From assembly GCF_024494655.1 (NCBI RefSeq), contig NZ_JANHDL010000014.1, positions 1 through 64,000 on the forward strand: a DNA stretch of 64,000 nucleotides, given 5' to 3'. Origin of the DNA: Halorubrum laminariae. GTDB lineage: Archaea; Halobacteriota; Halobacteria; Halobacteriales; Haloferacaceae. The notes beneath the pieces were generated by a model. The model saw only the letters and a list, made by a program, of their open reading frames with translations, did no database searches and was not told where the DNA came from. The translations under genes and the position numbers were made by a program. Below, piece by piece: positions 1 to 64,000 of the stretch; positions within the stretch are counted from its first letter, which is position 1; each line of letters opens with the position of its first letter.

Positions 1-80
1 GAACCGGTGAGCGCGTTGACGAGAAAGTTAAGAAGCTGGTCTTCGTGGATTTCATCGTCTGCTTGGTGGTGTTTGGACAC
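1..80 (-). CDS. ISH3-type transposase, N-terminal part (runs off window)
   Basis: A GTG start at 80-78 gives VSKHHQADDEIHEDQLLNFL, nearly the same as the N-terminus of the complete transposase at 18677-19846. Only about 26 codons are inside the window, so it cannot be seen whether the gene is complete. Confidence 0.75.
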   Translation of the reverse strand, partial: MSKHHQADDEIHEDQLLNFLVNALTG

Positions 81-126
81 ACTTCAACAAGCAGACCTCT
101 CAACTAACAGGCTTTGCGAGGTACTG
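1..126 (-). mobile_element. Terminal fragment of an ISH3-type insertion sequence
   Basis: These bases match the tnp-start end of the intact element at 18494-19891. Both share the transposase start region and the end motif GCTTTGCGAGGTACTG (here to 126), and diverge right after it. The rest lies beyond the window. The motif is the inverted-repeat end, so base 127 is host DNA. Confidence 0.85.
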
Positions 127-1682
127 ATGTTAGGCCTTGGACCGCGAACACGTGATCGCTCTCTTATGGGGTCTGTATCTTCGCCAAGTGGATATACCGG
201 AGAGCGATCGATCACCATAAGGTCCGAATCATCGTTACCAACACCGAAAACAGGAATATAAAATCCGAGAGGATCCAAGAACTCAGCTCCCTCTAACTCA
301 TTCTCATGACGAGCCCAATCTAGCAGGATTTTTTGCAGTCCCTCCGGTTCGTATTCTTTTGCTTCAATAACCTCCTCTAGAATCTCGATCTGGTCAAATA
401 GTTCAGATCTTTTTTGTTTGAGATTCCCGGCATCGACGCCAACATTGTCTAAGTAAAACTCGAAGTCCTTTGTATCCCAGTCATCGAATTTTTCGATGTA
501 GAGATCAATAAGATGATCTAGAACAGATTTCAGCCTGTTCTGATCTTCTTTATCGATCGAGACATCCGGGCCCTCATGCACCAATTTGTTACGCTTTTTT
601 CTAGCACGCTGAAGCCTAAACTGGAATAACTGAGGGTTTTCATGTTCTAAGGGCGCCGCTGCACGTTGAATCACCGTTTTCATATCATCATCTTCATCAG
701 CTAGCGTGAGTTGCTCGGCGCATCGCCAATACTCTAGAAATGAATCCTCGCGGCTGGGTTCTGAGATGGCGGTTTGGAAGGTTCTAACAGCATTTACAAA
801 TGTTTCTTCAATGTCATTATACGGTTGTTCCGGCTCTGGGAATTCGTCGAGATATCGGTCGAACTGAGATCGGCGGATGCTATGAACAGAGAACTTATCT
901 CTTGGTGTGAAATCCTCGCTGTAGTAGAATTGCGTGTACTCATCTCCCTCAAAAACGAAATAAATGAAAGGAAGTTTAAGATCACTCCAGCCAGAAGGCC
1001 AAAACGAATTATCTATGCTTATTCCCTCTGTGGTACCTGAGTGAGCAGCGAAATTTAACTTGCCTAGGAGATACTCAAGGACTATCTCCAATTGGTCGAT
1101 GGCAAAGTTTTGATCGCGTGCTTCGATATTGAACTTCCAATAGGTATAATTTCGGCGGAACTCATTCGGAGACTCAGCCATAAAACTCGAAAGTGGATCG
1201 TCACTCGGACGTTGGTGCTTCTCTTCTTCCGCTTCCTCGGCCACTTCTTCGAATTGAGAAATCCACTCCCGACGAGGTACTCGTTCGATTCGATAGCCTA
1301 GCGCGGTCAGTTCCTCCCGTTTTCTCCCGGGTGAGAAGTTAAGATTTAGAGGAAATGCAATTGTGTAGTCTTCGCTCTTGATAGCACGAATTTGCTGCTT
1401 GAACTCTTCGAAATTTTCGGGAAAGTATTCACCTGGATCAGCTTTGGGCTTAAGCCCGTCCAAGAATTCACGAAGTTCGCTCTGGGTGTGGTTTGAGGAA
1501 ATATTGTACTCAATCAGGTCTTCCTCTATTCGTTCTACTAGAATAGGCATCAACTGTTCAAAACGTCGAACGTTTTCTGATCCAGAAATCTTGGCCGAAT
1601 CACTTTCTTCATCAAAACACTCGACAATTAAGTCCACAAGTTCAGCTATGTCAAGATCTGGACTATCCCAAGCGACGCTCAT
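84..1682 (-). CDS. HEPN-domain (ApeA-like) protein, 3' end replaced by IS sequence
   Basis: A 532-aa acidic protein. Residues about 290-400 look like an ApeA-type HEPN domain: an FLEYWRCAEQL helix, then RKKRNKLVHEG with the HEPN ribonuclease signature R-x4-H (RNKLVH, residues 364-369). HEPN proteins are commonly RNases in abortive infection or toxin systems; the defence role here is inferred. No partner gene is seen, though the left side is cut by the window. Base composition is more AT-rich than the neighbours, suggesting recent acquisition. The last 13 residues (STSQSLLVERSAC) are encoded by the ISH3 end at 84-126, so the native C-terminus was lost. The long N-terminal region (1-290) is unrecognised. 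Confidence 0.7.
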   Translation of the reverse strand: MSVAWDSPDLDIAELVDLIVECFDEESDSAKISGSENVRRFEQLMPILVERIEEDLIEYNISSNHTQSELREFLDGLKPKADPGEYFPENFEEFKQQIRAIKSEDYTIAFPLNLNFSPGRKREELTALGYRIERVPRREWISQFEEVAEEAEEEKHQRPSDDPLSSFMAESPNEFRRNYTYWKFNIEARDQNFAIDQLEIVLEYLLGKLNFAAHSGTTEGISIDNSFWPSGWSDLKLPFIYFVFEGDEYTQFYYSEDFTPRDKFSVHSIRRSQFDRYLDEFPEPEQPYNDIEETFVNAVRTFQTAISEPSREDSFLEYWRCAEQLTLADEDDDMKTVIQRAAAPLEHENPQLFQFRLQRARKKRNKLVHEGPDVSIDKEDQNRLKSVLDHLIDLYIEKFDDWDTKDFEFYLDNVGVDAGNLKQKRSELFDQIEILEEVIEAKEYEPEGLQKILLDWARHENELEGAEFLDPLGFYIPVFGVGNDDSDLMVIDRSPVYPLGEDTDPIRERSRVRGPRPNISTSQSLLVERSAC

Positions 1683-2058
1683 TCTTCAGAGATAGTTACG
1701 TCTGACAGAACTTCAACCCCCTCGGTGTGCGATACGGCCCGCCCCGCTCGCCGCTGCCGCCCTCCGCGTCGCTCGCGACCGACCATTCCGGGCGTGCGGG
1801 CGCTCTCCGCACCGCCCGCGCCCGTTCCGGGCTAAAGTGAATCTGGTCTCGACGCCAGCGGGTAAGCGCGAGGGGTTGCGCGGCGTAGCTGCTCACCCCC
1901 CACGCTTTCTCCGCTGGCCGCTCGCTCCGGGCGGGTCGGCGCGCGGTGCTGGTTGGGTGGCCTCCCTGAGGTGCGCTCTCGCTCGCGCCCGGTAGGGCGC
2001 TCGCGAAGGCGCGAGCGAGAGCGCACAGATGGGTCTGTCGGGTTGTCATCGAGGAAAT
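1683..2058. other. GC-rich gene-free stretch with a strong stem-loop
   Basis: No convincing coding frame. It holds the large inverted repeat at 1971-2026, listed separately. The open frames here are by-products of high GC. Confidence 0.5.
1971..2026. repeat. Perfect 19-bp inverted repeat
   Basis: GTGCGCTCTCGCTCGCGCC at 1971-1989 is the exact reverse complement of 2008-2026, with an 18-nt loop. It lies about 100 bp before the OB-fold gene. It could be a terminator for leftward or rightward transcripts, a cruciform or a protein site. Confidence 0.8.
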
Positions 2059-2121
2059 CCGCGATGTTGGAGCATCGCGGTGTCGGGCGCGTGAGCGCCT
2101 TCAAGGGTACAAGTGAGTACC
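2059..2121 (+). promoter_or_regulatory. Three consecutive hairpins in the leader of the OB-fold gene
   Basis: CCGCGATG/CATCGCGG (2059-2066 and 2073-2080), GGCGC/GCGCC (2086-2090 and 2095-2099, GTGA loop) and GGTAC/GTACC (2106-2110 and 2117-2121) follow each other up to one base before the ATG at 2123. A start codon directly after a stem suggests translational control. This is inference from sequence only. Confidence 0.5.
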
Positions 2122-2122
2122 A

Positions 2123-3019
2123 ATGTCTAGTACTAACTCCAGTCGCAAGGTCGTTACGGTCGATGAACAGGCGTTCGAACAAGCGGAAGACGAGGCAGTC
2201 GATGAAGAGGGCTTCCCGGTCGTCGACGAGACACCCGAGTTCGAGGCGACGGTCGAAGAGGAAACGCAGGCGAAAGTGGATGCGAACCACCCGGACGGGA
2301 TCGCGGACACGAGCGAAGACCGAATTCACGGTGTGACCCTCGAACAGGAGGAGCGCATTCAGGCGCGGGAAGCCGAACTGGAGCACATCAGTGCTCAGGC
2401 GGAACTGGGGACGCAGGACGGTCGAGAACAACGGACGCGAGATATCGCGGCGAAACGGAGCGCTGAGCGGCGTGTGGAGTTCCAGAAGCGGGCGGCGAGC
2501 GTGAATCCGATAGCGGACCCGGAGCGGGCTGATCCCCGTGCAGAGCTCGAACAGGAACAGTTGGCGGCTGTGAACGAACAGTCGATGCGGTTGGCCGAGC
2601 AGCTGGATGGCTGGTCGCGAGCAGCGATTGGCCGGCGGCTGGGTGAAGCCGTCGTCGGTGGGAAAGACCTGACGAGTGCGGTCGTCGGGGTGTTCGAGAA
2701 GCTGCAGACGGCACCTGGGACGGTGATTCCCATCGGGAAGATCGAGGATGTCAATCGCAAAGAGGTGAGCATCGAAGGTCGGGTCGAGGTGCTCTGGGAT
2801 AGTGACTCACCAGCCATCGCGCAAGTCGGGCTGATCGCGGACGACAGTGGAAAAACGAAGGTGACGATCTGGGAGAAGTCGGATGCGCCGTGGATTGAGG
2901 AAGGCGAGCAGGTGCGTATTCACAAGGTAGCCCGGAACTGGTACGAGGGACGCGTCTCACTGGCCGTGACCGGGTGGAGCACCGTTATGTTCCCAGAACG
3001 CGGCCGCTGGTGGGAATAG
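2123..3019 (+). CDS. OB-fold (RPA-like) single-stranded DNA-binding protein
   Basis: 298 aa. Residues 1-170 are acidic and helical with many Glu/Gln/Arg. The C-terminal ~110 residues form an OB-fold: GKIEDVNRKEVSIEGRVEVLW, a GLIADDSGKTKVTIWEKS strand pair, EGEQVRIHKVARNWYEGRVSLAV, and the terminal motif FPERGRWWE. This matches haloarchaeal plasmid proteins related to replication protein A, which bind single-stranded DNA during replication or repair. ATG at 2123 follows a hairpin. The last codons lie in a 29-bp repeat found again at 10861, where a second OB-fold tail remains. Haloarchaeal plasmids often carry this family near TFB genes, as here at 11.1 kb. Confidence 0.75.
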   Translation: MSSTNSSRKVVTVDEQAFEQAEDEAVDEEGFPVVDETPEFEATVEEETQAKVDANHPDGIADTSEDRIHGVTLEQEERIQAREAELEHISAQAELGTQDGREQRTRDIAAKRSAERRVEFQKRAASVNPIADPERADPRAELEQEQLAAVNEQSMRLAEQLDGWSRAAIGRRLGEAVVGGKDLTSAVVGVFEKLQTAPGTVIPIGKIEDVNRKEVSIEGRVEVLWDSDSPAIAQVGLIADDSGKTKVTIWEKSDAPWIEEGEQVRIHKVARNWYEGRVSLAVTGWSTVMFPERGRWWE

Positions 3020-3027
3020 CCGGGGCG
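2999..3027 (+). repeat. 29-bp direct repeat, left copy (OB-fold gene 3' end)
   Basis: Identical to 10861-10889. It covers the last codons RGRWWE, the stop codon and the start of the G/C hairpin. The following T-run (CCCCTTTTTTT here, CCCCCTTTTTT in the other copy) is also shared, consistent with a terminator. Confidence 0.9.
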
Positions 3028-3043
3028 ACGCGCCCCTTTTTTT
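3020..3043 (+). terminator. Hairpin plus T-tract after the OB-fold gene
   Basis: GGGGCG ACG CGCCCC followed by seven T residues, directly downstream of the stop codon. A matching GGGGC GGA GCCCC-T6 structure follows the remnant at 10881. Confidence 0.7.
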
Positions 3044-3278
3044 GCTACGTGCCGAACCGACCCAGGCCCCGCCGCCCCCACCCTCCGCTCCGTGCTCGCT
3101 CCGTGAGACTCGCATTTGCTCGTCTCACATGCCCTCGTTCGCGATGCTCACGAGGACTTCGCTGCGCGCGCAGCCACAACCATTCCGGAAATACACGCAG
3201 TATCTGTACTAACTGATTTGCGCAAAATCAGGCATCGGTAGTGGTACCTAACACCTGCAAACCGCGACCTGTTCCGGC
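3044..3278. other. Gene-free GC-rich stretch
   Basis: No supported gene. A weak hairpin CCTCGT/ACGAGG occurs near 3133-3155, resembling the CTCGT/ACGAG pair near 11006 downstream of the second OB-fold tail. Confidence 0.4.
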
Positions 3279-3674
3279 TCACCTGCACCGCTGCCAGGCG
3301 GCAAGTACCGCAAGATTCCCGAGGTACGTGACGGAGAAGGCGCCGACTGGAGCCACCCACGAGATATCGATGAGCGCCGTCCCCGCGAGATACAGTGCGG
3401 TGAATTCGACTGCCGCGACCGCACAGGCAGCGAGTACCCACGCGACTGCCTTCGACGTCTGGTCGTAGTGGGGCCAGTAGTCGTCGTAGGCCGATGGAAC
3501 ACCGACTGCCAACGTCATCAACAGGAAGAAACTCCCCGCGAACGCATCACCGTCAACGGCCGATTGGAACCCATACGTCGTCGGAATAGCGACGATAATC
3601 GCCGCGAGAATCGCCACCTGGCGCTGTGCCGTGGCCCAGCTTCGAATCGTGACCACTGTACTCGTTTCTGACAT
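3279..3674 (-). CDS. Small multi-pass membrane protein
   Basis: 131 aa from the ATG at 3674 (MSETSTVVTIRSW); a longer frame starts at 3722 but adds a non-acidic N-terminus. Hydrophobic stretches (VAILAAIIVAIPTTYGF, FAGSFFLLMTLAVGVPSAY, AVAWVLAACAVAAVEFTALYL, AFSVTYLGNLAVLAAW) suggest four membrane segments. The family is not recognised. It is divergent from the regulator at 3883, which may control it. Confidence 0.55.
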   Translation of the reverse strand: MSETSTVVTIRSWATAQRQVAILAAIIVAIPTTYGFQSAVDGDAFAGSFFLLMTLAVGVPSAYDDYWPHYDQTSKAVAWVLAACAVAAVEFTALYLAGTALIDISWVAPVGAFSVTYLGNLAVLAAWQRCR

Positions 3675-3882
3675 TGCGAGGAAGTACGGTCGGCGGTGTG
3701 TTACCGTCTTCGCTCGGAACACTGCCCACGAATTGGGAGAACTCTCGAATCACGAACTCGAACCGCAATCCGCGTCTCGGCCATCGCCTACTCTTCTGAG
3801 CGCTCTCAGTCGGCGTCTTCGCCCCAACAGCGCAGGTCGAAACAACACCATTCATTTTCGTACTCCCCAAGAACGGTACCAT

Positions 3883-4665
3883 ATGACGGACTTCGACGAG
3901 CGATTTCGGCGTGTCCTCGAACGGCGGTACGGGACACTCTCCCGTCTCGCTGACGCGCCAGCTACGAAACCAGAACTGGTCAATGAGTTAGAACGCTCCC
4001 GGTCAACTGTCGACCGTGCGATCGACGACCTGACCGACATCGATTGTGTTACAGCCGAGAACGGACAGTACCGCGCCACGACAACCGGCCGGCTCGCGCT
4101 CCGTGAGCAGACACACTACCGAGAGGCGGCCCACGCCGTACAGGAAACGACTGACCTCGTCAATCACTTGCCAGCGGACACCGCACTCGATGTGCGTCTC
4201 CTCGACGGTGCGACGGTCACGATGGCCGCCGACCACGCCCCCGACCAGGCGCTCGTGCCGACTATCGATATCTTCGAGCAAGCAACACGTCTTCGCGGCC
4301 TCGCTCCGGTCGTCCTGAATCTCTACCCGGATCTCATCTCGAAGCGACTCGCGGAGAGTGACCTCACGGTCGAGATCGTCGCCGAGTCGGACGTTCTTTC
4401 CACGTTACCTGACATCCCGAGCCTGAGCGACGAATCACTGTCCGACATGGACGACCTCACACTCCACGAATCGGACGGTGCGCTTCCGTACGCACTCTGG
4501 CTGATGGACACCCCCGACGAATCGTACGCAGGCATCACGGTGTACGAGACCGGTGGCGTCGCCGGTGTCCTCGTCAACGACGCTGATAGCGCGGTTCAAT
4601 GGGCACAGGCACAGTACGAGCACTACCGTGAGAACGCCCGACCGGTATCTGTGCCGGACATGTAG
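3883..4665 (+). CDS. Winged-helix regulator with FilR1-like sensor domain
   Basis: 260 aa from ATG 3883; an upstream in-frame start at 3631 would cross the divergent gene and is unlikely. Residues 1-80 are a winged helix (SRLADAPATKPELVNELERSRSTVDRAIDDL). Residues about 100-255 fit the FilR1 middle domain (DUF1724) of archaeal regulators (LDVRLLDGATVTMAADHAPDQ, LPYALWLMDTPDESYAGITVYETGGVAGVLVND). FilR1 itself acts on methanogenesis genes; haloarchaeal homologues have unknown ligands. It sits at the head of a block of membrane proteins and an ABC exporter and is a candidate repressor for the palindromic sites at 4694 and 7161. Confidence 0.75.
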   Translation: MTDFDERFRRVLERRYGTLSRLADAPATKPELVNELERSRSTVDRAIDDLTDIDCVTAENGQYRATTTGRLALREQTHYREAAHAVQETTDLVNHLPADTALDVRLLDGATVTMAADHAPDQALVPTIDIFEQATRLRGLAPVVLNLYPDLISKRLAESDLTVEIVAESDVLSTLPDIPSLSDESLSDMDDLTLHESDGALPYALWLMDTPDESYAGITVYETGGVAGVLVNDADSAVQWAQAQYEHYRENARPVSVPDM

Positions 4666-4693
4666 CGCAGAGGCAACCGGCTTCGCGACTGGC

Positions 4694-4741
4694 GGTGAAT
4701 TCACCACCCGTCGAAAACTGCACGATGCGTGCTGTTATACG
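4694..4741 (+). promoter_or_regulatory. Palindromic operator plus TATA box of a leaderless promoter
   Basis: GGTGAATTCACC (4694-4705) is a perfect palindrome. After 24 nt comes TGCTGTTATACGA (4730-4742), whose TTATAC lies about 30-35 nt before the ATG at 4770. The same palindrome, spacing (25 nt) and TATA sequence recur at 7161-7209. Confidence 0.75.
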
Positions 4742-4769
4742 ACGCTACCCCAACCGTCGAACGTAGCAG

Positions 4770-5438
4770 ATGGTCTCCCGCATCGCATTACTGTCCGAGA
4801 ACGAGATTCTCCGAACTGTCGTCGGCACAGCTGCCGTACTTGTCGTACTCGTGCGGTTCACGGAGATGACGCTCCGGACAGTGGTCCCGATAGCGTTCAT
4901 ATTCACGGCGGTGATGGCACACGACGCTCTCGACGAGGGTACGGCCTCCCCGGGGGGGACGAACTGGCTCTTCTACGGGGGTTCGCTCGTCATTGCAGGC
5001 ATCTATCTGGCTGTCGTCGACCTTACTCCGTGGGTCGGTGGGCTCTTGGCCCTCGCCGGGCTCTGGTTCGTCTTCGATGGCGCGACAACGATTCGATACG
5101 GAGCGTCCGAGACCACGCACGAGTACGTGTCCGACTTCGACGACGAGTTGGGTGAAACGATGCTTCGAATGCAGACGCTGAACGGCGTGTATCAAGCGCT
5201 CAAAAACGCCCCGGAACCACAGACCACCGAGGAACTTGCGACCGAGCTTGACCTCACCGAATCACGCGTCGAACGTGCGCTTGGGTTTCTGGAAAGCGAC
5301 GGGCGTATTGAGCAAACAGCAAATCAGTATCGTGCAGACGCTTCCCGATGGGGACGGCTAACTCCCATCGTCGAGTTCTTCGTCTGGCTCCCGCGCCGGG
5401 CCCTCCGCCCGTTTCGCCGGGTCGCCGCTACTGTGTAG
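4770..5438 (+). CDS. Membrane protein with C-terminal winged-helix domain
   Basis: 222 aa. Residues 1-105 hold about four membrane segments (TVVGTAAVLVVLVRF, VVPIAFIFTAVMAH, WLFYGGSLVIAGIYLAVV, LLALAGLWFVF). Residues 125-195 form a winged helix (LNGVYQALKNAPEPQTTEELATELDLTESRVERALGFLESDGRIEQ). The tail is basic (RRALRPFRR). The same layout occurs in the paralogue at 10125-10802, so the two bracket the block. Such proteins may be membrane-tethered DNA-binding regulators or use the winged helix for protein contacts; no function is known to me. The start is set by the TATA box 30-35 nt upstream. Confidence 0.7.
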   Translation: MVSRIALLSENEILRTVVGTAAVLVVLVRFTEMTLRTVVPIAFIFTAVMAHDALDEGTASPGGTNWLFYGGSLVIAGIYLAVVDLTPWVGGLLALAGLWFVFDGATTIRYGASETTHEYVSDFDDELGETMLRMQTLNGVYQALKNAPEPQTTEELATELDLTESRVERALGFLESDGRIEQTANQYRADASRWGRLTPIVEFFVWLPRRALRPFRRVAATV

Positions 5439-5473
5439 AGAGATTCGACGGATATTGTAGAAGTGCCCACAGT

Positions 5474-5598
5474 ATTGAGTAAACTGACTTCACCGGTGAA
5501 CCGTTCGATAAGAACGGTTGCGAATTGACCGCTATGGTTGAGGTAATGTCAAGTTCTTCAGAGCCAGTTAGTGGAAAGTCTTATTAACATTGAGTAAA
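5474..5598 (+). promoter_or_regulatory. Promoter region with palindrome and repeated ATTGAGTAAA
   Basis: ATTGAGTAAA occurs at 5474-5483 and 5589-5598. Between them lie the palindrome TTCACCGGTGAA (near 5490), which uses the same half-sites as the 4694 operator in the opposite order, and an inverted repeat CCGTTC/GAACGG. TTATTAAC at 5581 is about 28 nt before the ATG at 5613 and is the likely TATA box. Confidence 0.6.
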
Positions 5599-5612
5599 TA
5601 TACTTTTACACG

Positions 5613-5846
5613 ATGTCAGACCTGCCCTTTATCGGGAGAGAAGATGAACGGTCACAGAAAATTGGTGGCCGTGCCGCGATGTTGGCTTATACAGCCCTTT
5701 CAGCACTCCTTTTAGCGATTATCGTTATGCACATTATTGAGAACGGATTCACAAACCTTGGAGCCATCCGTCTCGAAATCGCAGGGTTCGTTCTCGGGTG
5801 GATAGTCTACTTTGGGGCGGGACTGTACTATACTCGGAAGATGTGA
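5613..5846 (+). CDS. Small two-segment membrane protein paired with XRE regulator
   Basis: 77 aa with membrane segments at about residues 24-42 (MLAYTALSALLLAIIVMHII) and 54-72 (IAGFVLGWIVYFGAGLYY). Three nucleotides separate it from the XRE gene at 5850. The pair resembles the DUF2178-type membrane protein + XRE pairs common in prokaryotes, though I cannot assign the family firmly. Leaderless promoter at about 5581. Confidence 0.65.
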   Translation: MSDLPFIGREDERSQKIGGRAAMLAYTALSALLLAIIVMHIIENGFTNLGAIRLEIAGFVLGWIVYFGAGLYYTRKM

Positions 5847-5849
5847 CCG

Positions 5850-6053
5850 ATGGAGAACGACCTCAAAGTGCGACGAGCGAGACACGAATTGACACAGAGT
5901 GACCTCGCGGAGGCCGTTGATGTGTCTCGGCAGACGATTGGCGCAATTGAAGCAGGCCGCTATAATCCAAGTCTCGAACTTGCCTTCCACCTTGCGGAAT
6001 ACTTCGACTGCTCTATTGAGGATATCTTTGAAGCGCCTACGACCGAGGGATAG
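5850..6053 (+). CDS. XRE-family helix-turn-helix regulator
   Basis: 67 aa, almost entirely one HTH domain: KVRRARHELTQSDLAEAVDVSRQTIGAIEAGRYNPSLELAFHLAEYFDCSIEDIF. Short XRE regulators of this type usually form an operon with a small membrane protein and repress it; both fit here (3-nt gap). The repeated ATTGAGTAAA boxes upstream of 5613 are candidate binding sites. Confidence 0.85.
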   Translation: MENDLKVRRARHELTQSDLAEAVDVSRQTIGAIEAGRYNPSLELAFHLAEYFDCSIEDIFEAPTTEG

Positions 6054-6158
6054 TCTCCAACTGTAATACTTGTCTTTTTGCTGACAATTCTGCAGATAGT
6101 CGCAGAGGCTATCGCGGAACTGTTCTATGTCCCCTCGAAACTCTAACCGAGTACCCCG

Positions 6159-6476
6159 TTACGAGTTGCGCTGTAAATAGGGCATCCGCAAGCCGTACAG
6201 AATACATAGAAGACCGACAATCTGGCTGATCTCCCCCAGCATTCCGTAGACGAATGGACCGACGAGCGGGACGAGATACGGGCCGGCGACGAGGAGTACC
6301 GGCGTCCAGAAGACGAGGAAGAACCCAACGGCGATGAACAGCATCGGTCGTTGTCGGCTCTGCCAGTACCCACGCAGCGCGAGATAGCCCACCGCAAGCC
6401 CGAGAAGCGTCGACGTGACCGTGAGGACGAACGCGATCTGGGACTGGAGACTCGGACTCAACTGGAGCGGGATCAT
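6159..6476 (-). CDS. Small membrane protein (DUF7521-like), partner of ArsR-type regulator
   Basis: 105 aa with three hydrophobic segments (IAFVLTVTSTLLGLAVGYLALRGY, PMLFIAVGFFLVFWTPVLLVAG, VYGMLGEISQIVGLLCILYG). Its start overlaps the end of the regulator at 6473 by four bases (ATGA), so the two are translationally coupled. Haloarchaea have many such winged-helix + three-segment membrane pairs (I recall the label DUF7521); function unknown. Confidence 0.65.
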   Translation of the reverse strand: MIPLQLSPSLQSQIAFVLTVTSTLLGLAVGYLALRGYWQSRQRPMLFIAVGFFLVFWTPVLLVAGPYLVPLVGPFVYGMLGEISQIVGLLCILYGLRMPYLQRNS

Positions 6477-6826
6477 CGGTCACGCACCTCGTCGACGAAC
6501 TGTGTGAAGCGAGCGGCCATCCGCTCACGAAGTGAGAGAGTAAGGGTGAATCCGTCCGACGTCAATGCGATGACGACGCGGTCGAGCGTCGCAGTGTATA
6601 CCTTGTAGTGATGGCCGTCGTCGTCTAGTTCGAGCTCTTCGGTGATCATGTCGTATTCGATCAGATCCTCCAGTCGCCGGTAGACGGTCTGTGGCGAGAC
6701 GTCACAGGCGTCGCTCAGTTCGTCTGCAGACATCGGTTCCGTCGTCGTTTCGATGAGAATCTGCTGGGTGGTCTCGTCGGCCAGCAGTGCACCGATATCA
6801 CGGACGTCCTCATCCACTCGTTCCAT
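6473..6826 (-). CDS. ArsR-like winged-helix transcription regulator
   Basis: 117 aa. The winged helix is at residues 10-70 (LLADETTQQILIETTTEPMSADELSDACDVSPQTVYRRLEDLIEYDMITEEL), with a C-terminal amphipathic helix (RERMAARFTQFVDEV). A TATA-like GTTTATCC (minus strand, near 6851) lies about 26 nt before the ATG, so the transcript is probably leaderless. Operon with the membrane gene 6159-6476. Confidence 0.75.
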   Translation of the reverse strand: MERVDEDVRDIGALLADETTQQILIETTTEPMSADELSDACDVSPQTVYRRLEDLIEYDMITEELELDDDGHHYKVYTATLDRVVIALTSDGFTLTLSLRERMAARFTQFVDEVRDR

Positions 6827-6924
6827 GCAATCTTCCCCAGCTAGCAGGATAAACGGGAATCCACAGTTCCACGTCTTGGAGTCGTACAGTTTCTGTTTAT
6901 ACCGTGGGCTGGTAGTCGTTTCGT
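6827..6924. promoter_or_regulatory. Divergent pair of leaderless promoters
   Basis: Rightward: GTTTATACC at about 6894-6902, 23-31 nt before ATG 6925. Leftward: GTTTATCC on the minus strand near 6851, similarly placed before ATG 6826. The arrangement would let the regulator at 6473 act on both. Confidence 0.6.
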
Positions 6925-7113
6925 ATGCTCCCCAAACGCGATACTTCGACGATCGGCACCATACTCGGCCTCATCGTGGTCGTCATCGCCGTCGGTGGCT
7001 CCGTTCTCTTCGACTGGGAATGGGGTGCATTTCCCAACCAGCCAGTTCCCCTCGCCATCGGCGCGATCGCAGCGATTGCCGCAGTACTCATCACGATTCG
7101 ACGGAATACGTAA
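6925..7113 (+). CDS. Small two-segment membrane protein
   Basis: 62 aa with segments TIGTILGLIVVVIAVGGSVLF and PLAIGAIAAIAAVLITI and a basic end (RRNT). No family recognised. It lies downstream of a good TATA box and upstream of the second palindromic operator. Confidence 0.55.
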   Translation: MLPKRDTSTIGTILGLIVVVIAVGGSVLFDWEWGAFPNQPVPLAIGAIAAIAAVLITIRRNT

Positions 7114-7160
7114 TGTTTCCGATGTCTTCGGCGGCGGAGTATCCCGAACTCCCGGATGGC

Positions 7161-7209
7161 GGTGAATTCACCGCGGCGCGAATGAGTGGCCAAGCCATGC
7201 TGTTATACG
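7161..7209 (+). promoter_or_regulatory. Second copy of palindromic operator plus TATA box
   Basis: CGGTGAATTCACCG (perfect 14-bp palindrome around 7160-7173), then 25 nt, then TGCTGTTATACGA (7198-7210). The TTATAC ends about 25 nt before the GTG at 7232. Matches the site at 4694, including sequence after the TATA box (CGCTACC). Confidence 0.75.
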
Positions 7210-7231
7210 AACACGCTACCAACCAGCGGAC

Positions 7232-7471
7232 GTGCCCGCTGGCAAATGGCTCTCCAAGGATCGCACTATCGTCGATCCACAGCGATTTATCTCACTGGTT
7301 GTGTTGGCACTCATCGTCATCGCGCTCGACCTCGCCGGGATCGACGTACTGGTGGGGGTCGACACGGTCTCCGATGCGGTCGCCCCCTTCCTCGGCATCA
7401 CCGTCGGTGGCTATCTCGGTCTGACGCTCTCGGACGTCGTCTGGAACCGGCTTTTTGCATCGGGAGACTGA
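7232..7471 (+). CDS. Small membrane protein, first gene of ABC exporter operon
   Basis: 79 aa from GTG 7232, chosen because the TATA box is 25-30 nt upstream. Hydrophobic segments: FISLVVLALIVIALDLAGIDVLV and FLGITVGGYLGLTLSDVVW. It ends 32 nt before the ABC permease and is probably cotranscribed with it. No family recognised; an immunity or accessory role for the transporter is possible but unproven. Confidence 0.55.
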   Translation: MPAGKWLSKDRTIVDPQRFISLVVLALIVIALDLAGIDVLVGVDTVSDAVAPFLGITVGGYLGLTLSDVVWNRLFASGD

Positions 7472-7503
7472 GGAGTAGATACGTAGCTACTAGGTGAGTC
7501 GTC

Positions 7504-9147
7504 GTGAATAGGAAATCGTTGCTCCGACACAGCCGCCAGATCGCCCGAATCGAGGCCACGCGGAGCCGACGGCAACTCGCGCACTCGTCGGTCCTTCGGG
7601 CGCTCGTCGTCCTCGTCGTCGTCGGACTCGCAATCGGCAGCGGTATCGCCGCGTACGGCTTCGGAACGATGGTTCGATCCGGGCAGGCGACGCTCCCGCT
7701 CGATACGCTGTATCTGGTTGCAACGGGTGGGGTTCTCGCGGTGCTCGTCGGAATCGTCCAGCGGACGTCACGGCTCGCTGAACGCCTCAACACCGACCAT
7801 CTCCTGACGACGGTGTCGGCGCGTGCGGTCGTTCTCGGCGTGGTGCTGGCCGTCGCCAGACGGACTGCCGTCCGAATCGCTCCCACCGCGGTCAGTGTGA
7901 CGGTTGGCTTTGCCGTTGGAGTCGGATCCCCGGTGACTGTCCTTACGCTCCTCGTCGCTGTCGCTGGGCTGTTCGCGCTCACTGCACTCGTCGGGGTCTG
8001 TCTCAGTTTCGCCATCGAACTCCTCACGACGCGTTCACCGCGATTCCGCCGGTACAAGAACGTCTTCGTCGTGATTGGGTTCTTTCTGGTCATCGTCGGC
8101 TGGTCGACAGTCGGCGGAGACCTCCTGACGGGTGGCGTCCTGGGACGGCTGGGGTCCGCGATGCCCCCAGCGTGGTTCGTCGACCTCGGACTACTGGGGT
8201 CGCCAGCGGGACCGGAAGGCTGGCTCCGTGGGCTCGGTGCGCTCGCGCTGGTCGTCACCGGACTCCCCGTGCTGACTGTCGTGACCACCGTACTGGCGAC
8301 CCGCGTCTGGGAGACGGAGCCGGTCAGTGCCGCAGTCTTGCACCGCTCGCGGTCGCTCGTCGGTGCTGGACTCGCGGAGCGACTGTTCGCCGGCCACGTC
8401 TCACGGCCCGTGTTAACAGTCGCTCGGAAACGGTGGCTCCAGGAACGGCGCGTCCCGCAGGCGCTCCTGATGGTGGGCTACCTTCCCTTGATCGTGTTGT
8501 TCGTCCTCTTTCCGGCGCTCGCGGCCGGTGGTGCATTGCTCGCCCCGATACTGTTCGCATTTCTCTTTGCTACCGGTACTGGATTCGCGTTCGGGATGCA
8601 GCCGATCTCGACCGAGTATTCCTCGCTCCCGATGACGCTCACGACAATCACGGGCGACCAGTTCGTCCGCGGAACGATGCTCTCCGGGGTAGCCATCGGA
8701 ACGCCGGTCACCACTCTCGGGACGCTCCTACTGGCAACCCAAGCAGGTTCCCCAGTAGGCAACCTCGAAGCGGTGGCGCTGGGCCTCACCGGTGGCGTCC
8801 TCAGCATCTGTGGCGTCGCCGTCGCCGCCGTGATCGGAATGCGTGTCTCGTCCCGCGAGCTGGTGCCGGCCCCGGTCCCGCTCACGAGTGTGACGATGTA
8901 CGCGGAGGTCGGGAGCGCGGGATTCCTCAGAATGGGCTCCCTGCTGGGGCTACTGGCACTCGTCTGTCTGCCGGCAGTTTGTGGCTATCTCCCGGTCGTG
9001 TTCGAGTCCGGGTCGACGATGGTCGGCGTCCCTTCGGTCGTCGTTCGCGTCGGCTCACTCGTCGTGACGACCCTCCTCGCTGGCGGCATCTCGATCATCA
9101 CGTATCAGCGGGCAGTACGACGATTCGATCAGTATACGCTATCGTGA
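7504..9147 (+). CDS. ABC-2 type transporter permease
   Basis: 547 aa from GTG 7504. Many hydrophobic segments in two halves (about residues 30-270 and 310-540), separated by a region with TVARKRWLQERRVPQALLMVGYLPLIVLF. The length and layout fit large ABC-2 permeases of antibiotic or peptide exporters. It precedes its likely ATPase (9214) by 66 nt. The cargo cannot be told from sequence; the regulators and small membrane proteins around it fit a resistance or bacteriocin-type export unit. Confidence 0.7.
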   Translation: MNRKSLLRHSRQIARIEATRSRRQLAHSSVLRALVVLVVVGLAIGSGIAAYGFGTMVRSGQATLPLDTLYLVATGGVLAVLVGIVQRTSRLAERLNTDHLLTTVSARAVVLGVVLAVARRTAVRIAPTAVSVTVGFAVGVGSPVTVLTLLVAVAGLFALTALVGVCLSFAIELLTTRSPRFRRYKNVFVVIGFFLVIVGWSTVGGDLLTGGVLGRLGSAMPPAWFVDLGLLGSPAGPEGWLRGLGALALVVTGLPVLTVVTTVLATRVWETEPVSAAVLHRSRSLVGAGLAERLFAGHVSRPVLTVARKRWLQERRVPQALLMVGYLPLIVLFVLFPALAAGGALLAPILFAFLFATGTGFAFGMQPISTEYSSLPMTLTTITGDQFVRGTMLSGVAIGTPVTTLGTLLLATQAGSPVGNLEAVALGLTGGVLSICGVAVAAVIGMRVSSRELVPAPVPLTSVTMYAEVGSAGFLRMGSLLGLLALVCLPAVCGYLPVVFESGSTMVGVPSVVVRVGSLVVTTLLAGGISIITYQRAVRRFDQYTLS

Positions 9148-9213
9148 TCACGCGAACGAATACACAACTATACAACGAACTTCCCAGGCGAAATCACCAC
9201 TCCGACACAGCCA

Positions 9214-10005
9214 ATGAACGACTCACTCTCGATCAGCACGGACGGGCTCACGAAACAGTACGGGGACACCACGGCCGTTTCGGACCTCAACCTCGACATC
9301 CCTCGCGGGTCGATTTACGGGTTTCTTGGGCCGAACGGTGCCGGCAAGACCACCACGATCCAGATGCTGACGGCGCTTACGCAACCAACCAACGGGACGG
9401 GAGCAATCGTGGGGCAGCCGATTACTGACCGAACGGCCGTTATTCCACATATCGGCTATCTCCCCGAATCACCGCCAATCTACGACGAGCTCACTGCCCG
9501 CGAACAGCTCGAATACCACGGCGGTCTCCGTGACATGGAACCGACCGATATCAAGAGCCGAATCGAGGAGTTACTCGACCGCTTCGACCTCGCCGCTGAC
9601 GCCGATAGCCGGATCTCGACGTACTCGAAGGGGATGAAACAGAAGACCGGCCTGATTCAGGCACTGATGCACGACCCCGACGTGGTCATCCTCGACGAAC
9701 CGACCAGCGGGCTCGACCCGCGAGCCGCCCGGACAGTACGCGATACGATCACCGAACTGGCTGCTGGCGACACGACGGTCTTCCTCTCGACGCACATCCT
9801 CCCCGTGGTGGCGGACCTCGCGACCGAAGTCGGCATCCTCTACGAGGGTGAACTGGTCGCGGAAGGCCCACCCGAGGAACTCACCGACCGACTCGAAACC
9901 GGTGGAGACAGCACGCTCGAAGATGTCTTCCTCGACGTCACGACCGAGGACGCCTACGAAACCAACGAATCCGCACCCGATACCGGGATGCGGCAGTCTG
10001 AGTGA
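9214..10005 (+). CDS. ABC transporter ATP-binding protein
   Basis: 263 aa. Walker A GPNGAGKTT (residues 39-47), signature YSKGMKQK (about 137-144), Walker B VVILDEPTSGLDP (about 157), switch His in STHILP. The C-terminal extension EDVFLDVTTEDAYETNE is typical of ABC-2 ATPases. It couples ATP hydrolysis to the permease at 7504. Confidence 0.9.
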   Translation: MNDSLSISTDGLTKQYGDTTAVSDLNLDIPRGSIYGFLGPNGAGKTTTIQMLTALTQPTNGTGAIVGQPITDRTAVIPHIGYLPESPPIYDELTAREQLEYHGGLRDMEPTDIKSRIEELLDRFDLAADADSRISTYSKGMKQKTGLIQALMHDPDVVILDEPTSGLDPRAARTVRDTITELAAGDTTVFLSTHILPVVADLATEVGILYEGELVAEGPPEELTDRLETGGDSTLEDVFLDVTTEDAYETNESAPDTGMRQSE

Positions 10006-10124
10006 CGCAATCCACCCGCTCCAATTCATGCTCACTGCGGAACGTTCGATGGGCGAGAACTCTCCCGGTTAGTGAGAACGTGTTCGACCAGTACCCTATT
10101 GGGACTCCTGACTGTTATGCACGT

Positions 10125-10802
10125 ATGGTCTCCAGTATCGGTCGTACCGCCCGTGAACAGCTCACGGGCCGATACGTGCTCGCGGTCGTCGCGTTTCTCG
10201 CCCTCGTCTACGGCGTCACCCAGAACATCGGGACAGTTTTCGCCATCGCTCTCGGCCTCGCGTTCGTGGAGACCATCTCGATTCTCAGAGAGACGCCCAC
10301 CGTCGATAGTCGCTGGGTGGGCGTTGGCCTCGGCGCGTTCATCACGATCGCCAGTCTTGGATGGCTCAGCTGGGAACTCACCGCTGCCGCCGGAACGGGC
10401 GGCCCGGCATGGTTTCCGGCGCTGACTGCGCTCATCGGTGTCTGGTTCCTCTTCGATGCCCGTGCGGACTTCGCCGAGGAGACGGACAGCGACTCGCCCG
10501 ACGACATGACCGCCAGCGAGGTGATGCTGGTGATGAACCACGCGCACCTCGTCGTCGAGGAACTGAAACAGGAACCGAAGACCGTCGCCGAGCTCGCCGA
10601 TGCGTGCGATTTGACTGAATCACGCGTCCGTGAGGCGCTCGATGTCGGTACCGACGACGGCATGATCTATCGAGTCAATGCCGGCACGGGCGATGATGCC
10701 AAACGGTACGCCCTCGACGAGTCGAAAGTCGGTGGCCTCGCGTTTGTCCGCTCGAACGGAAAACGCATTCTGCGACGACTGGCACGCCCGTTCCGGCGCT
10801 AA
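10125..10802 (+). CDS. Membrane protein with C-terminal winged helix, paralogue of 4770
   Basis: 225 aa from ATG 10125; the longer frame from 10002 overlaps the ATPase end. Four membrane segments in residues 15-115 (YVLAVVAFLALVYGV, TVFAIALGLAFVETI, VGVGLGAFITIASLGWLSW, WFPALTALIGVWFLF). Winged helix at 135-195 (VMNHAHLVVEELKQEPKTVAELADACDLTESRVREALDV) and a basic tail RILRRLARPFRR. Shares layout and the DLTESRV recognition-helix motif with 4770-5438. Confidence 0.7.
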   Translation: MVSSIGRTAREQLTGRYVLAVVAFLALVYGVTQNIGTVFAIALGLAFVETISILRETPTVDSRWVGVGLGAFITIASLGWLSWELTAAAGTGGPAWFPALTALIGVWFLFDARADFAEETDSDSPDDMTASEVMLVMNHAHLVVEELKQEPKTVAELADACDLTESRVREALDVGTDDGMIYRVNAGTGDDAKRYALDESKVGGLAFVRSNGKRILRRLARPFRR

Positions 10803-10836
10803 TTCATGGTGGACAGCGATTCGTATTGATGATCGC

Positions 10837-10881
10837 TGGAGTCGGATCGAATTCCTAGAGCGCGGCCGCTGGTGGGAATAG
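10837..10881 (+). pseudogene. 3' remnant of a second OB-fold gene
   Basis: Reads WSRIEFLERGRWWE-stop, matching the end of the protein at 2123-3019 (WSTVMFPERGRWWE). The upstream part is gone. The differing residues show that this is the tail of a paralogue, not a recent copy of the same gene. Confidence 0.8.
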
Positions 10882-10889
10882 CCGGGGCG
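10861..10889 (+). repeat. 29-bp direct repeat, right copy
   Basis: Identical to 2999-3027 and followed by a comparable hairpin and T-run (10883-10901). The two copies bracket the 7.8-kb block of membrane, regulator and ABC genes, as expected if the block entered or was captured by recombination in this sequence. Confidence 0.9.
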
Positions 10890-10901
10890 GAGCCCCCTTT
10901 T

Positions 10902-11080
10902 TTGCTGGTGTGTACGCAGTCACCGCCACCTCCCACCACCTCCACGGTCCGGGCTGCTCACGGCGCTGCGCGCCGTTCGCCGTCGGACTGCGTCCGAAGA
11001 GGCCTCGTTCGCTCCGCTCACGAGACCGCTGCCGGGCTTTCGCCACTGCAACCCACCGGTGTCGGCACCGTCCCGCTGGG
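10902..11080. other. Gene-free GC-rich stretch before TFB
   Basis: No coding frame is supported. A short inverted repeat (CTCGT/ACGAG near 11006-11026) is visible. Confidence 0.4.
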
Positions 11081-11110
11081 TGTTTGTTTGCCCCTTAACG
11101 GGTGAGGGCA
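11081..11110 (+). promoter_or_regulatory. Leader hairpin element, copy 1 (upstream of TFB)
   Basis: TGTTTGTTTGCCCC-TTAAC-GGGTGAGGGCA. The distal stem pairs TGCCC (11089-11093) with GGGCA (11106-11110). It lies 41 nt before ATG 11151 and is a member of the recurrent element described in the findings. Confidence 0.6.
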
Positions 11111-11150
11111 TTCCGAGAGACGCGATTTGCGTTGTCCCTCGTGAGCTATC

Positions 11151-12077
11151 ATGGCAACCAGAGACATCTACGAGACGACGTTCGACGAAAACGTCCAGAC
11201 CGAGAGTGACGCGAACCAATGTCCCGAGTGCGATGGCCGGGTCACCACCAATGCGGTTGAAACCGTCTGCGAGGACTGTGGGCTCGTCGTCGACGAGCAT
11301 CAAATCGACCACGGGCCAGAGTGGCGAAGCTTCGACAAAGACGAGCGAGAACGCACGGGCGCGCCGTTGACGCCGACGCGGCACGACCGGGGGCTATCGA
11401 CGGAGATCGGGCGCGGGGCCGACGCGAATGGCAACGAACTCTCCGGACAGAAGCGACGGCGGCTGACTCGGATGCGGCGTGAACAATCTCGTGGGCGGTT
11501 CCAGTCGAAAGCAGAGCGCAACCTCGCACACGGGCTCAGTGAAGTCCGCCGGATCGTAAGCAGGCTCGAGCTGTCCGAGTCGATCCGTGACCAGGCCTGT
11601 CAGCTCTTCCGCAGTGCTCAAACCGAGGACCTCCTCCGCGGGCGGTCCATCGAAGCGATGGCTGCGGCGAGCGTCTACGGCGCGTGTCGGTGCAACGGGC
11701 TGTCGCGAACGCTCGAGGGCGTCACTGATCCAGCGCGCGTCGAGCAGTCGCGGGTGATGAACGCGTACAAAACGCTGAATACGGAGCTTGGCCTGCCGGC
11801 CCAGCCCGTGACGCCGAGTGCGTTCGTTCCGCGGTTGGCCTCGGAGCTCGATGTCTCCGATCAGATCCGGCAGCGGGCCCGGCAGTTGGCGGACGCATCC
11901 GAATCGACCGAGGCAACGACGGGGGTTCAGCCGTCCGGGTTCGCCGCAGCCTGTCTGTACAAGGCAGGCCACGAACGAGGCCAGTTGCTCACCCAGTCGG
12001 ACGTCGCCGACGTTGCGGACGTCTCGATGGTCACCGTGCGGACCCACTGCGACGCGCTGGACGAACTGGCTGTGTAA
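11151..12077 (+). CDS. tfb: Transcription initiation factor IIB (TFB) paralogue
   Basis: 308 aa. N-terminal zinc ribbon CPECDG..CEDCG (residues about 24-45), B-finger region WRSFDKDERERTGAPLTPTRHDRGLSTEIG, then two cyclin-like repeats (about 115-205 and 215-305). TFB recruits RNA polymerase to TBP-bound promoters. Haloarchaea carry several TFBs, and plasmid-borne copies can redirect transcription. Divergence is notable in the first repeat (SRLELSESIRDQACQLFRSAQTEDLLRGRS), but all elements look intact. A structured leader (11081) precedes it. Confidence 0.92.
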   Translation: MATRDIYETTFDENVQTESDANQCPECDGRVTTNAVETVCEDCGLVVDEHQIDHGPEWRSFDKDERERTGAPLTPTRHDRGLSTEIGRGADANGNELSGQKRRRLTRMRREQSRGRFQSKAERNLAHGLSEVRRIVSRLELSESIRDQACQLFRSAQTEDLLRGRSIEAMAAASVYGACRCNGLSRTLEGVTDPARVEQSRVMNAYKTLNTELGLPAQPVTPSAFVPRLASELDVSDQIRQRARQLADASESTEATTGVQPSGFAAACLYKAGHERGQLLTQSDVADVADVSMVTVRTHCDALDELAV

Positions 12078-12225
12078 CGCCCACGCTGTTGATTTTCGGC
12101 TGTCTGTAAAGGATGTCATAGAACGCTTTCAACGAAGTTGATTTCATCTATCTATACAGTGAACACGCTGATAAGTAGGTCTGCCTGCACACCGAATCAT
12201 CGTCTTGAACTACACCCCAAACTCT

Positions 12226-12255
12226 TAGTACATAGTTCGCGTACTATAGACTATG
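12226..12255 (+). promoter_or_regulatory. Interleaved inverted repeats over the promoter/start of an HTH-PIN pair
   Basis: TAGTAC (12226-12231) pairs with GTACTA (12241-12246), and CATAGT (12231-12236) with ACTATG (12250-12255), which contains the ATG at 12253. The site is placed to allow autorepression. Confidence 0.5.
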
Positions 12256-12882
12256 TCGGACGCACCAGCCTCTGTTCAGCCACCGGATGCGGGACACACT
12301 GCCCACCGGTTTTTCGTCATCCAGGAATTACTCGGTACCCCCGAACTCGCCCGCTTCTACACGGACCTCCTCATCAACTCCCCGACGACGATTACCGCGG
12401 CCCGTGAGCGTCAGGACTTCTCGAAGAGTACCGCGTACAAGTACGCCAACATGCTGGCGGAGTTGGGCGTCGCGGAGGAACTGGACGAATACGAGGACGG
12501 TTCAGCGCTCTGGCGTGCCGACCCAGTGAGCGGCGATTGGACCGATGAGATCACCCTCGAATTCGGGCCTGCCATCATCGCCGTCTACGGCGCAACCAGC
12601 GTTGACGACGACCTCGGACTCTACGTTGATCGCCACGGGAAGGCGGCGCTTGCACCGGCGGTGATGGCCACGATTGCCTACCTAGAGGGTGAGACGACCC
12701 GTCGCGGTGTTGCCGACGACCTCGGCGTCCCCGCTGTCGAGGCCATCGCGGTGACGCAAGCGATCGAGCGGGTCCTTGCCGTCGTGAAGAACTTCGACCC
12801 GACGCTCAGCGACGTGGCCTTCGAGGTGGACGTTCACGAGCGGGCACTCGAACAGGGACCATACCAGCGCGCCGATGAGTGA
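12253..12882 (+). CDS. HTH protein, antitoxin-like partner of PIN-like gene
   Basis: 209 aa. Winged helix at residues 20-80 (HRFFVIQELLGTPELARFYTDLLINSPTTITAARERQDFSKSTAYKYANMLAELGVAEEL). The C-terminal domain includes DDDLGLYVDRHGKAALAPAVMATIAYLEGETTRRGVADDL, shared with 17350-17937 (LSLYIDRHGVSGLATAIEYARAYT); I recall the label DUF7437 for such proteins. It overlaps the PIN-like gene by eight bases (ATGAGTGA). Overlap, operator and partner suggest a toxin-antitoxin-like module; activity is untested. Confidence 0.7.
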   Translation: MSDAPASVQPPDAGHTAHRFFVIQELLGTPELARFYTDLLINSPTTITAARERQDFSKSTAYKYANMLAELGVAEELDEYEDGSALWRADPVSGDWTDEITLEFGPAIIAVYGATSVDDDLGLYVDRHGKAALAPAVMATIAYLEGETTRRGVADDLGVPAVEAIAVTQAIERVLAVVKNFDPTLSDVAFEVDVHERALEQGPYQRADE

Positions 12883-13426
12883 AGCTCATCCGTCGCCGTT
12901 TCCAACGGCTCTGGTTCTCGATACGAGCTTCCTCCGAACCATCGGAGGAACTGAGAGTGATGCCTATCAGACCTTCATTCAGTACGTCAAAGCAGAGGGC
13001 GTCCACCTCTATCTGACTCCGGGTGTCGTCGAAGAGGTTTCGGAGCAACAGGGATACATCAGCATTGACTGGGTTGACCGTGCCGAGACGACGGAGTGGA
13101 TTACGCTCCTTGACGCTGTCCAGCCGGGCGTCCGTGTTCACGACGGGCCGCGTGCCGGGGAGGTCATGGATCGTGTTCACGAACGACTGGCGGAGTTCGA
13201 GCAGACAGACCCGGATGAATTGCGGAAGACCGATTCAGAACTCCCAGCAGCTGCCGTACTGCTCCTTGGGTCAACCGCGCATGAGTCTGTGGGGATTCTC
13301 ATCGACGACCGGAACGCTGAACGAGCGATATCCGGAGTGATCACCAACACGTACTACGACGGTCGCATCCGCGTACTCAGTATCTGGGACGGTGTCGAGT
13401 ACATGGAACACTATCAGTACGACTGA
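12875..13426 (+). CDS. PIN-like nuclease domain protein (putative toxin)
   Basis: 183 aa. Starts ALVLDTSFLRTIGG with the first PIN acidic residue in VLDTS. Next come TPGVVEEVSEQ (conserved Glu region), a KTDSELPAAAVLLLGS segment (central acidic residue) and GILIDDRNAERAI (the final Asp pair). This fits PIN/VapC-type RNases that cut tRNA or rRNA. It is translationally coupled to the HTH gene at 12253, and 17943-18476 is a second, divergent member. Confidence 0.65.
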   Translation: MSEAHPSPFPTALVLDTSFLRTIGGTESDAYQTFIQYVKAEGVHLYLTPGVVEEVSEQQGYISIDWVDRAETTEWITLLDAVQPGVRVHDGPRAGEVMDRVHERLAEFEQTDPDELRKTDSELPAAAVLLLGSTAHESVGILIDDRNAERAISGVITNTYYDGRIRVLSIWDGVEYMEHYQYD

Positions 13427-13617
13427 GGCATATATTCGGGTATCTCGCCCTCGAAGGACTACCGTCCGTACTCGGCTTAGAGCTTGTACTTATCGTTCGT
13501 CGGAGAATCGCGGAGAAGGTATGCGAATCGTTCTACGACACCCTCTGTCTGTATGATAGTTGATGCGAGAGCTATTGTTTATACCTGAAGACGAAGCATG
13601 CTACGGCCAGACCATTC

Positions 13618-14493
13618 ATGACCAACCAGTACGACGACTACGAGGCCCTCCGTCCGCTCGGCGAAGCGACCCACGTTCCCGACGACCAACTCGACAGTAG
13701 TGGCAAGCCCCGGCGGCAGCGATCTGATGGCGTCGACGCGGGCTATCCAGACGACCCGATAGCGGCTTCCCCCGAGTGCGAGTCCTGTGGAGCATCGATT
13801 CCCACGGGGCAGTCAAAATGTCGATTCTACCTGATAAATCATCTCTGTGACGACGTCACTGGGACGGACGAGTTAATGAAGACGGCGCTCCTCGGCGTCG
13901 TCCACCTTGTCGTCGAGTCGGCCACGTTCTACGGCGCCGTCGCGAAGGGCGGGGCTGCCGCGAACCTCCTCACCTCGAACAACGCGGAGCTGGCCGTCGA
14001 CGACTACACCCTGATCTACGACCTCGACGAACCCCCTGCGCGGCAGCTGGTCGATAAATGGCCCTCGCTTCCCGATGCGGTACAGTGTGACTCAGCGGAG
14101 GGTGAGCAGCTGCTCGCAGCTGCCCGTGACCGGACAGGGTGGCACGGGCAAGGAGCGGTTGAACACCAGCAGCAAGCACCCACACGGCTCTACGACCATC
14201 GTGGGAACGGCATCCGTGATGAGTCGTACCTCAAGGAGATCGTCGACGACGCCGACGACGAGGCGTGGCTAGTTCCAGCGATCGCGCTCACCGCGACAGC
14301 AGGCGAGCGTGACTCGGACAGCCGCCCGTCGTCGATACCGACAACGGCGCGTCTCGACTGTCAGGACTGCGGCCGAGCGACCGACCACCAGTTCGAGTCC
14401 CACGAATCGATCCCTGACGAGACGTGGACGGGACAGCCGATCTGGAAGTGCCAAGTGTGTGGAGCGGCTCGCTACGGGCCCGCCCCCGAGTAG
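13618..14493 (+). CDS. Zinc-ribbon protein of unknown function
   Basis: 291 aa. Two Cys clusters: CESCGASIPTGQSKC (residues about 53-67) and, near the C-terminus, CQDCG...CQVCG. The central part (KTALLGVVHLVVESATFYGAVAKGGAAANLL; WPSLPDAVQCDSAEGEQLLAAARDRTGW) is unrecognised. Similar proteins occur on haloarchaeal plasmids. A TATA-like GTTTATACC near 13576 lies about 40 nt upstream. The gene ends 17 bp before the first TTAACCAACA inverted repeat. Confidence 0.6.
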   Translation: MTNQYDDYEALRPLGEATHVPDDQLDSSGKPRRQRSDGVDAGYPDDPIAASPECESCGASIPTGQSKCRFYLINHLCDDVTGTDELMKTALLGVVHLVVESATFYGAVAKGGAAANLLTSNNAELAVDDYTLIYDLDEPPARQLVDKWPSLPDAVQCDSAEGEQLLAAARDRTGWHGQGAVEHQQQAPTRLYDHRGNGIRDESYLKEIVDDADDEAWLVPAIALTATAGERDSDSRPSSIPTTARLDCQDCGRATDHQFESHESIPDETWTGQPIWKCQVCGAARYGPAPE

Positions 14494-14509
14494 CGCAGCA
14501 ACCTAACAA

Positions 14510-14553
14510 GTTAACCAACACAGACCGGGCATCTTCGAGGTTTGTTGGTTAAC
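14510..14553. repeat. TTAACCAACA inverted repeat, copy 1
   Basis: GTTAACCAACA (14510-14520) and TGTTGGTTAAC (14543-14553) form an 11-bp perfect stem with a 22-nt loop. It is one of five dispersed copies (also near 27114, 28653, 31222 and 44861). Confidence 0.85.
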
Positions 14554-14708
14554 GCACTACGCTCTTGTGTAGAAACGTGGAATGAGATCGTTTGCTTATA
14601 CCGACCACCGACTCAAGTGAGTGGATTGAGACTTAGATCGCCGGAAGGCGGAAGGAACTCAAAATGTCAAATCGTCTTTCCGCAGCTCTACACAAGAGCG
14701 ACGCACTA
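14552..14708. mobile_element. 141-bp MITE with 8-bp target duplication
   Basis: The element at 14560-14700 has perfect 13-bp terminal inverted repeats CGCTCTTGTGTAG/CTACACAAGAGCG, with weaker complementarity for another ~13 bp. Direct repeats ACGCACTA at 14552-14559 and 14701-14708 abut it. It has no coding capacity, so a full-length relative must mobilise it. An 8-bp duplication fits IS families such as IS1595 (ISH4) or the ISH1 group of IS5. It sits right beside the inverted repeat at 14510. Confidence 0.8.
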
Positions 14709-14778
14709 CCCGCCGTTGAGACCGGCAAGATTGACAGAATGAGGTCTATCTGCGCCGGCGAGCCGTGAGGCGCTTCCG

Positions 14779-14967
14779 ATGGAGAAACAGTTCAAACAGG
14801 GCTACCGGATGCATTGCGTGCTCAGTAACCTCAATCGATTGGATATCGACCGACTGGACGATGCAGATCAGGAACGAGTCGAGACAGCGAGAGACCTCCT
14901 GGAAGAGGTGAGTCTCCTCACTCGACCGGCCAACGGTGACAGGGCAGACGCCCAAGCAGACTCCTAA
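14779..14967 (+). CDS. Small acidic helical protein
   Basis: 62 aa, no family recognised. Predicted mostly helical (LNRLDIDRLDDADQERVETARDLLEEVSLL). A possible hairpin GCGCC/GGCGC (14752-14756 and 14769-14773) precedes the start by 5 nt, like the other structured leaders. Confidence 0.5.
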   Translation: MEKQFKQGYRMHCVLSNLNRLDIDRLDDADQERVETARDLLEEVSLLTRPANGDRADAQADS

Positions 14968-15007
14968 CCGACGTCTCCGTCCCCGGTCACAGGGGCACTC
15001 CTGAACG

Positions 15008-15040
15008 TGTTTTTTCGCCCCCGAAAGGGGGTGCGGGGGA
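15008..15040 (+). promoter_or_regulatory. Leader hairpin element, copy 2
   Basis: TGTTTTTTCG then CCCCC (15018-15022), GAAA loop, GGGGG (15027-15031), TGC, GGGGG (15035-15039). The C-run can pair with either G-run. 20 nt before ATG 15060. Confidence 0.7.
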
Positions 15041-15059
15041 TACCCCGTGAGGTCCAGAC

Positions 15060-15440
15060 ATGGCGACACTACAAGCGGCGACAACGTCGACTGGCGCGAT
15101 CGTATCGGATCCGCAGGCAGTTCGTGAGCTCTGCGAGACCTACTGCTTCGGGACGCTCAACTGGGAGGTCACCGAAGAGGGCGAGCTCACCATCTGGGGA
15201 CACGACGACTTCGAGGTGTACGAAGCCAGGGAGAACGGCCTCCCCGACTACGACGGCGGAATCGTGACCCACGAGTTCCTGCGAGAAGTCGCCGACCACC
15301 TTGAGGTCGACGAGGAACTCGATATTCAGACGGCCGGGTTCACGAAATGCCGCTTCCCAGTCCTGGCGAAGCGGTACGTCGTTCGCGACGGCGAGGTTCT
15401 GCACGCGGACCTCAGCAGCCTCGAGCCGATCGACGAGTAG
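15060..15440 (+). CDS. Uncharacterised haloarchaeal plasmid protein
   Basis: 126 aa, mixed alpha/beta, no motif recognised (LCETYCFGTLNWEVTEEGELTIWGHDDFEVYEARENGLPDY; KCRFPVLAKRYVVRDGEVLHADLSSLEPIDE). Preceded by leader hairpin copy 2. Its place in the series of hairpin-led genes suggests plasmid house-keeping or conjugation-related work, but this is only context. Confidence 0.55.
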   Translation: MATLQAATTSTGAIVSDPQAVRELCETYCFGTLNWEVTEEGELTIWGHDDFEVYEARENGLPDYDGGIVTHEFLREVADHLEVDEELDIQTAGFTKCRFPVLAKRYVVRDGEVLHADLSSLEPIDE

Positions 15441-15497
15441 CTACTGGCCAACCCGCCGCGTGTGTCTAGAAGAGTATATCGGGGGCTGAAGGGCTGA

Positions 15498-15513
15498 GCC
15501 CCCTCGCGGGGGC
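15498..15513 (+). promoter_or_regulatory. Leader hairpin element, atypical copy 3
   Basis: GCCCCC-TCGC-GGGGGC, a perfect 6-bp stem, 13 nt before ATG 15526. It lacks the T-rich tract of other copies. Confidence 0.5.
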
Positions 15514-15525
15514 GGTCGTGAAACT

Positions 15526-15963
15526 ATGTCCGAACAAACTACCGACGACCCGTTCGAAGACTGTGAGCTAGGCCCCGAGGCGATCCTCGGAACACGAACC
15601 TACGAAGATGTCCTGTTCACCGATGAGACGGAGACACCCGTGAACGTCTTGACCGGTGAGACACCCGAGCATTCGCAAGCCACCGTCGACGAAGCTCAAG
15701 CCTTCGCATCGAGTATCGACACCGACACGCCACAGATCGCCCTGTCGGCATCGGTCGAAACACAGATCGAGACCGCAAGCAAACCGTACACGGCAGCCGC
15801 ATTCTTCCACTTCAAGGCGACAGGATCGCTCAAACGCCACCGCGCCTACCACGCCGCCGAAGAGTCGGATGGGTTCGTGGTTTCGTTCGAGGCGAACTAT
15901 ACAACCGGGGACCTGACGATCACCGTCGAGGAAGTGAATGAATCGGAGCGAGACGACGGCTAG
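15526..15963 (+). CDS. Uncharacterised acidic protein
   Basis: 145 aa. No recognised family; the N-terminal half is acidic and Thr-rich, and the C-terminal half is strand-rich (FFHFKATGSLKRHRAYHAAEESDGFVVSFEANYTTGDLTITVEEV). Led by a G/C hairpin. Confidence 0.5.
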   Translation: MSEQTTDDPFEDCELGPEAILGTRTYEDVLFTDETETPVNVLTGETPEHSQATVDEAQAFASSIDTDTPQIALSASVETQIETASKPYTAAAFFHFKATGSLKRHRAYHAAEESDGFVVSFEANYTTGDLTITVEEVNESERDDG

Positions 15964-15983
15964 CGAGTGCTGCTTCCGGCGGC

Positions 15984-16015
15984 GTTTATCGAGCGCCGGC
16001 GATGGGTGCCGGCGC
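15984..16015 (+). promoter_or_regulatory. Leader hairpin element, copy 4
   Basis: GTTTATCGA then an 8-bp perfect stem GCGCCGGC (15993-16000)/GCCGGCGC (16008-16015) with loop GATGGGT. The stem sequence differs completely from the C-run copies but keeps the pairing and the GGGT loop. 56 nt before ATG 16072. Confidence 0.65.
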
Positions 16016-16071
16016 ACCCAGGAGTGAGGCAGGGTACAGTCAGGGGCGTCGGCAGCCCAAGGTGAGACCCA

Positions 16072-16563
16072 ATGCACATGGTCATTTACACGCTCGTAGA
16101 GGCATCGACAGAAGACGACGCACTCGCCACCGGAAAGACGGTGTTCGATCGACTCGTCGGCGCCGTGCCACACGCCAGCGCCGTCTTCGACTACTACGTC
16201 GCGTTCGATGAAGAAGGGACATCGGTCGCCGGCTCGGCCCGATGGGGTGACCTGCCGGTCGCGGCACCTGTGGACTCCGATGAAGGCGGTGAGCTGCTCG
16301 AACGCGGGTGGGAGGCGACCGAGGAGGAGTTCCAGCGGAATCTCGACCGGGTGAAGGAGGCGCTCGACGACCTCAGCGATGAAGCGATCATGCGCGACGA
16401 GGATCTCGCCCGCCACGCCTTCCACCAGGTCGGCGCGTACGACGGCCCTTCCGTGTTCCTGTACGACGAACACGCGAGCGGGATTCGCCATCGCGGCCAG
16501 CTGGACCGAATCCTCGACGAGAGCGAGGAGCTCTGGATCGTGCCCGCCGACGTCCACTTCTAG
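16072..16563 (+). CDS. Uncharacterised haloarchaeal plasmid protein
   Basis: 163 aa. Strand-rich N-terminus (MVIYTLVEASTEDDALATGKTVFDRLVG), middle helix (EEFQRNLDRVKEALDDLSDEAIM), conserved-looking end (VGAYDGPSVFLYDEHASGIRHRGQLDRILDESEELWIVPADVHF). No family recognised. Lies four bases before the zinc-ribbon pseudogene. Confidence 0.55.
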   Translation: MHMVIYTLVEASTEDDALATGKTVFDRLVGAVPHASAVFDYYVAFDEEGTSVAGSARWGDLPVAAPVDSDEGGELLERGWEATEEEFQRNLDRVKEALDDLSDEAIMRDEDLARHAFHQVGAYDGPSVFLYDEHASGIRHRGQLDRILDESEELWIVPADVHF

Positions 16564-16566
16564 CAG

Positions 16567-16932
16567 ATGTCCCGTATCATCAACTAGCGACGCGAGAGCC
16601 GCACTCCGGCGCTTGCTTTCCGGAATACCGAGACTGGAGCCCGAGCCGTCCTACATCGAGCGCCGGACTCCTACCGGTACAAATGGCGTGGCGCAATCCT
16701 CGTCGACGGCTATCCGGTATGGTCGCGTGGATACGAGACGAAGGACGCGAAAGCGTTCAGGAACGTTCTCCGCGACCAACCTGCTCCCGAGATGAGTTGT
16801 CCGGAGTGTCTGGACGGCGACGTGGTAGTCGGTGGTAAATCGGCTGACGGTGTGAAGGTCCGGCGCTGGTTCGAGTGTCGAAACTGTGGATACGAAGCGT
16901 CCTCAAAGATCGTGTACGGCGCCGAGCGCTGA
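16567..16932 (+). pseudogene. Zinc-ribbon protein paralogue with nonsense codon 7
   Basis: In one frame it reads the full 121-residue length of the intact paralogue at 22973-23338: ESRTPALAFRNTETGARAVL, YKWRGAILVDGYPVWSRGYETK, CPECLDGDVVVGG..FECRNCGYE. The seventh codon is TAG where the paralogue has TGG (Trp). No other break is seen, so this is a young pseudogene, or a short protein could start at the internal ATG 16792. Confidence 0.8.
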
Positions 16933-16955
16933 CGGACATACCCGTCTTTACCGTG

Positions 16956-17078
16956 TTAAAATTCGGTCTCGAATTCGTCTTCGTCAGGCAGCATCTCAAG
17001 TGCCTCCTCAGCAGAAACAGCTTCAGGAGACCCATTACCGTCTTCGTCTCCGGCTTCTTCGGCTGTGGGAGCGGACAT
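16956..17078 (-). CDS. Small highly acidic protein
   Basis: 40 aa (begins MSAPTAEEAGDEDGNGSPEA, ends in DEDEFETEF). It is supported by a good leaderless promoter: TTTATCA on the minus strand lies about 25-30 nt before the ATG at 17078. No family recognised. It faces the neighbouring genes in the opposite direction. Confidence 0.45.
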   Translation of the reverse strand: MSAPTAEEAGDEDGNGSPEAVSAEEALEMLPDEDEFETEF

Positions 17079-17349
17079 ACAAAACCAGACACAGTGTAGT
17101 CTGATAAACCTTTACCGGCAGTACAGCACCAAGTAACATCCCTGACGACGAAATTCCTGAAAAGTGCGTGCACCATTCGCAACCAGATCTGGACGCACGG
17201 CATCGCGACGACCGAGGCCGAAATTCCACTTGAGAAATACGGCTGCTACACCGTGCCCCGGACTCGTACAGATATCACTAGAGTCCCGTCCTCTACCGTG
17301 ACCTCATACCATCGATAGAGTTTTTAGGATTCCGCGAAAATTGAAATAC
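17079..17349. other. Intergenic region with degenerate coding-like segment
   Basis: Contains the promoter of the minus-strand gene 16956-17078. A short open stretch around 17150-17310 (TIRNQIWTHGIATTEAEIPL) lacks a clear start and matches nothing I know. Confidence 0.35.
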
Positions 17350-17937
17350 ATGGCAGAATCCGCCATCTCACATTCACACCCCCTTGATACGATGCTGGCC
17401 GTCTCCGACGTGATTCGGAACGACCGGCTCGCCCAGCTCTATAGCCGTGTCCTCGAACACGACTCTCCAACTGTCGAGGAACTGGCCGAGGGCATCGAGA
17501 GCTCGACGACAACCGTCTACGAGGATGTCAAGCATCTCGTGGAGATCGGCCTTCTGGAGCGTGTCACGGAGACGCAGCCTCACCGCTATCGAGCAAGTCG
17601 CGTCGATATGACGATCCAGGCCGGCGGGGAGACCTTCCAGATCACTCCGACACTTCTGGTCGCCCTCGCCGAACACCAGTCGAACGAGAATCTCAGCCTC
17701 TACATCGACCGCCACGGTGTCAGCGGACTCGCAACGGCGATCGAATACGCTCGAGCGTACACGCAGTCGAAAATGAACGCCCGGATTATGGCCCGTGAAC
17801 AGGATATCCCTGTTCTCGAAGCGGAAACCATCCTCCAAGAACTCCAGGAGATCATTCTGGAGACTGAGCCCGATACCGCTACGAGCCTCGACATCGAGGA
17901 GCTTGATGCTGCCGTCGATGAACGCCTGGACGAGTAG
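17350..17937 (+). CDS. HTH protein, antitoxin-like partner of second PIN-like gene
   Basis: 195 aa from ATG 17350. Winged helix at residues 15-75 (DVIRNDRLAQLYSRVLEHDSPTVEELAEGIESSTTTVYEDVKHLVEIGLLERV) and the shared C-terminal element LSLYIDRHGVSGLATAIEYARAY. It parallels 12253-12882 in domain order and partner. Five bases separate it from the PIN-like gene. Confidence 0.7.
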   Translation: MAESAISHSHPLDTMLAVSDVIRNDRLAQLYSRVLEHDSPTVEELAEGIESSTTTVYEDVKHLVEIGLLERVTETQPHRYRASRVDMTIQAGGETFQITPTLLVALAEHQSNENLSLYIDRHGVSGLATAIEYARAYTQSKMNARIMAREQDIPVLEAETILQELQEIILETEPDTATSLDIEELDAAVDERLDE

Positions 17938-17942
17938 TAACC

Positions 17943-18476
17943 GTGTCAGCGCACCACTTCCCGTCTGTCGAGAGCCATATCATCGACGCGAACCTCTTCA
18001 TCCGGTTCGAGCGCCACGACACCGTCGACCTGCTTGAGCGGGCTGTCACCGAGCAGAATGTCGTCCTCCTCCTGCCCACACGAGTATACGACGAACTCAC
18101 GCCCGAATCCTATCCCCACGGGACTCCTCCAATAGAGGATGCAATCGAAGCTGGCTGGGTACAGCTGCTTGAGGAGGTTGACTATTCTAATCCGGTCGTT
18201 TCAGCGACGATGGATATGGTTCGCCAGTATATTGCTGCCGCCACCGACCGTCCCGAGCACACGATAGAGCAAGCAGATGCGGAAGTTGGTGGGGCGGCAG
18301 CAACACTCCTCGAACAGGGAGGGACAGACTCGATCGCCATCTACACGAATGACTTACCGGCGTTCCGCGGGATTGAACGAGCCCTCTCACAGCACGGCTA
18401 CGAAGACCCGGTTCAGCTCGTCAAGGCCTTCGACTTCGTCACGTCTGTCGAAAATCGGTATCAGTTCTCTGGATAA
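17943..18476 (+). CDS. PIN-like domain protein (putative toxin)
   Basis: 177 aa from GTG 17943. PIN-type landmarks: SHIIDANLFIRFE (first Asp), LLLPTRVYDEL (Glu), HTIEQADAEVGGAAATLL (central acidic residue) and SIAIYTNDLPAFRGIE (last Asp). Probably a VapC-like RNase held in check by the HTH protein at 17350; function inferred. An ISH3-type element is inserted 17 bp after its stop codon. Confidence 0.65.
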   Translation: MSAHHFPSVESHIIDANLFIRFERHDTVDLLERAVTEQNVVLLLPTRVYDELTPESYPHGTPPIEDAIEAGWVQLLEEVDYSNPVVSATMDMVRQYIAAATDRPEHTIEQADAEVGGAAATLLEQGGTDSIAIYTNDLPAFRGIERALSQHGYEDPVQLVKAFDFVTSVENRYQFSG

Positions 18477-18487
18477 TCTCTTCCCCT

Positions 18488-19897
18488 ATACCTCAGTACC
18501 TCACAAAGCATCCTCGGCTAGCTGTTTCTGAAACCTGAGTTCTGTGACGGAGCGGTTGTACTGGCGGTCTCGACGAGAGAATCTTGGGCGAACCGACCGA
18601 GAGCTGTCGCTGTCGGCGGCGGCTGCCGCCGACGCGACGGCGTTGCCACTCACGTTGAGGCGTACTTGGTCGGGAGTTACCGGTGGAACCGGTCGTCAGG
18701 TGGCCGGTTTGCGGGGACGGCCCGACGCACCGCGAGGGCCGTCCACGCTGCCCGGCACACCATCCTGATGAACTCCGTGAACGGCCACTTCCAGAGGCGA
18801 CGCCCGCCACGGCGCGGCGTCGCCACGTACTCCCAGTGCAGATACCGCCACACGTTCTGTAACAGCAAGCTCACCACGACGTACAACAGCCGTACGACCG
18901 GATTTTGCGTTGTCGTGCTTGCGATACTTTGTTTGGAGAGCCGATAGCTGGCCTCGATACCGAAGCGTTTGGCGTAGTGGTATCGAGCCTCGCGTGGCGT
19001 GTCGATGAACGGCGCGTCAGCGGCGTAGCCGTGACGCGCAACGCCGTTCTCGTCGTACCGTCCATTCAGGTACGTACAGTCGATGTAGACGGGAAACTCG
19101 ACGGTCCAGCTGTGACCGTCGAGTTTCGCCGTCAGGTCGTGTTGGATGACGCGGCTCCATCCTTCCGAGAGTTCCTGCTTGATCGTCTTTCCCCACCGGA
19201 CGATCGGCATTACATAGGCGTGGTTGTGTGCCTGAAGCAGCGTGAGACACTTGCTATCGTAGAATTCCCGATCAAGATAGACGGCCTTGACGCTGAGGTC
19301 AAGGCCGTCAAGAAGCCCGAGAAACTCTGCGAGGACACTGCTGGCGGTGTCGCCGTCAACGAGACGGCGCACCGCCAGCGTGTAGCGTTTGTTCTTCACA
19401 CGCGCGTAGAGGGTGGCGTAGGCGTGGAACGCGGTCGTTCCACGCTTGGCTTCTGAATGATAGAGACCGTCTGTCTCGTCTTCGTCACCGTAGTAGGGCC
19501 GCAGGTGGAGGTCGGCGACGACCTCCACCTGCTCAGGGAGGATCTCCAGCACGTCCTTCTGGAGAAGCGCGTTACCGACTCGTTCAACCGACGTGAAGTC
19601 AAGTTTCTCGCGGAGATGGTACAGAACCGTGTTTTCGTGGGGTGAGTCGTCACTGGATTCACAGAGTTCGGAGATTGAGGTCCCGTCGGCGCAAGCGCCG
19701 ACGAGGACCTCATAGATGTCTTCAGAATCAATTTCTGCGTTGTTACCGAGGCTGAGCGAAACTTCCTCGTCAAGCGTGTTGACGAGAAAGTTAAGGAGCT
19801 GGTCCTCATGGATTTCACCGTCTGCTTGCTGCTGGTGCTTGGACACACCTCAACAAGCAGACTCTCAACTAACGGGCTTTGTGAGGTACTGATACCT
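18488..19897 (-). mobile_element. Intact ISH3-type insertion sequence with target duplication
   Basis: The element spans about 18494-19891 (1.4 kb, as usual for ISH3). The ends CAGTACCTCACAAAGC (18494-18509) and GCTTTGTGAGGTACTG (19876-19891) are perfect 16-bp inverted repeats. ATACCT flanks both sides (18488-18493, 19892-19897), giving a 5-6 bp target duplication. One transposase gene is inside. A second copy begins at the left edge of the window. Confidence 0.92.
18677..19846 (-). CDS. ISH3-family DDE transposase
   Basis: 389 aa from GTG 19846. DDE residues: D112 (VVADLHLRPYYG), D192 (AVYLDREFY) and E298 (FGIEASYRL). The N-terminal 100 residues hold the DNA-binding region. It cuts and pastes the element. 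The frame is uninterrupted and the terminal repeats are intact, so the element could be active. Confidence 0.92.
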   Translation of the reverse strand: MSKHQQQADGEIHEDQLLNFLVNTLDEEVSLSLGNNAEIDSEDIYEVLVGACADGTSISELCESSDDSPHENTVLYHLREKLDFTSVERVGNALLQKDVLEILPEQVEVVADLHLRPYYGDEDETDGLYHSEAKRGTTAFHAYATLYARVKNKRYTLAVRRLVDGDTASSVLAEFLGLLDGLDLSVKAVYLDREFYDSKCLTLLQAHNHAYVMPIVRWGKTIKQELSEGWSRVIQHDLTAKLDGHSWTVEFPVYIDCTYLNGRYDENGVARHGYAADAPFIDTPREARYHYAKRFGIEASYRLSKQSIASTTTQNPVVRLLYVVVSLLLQNVWRYLHWEYVATPRRGGRRLWKWPFTEFIRMVCRAAWTALAVRRAVPANRPPDDRFHR

Positions 19898-19942
19898 ACG
19901 CAATTGAGGGAGAGAAACTGTTGGCGCTGGCGGATTTCAACA

Positions 19943-19982
19943 GGCCCAGTGACGTTTATTTCTGGGCCGAAATGGGTGGCCC
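19943..19982 (+). promoter_or_regulatory. Leader hairpin element, copy 5
   Basis: GTTTATTTCT then GGGCC (19964-19968), loop GAAATGGGT, GGCCC (19978-19982). The same GGGCC arm can instead pair with GGCCCAG upstream (19943-19949), giving two exclusive folds. Precedes ATG 20007. Confidence 0.55.
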
Positions 19983-20006
19983 GTCGCAATCGGGCCAGAT
20001 CCACAG

Positions 20007-20402
20007 ATGAGTCTGGAAGTCATCGACCGCCACAGCGACGCACTGTTCGAGTGCCTCTGGTGTCCCGTTTGCGGGCACGAGGTCTTCACCCACATCCCAT
20101 TCGAGGGCGTGTTCTGCAAGAACTGTAACACGCAGGTCGAACTCCAAGAATCCCGAGAGACACGCGGCTACGAGGAAGCCGTCCTCGCCTGCTTCGACAC
20201 CCACTCAACGTGGAACCTCCACGTCGACGAGAAGTTGCGTCGCGACCTGCCCGACGGGTCGGCGCGGGTGAAAGTCTTCGGCGCACCAGACGCCTACGAG
20301 GTCGACTGGTGGAGTCCAGAACCGGGTGAGGACTGGGAGCCGGTCGAACGAGGCGAGTTCGACGACGTCGACGAACCGGCAGAGATCTCCCACCTCGCGT
20401 AG
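20007..20402 (+). CDS. Zinc-ribbon protein, unknown function
   Basis: 131 aa. Zinc ribbon CPVCGHEVFTHIPFEGVFCKNC (C19/C22...C37/C40 approximately), then an acidic strand-rich domain (VFGAPDAYEVDWWSPEPGEDWEPVERGEF). It resembles haloarchaeal plasmid proteins I recall under DUF7567, but the label is uncertain. Leader hairpin upstream. Confidence 0.6.
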   Translation: MSLEVIDRHSDALFECLWCPVCGHEVFTHIPFEGVFCKNCNTQVELQESRETRGYEEAVLACFDTHSTWNLHVDEKLRRDLPDGSARVKVFGAPDAYEVDWWSPEPGEDWEPVERGEFDDVDEPAEISHLA

Positions 20403-20423
20403 GGGGAACGCAGTCACCGTGGC

Positions 20424-20454
20424 TGTTTGTCGCCCCCTGAGGGGTGCGGGGGCG
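20424..20454 (+). promoter_or_regulatory. Leader hairpin element, copy 6
   Basis: TGTTTGT then CGCCCCC (20431-20437), loop TGAGGGGTGC, GGGGGCG (20448-20454): 7 bp. The C-run could also pair with the proximal GGGG. 30 nt before ATG 20485. Confidence 0.75.
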
Positions 20455-20484
20455 CTTGAAACGGCGTCTACCGTCGAACAACTC

Positions 20485-20970
20485 ATGACTAGTACAGAAA
20501 CACCATGGAGAGACGAATCGCTCCTCCAGGAACTCTACTGGGAGCAGCACTTGAGCACGAACGAGATCGCCGACGAATGGGATTGTGATCAAGCGACGGT
20601 CTGGAAGTGGATGGATCGCTTCGATATCCCTCGTCGTAGTGCCTACGAGGCAGCCACGAATAGACGCCTTCATCCGGCTGTCTTTACTGACCGTGGTTAC
20701 GTAATATGCGCGTCGAACCACCGTGGAACAACCGATTCAGTTGGAATCCATCGACTAGTGATGGTCGCAGAGCATGGATTCGACGCCGTCGCCGGGAAAC
20801 ACGTACATCATCGAAATGGGATCCGGTTCGACAACCGACCAAGGAATCTCGAACTCCTAAGTCGAGGTGAACACGCCCAACGACACGGGTTTGGGACGGA
20901 CATACGACCACCATCCGAGGAACTCATCTACTCAAATCGGGAACGCGATGACCGGGGGCGATTCAAATGA
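20485..20970 (+). CDS. HTH-HNH endonuclease
   Basis: 161 aa from ATG 20485. N-terminal HTH (EQHLSTNEIADEWDCDQATVWKWMDRFDIPRRS, residues 21-52), then an HNH_3-type nuclease domain with KHVHHRNGIRFDNRPRNLELLSRGEHAQRHG (H108/H109, N121). The fold is typical of free-standing homing-type or phage HNH nucleases that nick or cut DNA. Its stop overlaps the start of 20967. Confidence 0.8.
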   Translation: MTSTETPWRDESLLQELYWEQHLSTNEIADEWDCDQATVWKWMDRFDIPRRSAYEAATNRRLHPAVFTDRGYVICASNHRGTTDSVGIHRLVMVAEHGFDAVAGKHVHHRNGIRFDNRPRNLELLSRGEHAQRHGFGTDIRPPSEELIYSNRERDDRGRFK

Positions 20971-21317
20971 CACCTGAGGCCTACATCGGGGAACGGCGGC
21001 AAGGCCGACTAGTCGTTATGCGGGTACCAGAAGGAACGCGGGTAACGCCTGATCGAAGCCTGGAACTCACAAATCACAGTCCGAGCGGATTCGAGGTTGG
21101 ATACTGTGGCAGCGGCCCAGCACAGCTCGCGCTCGCGCTCCTCCTCGACTACACGGGTGACGAAGCGTTCGCCCTCGACCACTACCAGGCATTCAAAACC
21201 GAGGTCGTGAGCCAGCTGGACTGCGCTGGGTCTGGTGAACGCTGGCGACTCACCGCCAGCGAGATCGACGCAGTCCTTCACGAAACGCCTGACGAGTCGG
21301 TCGCACCGACCATCTAA
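20967..21317 (+). CDS. DUF6166-family protein
   Basis: 116 aa. The family hallmark is HSPSGFEVGYCGSGPAQLALALLLDYTGDEAFALDHYQAFKTEVV. It is widespread on plasmids and phages; function unknown. Overlaps the HNH gene by 4 bases (ATGA). A longer paralogue lies at 25705-26385. Confidence 0.75.
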   Translation: MTPEAYIGERRQGRLVVMRVPEGTRVTPDRSLELTNHSPSGFEVGYCGSGPAQLALALLLDYTGDEAFALDHYQAFKTEVVSQLDCAGSGERWRLTASEIDAVLHETPDESVAPTI

Positions 21318-21340
21318 GAACCAATCACCGAGAGTAATCC

Positions 21341-21613
21341 ATGTCAGAACACACCCAGCCATCTCGTGCGGATGCCGAATCCAGTGAGCAGCCGAAACAA
21401 ACGGAGTATGTCAAGCGCAGTGACGTCGGCGTCTCACTTACCGTGAAGCTCACTCGTGGCACCGGCACCCGTGACCAGGACAAGATCGTCGCGAAGGCGA
21501 AAGGCAAGACGCTCGAAGACGCCCGCGAGGACATGGAAATCCTCCGAGAATACATCCACGATCTCGCAGAGGACGCCCGCCAGATCCAGCCAACAGACTC
21601 ACACGAAGAGTAA
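21341..21613 (+). CDS. Small conserved plasmid protein
   Basis: 90 aa. After an acidic start comes a compact basic domain (VKRSDVGVSLTVKLTRGTGTRDQDKIVAKAKGKTLEDAREDMEILREYIHDLAEDARQIQP). I recall such proteins as DUF7389, function unknown. 23 nt after the DUF6166 gene, likely the same operon. Confidence 0.6.
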   Translation: MSEHTQPSRADAESSEQPKQTEYVKRSDVGVSLTVKLTRGTGTRDQDKIVAKAKGKTLEDAREDMEILREYIHDLAEDARQIQPTDSHEE

Positions 21614-21624
21614 TACTTTTGTCT

Positions 21625-21644
21625 GTTGCACAAATTTGTGTAAC
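21625..21644 (+). promoter_or_regulatory. Near-perfect 20-bp palindromic operator
   Basis: GTTGCACAAATTTGTGTAAC has the perfect 12-bp core CACAAATTTGTG and ends 6 bp before ATG 21651. It is likely an autoregulatory site for the HTH protein encoded there. Confidence 0.7.
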
Positions 21645-21650
21645 TATAGA

Positions 21651-22310
21651 ATGTACGAAGTATGCGGTGAGAAGGAGCTCAAGGTCATCCTCGCGCTCGA
21701 CTCGGGGGATTCCATCTCGGGCGTCGCACGGAAGATCGACGAGAACCGGGAGACAATCCGGCGCGTCGTGAACCGTCTCGAGGAGGCTGGGTACGTCGCG
21801 TACGATGATGGCCTCCAACTCCTCGATCAGACGATCCGCGATGTCGGGCTCGAGTTCCTGGCCGCAGCAGCGGCTACCTCGCCGCCGTCAATTCCGGAGG
21901 GGTACGTCCTTCCGCAGTTCGCCGGCATGGACTACGCATTCACCGCTATCGATGCAGTCTACGTCTGGACTCGCGGTGGCTACCAGGTCGCTCGCGAGCC
22001 GGAGGACTATCCGCTGTTCATCGCCGTCCACGAGCCCGACCTCGACGCCTGGACGGCGTTCTTCGACCGATTTGGGATTCCGACTGCGGAGGAACGCCAA
22101 CCTGCGGACGAATTCGACGATGCCATCCAGATCGTTCTCGAGCCCTGTTCAGAAATCGAGGCTGAGATGGTCGACGGACGACCCGTCATCCCACTCAAAG
22201 AAACTGTGGCGTTCGCAAACGAGCACTACGCGCACTTCCAGTCAGCGCTCGACATGCTCGGCCGCATGTACGACACCGTCGACACTGACGCGAACTACTG
22301 TCCAAGCTAA
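21651..22310 (+). CDS. HTH DNA-binding regulator
   Basis: 219 aa from ATG 21651. Winged helix at residues 5-60 (GEKELKVILALDSGDSISGVARKIDENRETIRRVVNRLEEAGYVAYDDG). The second domain includes YVLPQFAGMDYAFTAIDAVYVWTRGGYQVAREPEDYPLFIAVHEPDLDAWTAFFDRFGIP, with some resemblance to AbiEi-type antitoxins, but no AbiEii-like toxin follows. The operator palindrome upstream suggests self-repression. Confidence 0.65.
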   Translation: MYEVCGEKELKVILALDSGDSISGVARKIDENRETIRRVVNRLEEAGYVAYDDGLQLLDQTIRDVGLEFLAAAAATSPPSIPEGYVLPQFAGMDYAFTAIDAVYVWTRGGYQVAREPEDYPLFIAVHEPDLDAWTAFFDRFGIPTAEERQPADEFDDAIQIVLEPCSEIEAEMVDGRPVIPLKETVAFANEHYAHFQSALDMLGRMYDTVDTDANYCPS

Positions 22311-22358
22311 CTTGGAGTTCTGACAAGGAAATTCTTCGACTGGGAGTGGCCTGGCCAC

Positions 22359-22390
22359 TGTTTGTTGTCGCCTTGAGAGGGCGGAGGCGA
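22359..22390 (+). promoter_or_regulatory. Leader hairpin element, copy 7
   Basis: TGTTTGTTG then TCGCCT (22368-22373), loop TGAGAGGGCGG, AGGCGA (22385-22390). 5 nt before ATG 22396. Confidence 0.75.
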
Positions 22391-22395
22391 ACAAA

Positions 22396-22617
22396 ATGAG
22401 CGACTCGTCGAATCTATCCGTCGAATCAGACGGTCTCACACCGCAACAGCGTCTTGAACCACCAAACACCCGACTCATCAACGCCGGCATCGTGACGATT
22501 CACGATATGGAGACGTTGCGAGCGTGCGTCGCCTACGAGAACGCGAACCAGCAGCGCGTCCAGATCCTCCGCCGGCTCGAAGATCGGGCCAGCGAAATCC
22601 GCTCACAGAACGACTGA
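22396..22617 (+). CDS. Small plasmid protein
   Basis: 73 aa (VESDGLTPQQRLEPPNTRLINAGIVTIHDMETLRACVAYENANQQRVQILRRLEDRASEI), probably two or three helices. No known domain. Has its own leader hairpin immediately before the start codon. Confidence 0.55.
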   Translation: MSDSSNLSVESDGLTPQQRLEPPNTRLINAGIVTIHDMETLRACVAYENANQQRVQILRRLEDRASEIRSQND

Positions 22618-22632
22618 CGCGACAGCTGGGGT

Positions 22633-22663
22633 TGTTTGTCGGAGCCTCGGTGGGTGGAGGCTC
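22633..22663 (+). promoter_or_regulatory. Leader hairpin element, copy 8
   Basis: TGTTTGTCG then GAGCCTC (22642-22648), loop GGTGGGTG, GAGGCTC (22657-22663). A 7-bp perfect stem whose sequence differs from the C-run copies. 7 nt before ATG 22671. Confidence 0.8.
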
Positions 22664-22670
22664 GATTCAA

Positions 22671-22970
22671 ATGAGCGAGCGACCTGAAATCGAAATTCAA
22701 CGACAGACCGCGTTCGGTGACGATGGCCAACTCGAAGTGACTGAGACGAGCGTCGAAACCTCCCTCGAGGACTTCGGTGCCGACGTGGATCACCGCGACC
22801 GTGATTCACGGCTTGATCGACCGAAAGCGAGTGAGTTCGGCGTCGACGACCGACCCGAAGTCAAGCACTCAGAAGAAGGCGATCAGTCGAATCTCTTCGC
22901 GGATACGGCCGAGGACCAGCAGACGCTCGCCGGCGACGACGCAGCGGATCGCTGTCTCTTCGAGGAGTAA
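22671..22970 (+). CDS. Acidic unstructured protein
   Basis: 99 aa from ATG 22671, rich in Asp/Glu/Arg, with a terminal CLFEE. Probably disordered; no family known. Directly upstream of, and likely coupled to, the zinc-ribbon gene at 22973. Confidence 0.5.
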   Translation: MSERPEIEIQRQTAFGDDGQLEVTETSVETSLEDFGADVDHRDRDSRLDRPKASEFGVDDRPEVKHSEEGDQSNLFADTAEDQQTLAGDDAADRCLFEE

Positions 22971-22972
22971 TC

Positions 22973-23338
22973 ATGACACGACTCACCAATTGGACGCGAG
23001 AGAGCCGTACAACGACCCTGGCGTACCGACATACAGAGACCAACGCTCGAGCGGTACTACACCGAGCGCCGGAGTCGTACGTCCACAAATGGCGGGCCGC
23101 AATCCTCGTCGAGGGCTATCCGGTGTGGTCGCGCGGCTTCGAGACGAAGAAGGGCTCATCGCTTCGGGACGAACTCAAAAAGCGTTCCCAGCCGGAGCTC
23201 CGCTGTCCAGAGTGCCCGAACGACGAGGTCGTCGTCGGCCAGAAGAGTGCTGACGGCGCGAAGATTCAACGGTGGTTCGAGTGCCGGGAGTGTGGCTACG
23301 AGAGTCGTTCAGCAATCGTGTACGGTCCCGAACGCTAA
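22973..23338 (+). CDS. Zinc-ribbon plasmid protein
   Basis: 121 aa. A basic N-terminal domain (WRAAILVEGYPVWSRGFETKKGSSLRDELKKR) is followed by a C4 zinc ribbon: CPECPNDEVVVGQKSADGAKIQRWFECRECGYESR. Such ribbons often bind nucleic acid, but the role is unknown. The paralogue at 16567-16932 carries a nonsense codon. Confidence 0.65.
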   Translation: MTRLTNWTRESRTTTLAYRHTETNARAVLHRAPESYVHKWRAAILVEGYPVWSRGFETKKGSSLRDELKKRSQPELRCPECPNDEVVVGQKSADGAKIQRWFECRECGYESRSAIVYGPER

Positions 23339-23403
23339 TTCTCGACCGATATGAGTACAAGACGACGAACCGCTGGGATGATCTGTACTGATCGGAGCAT
23401 TCA

Positions 23404-23436
23404 ACTCCCGGTGTAAGGAATTCTTACACAGGAGTT
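23404..23436 (+). promoter_or_regulatory. Nested inverted repeats upstream of AbrB-type gene
   Basis: ACTCC/GGAGT outside and GTGTAAG (23411-23417)/CTTACAC (23423-23429) inside, ending just before ATG 23440. GGAG also serves as a possible Shine-Dalgarno site 6 nt before the start. Likely bound by the AbrB-type protein itself. Confidence 0.6.
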
Positions 23437-23439
23437 CCA

Positions 23440-23703
23440 ATGGGTACTGGTGATCCTGACGTCGCGACGGTTACCGCAAAGGGACAGATCACGATCCCGA
23501 GTCGGCTTCGCGAACAGTTCGGCCTCGAACAAGGCACGAAGTTGATGGTTGTCCCGACGGACTACGGGATCGTGCTGAAGAAACTCGAACTCCCCTCTGT
23601 CGAGGAGTTCCAGCAGCGGGTCGAGGAGCGCGCTGAGACGGTCGACCTCTCCATAGAGGAGGTCACCCAGTTGGTGCAGGATGCACGGAGCGACGACAGA
23701 TGA
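23440..23703 (+). CDS. AbrB/MazE-family DNA-binding protein
   Basis: 87 aa. SpoVT/AbrB swapped-hairpin domain at residues 8-52 (VATVTAKGQITIPSRLREQFGLEQGTKLMVVPTDYGIVLKKL), then a helical C-terminus. Usually an antitoxin or regulator; no adjacent toxin gene is visible. Confidence 0.8.
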   Translation: MGTGDPDVATVTAKGQITIPSRLREQFGLEQGTKLMVVPTDYGIVLKKLELPSVEEFQQRVEERAETVDLSIEEVTQLVQDARSDDR

Positions 23704-23780
23704 ATCCGGGCGTCCCACCCCCGGAGCCCGACTGTTATTAGTCTCTACCCACTATTAGCACAGAGAGGATCTGAAGAACA

Positions 23781-24095
23781 ATGGCTGGAACAGGCTTCAC
23801 ATCGGGCTCCGACAGCGCGATGCCGCAGATCGTGAAAACCGACGGCGTCCTTGGTGGCGACCCCCGTATTGAGGACCGCCGCATTGGGGTCTATCAGGTC
23901 TATCAGCGGTACGTGGAGGGCGACGAAACGCCCGAAGCAATCGCGAGCAGCTACGACATCTCGGTGGCCGAGGTCCACGCCGCCCTCGCCTACGCCTTCA
24001 GTAATCCCGAGGAGATGCGAGAGATTGAGGCTCGAAATCAGGCAGTCTCCGAAGAGACGGCGGCGACCCGTATCACCCCCGAGAATAGCGTCTGA
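23781..24095 (+). CDS. DUF433 (VapB-like) antitoxin-type protein
   Basis: 104 aa. DUF433 core: VLGGDPRIEDRRIGVYQVYQRYVEGDETPEAIASSYDISVAEVHAALAYAFSNPEEM. Such proteins are antitoxins usually followed by a DUF5615 PIN-like toxin, which is absent here, so this is an orphan. ATG 23781 fits a TATA-like CTATTAG near 23751; an internal ATG at 23820 would give the shorter form usual in the family. Confidence 0.75.
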   Translation: MAGTGFTSGSDSAMPQIVKTDGVLGGDPRIEDRRIGVYQVYQRYVEGDETPEAIASSYDISVAEVHAALAYAFSNPEEMREIEARNQAVSEETAATRITPENSV

Positions 24096-24198
24096 CCTTA
24101 TCGATGGAGCTGCTCGCTAACAAGAACGACAGTTAGATGCTCGCCGGAGGGGCGTCGGTTGAACGAATTCGGACGGTGCACGATCAGAAGAACGGAGA

Positions 24199-24261
24199 TT
24201 TATACTCTCTGAGCGGGTACGGAGGCATACGATGACCTTCGAGCGCCCCGTTCGTTCCTGA
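24199..24261 (+). promoter_or_regulatory. Promoter and short in-frame leader ORF before the HNH-ligase gene
   Basis: TTTATAC (24199-24205) lies about 28 nt before ATG 24232. That ATG opens a 9-codon frame (MTFERPVRS) ended by TGA at 24259, in the same frame as the large gene downstream. It is either a leader peptide or an interrupted native start. Confidence 0.5.
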
Positions 24262-24369
24262 AAACAGCGCCGATACTACACCTTGAGCACGCTGTCGGGG
24301 CTGTGGATGGAACATCTTCTCGACGAAGGTACCACCGCACAGGTACACCTCCACCACACCCCGAAATAT

Positions 24370-25446
24370 ATGACACAACCACTGGCCCGGAAAGAGTTCA
24401 GAGACCAGTGCCGAGACCGCGACGCAGGCACTTGCGTCGTTCCCTGGTGCACTAACACCGCTGACGATGTCCATCACATCATCGAACGCGCCGAATGGAG
24501 CGACGGCGGGTATTACAAGCGCAACGGCGCGAGCGTCTGCAACGCCCACCACCAGCTAGCCGAGGCGGACTACATCCCGCCGCAGGCCTTCTGGCGGTGG
24601 CTCGACCTGCAGCCGCTCACACCAGACGGCATGTCCGAGCACGCCACCAAATGGGGCAATGAACTCCAGGTTCCGTCAGAGAAAGAACTGACACGCGATC
24701 TCATCAAATACCCCTCAACCGGACACCTGCCCGATTCACCCGACCAAGAGCACCGACGAAACGACTACTCCCACCAAGAACTCCAACAGTTCGTGTGCGA
24801 CATGGAGCCGGACCTGCCCGTCGTCGTGACCGTGAAAATGGACGGGAGCAACGCGATGATCACTCGCCCGCCGGAGATCATGCCAGATCCGAGCCGACAC
24901 CGCCCAGCGCACGGTGTCGCCGCTCGCAACGGGAAACACGCGACCCACGACTCGTTCGACCTGCTGAAAAAACGGAACCGAGAACAATACGGCGGCAAGA
25001 TCCCACCCCACATCCAGATCTGCGGAGAATGGCTCTTTGCGCGGCACTCCATCCACTACGGCGATCGAGAAGACTGTGACGACCCAGAGTGCGATGACCA
25101 CGCTGATCCGGTCCGGAACTACTTCCAAGTGTTCGGCGTGTACGACAACCGCTTCGACATCTGGTTGTCGTGGCCGGAAGTCGAAGAGTGGGCCGCGAAA
25201 ATCGGGGCTGAGACCGTGCCGGTGGTAGACAAACGCGTGTTCGAATATCCGGACCAGGTCTACGAGATCTACCCAGAGGCAGACCGCCTCATTCAGAACG
25301 GACACGAAGGGATCGTGATTCGGTCGGCCCTGCCGTTCCATTACGGCCAGTTCGAATCTCGATTGGGGAAGTACGTTCGTGAGAACCACGTCACCACCGA
25401 CGAACACTGGCGTCAGCAAGCCATCGTACAGAACGTCGAACGGTAA
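24370..25446 (+). CDS. HNH endonuclease-RNA ligase fusion protein
   Basis: 358 aa from ATG 24370 (earlier in-frame starts: ATG 24307, TTG 24283). Residues 10-75 are an HNH/McrA-like domain: C22VVPWC27 and C57NAHH61 as zinc ligands, VHHIIERAEW as the catalytic His pair, and a conserved NGASVCNAHHQLAE. Residues 130-345 are a nucleotidyltransferase of the RNA ligase type: motif I KMDG (K156, adenylation), ARNGKH (about 185-190), motif III GEWLFARHS (about 219), IIIa YFQVFGVYD, motif IV EGIVIR (E313), motif V LGKYVREN (K334). All key residues are present. The pairing suggests cut-and-seal nucleic acid processing or RNA repair. Substrate unknown; DNA ligation cannot be excluded. Confidence 0.8.
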   Translation: MTQPLARKEFRDQCRDRDAGTCVVPWCTNTADDVHHIIERAEWSDGGYYKRNGASVCNAHHQLAEADYIPPQAFWRWLDLQPLTPDGMSEHATKWGNELQVPSEKELTRDLIKYPSTGHLPDSPDQEHRRNDYSHQELQQFVCDMEPDLPVVVTVKMDGSNAMITRPPEIMPDPSRHRPAHGVAARNGKHATHDSFDLLKKRNREQYGGKIPPHIQICGEWLFARHSIHYGDREDCDDPECDDHADPVRNYFQVFGVYDNRFDIWLSWPEVEEWAAKIGAETVPVVDKRVFEYPDQVYEIYPEADRLIQNGHEGIVIRSALPFHYGQFESRLGKYVRENHVTTDEHWRQQAIVQNVER

Positions 25447-25450
25447 GAGC

Positions 25451-25558
25451 GTGTCAGCTGAAGAGGCAGTCTCCGTTGTGCAGCTACTGATGGGGGAGCT
25501 GCACACGCTCGTCGGCGCACTAGCTGCCAGTCAGCGTCTCTCCGAGGCCGATAATTGA
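25451..25558 (+). CDS. Possible 35-aa small protein
   Basis: GTG 25451 starts four bases after the ligase stop codon. The frame (VQLLMGELHTLVGALAASQRL core) is one amphipathic helix. Tight spacing suggests translational coupling; no homologue known to me. Confidence 0.4.
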   Translation: MSAEEAVSVVQLLMGELHTLVGALAASQRLSEADN

Positions 25559-25580
25559 CTACCGGGTAGAGAGGGAAATG

Positions 25581-25606
25581 TTATAGTCTGAACTATAATA
25601 GTCTGA
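25581..25606 (+). promoter_or_regulatory. Inverted and direct repeats in promoter region
   Basis: TTATAGT (25581-25587), CTGA, ACTATAA (25592-25598) is a perfect inverted repeat. ATAGTCTGA occurs at 25583-25591 and again at 25598-25606. The AT-rich core may include the TATA box for the transcript covering 25705 onward. Confidence 0.6.
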
Positions 25607-25649
25607 GTTCTAACTTTGGAGCAATGCTGAGGAGCTACTAGCCGGTGGT

Positions 25650-25680
25650 GGTTTTTCGACCCCCCGAGAGGGGTGCGGGG
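25650..25680 (+). promoter_or_regulatory. Leader hairpin element, copy 9
   Basis: GGTTTTTCGACCCCCC then GAGA loop, GGGG (25670-25673), TGC, GGGG (25677-25680). The C-run can pair with either G-run. 24 nt before ATG 25705. Confidence 0.7.
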
Positions 25681-25704
25681 CATCCGAACGCCCGCGTTCA
25701 ACCG

Positions 25705-26385
25705 ATGGAGACGAACTCGACTACCGACCAACGAGCGGAGGTACAGGATGCAAGTAAGCGATACCAGACGAACACAGACCACGTCGAGTACGTCGGGATG
25801 CGCGTCGACGGAACGCCAGTGGTGCTGAACCTCACTGCACACGAACGCCTCACTCCGGATCGAAGCCTCGACCTCGTGCGACATAGCCCGGCGGGATTCG
25901 ACTGGGGCTACGTGGGGAGCGGCCCGGCGCAACTCGCCTGTGCACTCCTCCTCGATTATACCGACGATGAGAGCGTCGCCCAGCAACACTACATCCAGTT
26001 CCGGAATGAGGTGATCAGTCAGCTCGTGTGTGAGGGCCCGGCCGACTGCTGGCACCTCACCGGAGACGATATCGAAACGGCACTCGCTGAGTGTGAGGAT
26101 CACCACACACTCACGCCGGATGGTGGGAAGCCGTCGCTGCCCGCGAACTGGAGTGCCGTGAGTCGGGAAGATCGGGCGGTCTTCCAGCGGCGGGACATCG
26201 ACCACTACGTCGTCCTCGGCGACGGGAGCGAGGAGTGGTTGATCATCCTCTGCGCGCAGGGCGACCGGGCGTATCCCGCCCCGCTCGATCATCGGACCCT
26301 CCCCATCGAGAACGACCCTGCTCCCGCCGTCCAGGAACTCGTCGCTGAGAGCAACGACCTCGTCGAACCCCAGGAGGATATCTAA
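25705..26385 (+). CDS. DUF6166-family protein with C-terminal extension
   Basis: 226 aa. The N-terminal half matches the family hallmark (HSPAGFDWGYVGSGPAQLACALLLDYTDDESVAQQHYIQFRNEVISQL). Residues 140-226 form an extra domain (WSAVSREDRAVFQRRDIDHYVVLGDGSEEWLIILCAQGDRAYPAPLDH) absent from the paralogue at 20967. Its TAA overlaps the next ATG (TAATG). Confidence 0.75.
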   Translation: METNSTTDQRAEVQDASKRYQTNTDHVEYVGMRVDGTPVVLNLTAHERLTPDRSLDLVRHSPAGFDWGYVGSGPAQLACALLLDYTDDESVAQQHYIQFRNEVISQLVCEGPADCWHLTGDDIETALAECEDHHTLTPDGGKPSLPANWSAVSREDRAVFQRRDIDHYVVLGDGSEEWLIILCAQGDRAYPAPLDHRTLPIENDPAPAVQELVAESNDLVEPQEDI

Positions 26386-26540
26386 TGGAGAACGTCCGAC
26401 TCTCGCGAACTACGTACCAGCTCATCAAACGCGCTGTCGAGGCGCTGGAGCGGATCGGCCGGGAACTCGAGCGATACAACGACCGGCACGAGCGAACAGC
26501 GGAAGAAGCCACAGATGAGACGAATCCAGACGAATCATGA
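26385..26540 (+). CDS. Small helical protein between overlapping genes
   Basis: 51 aa (begins MENVRLSRTTYQLIKRAVEA, charged coiled-coil-like helix). It overlaps the upstream stop (TAATG) and the downstream start (ATGA), a strong sign of a real coupled gene. No family known. Confidence 0.65.
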   Translation: MENVRLSRTTYQLIKRAVEALERIGRELERYNDRHERTAEEATDETNPDES

Positions 26541-27073
26541 CCGGCGATGCGACGCTCGACGAGTTCGCGATCGAGACATCGTCCGGTGAGTCCCGCTCGC
26601 TCACGCTGGAAGAGCGACTCCTCACCCCGATCTCTCCGTCCATCGGTCTGCGAGTGATTCCCGGTCGCGGTGATCCGCTCTATCTCCAGAATCGGGGAAG
26701 AGAGCGGTATCTCTTCCGCGACGACCATGATCGGTGGTTCATCCTCCAACCGTCGGCGAAAGACTCGGAAGAAGCGTTCGTCCGCTGGGTGTATCTCCCA
26801 GCAGACCGGCCTGAACGGCTAGCGCAGTCGGCGCTTCGTCGACGGACGGTGATCGGATACGACTACGTCCAGCGGTCAGCCGCACCCGATCCGATCAGAT
26901 CGACGGTGACAGCAATGTTCGTCACCGAACGCTGGCCCGAGACGACCTACATGTGTGGGTCGTGCGAGGCGCTGTTCGACACGGCACGAGACCATGCTCT
27001 CCACTGCTGGGACGCCCATCCCTGGGTACCGAATCCTGAGCAGGTGCGCCGGCGACGTCACCCCGAGGGATGA
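26537..27073 (+). CDS. Protein with C2H2-like zinc finger
   Basis: 178 aa. The body is strand-rich (RVIPGRGDPLYLQNRGRERYLFRDDHDRWFIL). Near the C-terminus is CGSCEALFDTARDHALHCWDAH, a C2H2/CCHH-type zinc finger, with a basic tail QVRRRRHPEG. Probably nucleic-acid binding; no known function. Third gene of the 25705-27073 operon. Confidence 0.6.
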   Translation: MTGDATLDEFAIETSSGESRSLTLEERLLTPISPSIGLRVIPGRGDPLYLQNRGRERYLFRDDHDRWFILQPSAKDSEEAFVRWVYLPADRPERLAQSALRRRTVIGYDYVQRSAAPDPIRSTVTAMFVTERWPETTYMCGSCEALFDTARDHALHCWDAHPWVPNPEQVRRRRHPEG

Positions 27074-27112
27074 GATCAGGAGGTGAAGCCGGGTATCGAG
27101 GCCATTCAGACG

Positions 27113-27154
27113 ATTAACCAACAGCGCTGGATTCTTGGGTGAAGTGTTGGTTAA
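27113..27154. repeat. TTAACCAACA inverted repeat, copy 2
   Basis: TTAACCAACA (27114-27123) and TGTTGGTTAA (27145-27154), 21-nt loop. Nine bases before a leader hairpin. Confidence 0.85.
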
Positions 27155-27162
27155 GAGGTGGC

Positions 27163-27195
27163 TGTTTTTGCGCCCGTGAGAGGGGCGCAGGGCGC
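27163..27195 (+). promoter_or_regulatory. Leader hairpin element, copy 10, with two identical pairing partners
   Basis: TGTTTTTG then GCGCCC (27170-27175), which is complementary to both GGGCGC at 27183-27188 and GGGCGC at 27190-27195. The clearest case of a two-state structure. 42 nt before the start at 27237. Confidence 0.8.
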
Positions 27196-27236
27196 GTGAT
27201 GAGAGCGCCGTCGCGAGTGACGAAGCCGATTTCGAG

Positions 27237-28406
27237 GTGACTGCAATGAAAGACCCAGAATCCAGAACCGTGTTCGCTGGCGTCGACGGACGAACCGACA
27301 CAGAACTACCCGACTGGTACCGCCGGAAGAAAACGGTCGACGAAGCGAGGTCCTTCGCCGAAGCGGTCCGTGATCTCCCGCAGGCCGTCGAGACGACAGT
27401 GGCCTACCAGAACCCCTACTCCGACGAGTGGGTCGAAACGGAGCGCTTCAACGCCATAGTCGAGCCGACGAGAGCGCGTGACCACGCGACAGATGACGAG
27501 CCCGACGTGGATCCATTATTTCACGTCCCTACGGACAGTTACGCGATCATCAACCCTGTCGACGTGTACAGGCCCTTGGAAGAGGTCCTTCGTGAGGAGA
27601 CCATCGACGGGACGCCGCTCGGGGACGTGATGTTCGGCGAGGTTCGACGCTACCGGGGCGGCGGCGAAGTTCATATGGACGTGATGTTCGACGGCCTCGA
27701 AGTCCGGCTCCCCGGCCGGGCGGATCCGATCACGATGGGCGTGACCTCCGGCTACGACTTCTTCGGTGAACACGCCGTCTACGTCGAAGGGTTCGCTCAG
27801 GATGGCTACTGCTCGAATTCGATGCGCTCGATCACCGACAAAGAGGTCATCAAACACGTCGGGGACGTTCGAAACTTCCGGGCCTGGTGGGAGGAGATCC
27901 TCGCACAGGTCGAACTCGTTGCCGATGACCTCTTCAAGTTCATCCGGGATGCCCAGGACATCGACCTCGATTTCGCCGAGCTTCCGTTCACCGTCACGGA
28001 ATTCTACAGTCTGCTTGGGTTTCCGGACTATCTCGCAGAGCGTGCAGCTGAGGATGCCGAGGCGAACGCGGCGTCGCCATTCGAGATCGATATGTGGACA
28101 CTGCATTCCGGCGCGACGTACGCACTCACTCATTTCTTCCAGGGGAAAGAGGGAGCGTCCCTCGACCAGTACGTCCGCGTCGCGAACGACATTCTGTTCA
28201 ATCCCGAGGGCACCGTCGACCGAGCCGAACAGGGGTACGAACAGCAGCTGGACGCTGAGGACAGTGATGGGTCCCAGTCCTCGCTCGCCGGCGAGCGAGC
28301 GCTGGCGAGTATCGAACGTGTGGGTGACGACCTGCAGGCGAACGTCGAGCAATTCGAGGAGCGTGAAGACGCGCTTCGTGAACGATTCCAGCAGGTGACG
28401 AACTAG
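27237..28406 (+). CDS. DUF932-like plasmid protein
   Basis: 389 aa from GTG 27237 (ATG 27246 also possible). Architecture resembles phage/plasmid DUF932 proteins: a beta-rich half (DSYAIINPVDVYRPLEEVLRE, YRGGGEVHMDVMFDGLEVRL, GVTSGYDFFGEHAVYVEGFAQDGYCSNSMRS) and a helical half (WWEEILAQVELVADDLFKFI; LHSGATYALTHFFQGKEGASLDQYVRVANDILF), ending in a coiled coil. The family is common on plasmids; some members are thought to act in replication or DNA metabolism, but this is unproven. Confidence 0.6.
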   Translation: MTAMKDPESRTVFAGVDGRTDTELPDWYRRKKTVDEARSFAEAVRDLPQAVETTVAYQNPYSDEWVETERFNAIVEPTRARDHATDDEPDVDPLFHVPTDSYAIINPVDVYRPLEEVLREETIDGTPLGDVMFGEVRRYRGGGEVHMDVMFDGLEVRLPGRADPITMGVTSGYDFFGEHAVYVEGFAQDGYCSNSMRSITDKEVIKHVGDVRNFRAWWEEILAQVELVADDLFKFIRDAQDIDLDFAELPFTVTEFYSLLGFPDYLAERAAEDAEANAASPFEIDMWTLHSGATYALTHFFQGKEGASLDQYVRVANDILFNPEGTVDRAEQGYEQQLDAEDSDGSQSSLAGERALASIERVGDDLQANVEQFEEREDALRERFQQVTN

Positions 28407-28434
28407 CGTACTCACGCGTGTTCGGGTTTTTACG

Positions 28435-28565
28435 ATGACAGACGAGAACCCGACCAGCAGTGTCCAGTCTGTGCCCAGCGGATTACGAGCGTGACGGTCG
28501 TCGGCCCGAGTGAGGCTGTGGTCGCCCCGTGCGGTCATCGGGTGCATCCGCACCAACTCGAGTGA
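28435..28565 (+). pseudogene. Small zinc-finger protein with apparent frameshift
   Basis: ATG 28435 begins MTDENPTSS, but the conserved-looking part lies in another frame: QCPVCAQRITSVTVVGPSEA followed by CGHRVHPH (CxxC...CxHxxxxH zinc pattern) to the stop at 28565. One frame change near 28455-28465 is needed. It could be decay, sequencing error or recoding. Confidence 0.45.
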
Positions 28566-28652
28566 GTATCGGGGTCGCCACAGAATGGTGACGCGAGCAT
28601 ACGCCTTTTTCGAGTAGCTGAGAGCGGGGTCAGGGCCCAGAGGAGCACCGAA

Positions 28653-28693
28653 TTAACCAACAGTTCTGGGTCTTCGGGACAGCTGTTGGTTAA
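28653..28693. repeat. TTAACCAACA inverted repeat, copy 3
   Basis: TTAACCAACA (28653-28662) and TGTTGGTTAA (28684-28693), 21-nt loop. 17 bases before a leader hairpin, as in copy 2. Confidence 0.85.
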
Positions 28694-28710
28694 CGGTTGA
28701 GCGCGGCTCT

Positions 28711-28740
28711 GTCTTTCGTCCCTCCGAGAGGGTGGAGGGC
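28711..28740 (+). promoter_or_regulatory. Leader hairpin element, copy 11
   Basis: GTCTTTCGT then CCCTCC (28720-28725), loop GAGAGGGT, GGAGGG (28734-28739). The U-A pair within the stem shows covariation relative to C-run copies. 30 nt before ATG 28771. Confidence 0.8.
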
Positions 28741-28770
28741 AGCCGGATTCGCCCTCACAGAGCCACATTC

Positions 28771-29772
28771 ATGTCGCTTGAAATCAGCCCCAGCAGCGGC
28801 ACGAAACGTGAAATCGCCGCCGCCAGACAAGCCATTAGCGTGGCGTTCCTTCATCGAGCGCCGTTCGCCCTAGATGCGTATCAGCTCGGATTTCTGCCCG
28901 GGTTCCGAGAGGACTGTGGCTACCAGCAGACCCAGTATCAGGATCTGAACATCCCCGTCGGGATGCTCGACAACGACTTTCGCAATCCCGACCTCAAGCG
29001 GTACGTCGCCCGGTTTTTCGAACACGAACCCACGGTCGGCGTGATTGGGGACGTGTACGACCCCGATGGCGTCGACGAGTACGTGGCCGCAGCGCGCAAG
29101 ATTCAAGCGAGCTATCCTGATGCAGAACTCGTCATCATCCCGAAGTGCCGCGCGGTGATCGACTCGATTCCCGACGACCTCGTGCTCGGCTACTCACGCG
29201 GGTACGCCGATCGATTGGCCCACGAGTTCTCCGAGCCGACCGACTGGCGTGGGCGCCGCGTTCACATCCTCGGCGGAAGCCCACCGAAACAACTCGACGT
29301 CATCAAGCAGCTGACCCGACCGACGCTCACAGACGACCCACCGGCCGACATCGTCGGCCTCGACTGGAACGGACTCCATCGCGGCGCACAGTTCGGGGAG
29401 TTCTGGACAGCTGAGGGATGGGACGACAGCGGTCGCGACGCCGACCACGTCACCGTTCGCAAGACGGTCCACCACAGTCTCGCCCGGGTCAAGGAATTCT
29501 GGCAGTCCCGCGGCGTCTGGCCCGAGTCGACACCACAGGACAACAACGTCGAGGTCGAGTATGAGGGCCCAGCACCGAGCGATCTCGATGGTGCCGCTTG
29601 TACCGAATGCGGAGCGAACGTCTGGACGACTCGCCGCGGTCCCTTCGTCGCCGAATACGACACCGGCGCCGTCTGTGGCTACTGCAGTTACGACTGCTAC
29701 TTCACCCATCGCCATCGAAACAACCTCGAGGAAATCGACGGCGAGCAGAGCGTCTACATCCCGCCGGCGTAA
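28771..29772 (+). CDS. Large plasmid protein, DUF6610-like, with zinc ribbon
   Basis: 333 aa from ATG 28771. Alpha/beta protein with repeated strand-loop elements (VGVIGDVYDPDGVDEYVAAARKIQASYPDAELVIIPKC, HILGGSPPKQLDVIKQL, DIVGLDWNGLHRGAQFGEFWTAEGW) recalling a TIM-barrel-like fold, such as that of tRNA-guanine transglycosylases. A C-terminal zinc ribbon follows (CTECGANVW...CGYCSYDC). I recall similar haloarchaeal plasmid proteins as DUF6610. Enzymatic function not established. Confidence 0.6.
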   Translation: MSLEISPSSGTKREIAAARQAISVAFLHRAPFALDAYQLGFLPGFREDCGYQQTQYQDLNIPVGMLDNDFRNPDLKRYVARFFEHEPTVGVIGDVYDPDGVDEYVAAARKIQASYPDAELVIIPKCRAVIDSIPDDLVLGYSRGYADRLAHEFSEPTDWRGRRVHILGGSPPKQLDVIKQLTRPTLTDDPPADIVGLDWNGLHRGAQFGEFWTAEGWDDSGRDADHVTVRKTVHHSLARVKEFWQSRGVWPESTPQDNNVEVEYEGPAPSDLDGAACTECGANVWTTRRGPFVAEYDTGAVCGYCSYDCYFTHRHRNNLEEIDGEQSVYIPPA

Positions 29773-29782
29773 CGCAGCGTGC

Positions 29783-29814
29783 TGTTTTTCGTGCCCCCTG
29801 GAGAGGGCGGGGGC
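29783..29814 (+). promoter_or_regulatory. Leader hairpin element, copy 12
   Basis: TGTTTTTCGT then GCCCCC (29793-29798), loop TGGAGAGGGC, GGGGGC (29809-29814). 34 nt before the start at 29849. Confidence 0.8.
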
Positions 29815-29848
29815 TCGATCCAGAGAGTCCTCCGAGAAGGTGATTATC

Positions 29849-30196
29849 GTGAGTCAACAACAGCGTCCGAACGACGTCTCAATCGACGACATCCCAGTCG
29901 ACGTAGCGAATACCCAATCAGGCGAGGTCGATCCCGCTGAGGTACCCGAAGAAATCGAATCGATCACCCGTGAGCTAGCGAGCGAGCACCCACCGACGAA
30001 TCCGCTCATCGTGCTGAAAGCGGCGCGCTGGTGGTACCTTCACGGCAAGGGTGGAACGGATCCCGCCTTCCAGTGGGCTATCGAGTGGGCGCGACACCTC
30101 GCGACCGACACGCCCAGCGACGTCGAACGCTTCGACGGCTTCCTCGACTACCTCGTCACGGTCGGCTTCGCTGACGAGACCCACGACCTCCGGTAA
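29849..30196 (+). CDS. Uncharacterised acidic protein
   Basis: 115 aa from GTG 29849 (GTG 29840 also possible). Acidic N-terminus, then a helical domain (NPLIVLKAARWWYLHGKGGTDPAFQWAIEWARHLATDTPSDVERFDGFLDYLVTVGFADE). No family recognised. Confidence 0.55.
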   Translation: MSQQQRPNDVSIDDIPVDVANTQSGEVDPAEVPEEIESITRELASEHPPTNPLIVLKAARWWYLHGKGGTDPAFQWAIEWARHLATDTPSDVERFDGFLDYLVTVGFADETHDLR

Positions 30197-30205
30197 CCGC
30201 GAGCG

Positions 30206-30237
30206 GTTTTTATACGCCCCTGAGGGGTGCGGCGCGT
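30206..30237 (+). promoter_or_regulatory. Leader hairpin element, copy 13
   Basis: GGTTTTTATACG then CCCC, TGA, GGGG (30217-30227), TGC, GGCG. The distal pairing CGCC/GGCG is short. 43 nt before ATG 30281. The T-rich tract here also looks like a TATA box (TTTTTATA). Confidence 0.65.
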
Positions 30238-30280
30238 CCTGAATTGCCGCAGTCGCGGACAACTCGATTTGGTGACTACG

Positions 30281-31216
30281 ATGGCTACAACCAGTGACTC
30301 GTCGGTGTCCTTCGAGGAGACCGACACACGGTCCGACGAGATGAACAGTACGATCGAACAGTGGATCGACGAGCTCGTCGCCGGCGTCGACGACGCGCAG
30401 GCCAGCGAGGAGTTCCAGGAGTGGCTCGATGTCCAGAGTCGGTTCTACGACTACTCCTACCGGAACACGCTCCTCATCAAGCAGCAGTACCCCGAGGCGA
30501 CTCGCGTCGCGGGCTACCCGTGGCAGGAGGAGTTCGACCGACACGTTCAGGAAGGCGAGTCGGCCATCTGGATCTGGGCCCCGATCATCACGAAGCAGTA
30601 CCCGGAGTGCGAGAACTCGCCGAGCTACCACGAGCAGAGCGACTGTAACTACGACGAGACGCCGCCTGAAGAGTGGTCGGAGGGGCTCGTCGGGTTCAAG
30701 CCCGCGCCGGTGTTCGACATCTCCCAGACTGAGGGCGAACCGCTTCCCGACCTCGACACGGAAGCGATTGGGGAGGCTGGCGACCTCGTCACTCGGCTGA
30801 CGGACGCTGCTGACGAGATCGGCGTGACGGTGCGGATCGTTCCTGCCGACGAGTGGACGCACGGTGAGGCAAAGGGCATCTGCGAGCAGTTGAGCCTCGT
30901 CGACGCCCAGCCGCTCGTCGAGGTACGTGATCGGGAGAATGAGGCCGACCTTGCGCGGACACTAGTTCACGAGTACGCGCATGCCTTACTCCACTTCAAC
31001 GTCGACGACGACACCGAGCGGTCGAAACGCGAAGTTGAGGCTGAAGCCGTCGCGTACGTCGTCGGGCGGTATTGCGGACTCGACACGAGCGGCTCGGCGT
31101 TCTATCTCGCGACCTGGGAATCGGACGATCCCGAGGTTGTTCGCGAGCGGCTCGGTCGGATTAGTCGGACGGCAGAGGAGCTCATCGACGTGCTCGAAGA
31201 ACCACCTGTTCGATAA
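30281..31216 (+). CDS. ArdC-like / ImmA-IrrE zinc metallopeptidase
   Basis: 311 aa from ATG 30281. The N-terminal ArdC-like region (FQEWLDVQSRFYDYSYRNTLLIKQQYPEATRVAGYPWQEEFDRHVQEGESAIWIWAPI) is typical of plasmid antirestriction proteins that bind single-stranded DNA. The C-terminal peptidase has HEYAHALLH (H230-H234) and the downstream Glu helix EVEAEAVAYVVGRYCGLD. Expected to protect incoming plasmid DNA or cleave a regulator; target unknown. Led by hairpin copy 13. Confidence 0.8.
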   Translation: MATTSDSSVSFEETDTRSDEMNSTIEQWIDELVAGVDDAQASEEFQEWLDVQSRFYDYSYRNTLLIKQQYPEATRVAGYPWQEEFDRHVQEGESAIWIWAPIITKQYPECENSPSYHEQSDCNYDETPPEEWSEGLVGFKPAPVFDISQTEGEPLPDLDTEAIGEAGDLVTRLTDAADEIGVTVRIVPADEWTHGEAKGICEQLSLVDAQPLVEVRDRENEADLARTLVHEYAHALLHFNVDDDTERSKREVEAEAVAYVVGRYCGLDTSGSAFYLATWESDDPEVVRERLGRISRTAEELIDVLEEPPVR

Positions 31217-31220
31217 ACTG

Positions 31221-31263
31221 GTTAACCAACAGATTGCCGGATTTCTCCTCTTTTGTTGGTTGA
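31221..31263. repeat. TTAACCAACA inverted repeat, copy 4
   Basis: TTAACCAACA (31222-31231) and TGTTGGTTGA (31254-31263, one mismatch), 22-nt loop. Five bases after the metallopeptidase stop codon. Confidence 0.8.
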
Positions 31264-31293
31264 GTTTTCTGTGCCCGCGGAGGGGCGGAGGCG
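31264..31293 (+). promoter_or_regulatory. Leader hairpin element, orphan copy 14
   Basis: GTTTTCTGT then GCCC (31273-31276), GCGGAG, GGGC (31283-31286), GGAGGC. No gene follows within 300 bp, so a downstream gene may have been lost here. Confidence 0.55.
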
Positions 31294-31616
31294 TATTCCC
31301 ACCTTCGTCGGGAGCGTCTTGACATCTTCCAAGGTGCATTCCACGGGGCGCAGAAAGCCACGTACAGCGGTGAGGACAGCTAGGTATCGAACACATCATC
31401 GTCGGTGATTACAGCTGTGTGATTGGCACTCACGACCCACAATCAGTCACCCGCCCCGGAGAAGTACTTCCACTCCGCTCACCCGAAGTATAAGCCACAG
31501 AATCTCTAATTCTGAGCTGAGGGAGCAAAGCTGAGTCGGTCTCACCGACCGAACCAGATCCAAAATAGTGTCACACGCTCCCTCTCCCCCAGAAAAGAGC
31601 TTCCGCTCTCGTGAGA
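31294..31616. other. Gene-free stretch
   Basis: No coding frame is supported. It marks the boundary between the hairpin-led gene series and the duplicated three-gene segment. Confidence 0.4.
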
Positions 31617-31784
31617 ATGACCCCCGATAATCCAGAGACGGCTCGTGGCACCTGCTCGTTCTGCGGCGAGACAGTTACTGATCGACACGCGATAATCGAG
31701 TATGAAGCAGCTAGCGGTGAACCGGGCGTGTGGGCCGAATGCCCCGGCTGTGGCGAAATCGTCGATCCCATTAATGGTAAGTAA
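31617..31784 (+). CDS. Small zinc-ribbon protein (DUF7837-like)
   Basis: 55 aa. C4 zinc ribbon: GTCSFCGETVTDRHAIIEYEA...GVWAECPGCGEIVDPI. I recall it as a haloarchaeal small zinc protein family (DUF7837). It overlaps the next gene by 11 bases. A damaged copy lies at 40785-40989. Confidence 0.65.
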   Translation: MTPDNPETARGTCSFCGETVTDRHAIIEYEAASGEPGVWAECPGCGEIVDPINGK

Positions 31785-31929
31785 ACAGTTCATCCAGCAG
31801 ATCGTCAGACCTGAGCCGTCATCAACAACGCACCACGAATGCCGTCACTGTGGATACAGCGTGGAGAAGGACATCGATGAATGTCCACAGTGTGGCTCTC
31901 GCGAGATTGCGGCCTACGATCTCGAGTAA
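31774..31929 (+). CDS. Small zinc-ribbon protein
   Basis: 51 aa from ATG 31774. Zinc ribbon HECRHCGYSVEKDIDECPQC. Overlaps the upstream gene. The copy at 40979-41134 is intact and differs at several residues. Small zinc proteins of this size are frequent in haloarchaea and often affect growth or regulation; role unknown here. Confidence 0.7.
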   Translation: MVSKQFIQQIVRPEPSSTTHHECRHCGYSVEKDIDECPQCGSREIAAYDLE

Positions 31930-31964
31930 TTGCTGAAGCGCTCACAGTTGGTAGAGACGGTTCA

Positions 31965-32018
31965 ATACCTTATGTATCATCGGGATGCTAATATAGCTCT
32001 AGTTGTTACATAAGGTAT
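31965..32018 (+). promoter_or_regulatory. Promoter bracketed by 12-bp inverted repeat, copy 1
   Basis: ATACCTTATGTA (31965-31976) and TACATAAGGTAT (32007-32018) are exact inverted repeats 42 bp apart. The right arm covers the ATG at 32017, and TAATATA lies between them. Arms on the same DNA face on both sides of the TATA box suggest a repressor site. Confidence 0.75.
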
Positions 32019-32363
32019 GTGGCAGCCGTCACCACCCACCTCGCTCCCGAAGTATCTCGCAGAGGGGCTCCCAAAACAGGATACCGAGACCTCCAAGAGG
32101 TACAGAACTACATCGAGGCGCTGATCGAGTATCGCGACCAGTCAGTTGACGCCGACGAACTTCCCGAGACAGCCGAGCCTGTTGACGAGCCCGACAATTC
32201 GGAGAACGGAACGGTCGTCAAAGAGAAAGTCACCTGTGGCGACGACAGCTGTAAGTGCGCCAGCGGAGATCGTCAGGATATGTACGGCCCGTATCTCTAT
32301 CGCTATTATCGTGAGAATGGGACGATGAAATCAGAGTACATCGAGAAGCCGGGAAGTGAGTAG
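32017..32363 (+). pseudogene. DUF6788-like gene with one-base deletion
   Basis: From ATG 32017: MWQPSPPTSLPKYLAEGLPK, QDTET, then a lost base near 32088. The paralogue has GAGACACTCCAA where this copy has GAGACCTCCAA. After the break the frame continues LQEVQNYIEALIEYRDQSV and GDDSCKCASGDRQDMYGPYLYRYYRENGTMKSEYI. The intact copy is at 41223-41570. A shorter protein from GTG 32019 is possible but has an unrelated N-terminus. Confidence 0.75.
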
Positions 32364-32480
32364 TGGTGAGTCGGTCGACGTAACGAGGAAAATTAGACAT
32401 GCTACGGTCGACGTCGACTAGCGAGCATCCCGGGGAGAGGTACGTTTTTTACCGTACGCCTACCTAGATAACGATATACG

Positions 32481-32582
32481 ATGAACTGGGACAGTGAGCG
32501 AGAGATGGCGAAGGATGTCGAGGAGAACGAGGAACTATACGAGGCGCTCGCAGACGACGACACCGACGACGACGAAGAGTAA
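32481..32582 (+). CDS. Tiny acidic protein
   Basis: 33 aa (MNWDSEREMAKDVEENEELY plus an Asp/Glu tail). A TATA-like GATATA is just upstream. It converges on the Fic gene with no gap. Reality uncertain. Confidence 0.4.
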   Translation: MNWDSEREMAKDVEENEELYEALADDDTDDDEE

Positions 32583-33083
32583 TCAGCGATACTCTTCAGG
32601 AAGGACCTCGCCGAAGAACTGAAGCCAGACGCGATACAGCTCGTCCGTTTCATACAATCTGTCGAGATGGATCGGAGGTATCTCTCTTCGAACGTCGTGT
32701 GACTCAGCCCGTACCCGTTTGACCCGCTCCGTCGACCATTCTCCCGGTTCGATCCCGTTGTCACGGAGCAGCTTTCGCAATGTAACGATCGCAGTACGGT
32801 GGTTCGCATCCGGGAAGAAGTGTTTCCCTACGAGCGCGTGTATCCAGAGCGCGCACTGTTCGGGAAGCGGTCGATCGGTTGGAAACTCTTCGAGAACCCG
32901 TTCGATATCTCCATTTCTCACTCGCCAGATCTCCCTTCTCTGCTCAAGGAACGACTCGTCGTGTGGATTATCGTAGTGATGACCATCCGCTCTCAGAAAC
33001 TGCGTATTCCGGAATTTGAGGTTCTCCGGCTCGATCGACGAAAGATCCGTGATACGAGGGTCTGGATCCGTCGAGTCTACCAT
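32583..33083 (-). CDS. Fic/Doc-family protein
   Basis: 166 aa. The Fic core HFFPDANHRTA (residues 88-98) corresponds to the HxFx(D/E)(G/A)N(G/x)R motif; the catalytic His, acidic residue and Arg are present. Upstream helices (CALWIHALVGK) fit the Doc/Fic fold. Fic/Doc enzymes transfer AMP or phosphate to target proteins, and Doc is a toxin. No Phd/antitoxin gene lies upstream on the same strand. Confidence 0.8.
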   Translation of the reverse strand: MVDSTDPDPRITDLSSIEPENLKFRNTQFLRADGHHYDNPHDESFLEQRREIWRVRNGDIERVLEEFPTDRPLPEQCALWIHALVGKHFFPDANHRTAIVTLRKLLRDNGIEPGEWSTERVKRVRAESHDVRREIPPIHLDRLYETDELYRVWLQFFGEVLPEEYR

Positions 33084-33323
33084 TCGTTACACCCCCCAAC
33101 TCACTCGATCTACATTACTTGTGGGGAGTGACGTGCGCATTCGACTCCTCTTCAGACCAGATCAAGATGGTCGTAGACTCGCTCATTCGTTTGGATCGTC
33201 GCGTGTCGCAGTCAGTTCTGTACGTCATAGAACGTGTTCCTCCCTGACGTTGAAGTTGAGAAGAATGACGTAGTCCACGTTTTTTGGCATACTCACTTCC
33301 GTAGCCGGAACAAAGCTGTTCGT

Positions 33324-33554
33324 ATGAGTAACGACGTTCCAGATGAACAAACAGCGAGAGAACTCGCAAACACGTACGCTGACAGCGAGTGTGTCGGTCA
33401 ACTTGGAGACATTACCGATATTGAAGAATACGACACTGAATGGCTTGTCGAGTTCGAGACCCACACACTCTCTGACACCTACACACACCATGTTCAGATC
33501 ACAAAATCCGTCGGGAACGTGCTTTCACACGATAGGTCAAGCCGGTTCGACTGA
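33324..33554 (+). CDS. Small acidic protein
   Basis: 76 aa from ATG 33324 (MSNDVPDEQTARELANTYAD; WLVEFETHTLSDTYTHHVQITKSVG). No family recognised; composition and acidic N-terminus fit a haloarchaeal gene. Confidence 0.45.
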   Translation: MSNDVPDEQTARELANTYADSECVGQLGDITDIEEYDTEWLVEFETHTLSDTYTHHVQITKSVGNVLSHDRSSRFD

Positions 33555-33643
33555 TTTCGCCAAGACAGATAACAAGCCGTCCACTGCTCTACTTGTCGAC
33601 CGGATGGGCGGTGTGGAGCGTGAGTTCGCCTATCTGCCCGTGC

Positions 33644-33841
33644 TCATAGATTCCGTTCGGTCACCCACACCTCCACGTCCCCATTAGAAATAAACGCGAT
33701 TCGACAGCCTCCGTCGAAATCTGTCTCCTCAAGAGGTGTCTCCCGGTCGACTGAGTCCTTGAATTCCACGAGGTAGTCGTCGAATAGTCCCGTGTTCTCA
33801 GTAGGTTCCTTGAGGATTCTCCCACAGAGGTAGGGATTCAT
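33644..33841 (-). CDS. Small protein of unknown function
   Basis: 65 aa (MNPYLCGRILKEPTENTGLF; GGCRIAFISNGDVEVWVTERNL). Divergent from 33866 with a 24-bp gap, so their promoters overlap. No family recognised. Confidence 0.45.
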   Translation of the reverse strand: MNPYLCGRILKEPTENTGLFDDYLVEFKDSVDRETPLEETDFDGGCRIAFISNGDVEVWVTERNL

Positions 33842-33865
33842 CTTTTTGCCCGTTAAGATCCGAAT

Positions 33866-34252
33866 ATGGAACTAACACCTGACCATCTCCAACCCGAGTA
33901 TCTCGATCCCACTGCCCTCTTCGGGTCCGATGATGCGACGCTCTGGCATATCGACACCACTCATCCGAGTGTTGTTGACGCCGAACACGTCACTGCCACG
34001 CTTGCTACGACCACGATCTGGTCGCTTGACGCGGATCGAACCTACGCCCTGCTCGTGCTCCGTGAGCGGTACACATGGAGCGACGAGGCGATCTCGGAAC
34101 TGTTGCGCTACGTGGCCACTCAGCTACACGATCCGGACGCAGACGTGACGGACACGTTCTCCGTCGAAGTGTTCACGGCCACGCCGTTCAGATCGCCGGC
34201 GGGACGGACCGTCTGGTATCGGGAAGACTATATCGACGACTCGTCGGTGTGA
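33866..34252 (+). CDS. Uncharacterised protein
   Basis: 128 aa. Alpha/beta composition (LWHIDTTHPSVVDAEHVTATLATTTIWSLDADRTYALLVLRERYTWSDEAISELLRYVATQLHD). No domain recognised. Start supported by its proximity to the divergent gene and codon usage. Confidence 0.5.
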   Translation: MELTPDHLQPEYLDPTALFGSDDATLWHIDTTHPSVVDAEHVTATLATTTIWSLDADRTYALLVLRERYTWSDEAISELLRYVATQLHDPDADVTDTFSVEVFTATPFRSPAGRTVWYREDYIDDSSV

Positions 34253-34319
34253 GTTGGGTACAGAGAGTGATCTGAGGGCCAATCCGAGGAGTTACACGCT
34301 TAGCTAGGGAAAGGCAGGT

Positions 34320-34916
34320 ATGGACCACACGCGCGAAGCCTTCGCCGACACGCTCTCCTCGGGGAACACCGAGCGCGTGAATCGCGCGATCGACGAAATC
34401 GAGGATATCGAACTGGAGGAGCGAGCCGCCCTATTCGACGAGTGCTTCGAGATGTGTCGTGAGCTCTACGAGACCGAGGATGGGTACCAACGACAGTCTG
34501 TGATCCGGTTTGCGGCTGGCCTCTACCCTCGGCTGGCCTATCGAACGATCGGATCGGACCTCACAGACGAAGCGTTGCCGGGTGAGTGGACGCTTGATGA
34601 GATCGCAACGCACCGCGAACGACTGCGGGATCTCTATCTCGACGCACTCCGCGACGATGACGGCCGTGTGCGACGAGCGGCGGCCAAAGCGATCAAAGAA
34701 CTGGCTCTGACCGCCGAAATGCTTGATGCCGCCGACGAACTCCGGTCGATAATGGACGACCTAGAAGCGCTCGCTGAAGAGTGTGAGGCCTCGAAGCGAA
34801 AACACGTCGAGGAGGCCTACGAGAACGTAGCCTTTCACGCGGAAAAGCCGTTTTCCCTGCTTCCGGACGGGCTTCGGGACGTGCTCGAAAAGAAGGGACC
34901 TATCGATCAGGAGTAG
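34320..34916 (+). CDS. Helical repeat (HEAT-like) protein
   Basis: 198 aa, all-helical. Segments such as LYPRLAYRTIGSDLTDEALPGEWTLDEIATHRERLRDLYLDALRDDDGRVRRAAAKAIKELAL look like HEAT-type repeats, with a coiled-coil-like end (LEALAEECEASKRKHVEEAYENVAFHAEK). Probably a protein-interaction scaffold. No close family known. Confidence 0.5.
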   Translation: MDHTREAFADTLSSGNTERVNRAIDEIEDIELEERAALFDECFEMCRELYETEDGYQRQSVIRFAAGLYPRLAYRTIGSDLTDEALPGEWTLDEIATHRERLRDLYLDALRDDDGRVRRAAAKAIKELALTAEMLDAADELRSIMDDLEALAEECEASKRKHVEEAYENVAFHAEKPFSLLPDGLRDVLEKKGPIDQE

Positions 34917-35001
34917 TCGATCTGGGTCTTTCAAATATGATTCGTATAGATGTTATTCGACAACTATCCTGGCCGCGTCTCTATAAATAAGCAAGGCGAG
35001 T

Positions 35002-35024
35002 GCCTCGAGGCTTGACCCCGAGGC
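35002..35024 (+). repeat. Hairpin repeat shared with 44814-44834 (IS605-like end)
   Basis: GCCTCG (35002-35007) and CGAGGC (35019-35024) with a GCTTGACC core. The reverse complement of the copy at 44814 matches over 21 bases with one mismatch. That copy lies beside a truncated tnpB, so this is probably a relic end of an IS605-type element. Confidence 0.55.
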
Positions 35025-35093
35025 GGTTCACTGGCTGCTCACTGATTGCTAGAGAGCAGAACATAACACTGGCTCGGTCTAACAGTTCCTAAC

Positions 35094-36887
35094 ATGAGTA
35101 GCAGGCGGTGGCCCACTCTGACGGAAGCAACAATCAGAGAACTGGCCAGATCCAAATCTTACGAGCGGGGCCAATCATACTACGAACGGGGGGCTGTCAG
35201 TGATGTAGTTCGGCGCGGAGAGATCGTCCGGGCTGATGTCGAGGGGAGCCAGTACCAGCCGTATACGGTGACTATCGAATTCGACGACACTGGTATCGCC
35301 AGTACTGACTGTTCGTGTCCATACGACCATGGCGGTATCTGTAAACACCGCGTTGCGGTCCTCTTGACGTGTGGTCGAGACCCCGAGCGGGTTCGCGAAC
35401 AACCCCCGATCTCGGAACTGATTGCCGACGCGGATCGAGAGACGCTACACAAATTGCTTGTCGATCTGGCCGAGGATCGCCCTGAGGTTGCTGACCGCAT
35501 CGAAACTCGGCTCACCACTCCGGACGACGCAACCACCGATACCCCAGTGTCAGTGAATCTCGAGTCGATACGACGGCAGGTGAACCACGCTCTCCCGAAA
35601 CCCGGACAGAAAGGACACAACGACGCCTACGCCGAGGCAGAGCGAATGGCCGATGAACTGGATGGCCTGATCGAGGAGGCGCAGAAAGCGATCGAGGCCG
35701 GTGATGGTGAGACTGCCCTCGACGTGCTTACAGCGATCACCGACGAACTCGTGAGTGGGAGATGGGCAAATCTTCTCCCCTACGACGTCCCTCGCGTGTT
35801 CGAGATGATCGATGATCTTAGTCAGGTGTTCATCGAGGCGGTTCTGACCGCCGAGTTGACCGAATCAGAGCGCAACGAGTGGGAGGACCGTCTCACCGAG
35901 TGGGACACACAGTTCGACTACTATATGGGGGGAGAATCGACATTTCTCGCTGCAGCGGACGCAGCGACCCAAAGCTGGGATGATCCTCGAGTCCAGCAGG
36001 CGATGGCAGGTGAACTCGACGAGGGAGCCTTCTGGGAAGACGACGATGCGTGGTACGGCGACAATATCGTCACTGCGCGTCTGTCACTTCTTGAACGAGA
36101 CGGCCGAACCGAGGAGTACCTCAATCTCGCAGCGGCGGCAAACCAATCGGAAGCGTATGCGAGAATGTTAGTACAGGAAGACCGAATCGAGGAGGCAGTC
36201 GACTACGCTATTGAGCGGTTCTCGACACCAGACACAGCACTCGAACTGGCCAAGACGCTCCGCGCCCACGACGAGACACAGGCGGCACTACAAGTAGCTG
36301 AACACGGCTTGATACTTGATGGCTATCGAAAGGAGTCACTGGCAGCGTGGCTACGCGATCGGGCTGCCAGTGCAGGAGATCGTGAACTCGCAGTTGAGGC
36401 GGCGATCACTGCGTTCGAGGTGAGTCCGTCAATGAGGACGTTTGAGGCTGTCGAAGAGCTCACTGATGATGACTGGAACGCGATCAAAGCGGACCTATTG
36501 GAGACCCTCCGCACGGAGCGGCCGGGCGGCAGCAGTGCTGCCCAAGTCGTGGAGGTGTTTCTCGCCGAAGGTGAGTACGATGACGCGATCGACCTGGCGG
36601 AGCGAACGGAACGGACCAGCGTGATTGAACCCGTCGTTGAGGCCGTCATCGAGGAGCGTCCGCAGTGGGTAATGAGGATCTGTAAATCCCAGGCGGAACC
36701 GATCATCGAACAGGGCCAGTACGACAGCTACCAGACGGCTGTTCGTTGGCTCAGACATGCTGGTGAAGCGTCGCGGACAGCTGATGAACTCGATGAGTGG
36801 CGTGAGTACGTCGAGACGATTCGGGATGATCACTACCAGAAGTACAAGCTCCGACCGATGTTGGACGATTTACTTGAGGAGTTCTGA
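35094..36887 (+). CDS. SWIM zinc-finger protein
   Basis: 597 aa. SWIM motif DCSCPYDHGGICKHRVAVLL (CxC...CxH) at about residues 74-93, preceded by the typical YERGQSYYERGAVSDVVRRG lead-in. Residues 160-590 are helical repeats. SWIM domains bind DNA or protein and occur with SNF2 helicases or alone in prokaryotes. No helicase is next to it. The helicase-like role is therefore unproven. Followed 25 bp later by 36913. Confidence 0.75.
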   Translation: MSSRRWPTLTEATIRELARSKSYERGQSYYERGAVSDVVRRGEIVRADVEGSQYQPYTVTIEFDDTGIASTDCSCPYDHGGICKHRVAVLLTCGRDPERVREQPPISELIADADRETLHKLLVDLAEDRPEVADRIETRLTTPDDATTDTPVSVNLESIRRQVNHALPKPGQKGHNDAYAEAERMADELDGLIEEAQKAIEAGDGETALDVLTAITDELVSGRWANLLPYDVPRVFEMIDDLSQVFIEAVLTAELTESERNEWEDRLTEWDTQFDYYMGGESTFLAAADAATQSWDDPRVQQAMAGELDEGAFWEDDDAWYGDNIVTARLSLLERDGRTEEYLNLAAAANQSEAYARMLVQEDRIEEAVDYAIERFSTPDTALELAKTLRAHDETQAALQVAEHGLILDGYRKESLAAWLRDRAASAGDRELAVEAAITAFEVSPSMRTFEAVEELTDDDWNAIKADLLETLRTERPGGSSAAQVVEVFLAEGEYDDAIDLAERTERTSVIEPVVEAVIEERPQWVMRICKSQAEPIIEQGQYDSYQTAVRWLRHAGEASRTADELDEWREYVETIRDDHYQKYKLRPMLDDLLEEF

Positions 36888-36912
36888 AGTACAGGGTGTC
36901 CGTTGTACCGGT

Positions 36913-37665
36913 ATGGTCACAGTCAAATATGCGTCAGAACTCGATCCGTTGCTGGAGTTGTCGTTGCCTTCGGACTGGCTCGTCGCTGTTATTTTGGAGC
37001 CGGGCCAGGCACCGGCGGACTCGGACCGTCCTGAAGATCGCTTGCTTGGACAACTGCTCTCAAGCGGTAACGATCAGCAAATCGTCGCATCACGGGTGAC
37101 ATTTCTGTACTGCCGGGGATTTGAACCCGATCCTGAGACGCCGATACGAGACAATCAAATTTCGGTCAGATATGACTCCGAGAACGCGCAGTACGAACTC
37201 TCATCAGTACTCGCCGAGACGACTGTATCGACAGCTGACGGAGTGATAGAGTGGGTAGACGAGCAGTTCCCCGCGGTCGAAACCTTCGTAAATACATATC
37301 TGACCCTGATAGAGTTGGCTGATGATATTCACGGACTCGGACAAACTGGTATTCGTGGGCTCATCGAAACCTTCGAGACACTCGATACGATTCGGGCGAC
37401 CGACCTCGATTCACTGGTAGATGTTCCATATATTGACGAAGAGAACGCAACAGCACTACAGACTGCCCTCGAAGAGACCAACAATATTGACCTGTCCCAA
37501 CCGACACCACTCGAACAGGAGTTACGAACCGTCGATGGACCACTAATCCTCGATCCTCAGCGTGGACCGGTCTCGGGAGAATTGGTCCCGAGTGATTCAT
37601 CCAACCCAAAATACCGCCCAGATACATTCAGTGCTACTGAACCGGATGACCGAGAGCTGCGCTGA
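36913..37665 (+). CDS. Protein with helix-hairpin-helix-like region
   Basis: 250 aa from ATG 36913. Residues 140-195 (IHGLGQTGIRGLIETFETLDTIRATDLDSLVDVPYIDEENATALQTALEE) resemble tandem helix-hairpin-helix DNA-binding motifs. The N-terminal 130 residues are strand-rich and unrecognised. 25 bp after the SWIM gene, likely the same transcript. Confidence 0.55.
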   Translation: MVTVKYASELDPLLELSLPSDWLVAVILEPGQAPADSDRPEDRLLGQLLSSGNDQQIVASRVTFLYCRGFEPDPETPIRDNQISVRYDSENAQYELSSVLAETTVSTADGVIEWVDEQFPAVETFVNTYLTLIELADDIHGLGQTGIRGLIETFETLDTIRATDLDSLVDVPYIDEENATALQTALEETNNIDLSQPTPLEQELRTVDGPLILDPQRGPVSGELVPSDSSNPKYRPDTFSATEPDDRELR

Positions 37666-37725
37666 GCCGATTGTGAGACGGTATCAGAGCGTAATATTTG
37701 TGCCACAGAACGACAATAACAGCGT

Positions 37726-38085
37726 ATGACCGATACGTATACTCTCAGCATTCGAGTCGATTCCTCCGAGTTCGCTGGTGAATTCTACCTCCTTGGAGAA
37801 GGCTACAACACAGGTGAGGAGGTACTCAAGCATGTCGCAACAGACCACATCTTGGCGATGAAGCACCGCCCACACGTCGCTGAATACCTCCTTGAGACGC
37901 TCAGTGGCGGTGAGAACGTGAGTGAGTCGAAGTACAACCAGGCAGACCCAGATATTTCGTGTGGACTCCACTTCGATGTCGATCATCAAGGGTTTCGGTT
38001 CTGGGTTGACGACTACGGCGTCGAGATTGGGAGTCAACCGACCAAGAGCGAACTTCGATCAATCGCCGAAGACCTGCCATCGTAG
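37726..38085 (+). CDS. Uncharacterised protein
   Basis: 119 aa (YTLSIRVDSSEFAGEFYLLGEGYNTGEEVLKHVATDHILAMKHRPHVAEYLLETLSGG; FDVDHQGFRFWVDDYGVEIGS). Alpha/beta, no recognised family. Confidence 0.5.
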   Translation: MTDTYTLSIRVDSSEFAGEFYLLGEGYNTGEEVLKHVATDHILAMKHRPHVAEYLLETLSGGENVSESKYNQADPDISCGLHFDVDHQGFRFWVDDYGVEIGSQPTKSELRSIAEDLPS

Positions 38086-38234
38086 GAACGCTTGTCGCTC
38101 TGGCTCCTGATGACGATAGACCGACAGACAGGGCGTTCTTGTTCGACCTTGACTACAGACGGCCTCAAATCGCACTATTGCTAGCTGTATGTCATTTCTA
38201 TCGGACGAACCCGAGAAATCGATTTACAACCGTC

Positions 38235-39314
38235 TCATAGGTCTCTGTCCAACGATTCGCCACCCTGCTCTATAAGCTCCGAAAGCGGGCTCGTTTCGAG
38301 GTCTTGGAGCGTCCAGTCAGTAGGAAGGCTATCTGCAACACCGGTCTCATCTGCTAGCTCTCGAATCCGCTGTTTCACGTCCGGATCGATATCGATGACG
38401 CGAACAAGATCATCGTCTCCATCCCAGTAGGGCGGGGCGTGCGGGCCGAACAGTTCCTCCGTTTCGAGGTCAGCCACGACCTGAAAGTAGAACTCCGTGA
38501 GGTCGGTCTCTATCCCGAGCGTGTTGCGTGTTCCCGTGGCAACGTCCTCGTCGGTGACGATAGTTTCGAAGATGTCGAGAGCGGCGTGCTGGTCCACGTA
38601 GAAGGCGGTGTTGAGCGTGATCTTGACGAACTTTGGTTCATCCTCGGCGAGAGCGAACAGGTGGTCAGCGACGGAGTGATCGGGATGACCGATACCCCAG
38701 CCGTAAGTGTACGACTCCTCGTAGGCAACGTGGGACTCATCGACGTACTCGGGGATTCTACCGAGAAACGCCAGTGCGTCAGCCGGAATTGCGTCCACGC
38801 TATCGCCCTGGCGGGTACGGATTATCGACCGGCCAATCGCGTTGGTGATGACATGGCCAACCTCAGAGAACTCGTCTTGTTCGCGTGGGTCGTAGGCGGT
38901 GGCGAACTCGACGAGTACGTCCCAGCCGTCAGTCTCTGCGGCGGTGGCAAGCCCATCAGCGAAGGGTTCGTAGTAGGCAAATCGCAGGTCATGGAGAAGG
39001 TCTTCGCCGTCCCGTGCGTCACCTCGAGCCACTTTCGTCAGCATCCGTTCGTATTCCGCCATTGCACGGTAGAGAGTCGGGACATCACCCTCGCGGGCGT
39101 CATTGTAGAGTTCCGGGAGGTCACCGACCGCCGCTGGGTAGTCACGTTCGAGTTCTTGCCGGTCCAGACCGGAATCACCGAATGTAGCTTTTTCCGAGGA
39201 ATCGTTTTCAGGAGGGACTACTTCATCAACGGGCTGGTCAGTGGAACAGTCATGGAGCCTAAGACGCGAGAGTGTGTCGAAGGATGTCCCGCAGTCCTCG
39301 CACTCGTAACTCAT
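38235..39314 (-). CDS. Protein with N-terminal C2H2 zinc finger
   Basis: 359 aa. Residues 3-22: YECEDCGTSFDTLSRLRLHDC, a C2H(C)-type finger. The rest is helical and acidic (LPELYNDAREGDVPTLYRAMAEYERMLTKVARG; DHLFALAEDEPKFVKITLNTAFYVDQHAALDIFETIV), perhaps helical repeats. Unknown function; comparable single-finger proteins are widespread in haloarchaea. Confidence 0.6.
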   Translation of the reverse strand: MSYECEDCGTSFDTLSRLRLHDCSTDQPVDEVVPPENDSSEKATFGDSGLDRQELERDYPAAVGDLPELYNDAREGDVPTLYRAMAEYERMLTKVARGDARDGEDLLHDLRFAYYEPFADGLATAAETDGWDVLVEFATAYDPREQDEFSEVGHVITNAIGRSIIRTRQGDSVDAIPADALAFLGRIPEYVDESHVAYEESYTYGWGIGHPDHSVADHLFALAEDEPKFVKITLNTAFYVDQHAALDIFETIVTDEDVATGTRNTLGIETDLTEFYFQVVADLETEELFGPHAPPYWDGDDDLVRVIDIDPDVKQRIRELADETGVADSLPTDWTLQDLETSPLSELIEQGGESLDRDL

Positions 39315-39375
39315 TGGCGAAGGTACAGTGACCCCGAAAGTAAGGCTTTCTGAGTCAGGGGCGCGCCTCTACCGT

Positions 39376-39729
39376 TCATCGGCGGTCGAGCCAGTAGTGC
39401 CAGTCGGCGATGGCCTGTTCGGAGTCACTGCTGGCATCCATAGGTTCCAATTGTTCGAGGGGTACGCCGAGTTCGCGATCCATCCACTCGACGGTCACGA
39501 ACTGCTGGCGAAGAGATGGCTCCGATGATGGTTTGCCGACCACACGAACCGTCTCCCCTAACTCCAGCGGTGAGACCTCCTGCTTTTCGATACAGCGTGC
39601 CTCGAAGGGGAAGTCCATCGTCTCCTCCAAATAGATGTGCCACCCCATCGCTTGTTCATCTTGAGTGTAGGCATCGACGATAATCCGCATCTTAATGCGC
39701 TCTTCTCGCTCTTCGTCGCGCTCGGTCAT
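39376..39729 (-). CDS. CcbP-like calcium-binding protein
   Basis: 117 aa. Matches the calcium-binding protein family first seen as cyanobacterial CcbP: MRIIVDAYTQDEQAMGWHIYLEETMDFPFEARC, PLELGETVRVVG, FVTVEWMDRELGVPLEQLEPM, SEQAIADWHYWLD. CcbP binds calcium on its acidic surface. Its start overlaps the stop of 39726-40712 (ATGA), so the two are coupled. Confidence 0.8.
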   Translation of the reverse strand: MTERDEEREERIKMRIIVDAYTQDEQAMGWHIYLEETMDFPFEARCIEKQEVSPLELGETVRVVGKPSSEPSLRQQFVTVEWMDRELGVPLEQLEPMDASSDSEQAIADWHYWLDRR

Positions 39730-40712
39730 GACTCACCTTCGGTGCGAGTGTGGAACGTTGTACCGGAGCTGAACTCGGTTAACTCATCGATACGACTCTC
39801 AAGCTCCTCGATTTCCTTACGAAGTTCTTCGGCTTCGTCACCGTCGGCCGCAGCAAGTTGGTCTTTGAGCCCCTGAAGCCGCGTCTCCTTACGCTCCTCG
39901 TCCACACCAGCCTTGCGGACATACTCTGACTTCTCAATATCGTACATATCACTCTCAGAAAGTTCCGTCACATCGAGTATAGCCTCTACCTTGTCGCGGT
40001 CTACACCCAACACGCGCTCACGGTCGATACCCGCCTCTTCAAGCGTCTCCAGTACTTTCGCGTCATCCTTCAACGAGCGGTTCCGACGCGTCGTCCGCTG
40101 GACGGAGCCAAAAGAGCCTGACACCGGCTGGTCGTGATGAAGACGAGCTAACAGGACATCAGCCACATCTTGACGGACAGCGTTAGCGTTGCGCTGGACG
40201 TCCGATAGCAGCGTGTAAAGATTGACCAGTGCATCCGTCTCCATCTCTTCGAGCGCAGTGACCGTATGGCGTTCAAGTGCGTCGACGAGGAGCAACGCAT
40301 CAGCATACACGTCAAGATCCGGTTCTGTCCGCTCTGTCTCATCAGGTGAGTCGTCGCCACTTGCCAGTTGGGTCGTTGTGGGGCCGTCCTGTTCGACAAT
40401 ACTGCCAGCCTCTTCGTCGATCTCAAACCCTGGATGGAGACTCAACACAGCCGGGTACGGGGCAGCATCTGGTGGCAGTCGATCGAGTTCGAAGCCGCCT
40501 GACTCGTCAGTGACCCGCCGATACAGGCTTTCAAATTGTTCACGCTGGAGCGGCCGCGTCTCACCCGTCTCCTCAACGTCGATGATGATGCGATGTTCTT
40601 GGACGTCGGTGACACGAAACCGCTTGTGTGACATCGGCGTGAGCAGCGTCGCCTCTGTTGGGAGGTCCTCGAGTTCTTCCAAGAGCGTGTGCCACGAGGT
40701 ACGGAACGACAT
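39726..40712 (-). CDS. Uncharacterised coiled-coil protein
   Basis: 328 aa from ATG 40712 (the frame extends to 40808 without a better start). N-terminal strand-rich domain (FRTSWHTLLEELEDLPTEATLLTPMSHKRFRVTDVQEHRIIIDVEETGETRPLQREQFESLYRRV), central helical part, C-terminal coiled coil (LQGLKDQLAAADGDEAEELRKEIEELESRIDEL). Operon with the CcbP-like gene. Confidence 0.55.
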   Translation of the reverse strand: MSFRTSWHTLLEELEDLPTEATLLTPMSHKRFRVTDVQEHRIIIDVEETGETRPLQREQFESLYRRVTDESGGFELDRLPPDAAPYPAVLSLHPGFEIDEEAGSIVEQDGPTTTQLASGDDSPDETERTEPDLDVYADALLLVDALERHTVTALEEMETDALVNLYTLLSDVQRNANAVRQDVADVLLARLHHDQPVSGSFGSVQRTTRRNRSLKDDAKVLETLEEAGIDRERVLGVDRDKVEAILDVTELSESDMYDIEKSEYVRKAGVDEERKETRLQGLKDQLAAADGDEAEELRKEIEELESRIDELTEFSSGTTFHTRTEGES

Positions 40713-40784
40713 ATGCGGTGGTGAGGACAGCCAGATGTATAACATATCGCCGCTGGTGTGAAGCGTTAAATTACAACGGATGGT

Positions 40785-40989
40785 GGCGAGACAGTTACCG
40801 ATCGACACGCGATCATCCAGTATGAAACGGCTAGTGCCGCTTCAATCTTGAACTGCTAGATACGACCGATAGACGGCCTGCAGAAGGAATCTAGCAAATC
40901 ACGACTGAAGACACACTAGCGGCGAACTAGGCGTGTGGGAGGAATGTCCCGGCTGTGGCGAGATCGTCGATCCCATCAATGCTCAGTAA
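40785..40989 (+). pseudogene. Truncated, MITE-disrupted copy of small zinc-ribbon gene
   Basis: Homologous to 31666-31784 (GETVTDRHAIIQYETAS ... GVWEECPGCGEIVDPINAQ), but the first ~17 codons including one CxxC are missing and an 81-bp element splits the gene at 40835. Confidence 0.85.
40831..40919. mobile_element. 81-bp MITE with CTAG target duplication
   Basis: The element at 40835-40915 is absent from the paralogous site near 31712. CTAG abuts both ends (40831-40834, 40916-40919). The ends TGCCGCTTCAATC and GACTGAAGACACA, extended inward, match as inverted repeats at about 20 of 28 positions (shared TGCTAGAT). The YTAR-type 4-bp duplication fits IS5-group elements. Confidence 0.8.
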
Positions 40990-41134
40990 ACAGTTCATCC
41001 AACAGATCGTCAGATCTGTGCCGTCATCGGCAACACACCACGAGTGCCGTCACTGTGGATACACCGTCGAGAAGGATGTCGAAGAATGTCCACAGTGTGG
41101 CTCTCACGAGATTGCGGCCTACGATTTCGAGTGA
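40979..41134 (+). CDS. Small zinc-ribbon protein, second copy
   Basis: 51 aa, paralogue of 31774-31929 with the ribbon HECRHCGYTVEKDVEECPQC intact. It retains the overlap with its damaged upstream neighbour. Confidence 0.7.
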   Translation: MLSKQFIQQIVRSVPSSATHHECRHCGYTVEKDVEECPQCGSHEIAAYDFE

Positions 41135-41169
41135 TCGCTGAAGTGCTCACAGTTGGTAGAGATGGCCCA

Positions 41170-41224
41170 ATACCTTATGCATCACCCGAGCGCTAAAAGT
41201 GGGTCTAGTTGTTACATAAGGTAT
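41170..41224 (+). promoter_or_regulatory. Promoter bracketed by inverted repeat, copy 2
   Basis: ATACCTTATGCA (41170-41181) and TACATAAGGTAT (41213-41224), one mismatch, 43 bp between arm starts. The right arm overlaps the ATG at 41223 as in copy 1. Confidence 0.75.
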
Positions 41225-41570
41225 GGAACAGCCGTCATCACCGGCCTCGCTTCCGAAGTATCTCGCAGAGGGCCTCCCCAAACAGGATACGGAGACACTC
41301 CAAGAGGTACAGCGCTATATTGAGGCGCTCATCGAGTACCGCGACCAGTCAGTTAACACTGACGAACTTCCCGAGACTGCCGAGCCCGTCGACGACTCCG
41401 ATAGCACCGGAAGCGGGACCGTCGTCAAAGAGAAAGTTACCTGTGGCGACGGCAGTTGTAAGTGCGCCAGCGGGGATCCCGCAGATATGCACGGCCCGTA
41501 TCTCTATCGCTACTATCGTGAGAATGGAACGATGAAATCGGAGTACGTCGGGAAATCAGGAAGTGAGTAA
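41223..41570 (+). CDS. DUF6788-like protein
   Basis: 115 aa. N-terminal helical part (LPKYLAEGLPKQDTETLQEVQRYIEALIEYRDQSV) and the family-type motif KVTCGDGSCKCASGDPADMHGPYLYRYYRENGTMKSEYVG with a Cys cluster. Function unknown; the motif resembles DNA- or zinc-binding patches of transposon-associated proteins. Intact, unlike the copy at 32017. Confidence 0.7.
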   Translation: MEQPSSPASLPKYLAEGLPKQDTETLQEVQRYIEALIEYRDQSVNTDELPETAEPVDDSDSTGSGTVVKEKVTCGDGSCKCASGDPADMHGPYLYRYYRENGTMKSEYVGKSGSE

Positions 41571-41619
41571 GTGAATCTCGACGACGCCGGCCCTACAGAT
41601 AGTTATCAGTAAATCGACT

Positions 41620-42051
41620 TTACAGCGCCCGTGAGTCGTGTTCGACGATGCTGGCAAACGCAACGTTCTCTTGGACTTGCTCGATTTCGACCGTCGGCTC
41701 ATCACCGGGTTGACCGCCGGGGACGATCACGACGTAGCCCCGTTCAACCTTCGCGATACCGTCACCTTGATCACCGGTCGTCTCGATTGTCACGTCACGT
41801 ACTTCACCTTCATCTACGGGAGGACCGTCCGTTGTTGGAGTTGTCTCTTGGGCAGTCGATTGGTGTTGGTCTTGCTGAGCCTTCTGTTCTGTCGGGGATT
41901 TCGACGCCAAGATTGCGATGCGATACGTTTCGTCGGTAGCGAGCGCGTTATGTTTGATTTCACTCGCCGAGATATCGACGACATATGACCCATCACGTTC
42001 TTCGATTTGAGCACTGAATACAGAGCGAAGCGAATCAGAGATTTCAGTCAT
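41620..42051 (-). CDS. TRAM-domain protein
   Basis: 143 aa. The C-terminal TRAM domain (VDEGEVRDVTIETTGDQGDGIAKVERGYVVIVPGGQPGDEPTVEIEQVQENVAFASIVE) is the RNA-binding beta-barrel found in many small haloarchaeal proteins, proposed to act as RNA chaperones. N-terminus (residues 1-75) acidic with a Gln/Thr linker. It lies beside the replication origin. Confidence 0.8.
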   Translation of the reverse strand: MTEISDSLRSVFSAQIEERDGSYVVDISASEIKHNALATDETYRIAILASKSPTEQKAQQDQHQSTAQETTPTTDGPPVDEGEVRDVTIETTGDQGDGIAKVERGYVVIVPGGQPGDEPTVEIEQVQENVAFASIVEHDSRAL

Positions 42052-42443
42052 CGGGTATCAGTAGTATAGGCTACGCAAAGCACCTAAATCCCGTGTGTTA
42101 TACTCGATTGGTCTTGTTGAAGTCCTTAGCAGTTGATAGCTTTACGGCCTATATTCAGCATGACCACAAAAAATATCACTTCTTGAGAATTTTATTAGAG
42201 CCGGCGATCGTTCTCCTAACCATTTGACAGTCTCCGGTAATCTGTTTTAACACGCTTGTCGAAGGTGAGTAGAGAGAACGACGACGACAACAAGAGAAGT
42301 GCCGTCGACATCAAGCAGGAGCGGCGGGACTTCTGAGCAACCTGTAGGGCGTATGTCCACCTATCGATGGGAAACGTATAATCAGCTAGCACTGTGACGG
42401 AAAGTAACACTGAACGGCTGGCTGTCTCGTTTCCCTTACTCTC
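42052..42443. other. AT-richer intergenic region flanking the origin
   Basis: No gene. Contains an A/T-rich patch around 42165-42200 (ACAAAAAATATCAC), a candidate unwinding region. Confidence 0.4.
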
Positions 42444-42902
42444 CCACCCCTCGTTCCGAGTGTAAGTCTGCCGAAGTGAGTATCTCATCAGTACCAACTA
42501 CAGTGCTGTAACAGCCGCTGTCTGGCTAGAGCAGTTGTGAACGTGGCATTTCTTCCGATTGGAGTCGCCGAAAGCGGCCTCGGCTTACCAATATGGCGAA
42601 AGTGCGCTACGGTAGCGGACAACACACACAATCATAAAGGTACGGGATCGAGATACGGTTCGAGAGGTAGAACCACCAACATCATCTAATTTACAGTCGG
42701 AACAAGGGGTGGGTGGGAAGCACCCGAACCAGACAATCGGTATCAAAACCCCCACGAGATACACTCGGAATGAGGGGGGTCCCCGGCGGCCTTGTTGGAT
42801 ACAGTCGGAACGAGGGGGGCATAACCACATTCCAACTGTACTACTCTCTGTGGTACGCCCACCGAGAATGAGCTTCACAACAAGATACAGTCGGAACGGG
42901 GG
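42444..42902. other. Putative replication origin with ORB-like repeats
   Basis: Four direct repeats of ACAGTCGGAACGAGGGG type with G-runs lie at about 42693-42713, 42758-42780, 42798-42820 and 42884-42902. One inverted copy (CCCCTCGTTCCGAGTGT) lies at 42447-42463. G-tailed repeats of this kind are origin recognition boxes bound by Orc1/Cdc6. The gene for that protein starts right after the last repeat. The region between inverted and direct boxes (42464-42690) is the likely unwinding zone. Confidence 0.8.
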
Positions 42903-42936
42903 TAGATATATGTTGGTGGCCCGGATAGCCACAGCT

Positions 42937-44199
42937 ATGCCTGACGACGAGCGTGGCGATCCCGCCGACGGCGGGCAGGAGCCGACGGGTGGCGATCCGC
43001 TGTTCGCCGAAGCTGGCGTCCTCAACCGGACGGAGTTGATCCGGCGTCCCGAACTGCTCGAAATATCGACGGTCCCGGGAAGCGACCGTATCGCTGGGCG
43101 CACTGAGCAGATCCAGTACGTCGCCAGCCACCTCGGGCCACTCGTGACAAATTCGGAGCCAACCTCAGTGATGATCTACGGAAAAACTGGGACGGGCAAA
43201 TCTCTCGTAAGCAAACACACGTCTCGCCGCGTCGTCCGTGAGGCGGAGTCTCGCGGAACAGACGTGGAAATGGTGTACGTCGACTGCGCGCAACACAATA
43301 CGGAGGCGCAGGCAACGTCAAAGATCGCCCGTGAGTTGAACGAACTGGCCGGCGAACCCAAGTCGATCCCGATTACCGGACTCGGGCCGTCGCACTACTA
43401 CTCGTACATCTGGTCGCTACTTGAAGACCACTACGACGGTGGGATCGTCATCCTCGACGAGATTGATCAACTCCAGCCGATCGAGGACGCTAACACGCTT
43501 CTGATGCAGCTCTCTCGCGCTGGTGAAAGCGAGAAGACAGAAACCTACATCGGCGTCATCGGTATCTCGAACAAGGTTGAGTGGGGTGACGAATTAAACT
43601 CTCGCGTCCTATCATCGCTTGGCAACGAGGAGACGGTGTTTCCGCCGTACGACGCCGACCAACTCCAGAACATCCTCTCCGCCCGCGAAGATGCGTTTCA
43701 CGACGGCGTCCTCGCTCCTGAGATTATTCCCCGAACAGCCGCCCTTGCCGCCCGTGAACACGGTGACGCCCGCAAGGCCGTCCGGATTCTGAAGAACGCC
43801 GGGAAACTTGCTGAAAAGGAGGGTGCCGAACAGGTACAGGAACACCACGTCAACGAGGCGCAGAAGAAAGCCGAGGTCGATCGGCTTCGTGAACTCCTCG
43901 CGACCGACACGCCACACGCTCGATACGTCCTTTTAGCGCTCGCGGAGCTAACGCAGAACACCGACGAGACGGAATTTCGGACGACGCGTATCTACGACGC
44001 CTACGTCGAGGTGTGTGAGCAAGAGGCTGCCGACCACCTCAAGATCGATCGGGTCCGCGACCTCCTTCGCGAACACGCCTTCAACGACACCGTCGAATCG
44101 ACGCTGGAAAGCGGCGGCCGAGCCGGTGGGACCTACAAGCAGCACCGGCTCCTGAAAGACCCGGCCGTCGTCAAGGAGTCGGTCATGCGGGAGATGTAA
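42937..44199 (+). CDS. orc1/cdc6: Orc1/Cdc6 replication initiator
   Basis: 420 aa from ATG 42937 (ATG 42910 is an alternative). AAA+ ATPase with Walker A GKTGTGKS (residues 82-89), Walker B VILDEID (about 171), sensor and arginine-finger regions, and a C-terminal winged helix (about 335-415: FRTTRIYDAYVEVCEQEAADHLKIDRVRDLLREHAF) that binds ORB repeats. It would load the MCM helicase at the adjacent origin, marking the surrounding DNA as a replicon of its own. Confidence 0.92.
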   Translation: MPDDERGDPADGGQEPTGGDPLFAEAGVLNRTELIRRPELLEISTVPGSDRIAGRTEQIQYVASHLGPLVTNSEPTSVMIYGKTGTGKSLVSKHTSRRVVREAESRGTDVEMVYVDCAQHNTEAQATSKIARELNELAGEPKSIPITGLGPSHYYSYIWSLLEDHYDGGIVILDEIDQLQPIEDANTLLMQLSRAGESEKTETYIGVIGISNKVEWGDELNSRVLSSLGNEETVFPPYDADQLQNILSAREDAFHDGVLAPEIIPRTAALAAREHGDARKAVRILKNAGKLAEKEGAEQVQEHHVNEAQKKAEVDRLRELLATDTPHARYVLLALAELTQNTDETEFRTTRIYDAYVEVCEQEAADHLKIDRVRDLLREHAFNDTVESTLESGGRAGGTYKQHRLLKDPAVVKESVMREM

Positions 44200-44260
44200 T
44201 CGTGTACGTCGAGTCTCGCCGGCACGCATATTTTATCCGTCCGACACGTGAATCAAAGAT

Positions 44261-44428
44261 ATGGCTGAATCGGAGTCTCAGATGATCTCTGTATCTCTCC
44301 CTGAGCCCACCGATGTTCAAGCAGTTCTGAATCGGGCCGGAATCAACCATGTCAGTGTCCACGAGCACCGGTTACTGGCCATCTATCACACGACAATTTT
44401 TAACGTACGCTCATATCCCTCTCCGTGA
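44261..44428 (+). CDS. Small protein of unknown function
   Basis: 55 aa (MAESESQMISVSLPEPTDVQ; LNRAGINHVSVHEHRLLAIY). A TATA-like TATTTTAT lies about 30 nt upstream. Its last 14 codons overlap the tnpB remnant on the other strand, so the 3' end may be altered by that insertion. Confidence 0.45.
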   Translation: MAESESQMISVSLPEPTDVQAVLNRAGINHVSVHEHRLLAIYHTTIFNVRSYPSP

Positions 44429-44739
44429 TTCATCCGAATGGGGAATAGTTCGCGGATACTGTTGCTTGGACGCCCATATTTGCGGTCCTCATCGCCATAG
44501 TATTCCTCGAGTGGGGTGGTCGCTTTGGCAACGAGCCGTTGAGTGGTGTTTTTCACGTGGTCACTGCGGTCGACGACAACATCCTTGATGTCGTCCCAAT
44601 CCCAGCCTTCCTTATCGAGGCGGAAGATTTCATTGACGACTCGCCGGGATTCGAGGGTGCCGTCTGTCAGGAGGGATGGATCACCTTCTCGAATGTCGAG
44701 TTGGAAATCGAGAGTGTGTGTGAGTCCATCCGCTTCCAT
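44386..44739 (-). pseudogene. N-terminal remnant of an IS1341/IS605-type tnpB
   Basis: 117 codons: LDFQLDIREGDPSLLTDGTL, ESRRVVNEIFRLDKEGWDWD, HVKNTTQRLVAKATTPLEEYY, matching the start of haloarchaeal TnpB proteins of about 400 residues. The RuvC catalytic region and zinc finger are missing. Confidence 0.7.
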
Positions 44740-44813
44740 AGTCAGTTATACGATATGTTCTCTTGTAAACCCACCGACTCAGATGGATTTACATAATGTT
44801 TGTCGGTATTCAC

Positions 44814-44845
44814 CCTCGGGGTCAAGCCCCGAGGCACTCTGCCTC
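44814..44845. repeat. IS605-type hairpin end beside the tnpB remnant
   Basis: CCTCGGGG-TCAAG-CCCCGAGG (44814-44834) is a perfect 8-bp stem, followed by GAGGC/GCCTC. It lies about 75 bp upstream of the truncated tnpB start and resembles 35002-35024. Confidence 0.65.
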
Positions 44846-44860
44846 GAAATCTGTAGACGT

Positions 44861-44908
44861 AGATTAACCAACACTGGAGCGCGGAGCCGCGCCTTTGTTG
44901 GTTAATCT
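44861..44908. repeat. TTAACCAACA inverted repeat, copy 5 (longest)
   Basis: AGATTAACCAACA (44861-44873) and TGTTGGTTAATCT (44896-44908): a 13-bp perfect stem with a 22-nt loop containing GCGCGGAGCCGCGC. Upstream of the HTH gene at 44992. Confidence 0.85.
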
Positions 44909-44991
44909 GCGATCGAAGAGCGCGTTAGCCGCTCAATGAGGAAATTATTCCTTGAAGTAAGAATTATATCCTTCACGCTGTAACGTCGAGT

Positions 44992-45525
44992 ATGTCCGAG
45001 ACAGACACTGCTGATGGGCCGCCCCCCTTCGAGGATGCGTTCAGCGGCGATGACGTCGAACAACGCATCTACGGCACTATCCTGCAGACCCGGGAGCCGA
45101 CAACGGCGAGCGCGATCGCCGACAGCGCCGACTGTGACCCCAAGACCGCCCGGAAGTATCTAGGGTGGTTCGACGACCTCGGCATCGTCACCCGACACGA
45201 CGGACATCCAGCCACCTACGAGCGCAACGATGCGTACTTCGAGTGGCGACGCATCAATCAGCTCGCAGCCGACCACTCTGTCGAGGACCTGCAGGATCGC
45301 GTTCGTGAGCTGACGACGCGCATCACCGAGTATGAGGAGGCGTACGACGCCGCGTCACCGGCCGCCGTCGATGCCGTCGCCGCCGCGGAGGGCAGCGATG
45401 AGCAAACCATCGACGACGTGTACAGCGACCTCGCCGACTGGGCGACCGCTCGCGAGGAGCGTGACCGCTACGAACGCGCCCGCCAGCAACGCACGGGTGG
45501 CGAGCGCGAACAGGCCTCCGGGTAG
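44992..45525 (+). CDS. HTH protein (DUF7342-like)
   Basis: 177 aa. Winged helix at residues 22-75 (DVEQRIYGTILQTREPTTASAIADSADCDPKTARKYLGWFDDLGIVTRHDGHPATYERND), then a coiled coil. I recall such proteins as DUF7342; they usually lead a two-gene unit. The partner here (45534) is truncated. Confidence 0.65.
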   Translation: MSETDTADGPPPFEDAFSGDDVEQRIYGTILQTREPTTASAIADSADCDPKTARKYLGWFDDLGIVTRHDGHPATYERNDAYFEWRRINQLAADHSVEDLQDRVRELTTRITEYEEAYDAASPAAVDAVAAAEGSDEQTIDDVYSDLADWATAREERDRYERARQQRTGGEREQASG

Positions 45526-45533
45526 CCCGCTCG

Positions 45534-45630
45534 ATGGCGCCACCGACAGGCGATGGCGGGAGCCCTGCCCCCATCGACCGCCCTATTCTCGAGTTCCTTC
45601 GGACACGGCTCCAAGCCACGGTGTATCCCA
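45534..45630 (+). pseudogene. 5' fragment of the second gene of the HTH unit
   Basis: ATG 45534 begins MAPPTGDGGSPAPIDRPILE then FLRTRLQATVYP, after which the frame enters unrelated sequence. The junction at about 45630 marks where plasmid-type genes meet the sugar-nucleotide segment. Confidence 0.55.
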
Positions 45631-45634
45631 AGCG

Positions 45635-45899
45635 GTGCTCATTACGCGCACCTCAAATAACTTCGAGCCACGCCAGCATACGGAAAAGCTCATCCCGAAG
45701 TTCATCACGAACGCCGCCGCCGGCAAGTCGCTCCTTGTCTACGACGACGGCTCAAACCTCCACGAGTGGATTACGTCGAGGACAACTGTCGTGCGTTCGA
45801 TCCCGACGTCGGAAAGACGACATCGGTGAGATCGACAACATCGGGAATCACGCCGAAAAAACGAATCTCGAAGTCACCGTGGCAATCCTCGACGCCGTC
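45635..45899 (+). pseudogene. Degenerate dTDP-glucose 4,6-dehydratase (RfbB-like)
   Basis: Recognisable pieces in different frames: VLITRTSNNFEPRQHTEKLI, PKFITNAAAGKSLLVYDDGS, then DYVEDNCRAFD (other frame) and IGNHAEKTNLEVTVAILDAV. The N-terminal NAD-binding part is absent and at least two frameshifts are present. Confidence 0.8.
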
Positions 45900-45970
45900 A
45901 GTACTGACGGCTGCTCCATACCTTATGTAACAATTGGAGCCATACAGTACCTAAGTGATACATAAGGTAT
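45897..45970 (-). pseudogene. Third copy of the DUF6788 promoter and first codons
   Basis: Inverted repeats ATACCTTATGTA (45918-45929) and TACATAAGGTAT (45959-45970). Read on the minus strand, the element continues ATGGAGCAGCCGTCA, the same start as 41223 (ATGGAACAGCCGTCA), then breaks into the dehydratase remnant. Confidence 0.75.
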
Positions 45971-46033
45971 AAAGACTATTACCACAAATTGTCACCCTCA
46001 ATCACAACGCTTTCCCCCAACTACCCAACAGAA

Positions 46034-46951
46034 ATGCCCATGCAGAACAACCGCGTCCTCGTTACGGGCGGCGCCGGCTTCATCGGGTCGAACATCGCGA
46101 ACCACCTCGCCGACGACAACGACGTGATCGCCGTCGACGACTGCTACCTCGGCACCCCCGAGAACCTCGACGACGACGTCGAGTTCGTCGAGGCCTCCGT
46201 CGTCGACGAGGACCTCCCCACCGATGTCGACGTCGTGTTCCACCTCGCGGCGCTCTCCTCCTACAAGATGCACGAGGAGGACCCTACACAGGGCGCCCGC
46301 GTCAATGTTGAAGGATTCGTGAACACGATCGAACAGGCCCGCAAAGACGGCTGTGAGACCGTCGTCTACGCCACTACCTCCTCGATCTACGGTGACCGTA
46401 CCGAACCCTCCCCTGAGAGCATGGACGTCGAAGCCCGAACCGGCTACGAGGCCTCCAAGCTCGCGCGTGAGCGCTACGCGGAGTACTTCCACAACTTCCA
46501 CGGCATGACCCTCGCCGGCCTGCGCTTCTTTTCGGTGTACCAGGGCTTCGGCGGCGCCGAGGAACACAAAGGCGAGTTCGCCAACACCGTCGCCCAGTTC
46601 ACCGACAAAATCGCCAATGGCGAACGCCCGGAACTGTTCGGCGACGGCAGCCAGACCCGGGACTTCACCCACGTCGACGATGTCGTCCGCGCCTGCGAAC
46701 TCGCCGCCGATCACGAACTGCAGGGCATCTACAACGTCGGGACGGCCAAGAGCTACACGTTCAACAAGATGGTCGCGATGATCAACGACGAACTCGGTAC
46801 CAACGTGGATCCGAAGTACATCGAGAACCCGCTGGCAGTGTACGTTCACGACACGATGGCCGACTACTCGAAACTCCACGAGACCACGGGCTGGGAACCC
46901 GAGATTGACTTCGAAGAGGGTGTCGCCCGCGTCTGCGAGTCCTACCAGTAG
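46034..46951 (+). CDS. NAD-dependent sugar-nucleotide epimerase/dehydratase
   Basis: 305 aa from ATG 46034 (ATG 46040 possible). Rossmann motif VTGGAGFIG (GxxGxxG) at the start, SDR catalytic TTSSIYG (Ser/Thr) and YEASK (YxxxK). C-terminal substrate-binding part with GDGSQTRDFTHVDDV. Extended SDR of the UDP-glucose 4-epimerase type; it would make an activated sugar for surface glycans. Downstream of a broken RfbB-like gene. Confidence 0.85.
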   Translation: MPMQNNRVLVTGGAGFIGSNIANHLADDNDVIAVDDCYLGTPENLDDDVEFVEASVVDEDLPTDVDVVFHLAALSSYKMHEEDPTQGARVNVEGFVNTIEQARKDGCETVVYATTSSIYGDRTEPSPESMDVEARTGYEASKLARERYAEYFHNFHGMTLAGLRFFSVYQGFGGAEEHKGEFANTVAQFTDKIANGERPELFGDGSQTRDFTHVDDVVRACELAADHELQGIYNVGTAKSYTFNKMVAMINDELGTNVDPKYIENPLAVYVHDTMADYSKLHETTGWEPEIDFEEGVARVCESYQ

Positions 46952-47052
46952 CCGACTATCGAGCCACGATCGACGACGCCTGGTGACGATACTACCCAAC
47001 TATCGTTTTCTCCAGCAAAGCTAGTTACACATGTCGCCACGTACCCACCACC

Positions 47053-47181
47053 ATGACTACCAGCGATCCCCCGGGAAACCTCTGGGAGGGCGACGTGATC
47101 GAACGGTTCTGGCGTTCGTTCGTCGGGCGGTTGAGAGAGAGTCTCTGGCCGTTCTCGGAGTATACGAACGGCTCGAATTAA
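47053..47181 (+). CDS. Possible 42-aa small protein
   Basis: Begins MTTSDPPGNLWEGDVIERFW and ends in SEYTNGSN. Aromatic/basic middle (RSFVGRLRESLWPF), possibly amphipathic. Start and stop are clean, but support is weak. Confidence 0.35.
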   Translation: MTTSDPPGNLWEGDVIERFWRSFVGRLRESLWPFSEYTNGSN

Positions 47182-47223
47182 CGTGTGCTTAAACGCGTAA
47201 TTTGGATTATACAGATTCGAGGA

Positions 47224-47720
47224 GAATACTGGTGGCTTTAGCCACCAGATGAATCCGACAACATCCGACACACACCACGCCCAGACACTCTGGTGAGAGT
47301 TCTACTCAGTAGTTTGAAGTGGCAGGCAATCCTGTATCCGAGTAGGAATCAGGCTCGGAACAGAGTGATTCCGCCTCGTCCTACGATGGCGGCCTGTTCG
47401 CCCCAAGCAACCAAGCAATAATCGGAACCAGTCAATGACCGCCCGATTCTCACAGAGTCGGTGCGGAGTTGACTGCTGTACGCAGACAAAGTAACTCCGA
47501 GTCCGTCGAAGTCTGCCGGACTCCCCATGGCAAAAACAACACGGGGAGTCCGAACACGACCGAGGCTAGGAGTACTGGGGGCTTGGCACTCCCAGCAGTC
47601 CCACCCGCTTAGACCGTGAGCATCCCCACGGATTCTTACCGTTCGGATGCTTGGTGGAACTGCAAACCTGAAATCTCCAACACTCAGGATTCCTCCGCGG
47701 TTACCCGGAGGAGGATGTCA
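47224..47720. mobile_element. Palindrome-ended non-autonomous IS200/IS605-like element (PATE-like)
   Basis: The left end GAATAC is followed by the perfect hairpin CTGGTGGC-TTTA-GCCACCAG (47229-47248). The right end has TCCTCCG/CGGAGGA (47691-47712) then GGAGGATGTCA, the same terminal sequence as the right end of the IS605 element at 54 kb read on the minus strand. Length about 500 bp, no gene inside. Such palindrome-associated elements are known in haloarchaea. Confidence 0.65.
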
Positions 47721-47821
47721 ATTCACAACTGTCAAAATGGTTTTTGAGATATCGGTGAGGGTTGGCTCCGCGATCCGTCGTAGTAGATAAGGAGACAGGC
47801 GAACGGACGGCAGGTCCGGCC

Positions 47822-48757
47822 TCAGTCCACTATCTCGTCGATCAGCTCGCGCGCGCTCCGCCGGACGGCCTCGTCGCTCTCGATCGACGGCTCCCAGCCG
47901 AGCGCGGACAGTTTCTCGATCGACAGCCGCATCTTCGGCACGTCGCCGGTCCAGCCGCGGTCACCGCCGGTGTACTGATACTCGGGGTCGACGCCCAGTT
48001 CCTCGCTGACGATATCCGCGATACGGGTCACCGACGTCGTCGTCCGCGTCCCGAGGTTGTACGTGTTCAGGTCGTCATCCGCGGTCTCGACGACGTGCTG
48101 GATGGCGTCGACGCACTCGGAGACGTGCATGTACGACTTCTCCTGCCGACCATCACCGAGTATCTCCAGCGCCGCGGGGTCGGCGTCGAGCTTCTCGATA
48201 AAGTCGGGGATCACGTTCCCGCGCTGGTGTGGCCCGACGATGTTCGCGAATCGGAACACCCACGACTGGACCCCGTAGGAGTGCGCAAACGTCGATATCA
48301 GCGCCTCGTCCGCGAGCTTCGCGGAGCCGTACACGGAGATCGGCTCCATCGGCGCGTAGTCCTCGGGCGTCGGCCGCGGCGCCTCGCCGTACACCGTCGA
48401 CGAGGAGGTGAACGCGAAGCGGTCGACGCCGACCTCGCGTATCCGCTCCAAGACGTTGTACGTCATCCCGGTGTTGTCCTCGAACAGCGCGCGGTCGTCG
48501 TCGTAGTTCGTGTCGGTGTACGCCGCGAAGTGGAAGACGATATCGAGGTCGTCGGTGACCGCGCGAGCGACGTCGCCGGGATCGGTCAGGTCCGCCTCGA
48601 CGAACTCTGCGCCGTCGGGGACGCGGTCGCGGGTCCCCTTCGAGAGGTCGTCGGCGACGTGGACGGTCGCACCGCGGTCAAGCAGGCTGGCGGCGAGGTG
48701 ACTCCCGACGAGCCCTGCACCGCCCGTGACGAGGACGTTCGCGTCTGAAGGGTTCAT
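47822..48757 (-). CDS. UDP-glucose 4-epimerase-like SDR protein
   Basis: 311 aa from ATG 48757. VTGGAGLVGSHL Rossmann motif, TSSSTVYG with catalytic Ser/Thr, YGSAK (YxxxK), and C-terminal NIVGPHQRGNVIPDFIEKL and GDGRQEKSYMHVSECVDAI. Makes or epimerises nucleotide sugars for cell-surface polysaccharide or S-layer glycan. Paralogue-level similarity to 46034, opposite strand. Confidence 0.85.
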   Translation of the reverse strand: MNPSDANVLVTGGAGLVGSHLAASLLDRGATVHVADDLSKGTRDRVPDGAEFVEADLTDPGDVARAVTDDLDIVFHFAAYTDTNYDDDRALFEDNTGMTYNVLERIREVGVDRFAFTSSSTVYGEAPRPTPEDYAPMEPISVYGSAKLADEALISTFAHSYGVQSWVFRFANIVGPHQRGNVIPDFIEKLDADPAALEILGDGRQEKSYMHVSECVDAIQHVVETADDDLNTYNLGTRTTTSVTRIADIVSEELGVDPEYQYTGGDRGWTGDVPKMRLSIEKLSALGWEPSIESDEAVRRSARELIDEIVD

Positions 48758-48877
48758 GTCTCTCCCTGGCAGGAGATGTGTAAATGCGTTTGGAAGTTTT
48801 CCTGCTCCGCCCACCCCGAGTATCGGTATTGGTAATTTTCTCCCCGGATTTATGTGTAACCCCTGGCGGGGTGAGGT

Positions 48878-49126
48878 ATGTCGATAGCGGGCGTCAGAAC
48901 GGTGTTCGGCGCCGTCCAGTTCCTCGTGCTCTTCATCGTTTACGTCGCGGCGCTGACGGCGATGAGCGTCGTCAGAGCTGGGCGGGCGTCCCGTCGGTGG
49001 ATCGTCAGGGCTCTCACCGGTTCCGGATCGGACGGCTCGCCGAGGCGAACACTGGCCACAGACGCGACTGAGAGTCCGTACCCGGCCGGTGACAGGGAGA
49101 GCGTCGAGGAGTCGGTTAGCCCCTGA
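48878..49126 (+). CDS. Small membrane protein
   Basis: 82 aa with one clear membrane segment (VFGAVQFLVLFIVYVAALTAMSVV) and a polar tail. A TATA-like ATTTATG lies about 30 nt upstream of ATG 48878. No family recognised. Confidence 0.5.
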   Translation: MSIAGVRTVFGAVQFLVLFIVYVAALTAMSVVRAGRASRRWIVRALTGSGSDGSPRRTLATDATESPYPAGDRESVEESVSP

Positions 49127-49227
49127 TCGGCGGACGCGACCGGCGGCCCGTCGCAGACGATCACGGACGTTGCCCTGCCTGACTCGTACGGAAAGATTCT
49201 TTTTATTATAACGGCAGGTCAACTCGT

Positions 49228-50199
49228 ATGAGCGACGACTTCCCGGCGAGCGTCGACGTCGATTACACCGACGGCGTGGGCGAGGACCCCGACGACTACC
49301 CGTCGATCCAGCACAAACTCGAGAAGGCGGTCGAGGTCACCCGCCACGGTCTCGAACAGTACGACAACCCGGCCGTGATGTGGACCGGCGGCAAAGACTC
49401 CACGCTGACGCTGTACTTCATCAACCAAGTCGCGGAGGAGTACGGCTACGAGAAGCCGACCGCGGTGTTCATCGACCACTTCCAGCACTTCGATTCGATC
49501 ACCGACTTCGTCGAGTACTGGGCCGACGAGTGGGAAATCGACCTGGTGTACGCCCGCAACGACGACGTCGGCGCGTACGTCGAGGAACACGGCTTAGAGC
49601 CGGGCGACGACATCCCCGTCGCGGAGCTGTCCGAACACAACCAGCACCACGTCCGCGACATCCTCGAATACGAGGAGGACACGTTCCCGTTCCTGCTCGA
49701 CACCTACGTCGGGAACCACCTGCTGAAGACGGTCGCGCTCAACGACGCCCTCGAGGAGTACGGGATCGACGGCGTCATCTCCGGCGTCCGCTGGGACGAA
49801 CAGGAGGCCCGCGCCGACGAGACGTTCTTTTCGCCGCGCCACGACCCCGATCTCTTCCCACCGCACGACCGCATCCAGCCCATCCTCCAATTCGCGGAGG
49901 CCGACGTGTGGAACGCGTTCTGGAACTTCGTGGTGCCCGACACCGTCGCGGCGTTCCCCGACGAGGGGTACGTCCCACAGGCCGACGACGATCTTCCAGA
50001 GGGTGTCACCCAAGCAGACGTCCCCATCTCGCCGAAGTACTTCGCCGGGTTCCGCTCGCTCGGCAGCGAGGTCTCGACCGACAAGACGACCGAGGAGCCT
50101 GCGTGGCTCCAGAACCTCGAAGACACCACCGAGCGCGCCGGCCGCGCCCAGGACAAAGAAGACCTGATGGAGCGCCTGCGCGACCTCGGCTACATGTGA
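49228..50199 (+). CDS. PAPS reductase/ATP sulfurylase-family protein (PP-loop)
   Basis: 323 aa. PP-loop SGGKDS-type motif WTGGKDSTLTL (about residues 52-62) binds ATP pyrophosphate. GVISGVRWDEQEARADETFFSPR and the C-terminal WTELDVW-like QFAEADVWNAFW are characteristic of the CysD/CysH family. Likely makes or reduces activated sulfate, perhaps for sulfated glycans given the neighbours. TATA-like TTATTATAA about 25 nt before ATG 49228. Confidence 0.85.
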   Translation: MSDDFPASVDVDYTDGVGEDPDDYPSIQHKLEKAVEVTRHGLEQYDNPAVMWTGGKDSTLTLYFINQVAEEYGYEKPTAVFIDHFQHFDSITDFVEYWADEWEIDLVYARNDDVGAYVEEHGLEPGDDIPVAELSEHNQHHVRDILEYEEDTFPFLLDTYVGNHLLKTVALNDALEEYGIDGVISGVRWDEQEARADETFFSPRHDPDLFPPHDRIQPILQFAEADVWNAFWNFVVPDTVAAFPDEGYVPQADDDLPEGVTQADVPISPKYFAGFRSLGSEVSTDKTTEEPAWLQNLEDTTERAGRAQDKEDLMERLRDLGYM

Positions 50200-50237
50200 A
50201 TCGAGGACGCCCCATCTGCGGTCGACGTCGAGACTGA

Positions 50238-50759
50238 ATGTTCCCGATTGAGCACTTCATCGTCGCGGTCGTCCCGGTCGTCGCGTACGTCCTCGTCCGC
50301 GATCGGCGGCTGCCGACGGGACGGCTGCTCGCAGTCGTGTTCGTCGGGAGCCAGCTGCCGGACCTGATCGACAAGCCGCTCGCCCACCAGTTTGGCCTGC
50401 TCCCCAGCGGTCGCGTCTTCGTCCACTCGCTGCCGGTTGCGATTCCGATCGTCTGTCTCGCCGGGTGGTACGCCTGGCGGACCGATCGGCTCCGAACGGG
50501 GAGCGCGTTCGCGTTCGCGTACCTCTCGCATCTCGTCGCCGACAACCGTCGGGCACTGTCGCCGCCGAATCCGACGCTGTCCGACGACATGCTGTGGCCG
50601 CTTCGACCGGCGACCCCACGGCCGGACGTTCCCCACTGGGCCGGCGAGGCGTCGATCAACGTCCGGCTGTGGTCCCTGTTTGCCGCGGTCGTGCTGGCGG
50701 TCTCCGCGTACCACCTGTATCGGGATATTAACGAGCAGTTCCTCTCCGACAGGACGTAG
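50238..50759 (+). CDS. DUF457/YdjM-like membrane metal-dependent hydrolase
   Basis: 173 aa, four or so membrane segments. Conserved His/Asp motifs: IEHFIVAV, GSQLPDLIDKPLAH, HSLPVAIPIV, FAYLSHLVADN. These match the YdjM/DUF457 inner-membrane hydrolases. 38 nt after 49228. A relative lies at 51296-51868. Confidence 0.8.
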   Translation: MFPIEHFIVAVVPVVAYVLVRDRRLPTGRLLAVVFVGSQLPDLIDKPLAHQFGLLPSGRVFVHSLPVAIPIVCLAGWYAWRTDRLRTGSAFAFAYLSHLVADNRRALSPPNPTLSDDMLWPLRPATPRPDVPHWAGEASINVRLWSLFAAVVLAVSAYHLYRDINEQFLSDRT

Positions 50760-51035
50760 CCGGACCCGCATTGGGGCGGCGAATTGCCGCAGTCGCCTCC
50801 GAGCTTCCCGTCTCGCCGCGAGCCGGGAGACAGCTTCAGATAACTCTCGGTTGAACTATCCATATGACCGAGACCTCACTGCGGGCGACGGTGACACAGC
50901 GTGGCGTCGTCGTCACGAATCCGGTGACGACGTGTGTTTGAGTACCGGTTCCAACGACCGGACAGACCGACGATACACATATTAATCAACTGAAACTACT
51001 TGGATTCCTAATACGATTCATTAATATGAGATGAT
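50760..51035. other. Gene-poor stretch
   Basis: Only a 25-codon frame from ATG 50864, which I do not support. AT-rich sequence near 50975-51030 may hold promoters. Confidence 0.35.
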
Positions 51036-51413
51036 GTGACAGGGCGGCGTATACCTCTCTCCACTGTGTGTCCCGAGTGCGGTGATCTGAACGTCGACGT
51101 GGTCACTGTCCCGCCGGCCGGTCACGCCTACGAGGGGTGGCAGACGGCCCTTGAATGCGACGCGTGTGGCGAGCGTGTCTTCACCTGCGAGCTCGACGGG
51201 GAGTCCCGACCTGTCGCTCGCAGTCTCGCCGAGTCGTCTGGTCTTCTCTCTTTGTCGATTTCTCTCGCCCTCATCAAGTACTACGTCCCATCGGCTCACC
51301 GACCGCGTTCCGGCCACTGCCCGCGTCGAGCTGCCCACAGTCGCAAGCCGACAAACACGACGAGCGCGGCCACGACGATCTCGAGGTGGACCGCCGCAGC
51401 CGGCTCACGGTAG
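51036..51413 (+). CDS. Zinc-ribbon protein, probably with altered 3' end
   Basis: GTG 51036. The first ~55 codons look genuine: CPECGDLNVDVVTVPPAGHAYEGWQTALECDACGERVFTCEL, a C4 ribbon. The last ~40 codons run antisense through the gene 51296-51868 and lack haloarchaeal composition, so the natural end was probably near 51290. Confidence 0.4.
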   Translation: MTGRRIPLSTVCPECGDLNVDVVTVPPAGHAYEGWQTALECDACGERVFTCELDGESRPVARSLAESSGLLSLSISLALIKYYVPSAHRPRSGHCPRRAAHSRKPTNTTSAATTISRWTAAAGSR

Positions 51414-51868
51414 ATCTCGAGGACCCGCACCCACGGCGCGATGTCGTCGCTGGGACTTCGCGGGACACCGAACAACGGGTACGCGAGAAAGCGTACCGAA
51501 ACGAGGTCTCCACGGATCAGACCCTGCCACGCGTCACCGAGCAGATGCGCCGCGTACCCGATCGTGAACGCGGCGGGCGTGACCCGACGCAATCGATCTG
51601 GTACACGGTCGGTGAGCGGAACCGATTCGGATCGCATGACCCACCAGAGACCGCCACACACGACAACCAACGAGAACACCGAGTGCGCGAGCGACCGGCC
51701 ATAGACCAACACGCCCCAGTAGGCGAGCGGCTTGTCGATCAGGTCCGGAAACTGGCTACCGACTGCCAGCGGCACGAGCGCCCACCGGGCTGGCAGCCGG
51801 CGGGAAGTCGCTGCCGCATACACGACGTACAACAGATACGCGACCGCGCCGTGCGTCACCGGATCCAT
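51296..51868 (-). CDS. DUF457/YdjM-like membrane metal-dependent hydrolase
   Basis: 190 aa. Motifs MDPVTHGAVAYLL, GSQFPDLIDKPLAYW, RSLAHSVFSLVV, GYAAHLLGDAW place His/Asp residues as in 50238-50759; 4-5 membrane segments. Two relatives within 1 kb facing each other suggest an old duplication. Confidence 0.8.
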   Translation of the reverse strand: MDPVTHGAVAYLLYVVYAAATSRRLPARWALVPLAVGSQFPDLIDKPLAYWGVLVYGRSLAHSVFSLVVVCGGLWWVMRSESVPLTDRVPDRLRRVTPAAFTIGYAAHLLGDAWQGLIRGDLVSVRFLAYPLFGVPRSPSDDIAPWVRVLEIYREPAAAVHLEIVVAALVVFVGLRLWAARRGQWPERGR

Positions 51869-52020
51869 ACGGCGTCCGTTAGTCGGGCGCGGCTAAGCGT
51901 TGACGATCGACGGCGACGAGCAGGCGGATCGCTCGGCCGTCGTGCGCTACGGTACACCGCCGCCTTCCATCTGTAATATTTCTATCATTTGGTTAATGAT
52001 TTGTGACGAGTGGCGGTATC

Positions 52021-52215
52021 ATGACTACCCGTTCGGACGAGCTTCGGGTGCTCCACGTGGATGACGACCCCTAGTTCATGGAGATGGCCGCGGCCTTGCA
52101 TGAAGCCGAAAGCGAATGCGTGACAGTTGAGACAGCGACAGCCGCTCGCGAGGGATCGACCGCCTCGACGCCGCAGATGTCGATTCTCTGGTGGGGGCCT
52201 CTGCGCGTCCGACTG
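52021..52215 (+). pseudogene. Dead response-regulator receiver gene
   Basis: MTTRSDELRVLHVDDDP then TAG at 52072, continuing FMEMAAALHEAESECVTVET as in haloarchaeal receiver domains. A later frame change gives EGIDRLDAADVDSLVG. The Asp phosphorylation region and the rest are missing. Confidence 0.8.
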
Positions 52216-52218
52216 CCC

Positions 52219-53433
52219 CTAGTTCACGGCGCTGAAAAAGAACGACGAGAACACGATCTGGACACCGATCACGATCGACGTGAAGGCGACGAGGGCGCTC
52301 GTCGTGAACGGCACGGATCCGAACCCGCTCAGGATCCAGTCGACGATCAGCCAACTCGCGTAGGCGGCGCCGGCGACGAACACGACGAGCCCGACCGTGG
52401 CACCGCGTTCGAGTGTCGCGTTCTCGGTCATCCACGAGGATACCATGTCGCCGGGCATTTGGATAGGATCGCTGGCGACAGTCGCGAACACGCCGAGAGA
52501 GCCGACTTGGACACCGAGGATCGTAAAGAGACTCCCAGCGATCATCGAGTTCACGCCGAGCGTCACCTCCCCGACCGAGACGCCGGTGTGGGCAATCGTC
52601 ATCACGGATATGCCAAACAGCGCTAGCAACACCCCGGGCACTGAAAACAGGTATCCGGGCGCGTTCACGAGCATGAATCGGACGTGTCGCCAGCCGTCGC
52701 GAAAGCTGTCGAGCGTCTCCTCACCTTTGCGTTCGTGATAGATGATCGGCACCTCAGCGATCTGTAGCTCTTTTGCCCCGGCGTCCATGATCATCTCCGA
52801 AGCGAACTCCATGCCATCTGTCTCTAGATCCATCCGATCGTACGCCTCCCGCGTGAAGATCCGGAACCCGCTATGGGCGTCGCTCACGCCAGCCTCGTAG
52901 AACGCGTTCAGAAACTGCGTCAGCATCGGGTTCCCGATGTACTGATGTAGCGTCGGCATTGCACCGTCTTTGATCTCGCCGTCGAGTCGACTCCCCATTA
53001 CCATGTCGGCACCCGTCTCCTTCAGGTGGTCAAGTAGCCGCGGGATCTGGGTGAAGTCGTACGTGGTGTCGGCGTCACCCATCACGATATACTGTCCACG
53101 GGTCCGCTCGAACGCGTACCGGTAGGCGTATCCATACCCCTTTCCGTCGGGTTTGACGACGATCGCGCCCATCTCTTTGGCAATTTCGGGCGTGCGATCT
53201 GTCGAACTGTCGCTGATGAGTATCTCCGTCGGGACCTGTAACTCTTCAATAGCGGCCTTGATCCAGCTGAGACACGTCTCGATACCTGCCTCTTCGTTTA
53301 ACGTCGGCATGACGACTGACAGATACGGTGTGGTCGTCGAATCCTGGCCGACGAGTAGCTCGTCTGCACTGAGTGTATCTGTCTGTTCGTGTTCTGGTGG
53401 GGGGTCCTGTGGAGAGTTGAGTGTTGATGCCAT
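52219..53433 (-). CDS. Family 2 glycosyltransferase (polyprenyl-phosphate sugar synthase type)
   Basis: 404 aa from ATG 53433. GT-A fold: SVVMPTLNEEAGIETCL, DSSTDRTPEIA, VMGDADTTYDF (DxD), SDAHSGFRIFTREAY. Residues 290-400 hold about four membrane segments (LFSVPGVLLALFGISVMTIA, MIAGSLFTILGVQVGSLGVFATV, GLVVFVAGAAYASWLIVDWIL, LVAFTSIVIGVQIVFSSFFF). It resembles dolichol-phosphate mannose/glucose synthases with membrane extensions, as used in archaeal N-glycosylation. Confidence 0.85.
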   Translation of the reverse strand: MASTLNSPQDPPPEHEQTDTLSADELLVGQDSTTTPYLSVVMPTLNEEAGIETCLSWIKAAIEELQVPTEILISDSSTDRTPEIAKEMGAIVVKPDGKGYGYAYRYAFERTRGQYIVMGDADTTYDFTQIPRLLDHLKETGADMVMGSRLDGEIKDGAMPTLHQYIGNPMLTQFLNAFYEAGVSDAHSGFRIFTREAYDRMDLETDGMEFASEMIMDAGAKELQIAEVPIIYHERKGEETLDSFRDGWRHVRFMLVNAPGYLFSVPGVLLALFGISVMTIAHTGVSVGEVTLGVNSMIAGSLFTILGVQVGSLGVFATVASDPIQMPGDMVSSWMTENATLERGATVGLVVFVAGAAYASWLIVDWILSGFGSVPFTTSALVAFTSIVIGVQIVFSSFFFSAVN

Positions 53434-53997
53434 GAGCTGCGAATAGAGTATGTATATCCTACTACAGTACAACCATATGAAATTTCGCTTCTGAGAGGAT
53501 GAATCCCCCACCTCGTTCACTGCAAGGGAGATGCGGCAGAGACAATCTGTGTGGCCGCTATCGTAGTCGTCGAAGTATGACTGATGGACTACCTGTCCCC
53601 CCGACATCAATCGCTGGCTCTCACGCCGTCGCCTCACAGATTTTCGAAATATCTACACACGTCTTATGATGTTTGTTACGGAGAAGATATCGTTGTACGT
53701 ACTGAGCGAGAGCGCTGGGGCCACCCGAGAGTAATGATTATGATTGCGTCGCAAAGCCGTTTAGAATTCTCAACTCCGCTCTGATCAGAAGACAAACATC
53801 GTTACGGATGGTATAATAGTAAAGTACAGATATAACGCCTCTATCCGCTGTTTTCTACTATCTCATCAGTCTATCCGATATTACGGTAACAAAGATTAAA
53901 CGGCTTTGCGACGCGACCAAGTATTGTGGCTGGAGGACTAGTTGTCGCGAGTATCGGTGGGCTGCTTGGACCAATTACTGTGATCGGTCTCAAGGTG
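53434..53997. other. AT-rich gene-free region
   Basis: No supported gene in about 560 bp. It holds the 18-bp inverted repeat at 53746-53914 and a shorter ACAAACATC/GATGTTTGT pair. Confidence 0.45.
53746..53914. repeat. Perfect 18-bp inverted repeat, 133 bp apart
   Basis: GCGTCGCAAAGCCGTTTA (53746-53763) is the exact reverse complement of 53897-53914. The spacer is A/T-rich. No flanking duplication is seen, so it is not an obvious MITE. Confidence 0.75.
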
Positions 53998-54004
53998 ACA
54001 TCCT

Positions 54005-54048
54005 CCGCGCCGTAAACGGCGCGGCTTCCCACGCATGGGGAATACCAG
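54005..54048 (-). ncRNA. Candidate omega (reRNA) segment at the element right end
   Basis: In IS605 elements, an RNA guiding TnpB covers the tnpB 3' end and the right-end hairpin. The hairpin here (54005-54024) sits just downstream of the tnpB stop in the expected place. Position inferred from family layout; boundaries are not determined. Confidence 0.4.
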
Positions 54049-55320
54049 CTACGTGCGGCTGTTGCTGGCAGAGGGTTCCGACCCGTGGAAGACCGAGAGG
54101 CTCATCTGCGAGGGTTCCTCGCTCGTCTCTCGGTGGGTAGTGGCGCTGTCACAGGCGCTCCCATCCCGTGGGATGTCATCGCCCGCCGGTTTCAGCGGCA
54201 GGCTCTCACCCCACGGGTCGTGGCGGTCAGCGATGTTGACCGCCGCGTTGATGTCTGCGTGATACTCCGACACCCAACACTCATTGTTCGTACACCGGAA
54301 CTCGTCGCCGTTCCGGTACCCGATGTGACCGCACTCGTGACACGTCTGACTCGTGTACTCCGGTCGAATGTAGCTAACCGGAAGTCCAGCCTCTCGTGCT
54401 TTGTCCTCGATACGCTGTTGGAGGCGAGCGAACGCCCATGCGTGGAGGCGTCGGTTCATCCACTCGCCGTAATCGAGGTCTTCGCGGATGTACGAGAGGT
54501 CTTCCAGCACGAGGACCGGCTTCTCGAACTGATGGGCGTACTCGACGGCGCGTCGAGACGCCTTCTCGATGATGTCAGTAAGTGCGTTCTGGTAGTGGTC
54601 GAATCGCTCGTCAATCCGCCACTCCGCGGCGTCACGCTCTTGGAGCCGTTTCAGCGTCGTGAACATCTCTTTGCGAAGGTGCCGAGCGCGACCACCGTTG
54701 ATGAGTAGTGGGTCGGTCGGAGTGCCCTGCTCGCAGGCACAGCCCGCGAGCAGGTGGGCCTCGCCAATGTCGAAGCCCACTGGTGTTACGTCATCATCGC
54801 TTGGTTCGTAGTCTGGTTCTTCGACGGGGAAATCGACGGTGACGTGGAGCGTCCACGACGTGCGGTGTTGTTGCAGTCGGAGTTGCCCCGCTGAAGCGTC
54901 ACCGTGTACGAGGTCGTGCCACAGGTCTTCTTGGGCGGGATTGATCCGAAGCGGTATCCAGAAGTTAGTGCCACGACCGGGTTGCGGTGCCCACCACGTA
55001 AACTCGTAGTCTCGCGCCGCCAAGTGGTCGAACTCGGCGGCTTGGTTGGTGAGCCGAACCGGGTGGTAGTCGTCCAACTCCTGTGCGTTGTAGGTGTCGT
55101 GGAGTTGCGGGACGTAGTTGCACAGTGCCGCTTTCGCCTGATACGGCAGTTCGTAAGGCGTCACCACGTCGCTGGTTGCGCCCATCGTGTCACACCCGGC
55201 GTCAAACGCCTCGTGTAGTCCCTCACGGTAGGTGTCGAGCAAGTCACACAGTTTCCGCTCCTTGTGTGCTGTCGGTGGGGCGAGTGTCGCTTCCAGCGTT
55301 TTCGTGGTTGTGGCGGTCAT
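54049..55320 (-). CDS. tnpB: TnpB RNA-guided nuclease of IS200/IS605
   Basis: 423 aa. RuvC-like residues D184 (GFDIGEAH), E273 (VLEDLSYI) and D356 (HADINAAVNI) are all present, and the zinc finger C327-C330...C343-C348 is intact. TnpB cuts the donor site under guidance of an element-derived RNA, which helps retain the element. Stop is one codon-length away from tnpA start region (TnpA ends at 55322). Confidence 0.9.
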   Translation of the reverse strand: MTATTTKTLEATLAPPTAHKERKLCDLLDTYREGLHEAFDAGCDTMGATSDVVTPYELPYQAKAALCNYVPQLHDTYNAQELDDYHPVRLTNQAAEFDHLAARDYEFTWWAPQPGRGTNFWIPLRINPAQEDLWHDLVHGDASAGQLRLQQHRTSWTLHVTVDFPVEEPDYEPSDDDVTPVGFDIGEAHLLAGCACEQGTPTDPLLINGGRARHLRKEMFTTLKRLQERDAAEWRIDERFDHYQNALTDIIEKASRRAVEYAHQFEKPVLVLEDLSYIREDLDYGEWMNRRLHAWAFARLQQRIEDKAREAGLPVSYIRPEYTSQTCHECGHIGYRNGDEFRCTNNECWVSEYHADINAAVNIADRHDPWGESLPLKPAGDDIPRDGSACDSATTHRETSEEPSQMSLSVFHGSEPSASNSRT

Positions 55321-55321
55321 G

Positions 55322-55714
55322 CTACTGGTCGTCCACGTAGTCCATCAACACGTCAATACTCACTTGGCCGGTCGTGGCGAGGAAGTATCCCGGTTGCCAT
55401 AACGCATCTTCGAGCGTCTGTGTCACTTCACGAAACTCCTTGCGAACGCGGCGAGAGGTGACGCCTTTGAGCGAGTTGATGAACTTCGTGAGGTTTGTGG
55501 TTGGTTTGGTCTGAAACAGGATGTGAACGTGGTCGGTACCGCCGTCCACGTTCTTGATGTCGGCCTCGAAGTCATCTGCAATATCGTGAGCGATTTCAGC
55601 GACACGCTCAAGCCGCTCATCTGTGAGAATATCGGCACGGTACTTCGTGACGGTCACGAAGTGATACTGGAGCGCGTACACTGTGTGCGACCCGGTTTGC
55701 AGATGATACTCCAT
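55322..55714 (-). CDS. tnpA: TnpA Y1 transposase of IS200/IS605
   Basis: 130 aa. HUH motif HVH (H62, H64 in TDHVHILFQ) and catalytic Tyr in QPGYFLATTG (Y110). Excises and inserts single-stranded element DNA. Full length for the family, so with the intact TnpB the element may be active. Confidence 0.9.
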   Translation of the reverse strand: MEYHLQTGSHTVYALQYHFVTVTKYRADILTDERLERVAEIAHDIADDFEADIKNVDGGTDHVHILFQTKPTTNLTKFINSLKGVTSRRVRKEFREVTQTLEDALWQPGYFLATTGQVSIDVLMDYVDDQ

Positions 55715-55775
55715 TTGGCCTCACCAGATACGAGACACCCAAGTCAAATAACTCTTGTGGCGTTGGGTATTCAGC

Positions 55776-56018
55776 AGGGAGAAACCGAGTGGTTGTTACA
55801 CAGAGCTTACGCGATTCACTCCCGCCCTGTTCGTTCCTCGGTTCCAACAGAGTGTCGGAACGCTCGTCACTCACGGGAAGGGCGGGATTCTCTCGCTGAA
55901 TCAAGATAGGATACAACTCACATACACATGGTCGGCCCTCGCTCTTCCCCCCCCACAGAGGGTCGATCAGATCGGTGTGAGGCGATCCCTTCCGTCCCAC
56001 AAAGACAAACCAGACACG
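55776..56018. other. Gene-free stretch with long imperfect hairpin
   Basis: GATTCACTCCCGCCCT near 55812 and AGGGCGGGATTC...GAATC near 55880-55905 can fold together. The AGGGCGGGATTCTCTC segment recalls structured ends of other IS605-type elements, so it may be a relic. Confidence 0.4.
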
Positions 56019-57248
56019 TCACCGGAGCCCATCTTCTGGCGAGAGCGAAGCAATTTGCCAGCCGGCCAGCCACGACCCAGCGAGACTCATTGGGATGGCA
56101 ATCGCAACACCAGCACCGAGTAACCACTGCGGCCTCCGCACAACATCCTCAAAGCCAACGATCGCATTCGCGACCACGTTGAGCAGTTCGACAAGTGGGA
56201 GGGTTGCTGCGACCCCAACCACACCACCGAGCGTTCCAAGGATGAGCGCTTGGACGACGACGATGCCGATAAGTGTCGAAGTTCGGGATCCAAGCGCTTT
56301 CACTGCAGCAAACTCCCGCCGTTGTTGATACACTACAGACACCATGAGATTGGCTGTAAGGGTTATCCCCGCAAGCACCCCGAGCACAACAAGACTGCCG
56401 CCACTGGCGAGCAATACGGCTTGCCGTTCAAGTGTGGCTGTCAACTGCTCACGATTGGTCCGGACATCATACGCCGGATGGGCAGCTTCGATGTCAGTAG
56501 CAACAGCAGCTGGGGAGGCACCATCAGCAACTGAGATCGTAATTAGTGATGCACGATCAGTTGCGGTTGTCCCAGTCACTTCCTGGAGTTCACTCAGATG
56601 AACCGTGACAGAGGCGGTTCCGAGGAACCGCGAGAACGTCGATGAGACCCCAACAATCTCGAACTGATTGGCTCTGGCTGACGAGATTGTCCCGCCAACA
56701 TATATCGAATCACCAACAGATACATCAAGCAGTTCTGCTGTTCGCGTATCAATAATGACCTCATGCGTCATCGGGCCAGAATAGGTGCCATTAGCATAGT
56801 GGACATCTTGCTGTTGGAACTGTGTCCCGTTCGTTACCTGCACAGACCCGCCACGGGCGGGTGCGCCAACGCCAACGAGTGTCTCCCAGTCGTCGCCATC
56901 AGTGCTCACATACACTGTTTGAAACGCCATTGGAACAGCGGTTTGGACATCCTCTTGCCTCTCGATCGATGCAGCAACTGAGTGGGCATCAACCAGTGTG
57001 TTCTCGAAGCCACCGACCGTCCCCGGAGCGATCTGGACCGGTCCACCAGTCACCCAGAGATCGCGACCAGAAGCGTCAAACTGCTCTTCGCCAGTTTCGA
57101 CGACTCCAAGCCCGACTCCCCCGAGAAGCGTCACCGACAAGACGGCTAGTGCGATACCGATGACGGCAAGGAGGGTCCGCATGCGGTTATATCGGAGCTG
57201 TGAGACGGCGATTCCGATGATTGCCCGGAGACGAGAGATCACACGCAT
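56019..57248 (-). CDS. MacB/FtsX-type ABC transporter permease
   Basis: 409 aa. N-terminal membrane segment (LLAVIGIALAVLSVTLLGGVGLGVV), extracytoplasmic MacB-PCD-like domain (about 50-260), three C-terminal segments (VLLASGGSLVVLGVLAGITLTANLMV, GIVVVQALILGTLGGVVGVAATLPLV, LLGAGVAIAIPMSLAGSWLAGW) and the terminal PPEDGLR-like SPEDGLR. Its start overlaps the stop of 57248-58465 (ATGA). Confidence 0.85.
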   Translation of the reverse strand: MRVISRLRAIIGIAVSQLRYNRMRTLLAVIGIALAVLSVTLLGGVGLGVVETGEEQFDASGRDLWVTGGPVQIAPGTVGGFENTLVDAHSVAASIERQEDVQTAVPMAFQTVYVSTDGDDWETLVGVGAPARGGSVQVTNGTQFQQQDVHYANGTYSGPMTHEVIIDTRTAELLDVSVGDSIYVGGTISSARANQFEIVGVSSTFSRFLGTASVTVHLSELQEVTGTTATDRASLITISVADGASPAAVATDIEAAHPAYDVRTNREQLTATLERQAVLLASGGSLVVLGVLAGITLTANLMVSVVYQQRREFAAVKALGSRTSTLIGIVVVQALILGTLGGVVGVAATLPLVELLNVVANAIVGFEDVVRRPQWLLGAGVAIAIPMSLAGSWLAGWQIASLSPEDGLR

Positions 57249-58465
57249 CAGCCAAGCACCTCCAAGTGATCAGTCCGGGCGGCAAGCCACGCCGGATAGG
57301 GCGTGGCAAGCACGCCGATCAGCAGCGCCACACCGGGTCCATACGCAAGAAGCCCCGGATGGAATGCTGCGATCTGCCCAACGCTTGTAACCACTGTTGC
57401 ACCACTGTTCAAGAGATAAATCCCACCGAGGCCAAGCACAGTCCCGACACCCCCACCGAGACCGGCAATCGTGAGCGTCTGTGCGAGCACAATCAGCATC
57501 TGCGATCGCGTTGAAAAGCCAAGGGCAGCCCGCACGGCAATCGTCTCACGGGCGGCGATACTTTCTAACCCCATGAGCGTCGCGACGAACAGCGTGCCAA
57601 TTGCGACGGTTGCAAGCAACGCTGCCACCGCCACGGCGAGTGGCAGACTCGATGTTGAAAGATCACTCCCACCAAGGCCGGCACGCAACAATACCTGCGT
57701 CTCGGGATAGATGGATGCAAGCATCGATTCGACGGCGGGATCATCTGTGCTCACGAGAATCTGATCGGCTTGGTCTTGAGCGGCCGTGTTAGTGAGTGTC
57801 TGAAGTTCGCTTGTGTGGACAAGGATCACGGGTATCGGCCCGACACCACCAGAAAGGTCACCCTCGGCAACTGTCGTCGCCTGAAAGGTCTGCCCCTCAC
57901 TCGCTCGGGTTGGCGTGAGCGTCGCCCCCTCCTCACTGCCTAACAACTCTGCAGCCGCGCTGCTGACGACGGCCTCGCCAGTCCATGGGCCATCATAGCT
58001 CCCGTTTGCATAATGGGGATCGCCGGGCGTGAGCTGCTGGGTTGGCAGCCCGAGTATCTCCCGTTCGCCGTCGGGTGGAATCACGCCGGCTGCAAGGACA
58101 TACTCACTGGACTCGGCCGTTGACACCTGCAGAATTTGTAACTCGACGGGCGTCGCATACGACACCCGGTCGTCAGCGGCGATGCGTGCAGTCGTCTCAT
58201 GGACGGCCCCTAACTGTGGCCCCTCAACGGAGACCGCGACGCTGCTGACGGAGCCACCCTCCGGGACGATCCAGTAGTCAACGTCATCACCCTGCACGGT
58301 TGCACCGCTTGCAAGGTTCACGGCGACGCCGGTGACGCTGACCATCAGTGCGACTGCCAGCGCGACACCCACAACCGTCAAGAGGAGTCGGCGACTGTCG
58401 CCAGTCCGGAGCTTCCCCACAGTCTGTGTGAGGCCAAGCCGGATAAGGCTGCTACGCGTGCCCAT
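57248..58465 (-). CDS. MacB/FtsX-type ABC transporter permease
   Basis: 405 aa with the same four-segment layout: one N-terminal (LLLTVVGVALAVALMVSVTGVAVNLA) and three C-terminal segments (LPLAVAVAALLATVAIGTLFVATLMG, LAQTLTIAGLGGGVGTVLGLGGIYLL, GPGVALLIGVLATPYPAWLAA). It pairs with 56019 as a heterodimeric permease. Its start lies inside the ATPase 3' end (14-bp overlap). Confidence 0.85.
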   Translation of the reverse strand: MGTRSSLIRLGLTQTVGKLRTGDSRRLLLTVVGVALAVALMVSVTGVAVNLASGATVQGDDVDYWIVPEGGSVSSVAVSVEGPQLGAVHETTARIAADDRVSYATPVELQILQVSTAESSEYVLAAGVIPPDGEREILGLPTQQLTPGDPHYANGSYDGPWTGEAVVSSAAAELLGSEEGATLTPTRASEGQTFQATTVAEGDLSGGVGPIPVILVHTSELQTLTNTAAQDQADQILVSTDDPAVESMLASIYPETQVLLRAGLGGSDLSTSSLPLAVAVAALLATVAIGTLFVATLMGLESIAARETIAVRAALGFSTRSQMLIVLAQTLTIAGLGGGVGTVLGLGGIYLLNSGATVVTSVGQIAAFHPGLLAYGPGVALLIGVLATPYPAWLAARTDHLEVLG

Positions 58466-59330
58466 CGGTGTCTCGTGTGCCGTCTCGAAGTCGAATCACG
58501 CGGTCCATGCGCTCGATCGCCGCTGGGTCATGTGACGCAACCACCACGGCGTGTTCCGTCGCAACGTCGGCGAGGATATCCAACACGGTTTCACTGGCAG
58601 CAGAGTCAAGTTCACCAGTTGGCTCATCAGCAATCACCACATCCGGGTCGCCAGCAAGCGCCCGGGCAACAGCGACGCGTTGTTGTTCACCGCCACTGAG
58701 TGTTGCCGGTCGGTGTGTCAGCCGATCGCCAAGCCCGACCGCTTCAAGCAGGGTTTGGGCTCTGGCTCGTCGATCACGCTTGCCAACCCCATGCTCAATG
58801 AGTGGCAGGGCAACATTTTGGGTTGCTGTCAACGACGGCAACAGGTGGAATCGCTGAAACACAATCCCGACATGCTCACGCCGGAGACGGGTCCGACCGC
58901 GTTCGCTCAGTGAGGCAGTGTCAGTGCCAGTGATCGTAATCTGGCCGCTATCGGGTGTCTCGAGTGCGGCAAGCAGGTGTAGTAGCGTCGATTTGCCGCT
59001 GCCACTCGGCCCAGCAATCCCAACGAGTTCGCCGCGGTCAATCGTCGCCGAGACGGAATCAACAGCGGTAACGGTTGTCGCCTGCGTGTTCCGCGAGAAG
59101 AGTCCACGTCCGCCACCGCGCGTATAGGCGCGGACGACGTCGGTACACTCGATGACAGGGTCTTGCGACAGAGGGGCCGACGGTGATGCGTCTGGAGGTG
59201 TTGTCGTGGCAGTCGATTCGGCGTTTGGAGGAGCTGTGTGTGCCGCACAGAGGTTTTCGAGCGATCGTCTCAGGTGGTCAAAAAACGACTGCCCATGGAG
59301 GTGGTGATGCGGGGAAAGCTCAGTCGTCAT
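58452..59330 (-). CDS. ABC transporter ATPase, LolD/MacB type
   Basis: 292 aa. Unusual N-terminal ~55 residues rich in His/Ser/Pro/Thr. Then Walker A GPSGSGKST (107-115), Q-loop FQRFHLLPSL, signature LSGGEQQRVAVARAL, Walker B VVIADEPTGELD, and switch VVASHD. First gene of the exporter operon; drives lipoprotein or small-molecule export by the MacB-type mechanotransmission route. Substrate unknown. Confidence 0.9.
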   Translation of the reverse strand: MTTELSPHHHLHGQSFFDHLRRSLENLCAAHTAPPNAESTATTTPPDASPSAPLSQDPVIECTDVVRAYTRGGGRGLFSRNTQATTVTAVDSVSATIDRGELVGIAGPSGSGKSTLLHLLAALETPDSGQITITGTDTASLSERGRTRLRREHVGIVFQRFHLLPSLTATQNVALPLIEHGVGKRDRRARAQTLLEAVGLGDRLTHRPATLSGGEQQRVAVARALAGDPDVVIADEPTGELDSAASETVLDILADVATEHAVVVASHDPAAIERMDRVIRLRDGTRDTDGHA

Positions 59331-59381
59331 TCACGATGGTAGTCGGCACCCGATGGGTTAAGCGTTATTCGCCAGTGTCGG

Positions 59382-61550
59382 TCAACGGAATCGATCTTCA
59401 ACAGTCGATACGATATCATCGGCGGTCTCCATTGAGATATCGTGCGGTGAGAACGCTGCAGTCTCATACAGTTCCGTAAGCTGTCGAAGATGGTCAGAAT
59501 CAATCTCGGGACGTCCAGTACGTTGCCACCGTTGGTAGAACTCCCAGTGGGTCTCTGCGGGTTGTGCATTATCCGAGCGCAGGTGGTTCCGGGCAACGCC
59601 ATACGCGATCTGGACGGCAGCATTGGGATGGCCTGCTGCGAGTGCCGCTTGAGCGTGGTCAAATGAGTGCCTGTGAGCAGTTGCATTGGCATCTCCACCA
59701 TCTGCATCAGGTGACGAAGACACAGCCATGTCGGAAGGGTCACTCGGGGACGGTGTCATCACAGGTTCATTCGTGACCCGTGCTCGAAGACGGCGAACCC
59801 ATCTCCAATCGGGTGGCCGAACAAACACGACCACAATGAGGCTAACCACAACAAAACCAGCGGCAAGCGCAATTCCAAGACGGGGCCACCCCACAGTGGT
59901 GAATGACAGCTGTTGGGTGACCGTACTCCCTGTCAGACTTGTTCCAGTACCATCATAGGCCACAGTCAGATCAGCTGTCCGGCCAACCGAGTCTGGGACA
60001 GTATAATTAGCCTGATAGGCCCCAGTCTGGTCCGTCTCAACGACACCAAGACGAGTCTCACCAAGCGTGATACCGAGTTCGCGATCAGCGAGCGGCTCGC
60101 CGCTTGCAGTCGTGAGCTGACCAGCCACTGACACGGTGGTTGTGTTGGTCGTGTTCGTCACTGCGTCAACAGAAAGCGAGGTCGACGTTGGCTGAACCGT
60201 CAGTTGCGTTGTTGCTGTCGACGGGGCAATAGCCAAATCTTGGCGATCGATGGCGACTCCCAGTTCCGTCGTTCCATCTGGAATGTCTGCTGGAAGCTCA
60301 TCTGCCAGCGACACTGCCCCAGTACGGTCTGTCGTCGCCGTCGCGAGCCGCTGTCCGTCAACGGTGAGAACAACCGGAATGCCATCGAGAGGGCGATCAG
60401 TCTCTGTGAGTAGGTGGACTGTTCCATTCACGCGAACAGTCTCTGAAAACGCAGCGGTCTCAGTACTGTTGGCGAGTCTCAATTCAGTGTCGGCCTGCTC
60501 TGTAAGCGACACGCGCTGCGTCGCCGTTGCACCGAGATACGGTGCAGACGATGTCGGTTCATAGGTAACAGTCAGCGTCGATGCATTGATCGGAGCAAGC
60601 AGCGGCTGGTAGGTCGTGGTGAATCTCCCAGTGTCGTTGGTCTGTGTCGTAACCGTGTCTGTACCAATTCCAACCGTGAGTGGTGCATCACTGATTGGCT
60701 CACCATCGGTTGTCGTTAACTGCCCAGTCACCCGAACAGGCGCACCACCCGAGAGTGTTGTTCGATTTGTCTCGACCGTTAGTGTGGTTTCGGTAAACTC
60801 ACGCTGGGCAACGGCCGCCGCGGCTTGGCTGAGGGTTTGTTGTGATTGGTTAAGAGCCGCTTGTGCACCGTCGAGGTTGATGTCTGTTTCTTCCTCAAGG
60901 GCGGCATACTGCTCCGTGAGTGACTCCGTGCTTGCATTCAATTCAGCTGTTGTCTCAATAATCTCGCGTCCAAGCTCACGAGCTCGTTCATCATTCCCAG
61001 CTTCGACAGCCCGTTGATACGCGAGTGCAGTTTGATTGAGATCTTCAGCAGAGTCAATGATGGCTCGTTGCTGTTCACGTGTGAGATTGAATCGGTCTGC
61101 TGTCTCTTCAGCGTCAATATCTGCAGCAACAGCAGAATACCGTTCAAGTAACACGTCATAGTCCTCGCCGAGCGGGGCTCGACCATCGTCGAATGCTTGG
61201 TCGCTTACTGCAACGGCACTCACATTCAGTCGAGATCCGAGTCGCGTCGCGAGATAGGTAGCCACCCGTTGGTTATCGCCAGCCTCGTCGATCTCGTCAG
61301 GGTTTGTGTGGGGAGGGGTGCGATTAGTGGTATTTGTACTGTCGTCTGTAGTGGGTCCAGTCTGCAACACCACATCCGACGTCGGGCCGGAGACACCAGC
61401 CACACTAGCACTACCAGCAACAACGCTACAGAGAAGAATAACTGCAACGAGGACGCTCAAACGGCAGTAGCGAGCCGACACGATCAGTAGTCGTCTGTCA
61501 GGGCTAATAACAGTTGTAGTTCGAACGAAAACCTCGAAGCCAAGTTTCAA
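59382..61550 (-). CDS. Large membrane-anchored surface protein with DUF4129-like C-terminus
   Basis: 722 aa. N-terminal signal/membrane segment (LSVLVAVILLCSVVAGSASVAGV), coiled coil (about 130-250), three Ig/CARDB-like beta domains (about 250-580; TVSGGAPVRVTGQLTTTDGEPISDAPLTV repeats), membrane segment LGIALAAGFVVVSLIVVVFV, and a cytoplasmic tail (HWEFYQRWQRTGRPEIDSDHLRQLTELYETAAFSPHDIS) typical of DUF4129. Divergent from the DUF58 gene with 26 bp between; such genes usually belong to one MoxR/DUF58/DUF4129 system. Confidence 0.75.
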   Translation of the reverse strand: MKLGFEVFVRTTTVISPDRRLLIVSARYCRLSVLVAVILLCSVVAGSASVAGVSGPTSDVVLQTGPTTDDSTNTTNRTPPHTNPDEIDEAGDNQRVATYLATRLGSRLNVSAVAVSDQAFDDGRAPLGEDYDVLLERYSAVAADIDAEETADRFNLTREQQRAIIDSAEDLNQTALAYQRAVEAGNDERARELGREIIETTAELNASTESLTEQYAALEEETDINLDGAQAALNQSQQTLSQAAAAVAQREFTETTLTVETNRTTLSGGAPVRVTGQLTTTDGEPISDAPLTVGIGTDTVTTQTNDTGRFTTTYQPLLAPINASTLTVTYEPTSSAPYLGATATQRVSLTEQADTELRLANSTETAAFSETVRVNGTVHLLTETDRPLDGIPVVLTVDGQRLATATTDRTGAVSLADELPADIPDGTTELGVAIDRQDLAIAPSTATTQLTVQPTSTSLSVDAVTNTTNTTTVSVAGQLTTASGEPLADRELGITLGETRLGVVETDQTGAYQANYTVPDSVGRTADLTVAYDGTGTSLTGSTVTQQLSFTTVGWPRLGIALAAGFVVVSLIVVVFVRPPDWRWVRRLRARVTNEPVMTPSPSDPSDMAVSSSPDADGGDANATAHRHSFDHAQAALAAGHPNAAVQIAYGVARNHLRSDNAQPAETHWEFYQRWQRTGRPEIDSDHLRQLTELYETAAFSPHDISMETADDIVSTVEDRFR

Positions 61551-61576
61551 TTTGTTTCAGAGCGAGATCCAATTCA

Positions 61577-63004
61577 ATGGACGTCACGGAGCGGTGGTGG
61601 GCACTTGCTGGCTCCGGCGGGTTGCTTATTGTCGTGGGTGTGCTTGCTGAACAGCTACGTTTTGTCTTTCCAGCAGCAGGCCTCGGTGCATGGCTTCTCG
61701 GTGTTGCAGTCGTTAGCAGTGAATCATTTACACACAGCCAACAGCACACAGCGATTGACTATTCGATAGCCACCGAGAATGCGTTCGTTGAGACAGACAC
61801 GACTGTGACACTCCGTGTGCACCGCCCGCCTGCAACAGCAGCCGTGCCACTATCAGTGACGATTGAGACGCCACCGGGCATATCGATTGCCGCTGGCGAG
61901 CCAACGGTGAGTCTTCCCGCCGGCGTCACTGAATCAGAGACCGAAGTGACAGTAGCATTCGCCGTGGCAGGCCAGTTCGAGTTTCCGCCAGCAATGGTCA
62001 CAGTGAGCGACCCAGTGGGTCTGTATCAGACGCAGTATCACTATACTGCCACACCACAAATTACCGTTCGTCCACAGAGTCCAACCCTCCACATCGGGCG
62101 AGGCGGTGAGGGACTGCACAGTGCCTATGGTCAGCACCGATCTGATAGTCCGGGTCCCGGGGTAACCACACGGGAACTCCGTGAATACCTCCCCGGAGAT
62201 GATTTTCAACAGATCGACTGGAATGCAACTGCGCGACTGTCTGAGACGTATATCCGGGAAACAGAGGGCGAAACAGATCGCCGAACGGTTCTCATTGTGG
62301 ATCATCGCGGCCGAATGGACGGGGGGGAGGCTGGTAACACGATGCTGGCGTACGCGCGTGAAGTTGCGAGTGGTATCGCACGAGCGGCTGCAGACAACGG
62401 TGATCCACTTGGGCTTCGCACTGTGGGCAACCACGGGATCACACACACAGTCCAGCCGAGTATGACACCACAGACGTATGCCCGGGTTGAAGCACTTCTC
62501 TATGATCTCACGCCAACTGGAGACACAACAGTGCCGGGTACCCGGTCTGCAAGACAGGCCGGACGGCTTGCTGACCGACTCGCAGCTGATGATGGCCAGT
62601 TTGCTACCGTGGTGGCTCCGTATGTGACTGATCAGACAGCATACACACACCGACTCCGGGAGGATCCCCTCGTTAACACGGTTCAACAGGTTGGAAACGA
62701 AGTGAGTGGCGATGGGCTCCTCGTGATCGTCACCAGTGATGCAGAGCCAGCCAAATTACGTGAAGTCGTGAAGATGGCAATTCAGAGCGGCGGACAGATT
62801 CTTATCTTCCTGACTCCCGAATGTCTGTTTGAATCGTCAGATCTCGCTACACTCGATGACACATATGAACGGTATCGAACATTTGAAGAACTCCGGCGCA
62901 CCTTAGACAGCCATCCACGTGTGACCGTCCTCGAGATCGCCCCAGAGACCCGGATACAAACAGTACTTGCCCATCGGCAAGAAAAGCCAACACAAGTCCG
63001 GTGA
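61577..63004 (+). CDS. DUF58-domain protein
   Basis: 475 aa. Two N-terminal membrane segments, a beta domain (about 55-170), then the DUF58 signature GPGVTTRELREYLPGDDFQQIDWNATAR (about 195-225), followed by a von Willebrand-A-like part (TVLIVDHRGRMDG; LLVIVTSDAEPAKLREVVKMA). DUF58 proteins work with MoxR ATPases in protein-complex or surface assembly. Overlaps 63001 (GTGA). Confidence 0.85.
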   Translation: MDVTERWWALAGSGGLLIVVGVLAEQLRFVFPAAGLGAWLLGVAVVSSESFTHSQQHTAIDYSIATENAFVETDTTVTLRVHRPPATAAVPLSVTIETPPGISIAAGEPTVSLPAGVTESETEVTVAFAVAGQFEFPPAMVTVSDPVGLYQTQYHYTATPQITVRPQSPTLHIGRGGEGLHSAYGQHRSDSPGPGVTTRELREYLPGDDFQQIDWNATARLSETYIRETEGETDRRTVLIVDHRGRMDGGEAGNTMLAYAREVASGIARAAADNGDPLGLRTVGNHGITHTVQPSMTPQTYARVEALLYDLTPTGDTTVPGTRSARQAGRLADRLAADDGQFATVVAPYVTDQTAYTHRLREDPLVNTVQQVGNEVSGDGLLVIVTSDAEPAKLREVVKMAIQSGGQILIFLTPECLFESSDLATLDDTYERYRTFEELRRTLDSHPRVTVLEIAPETRIQTVLAHRQEKPTQVR

Positions 63005-63540
63005 GCCGACATACCGCAGCATCGTTCTCGACGATGCCACACGCACTCATCTCGCTGCGCGCACGCGACCGATTTAGCGTTGTGAGCCTCCTCGCCGTGT
63101 GTGTGGTGGGTGCGGTCGCTGGGACGGTCGACACGCTCGTCGTAACGCTGCCGCTATTGGTCGTCGCTTTCGTCGTGCCTGCCCCACTGGCGTTTGTTGC
63201 TGGCCACCTCGCTCTGATTCCGACGATCGGAACAGCGGATACACTGCTGTTTGGGGTGGTGCAGATTGCATTACTGATTCTGCTTACTGAACCAGCGCGG
63301 CAGCATCACGTCACATCTGCGATGGCGACAACTGGAGTGGCATATCTCGCTCTTGGTGGAGGAATTGTACTGTGGTTCCAGCGAGATCTGTGGGTTACTG
63401 GGGTACTGCTTTGTCTCATCGTTGCAGGCGGGACATACCTCATGCGACGCATCACGCTTGTTCGGTTGGGACTTGTCGACCCAGTCACAACACGCAACGC
63501 TGACAGCACGGCCACACAAGACACAGAGGCGAAAGAGTAA
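63001..63540 (+). CDS. Multi-pass membrane protein (DUF7519-like) of the DUF58 operon
   Basis: 179 aa from GTG 63001. Segments VVSLLAVCVVGAVAGTV, LVVTLPLLVVAFVVPAPLAFVAGHLALI, LLFGVVQIALLILLTE, ATTGVAYLALGGGIVLWF, LWVTGVLLCLIVAGGTYLM. Haloarchaeal DUF58 clusters commonly have such a protein (label DUF7519 from memory). Coupled to the DUF58 gene. Confidence 0.65.
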   Translation: MSRHTAASFSTMPHALISLRARDRFSVVSLLAVCVVGAVAGTVDTLVVTLPLLVVAFVVPAPLAFVAGHLALIPTIGTADTLLFGVVQIALLILLTEPARQHHVTSAMATTGVAYLALGGGIVLWFQRDLWVTGVLLCLIVAGGTYLMRRITLVRLGLVDPVTTRNADSTATQDTEAKE

Positions 63541-63571
63541 CACCCATGTCTCACAATCAGAGGATACCGTA

Positions 63572-64000
63572 ATGTCTCAGACTGGTGGCACCGATCCAAC
63601 ACCCGTGACGGAGACTACTGGGAACACCAGCTCAGAAGAATCTGACACAGCAGACCCTCATCCTCGGATTGCTGTCCTAGAGGCCGAAAATCGACAGCTC
63701 CGCCAGGAGTACGCGCGGGCACGTCAAACAACGTATCGCCGTACAGCGCTTGGGCTTCTCGTTGTCGGGCTCCTCGGGCTCGTCGGTGGCGTTGTGTTTC
63801 CTGATGCTCGTACTGTGTTATTCGCGTTAGGAGGGACGGGGATTTTTTCGGGTGTGTTAACATACGTTATTACACCGGAGCGATTTATCGCAGCGAGTGT
63901 GGGGACGCGTCTGTTTGAAGCCGTCCGTGCTGAACGGGAAGCACTGATTGATGAGCTTGGCCTCCGAGGTGAGCCGGTGTACGTGCGTGTAGATGATGCT
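63572..64000 (+). CDS. Membrane protein of DUF58 operon (runs off window)
   Basis: At least 143 codons from ATG 63572. N-terminal acidic tail, coiled coil (PRIAVLEAENRQLRQEYARARQTTYRR), two membrane segments (ALGLLVVGLLGLVGGVVF, VLFALGGTGIFSGVLTYVI), then ERFIAASVGTRLFEAVRAEREALIDELGLRGEPVYVRVDDA. I recall such proteins near DUF58 genes as DUF7502; uncertain. No stop before 64000. Confidence 0.65.
   Translation, partial: MSQTGGTDPTPVTETTGNTSSEESDTADPHPRIAVLEAENRQLRQEYARARQTTYRRTALGLLVVGLLGLVGGVVFPDARTVLFALGGTGIFSGVLTYVITPERFIAASVGTRLFEAVRAEREALIDELGLRGEPVYVRVDDA

Follow-up and report, generated by a model that had tools for sequence, protein, structure and literature searches.

A phage-type HNH–RNA ligase fusion carried as cargo on a haloarchaeal plasmid

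The window, by which we mean the whole 64,000-nucleotide stretch analysed here (positions 1 to 64,000 of Halorubrum laminariae contig NZ_JANHDL010000014.1), is part of an 88-kb contig and carries on its forward strand a gene for an HNH–RNA ligase fusion of 358 amino acids (24370–25446, stop codon included; ATG start). An in-frame TTG at 24283 offers a possible alternative start upstream; homologues begin near the ATG. Given that the whole length of the protein is kept in independent phages and plasmids, the gene is not a chance open reading frame. An overlapping reverse-strand frame of 256 amino acids (24736–25506) was dismissed as the kind of shadow frame that GC-rich genes usually cast. The fusion consists of an HNH (beta-beta-alpha metal) nuclease domain (24388–24567, residues 7–66) containing CVVPWC, VHHII and SVCNAHH, a linker (24568–24705, residues 67–112), and a ligase nucleotidyltransferase core (24706–25443, residues 113–358), all on the forward strand. 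Within the core lie motif I, K156-M-D-G (24835–24846), whose lysine is the predicted AMP acceptor; the motif III region GEWLFARHS (25024–25050; E220, H226); motif IV, EGIVIR (25306–25323; E313); and a variant of motif V, LGKYVREN (25363–25386; K334), in which valine replaces the second lysine of the usual KxK. An insertion in the ligase domain (25060–25113), seen only in the haloarchaeal clade, carries a conserved cysteine pair (C236, C241) and is possibly metal-binding.

Both halves were assessed by profile search and structure prediction. The ligase half matches Pfam RNA_ligase (PF09414) at 3.2e-25 over residues 150–336, covering the full profile, and PHROG 24030, "RNA ligase", matches the protein at 5.6e-84. 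Pfam alone made no call for the HNH half, but HNH PHROGs match residues 8–69 (best 5.5e-8, "HNH endonuclease"). A single-sequence search of the PDB returned no match, while a search with a profile of 76 relatives returned weak matches to the IscB HNH for the first half (E 0.006) and to the Naegleria RNA ligase for the second; matches to fatty-acid-binding proteins in the same search were rejected as chance. An AlphaFold2 model built on the alignment of the 76 relatives reached a pLDDT of 91.5 and a pTM of 0.91, and its ligase half retrieved archaeal RNA ligases, the Naegleria RNA ligase, T4 Rnl2 and other ligases by Foldseek (E-values from 2e-7). The second half accordingly falls among RNA ligases and the first among HNH domains, in agreement with the initial annotation, which had read the protein as an HNH domain fused to an RNA-ligase-type nucleotidyltransferase. 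Family profile and motifs I, III and IV are those of Rnl2-like RNA ligases (PF09414). The chain ends about 20 residues past motif V and does not carry the separate C-terminal domain of T4 Rnl2 proper, nor the N-terminal OB domain of the Rnl5 ligases (DraRnl/NgrRnl), its N-terminal half being the HNH. The layout instead agrees with the HNH-Rnl2 fusion family (Iyer et al., 2021), in which an HNH domain precedes an Rnl2-like ligase in one chain, and the window protein shares full-length common ancestry with the phage fusions of that family (99% coverage; HGTV-1, Salicola and Caulobacter proteins).

Across 109 sequences, K156, G159, R186, E220 and H226 are invariant (K156 in 109 of the 109 with a letter there), as are E313, G314 and K334 wherever present. 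Motif V reads K-x-V-R (K334-x-V336) rather than K-x-K in essentially all family members, so the earlier statement that the core has all ligase motifs was slightly generous, although each motif it quoted is present. In the HNH half, C22, C27, H35, H36, N52, C57, H60 and H61 make up the cysteine zinc ligands and the H-H...N...H residues of a beta-beta-alpha metal nuclease. Of these, C22, C27, C57 and H60 are predicted zinc ligands, whereas H35 and H61 are the putative catalytic-metal ligands and H36 the putative general base, roles that we presume from general knowledge of HNH enzymes and their fold.

Most sequences of the viral set were fetched with HNH peptides, so HNH conservation there was not taken to demonstrate activity, and the argument rests instead on the fusions fetched by tblastn. 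In these, the quartet H35, H36, N52 and H61 is complete in each of the six named phage fusions and in 7 of 11 plasmid fusions (window copy counted), and mean column identity is similar for the HNH (0.61) and the ligase (0.58). The zinc ligands are retained in 11 of 11 plasmid fusions (C22, C27, C57, and His or Cys at 60). Three Pseudomonas megaplasmid copies have lost both H35 and H61 and kept every ligase motif; as two of them are sisters in the tree and the third stands elsewhere (with weak support for its position), the loss probably happened at least twice. HNH domains without H35 and H61, retained on Pseudomonas megaplasmids together with zinc ligands and ligase motifs, are a modest new observation. 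Separately, the nearest plasmid homologue, on Natronococcus CG52 (L003:9986–11137), carries H36Q and has lost the motif I aspartate (D158G), and this copy may be decaying.

Given that the Pseudomonas copies lost the ligands of the catalytic metal and kept the zinc ligands and the ligase motifs, the HNH domain probably serves a non-catalytic purpose as well. A stronger version would reduce it to a nucleic-acid-binding module that stands in for the OB or C-terminal domain required by other RNA ligases and cuts nothing. This would suit the persistence of zinc ligands where catalytic ligands are gone and the match of the ligase half to NgrRnl, and the HNH takes the place that the OB domain has at the N-terminus of the Naegleria and Deinococcus nick-sealing ligases. 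With the four catalytic residues intact in every named phage member and in seven of the plasmid members, we consider it unlikely.

The HNH and the ligase could also act in sequence, the first cutting nucleic acid and the second rejoining it, as in intron removal or DNA/RNA rearrangement. HNH nucleases leave 5'-phosphate and 3'-OH ends, which are exactly the ends that ATP ligases use. The two domains are similarly conserved, the whole-chain model is confident (pTM 0.91), and a role in tRNA intron removal has been proposed for the ligases of HGTV-1 (PMC8651126), all of which would fit such coupling. Yet the three plasmid copies without HNH metal ligands keep every ligase motif, standalone ligases without an HNH occur in the same family, and the end-healing neighbours of relatives described below imply ends made by other nucleases; we therefore regard coupled cutting and sealing as quite unlikely. 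Improbable, too, is its most specific form, in which the enzyme cuts and seals one substrate (removing an inserted RNA stretch, for example) and was disseminated by giant phages and picked up by megaplasmids of archaea and bacteria.

The genomic setting is that of a plasmid. The 20–31 kb stretch of the window matches 112 haloarchaeal plasmids, mostly at 80–86% DNA identity, and the fusion gene lies outside this matched backbone. Identification of the contig as a virus was rejected on the grounds that the backbone matches more than 100 haloarchaeal plasmids. The gene belongs to a variable cargo segment (22964–25574) that is absent from Haloplanus rallus pMBLA003601 and from Salarchaeum japonicum plasmids, which pass directly from window position 22963 to 25575; a Natronomonas gomsonensis plasmid lacks approximately 23342–25650. 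The segment also holds a MazE/AbrB-type antitoxin-like gene (23440–23703, forward strand; PF04014 9.5e-9) and a DUF433 antitoxin-like gene (23781–24095, forward strand; PF04255 7.7e-12), bearing out the earlier description of a plasmid setting with antitoxin-type genes nearby. Since this segment of 2.3–2.6 kb is missing from otherwise collinear haloarchaeal plasmids, we regard the three genes as replaceable cargo. Between the antitoxin-like genes (23440–24095) and the ligase gene there is no recognisable toxin partner. Immediately downstream, from the DUF6166 gene onward (25645–28406, forward strand), the conserved haloarchaeal plasmid backbone is about 86% identical in DNA to other plasmids. 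A search for direct or inverted repeats on either side of the cargo segment, such as a mobile element would leave, found none; nor was there an Rfam RNA near the fusion gene, or an end-healing or other RNA-repair gene beside it within the window. No polynucleotide-kinase partner could be singled out elsewhere in the genome; matches to the P-loop kinase family AAA_33 occurred in all 14 control genomes.

The surrounding backbone has further features. A second, separate HNH nuclease gene (20401–20970, forward strand) combines HTH_23 and HNH_3 and matches PHROG 7545 at 2.7e-42. The conserved backbone gene at 27237–28406 (forward strand) has no Pfam match, matches PHROG 13083 at 6e-144 and also has hits in haloarchaeal tailed viruses. 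In other plasmids of the same backbone, a restriction endonuclease (L133:1349–2713, L135:2006–3370) or a DUF262 protein (L136:5190–6890) is encoded near the cargo slot. The region therefore collects conflict-related genes, which suggests that it is a hotspot for them.

HNH–ligase fusions were reportedly first described by Burroughs and Aravind in 2016, and we know of no assay of the family as a fusion. By tblastn, 26 phage records were found (16 at ≥80% of length), with Halogranum virus HGTV-1 first (45%), followed by Caulobacter, Salicola and Acinetobacter phages. Plasmids gave 51 records (11 at ≥80% of length), with Natronococcus CG52 first (39%) and further homologues on Bosea, Variovorax, Pseudomonas, Miltoncostaea, Erythrobacter and Rhizobium megaplasmids. 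Two scans of viral contigs added 121 and 26 confirmed relatives, and about one third of the 80 viral contigs listed in the larger scan are at least 200 kb long. No relatives turned up when the genome collection was scanned directly. Among 293 genomes of the order Halobacteriales, the fusion occurs only in the window genome, and a class-wide haloarchaeal sample gave full-length matches in 2 of 391 genomes (the window genome and G332, the latter copy apparently that of the Natronococcus plasmid, judging by its place on the contig). The haloarchaeal copies form one clade (support 100/99) and have in common the cysteine-pair insertion and a linker some 20–30 residues shorter than in bacterial and phage members. 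The initial annotation had called such a fusion uncommon, and this holds for haloarchaea; the architecture itself was already known from a 2021 survey of jumbo phages, which noted an N-terminal HNH on some Rnl2-family ligases (PMC7824862), and is present on more than 100 viral contigs. The window gene is a new archaeal plasmid member of this known phage fusion family, a rare copy and not a new system.

Further indications of function come from the neighbours of relatives, which are individual cases drawn from some 80 loci and not a measured enrichment. In a 462-kb phage (L020), the gene directly downstream of the fusion is of the HD-Pnk type (HD domain plus P-loop kinase), an HD-Pnk homologue overlaps the start of the fusion from upstream on the Pseudomonas FeN3W megaplasmid (L015), and a HAD-PNKP kinase-phosphatase is encoded near a third relative (L103); these three loci have the adjacent end-healing gene expected of an RNA-repair operon. 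HD-Pnk homologues also follow the Deinococcus standalone ligases. Other relatives neighbour KptA/Tpt1 (L088), RlaP (L086), Thg1 (L082), cREC (L043) or NADAR (L073), and an Rnl1-type ligase lies beside a standalone copy (L129). On the Bosea pANAM02 megaplasmid, a cas9 gene (L007:7749–10985) adjoins the HNH–ligase gene. Because relatives adjoin HD-Pnk, PNKP, KptA, RlaP, Thg1 and cREC genes, RNA repair is favoured over the other two functions first entertained, anti-defence and DNA processing, and is the most likely role of the ligase.

The alternative that the protein is a plasmid DNA-repair or DNA-processing ligase draws on Deinococcus radiodurans, where the operon of the standalone ligase DRB0100 is radiation-induced and was initially taken as DNA repair (PMC1997131); our Deinococcus match (L010) corresponds to DRB0100 by its plasmid and its operon context of macro-like and HD-kinase genes. 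DRB0100 self-adenylates at K40, the motif I lysine, but sealed none of the DNA or RNA substrates tried (PMC1997131). With no DNA ligation by this homologue, RNA ligases coming first in both sequence and fold matches, and RNA-specific phage neighbours such as KptA and Thg1, we find a DNA ligase very doubtful.

We favour, with a probability of roughly 60%, a phage-type HNH-Rnl2 ligase resident on a plasmid, with an RNA-sealing core and an HNH that is an active nuclease in most members as well as a binding scaffold, carried as cargo for surviving conflict. The C-terminal half would place AMP from ATP on K156 and pass it to a 5'-phosphate end, which would then be joined to a 3'-OH. The RNA resealed in this way would probably be a tRNA or other structured RNA, and the RNase that nicked it would belong to a host defence, to a rival element or to a toxin. 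At the N-terminus, the HNH would be a metal-dependent nuclease, most likely directed against the DNA of a competing element, and its zinc-held scaffold may double as an extra nucleic-acid-binding module for the ligase. As accessory cargo, the gene might help the plasmid or its host to survive such conflict. From domains, motifs, relatives and genomic setting we infer the ligation, nuclease activity, substrate and benefit proposed here. The intact ligase core and HNH residues, the RNA-repair neighbours of relatives, the setting in HGTV-1, the self-adenylation of DRB0100 and the absence of the gene from collinear plasmids speak for this reading as a whole; the missing RNA-repair neighbour of the window copy, the failure of DRB0100 to seal and the motif V without a second lysine speak against it. 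As to the HNH, it could be either a separate weapon that cuts DNA or a binding module; true cutting and sealing is less likely, since there are copies that have lost the HNH active site and retain the ligase.

These results bring haloarchaeal plasmids into the range of an RNA-repair fusion known from jumbo phages. The window protein provides a halophilic version of the fusion for assay, and the natural variants that lost catalytic HNH ligands and kept scaffold and ligase offer a way to probe the purpose of the HNH.

Among known systems, HGTV-1 gp233 (annotated "HNH protein" or RNA ligase) is closest, sharing with the window protein the full-length two-domain layout at 45% identity, the cysteine-pair insertion and the clade (100/99). 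In contrast to the window gene, it belongs to a lytic virus whose genome holds 36 tRNAs together with tRNA-processing genes, including a CCA-adding enzyme and RtcB (PMC8651126). The jumbo-phage HNH-Rnl2 fusions (Caulobacter CcrBL9, Salicola SCTP-2, Acinetobacter ME3) likewise have an N-terminal HNH, an Rnl2-like ligase and the catalytic motifs, but are only 28–32% identical, have a longer linker, do not carry the cysteine-pair insertion and are often found among other RNA-repair genes. The DRB0100-type standalone ligase belongs to the same ligase family and has the same K-x-V-R motif V, whereas it has no HNH and is in an operon with HD-Pnk and macro-like genes. The Naegleria gruberi RNA ligase (5COT) and T4 Rnl2 (2HVR) share the covalent nucleotidyltransferase fold and motifs I, III and IV at only about 14–17% identity, the former with an OB domain and the latter with a C-terminal domain instead of an HNH.
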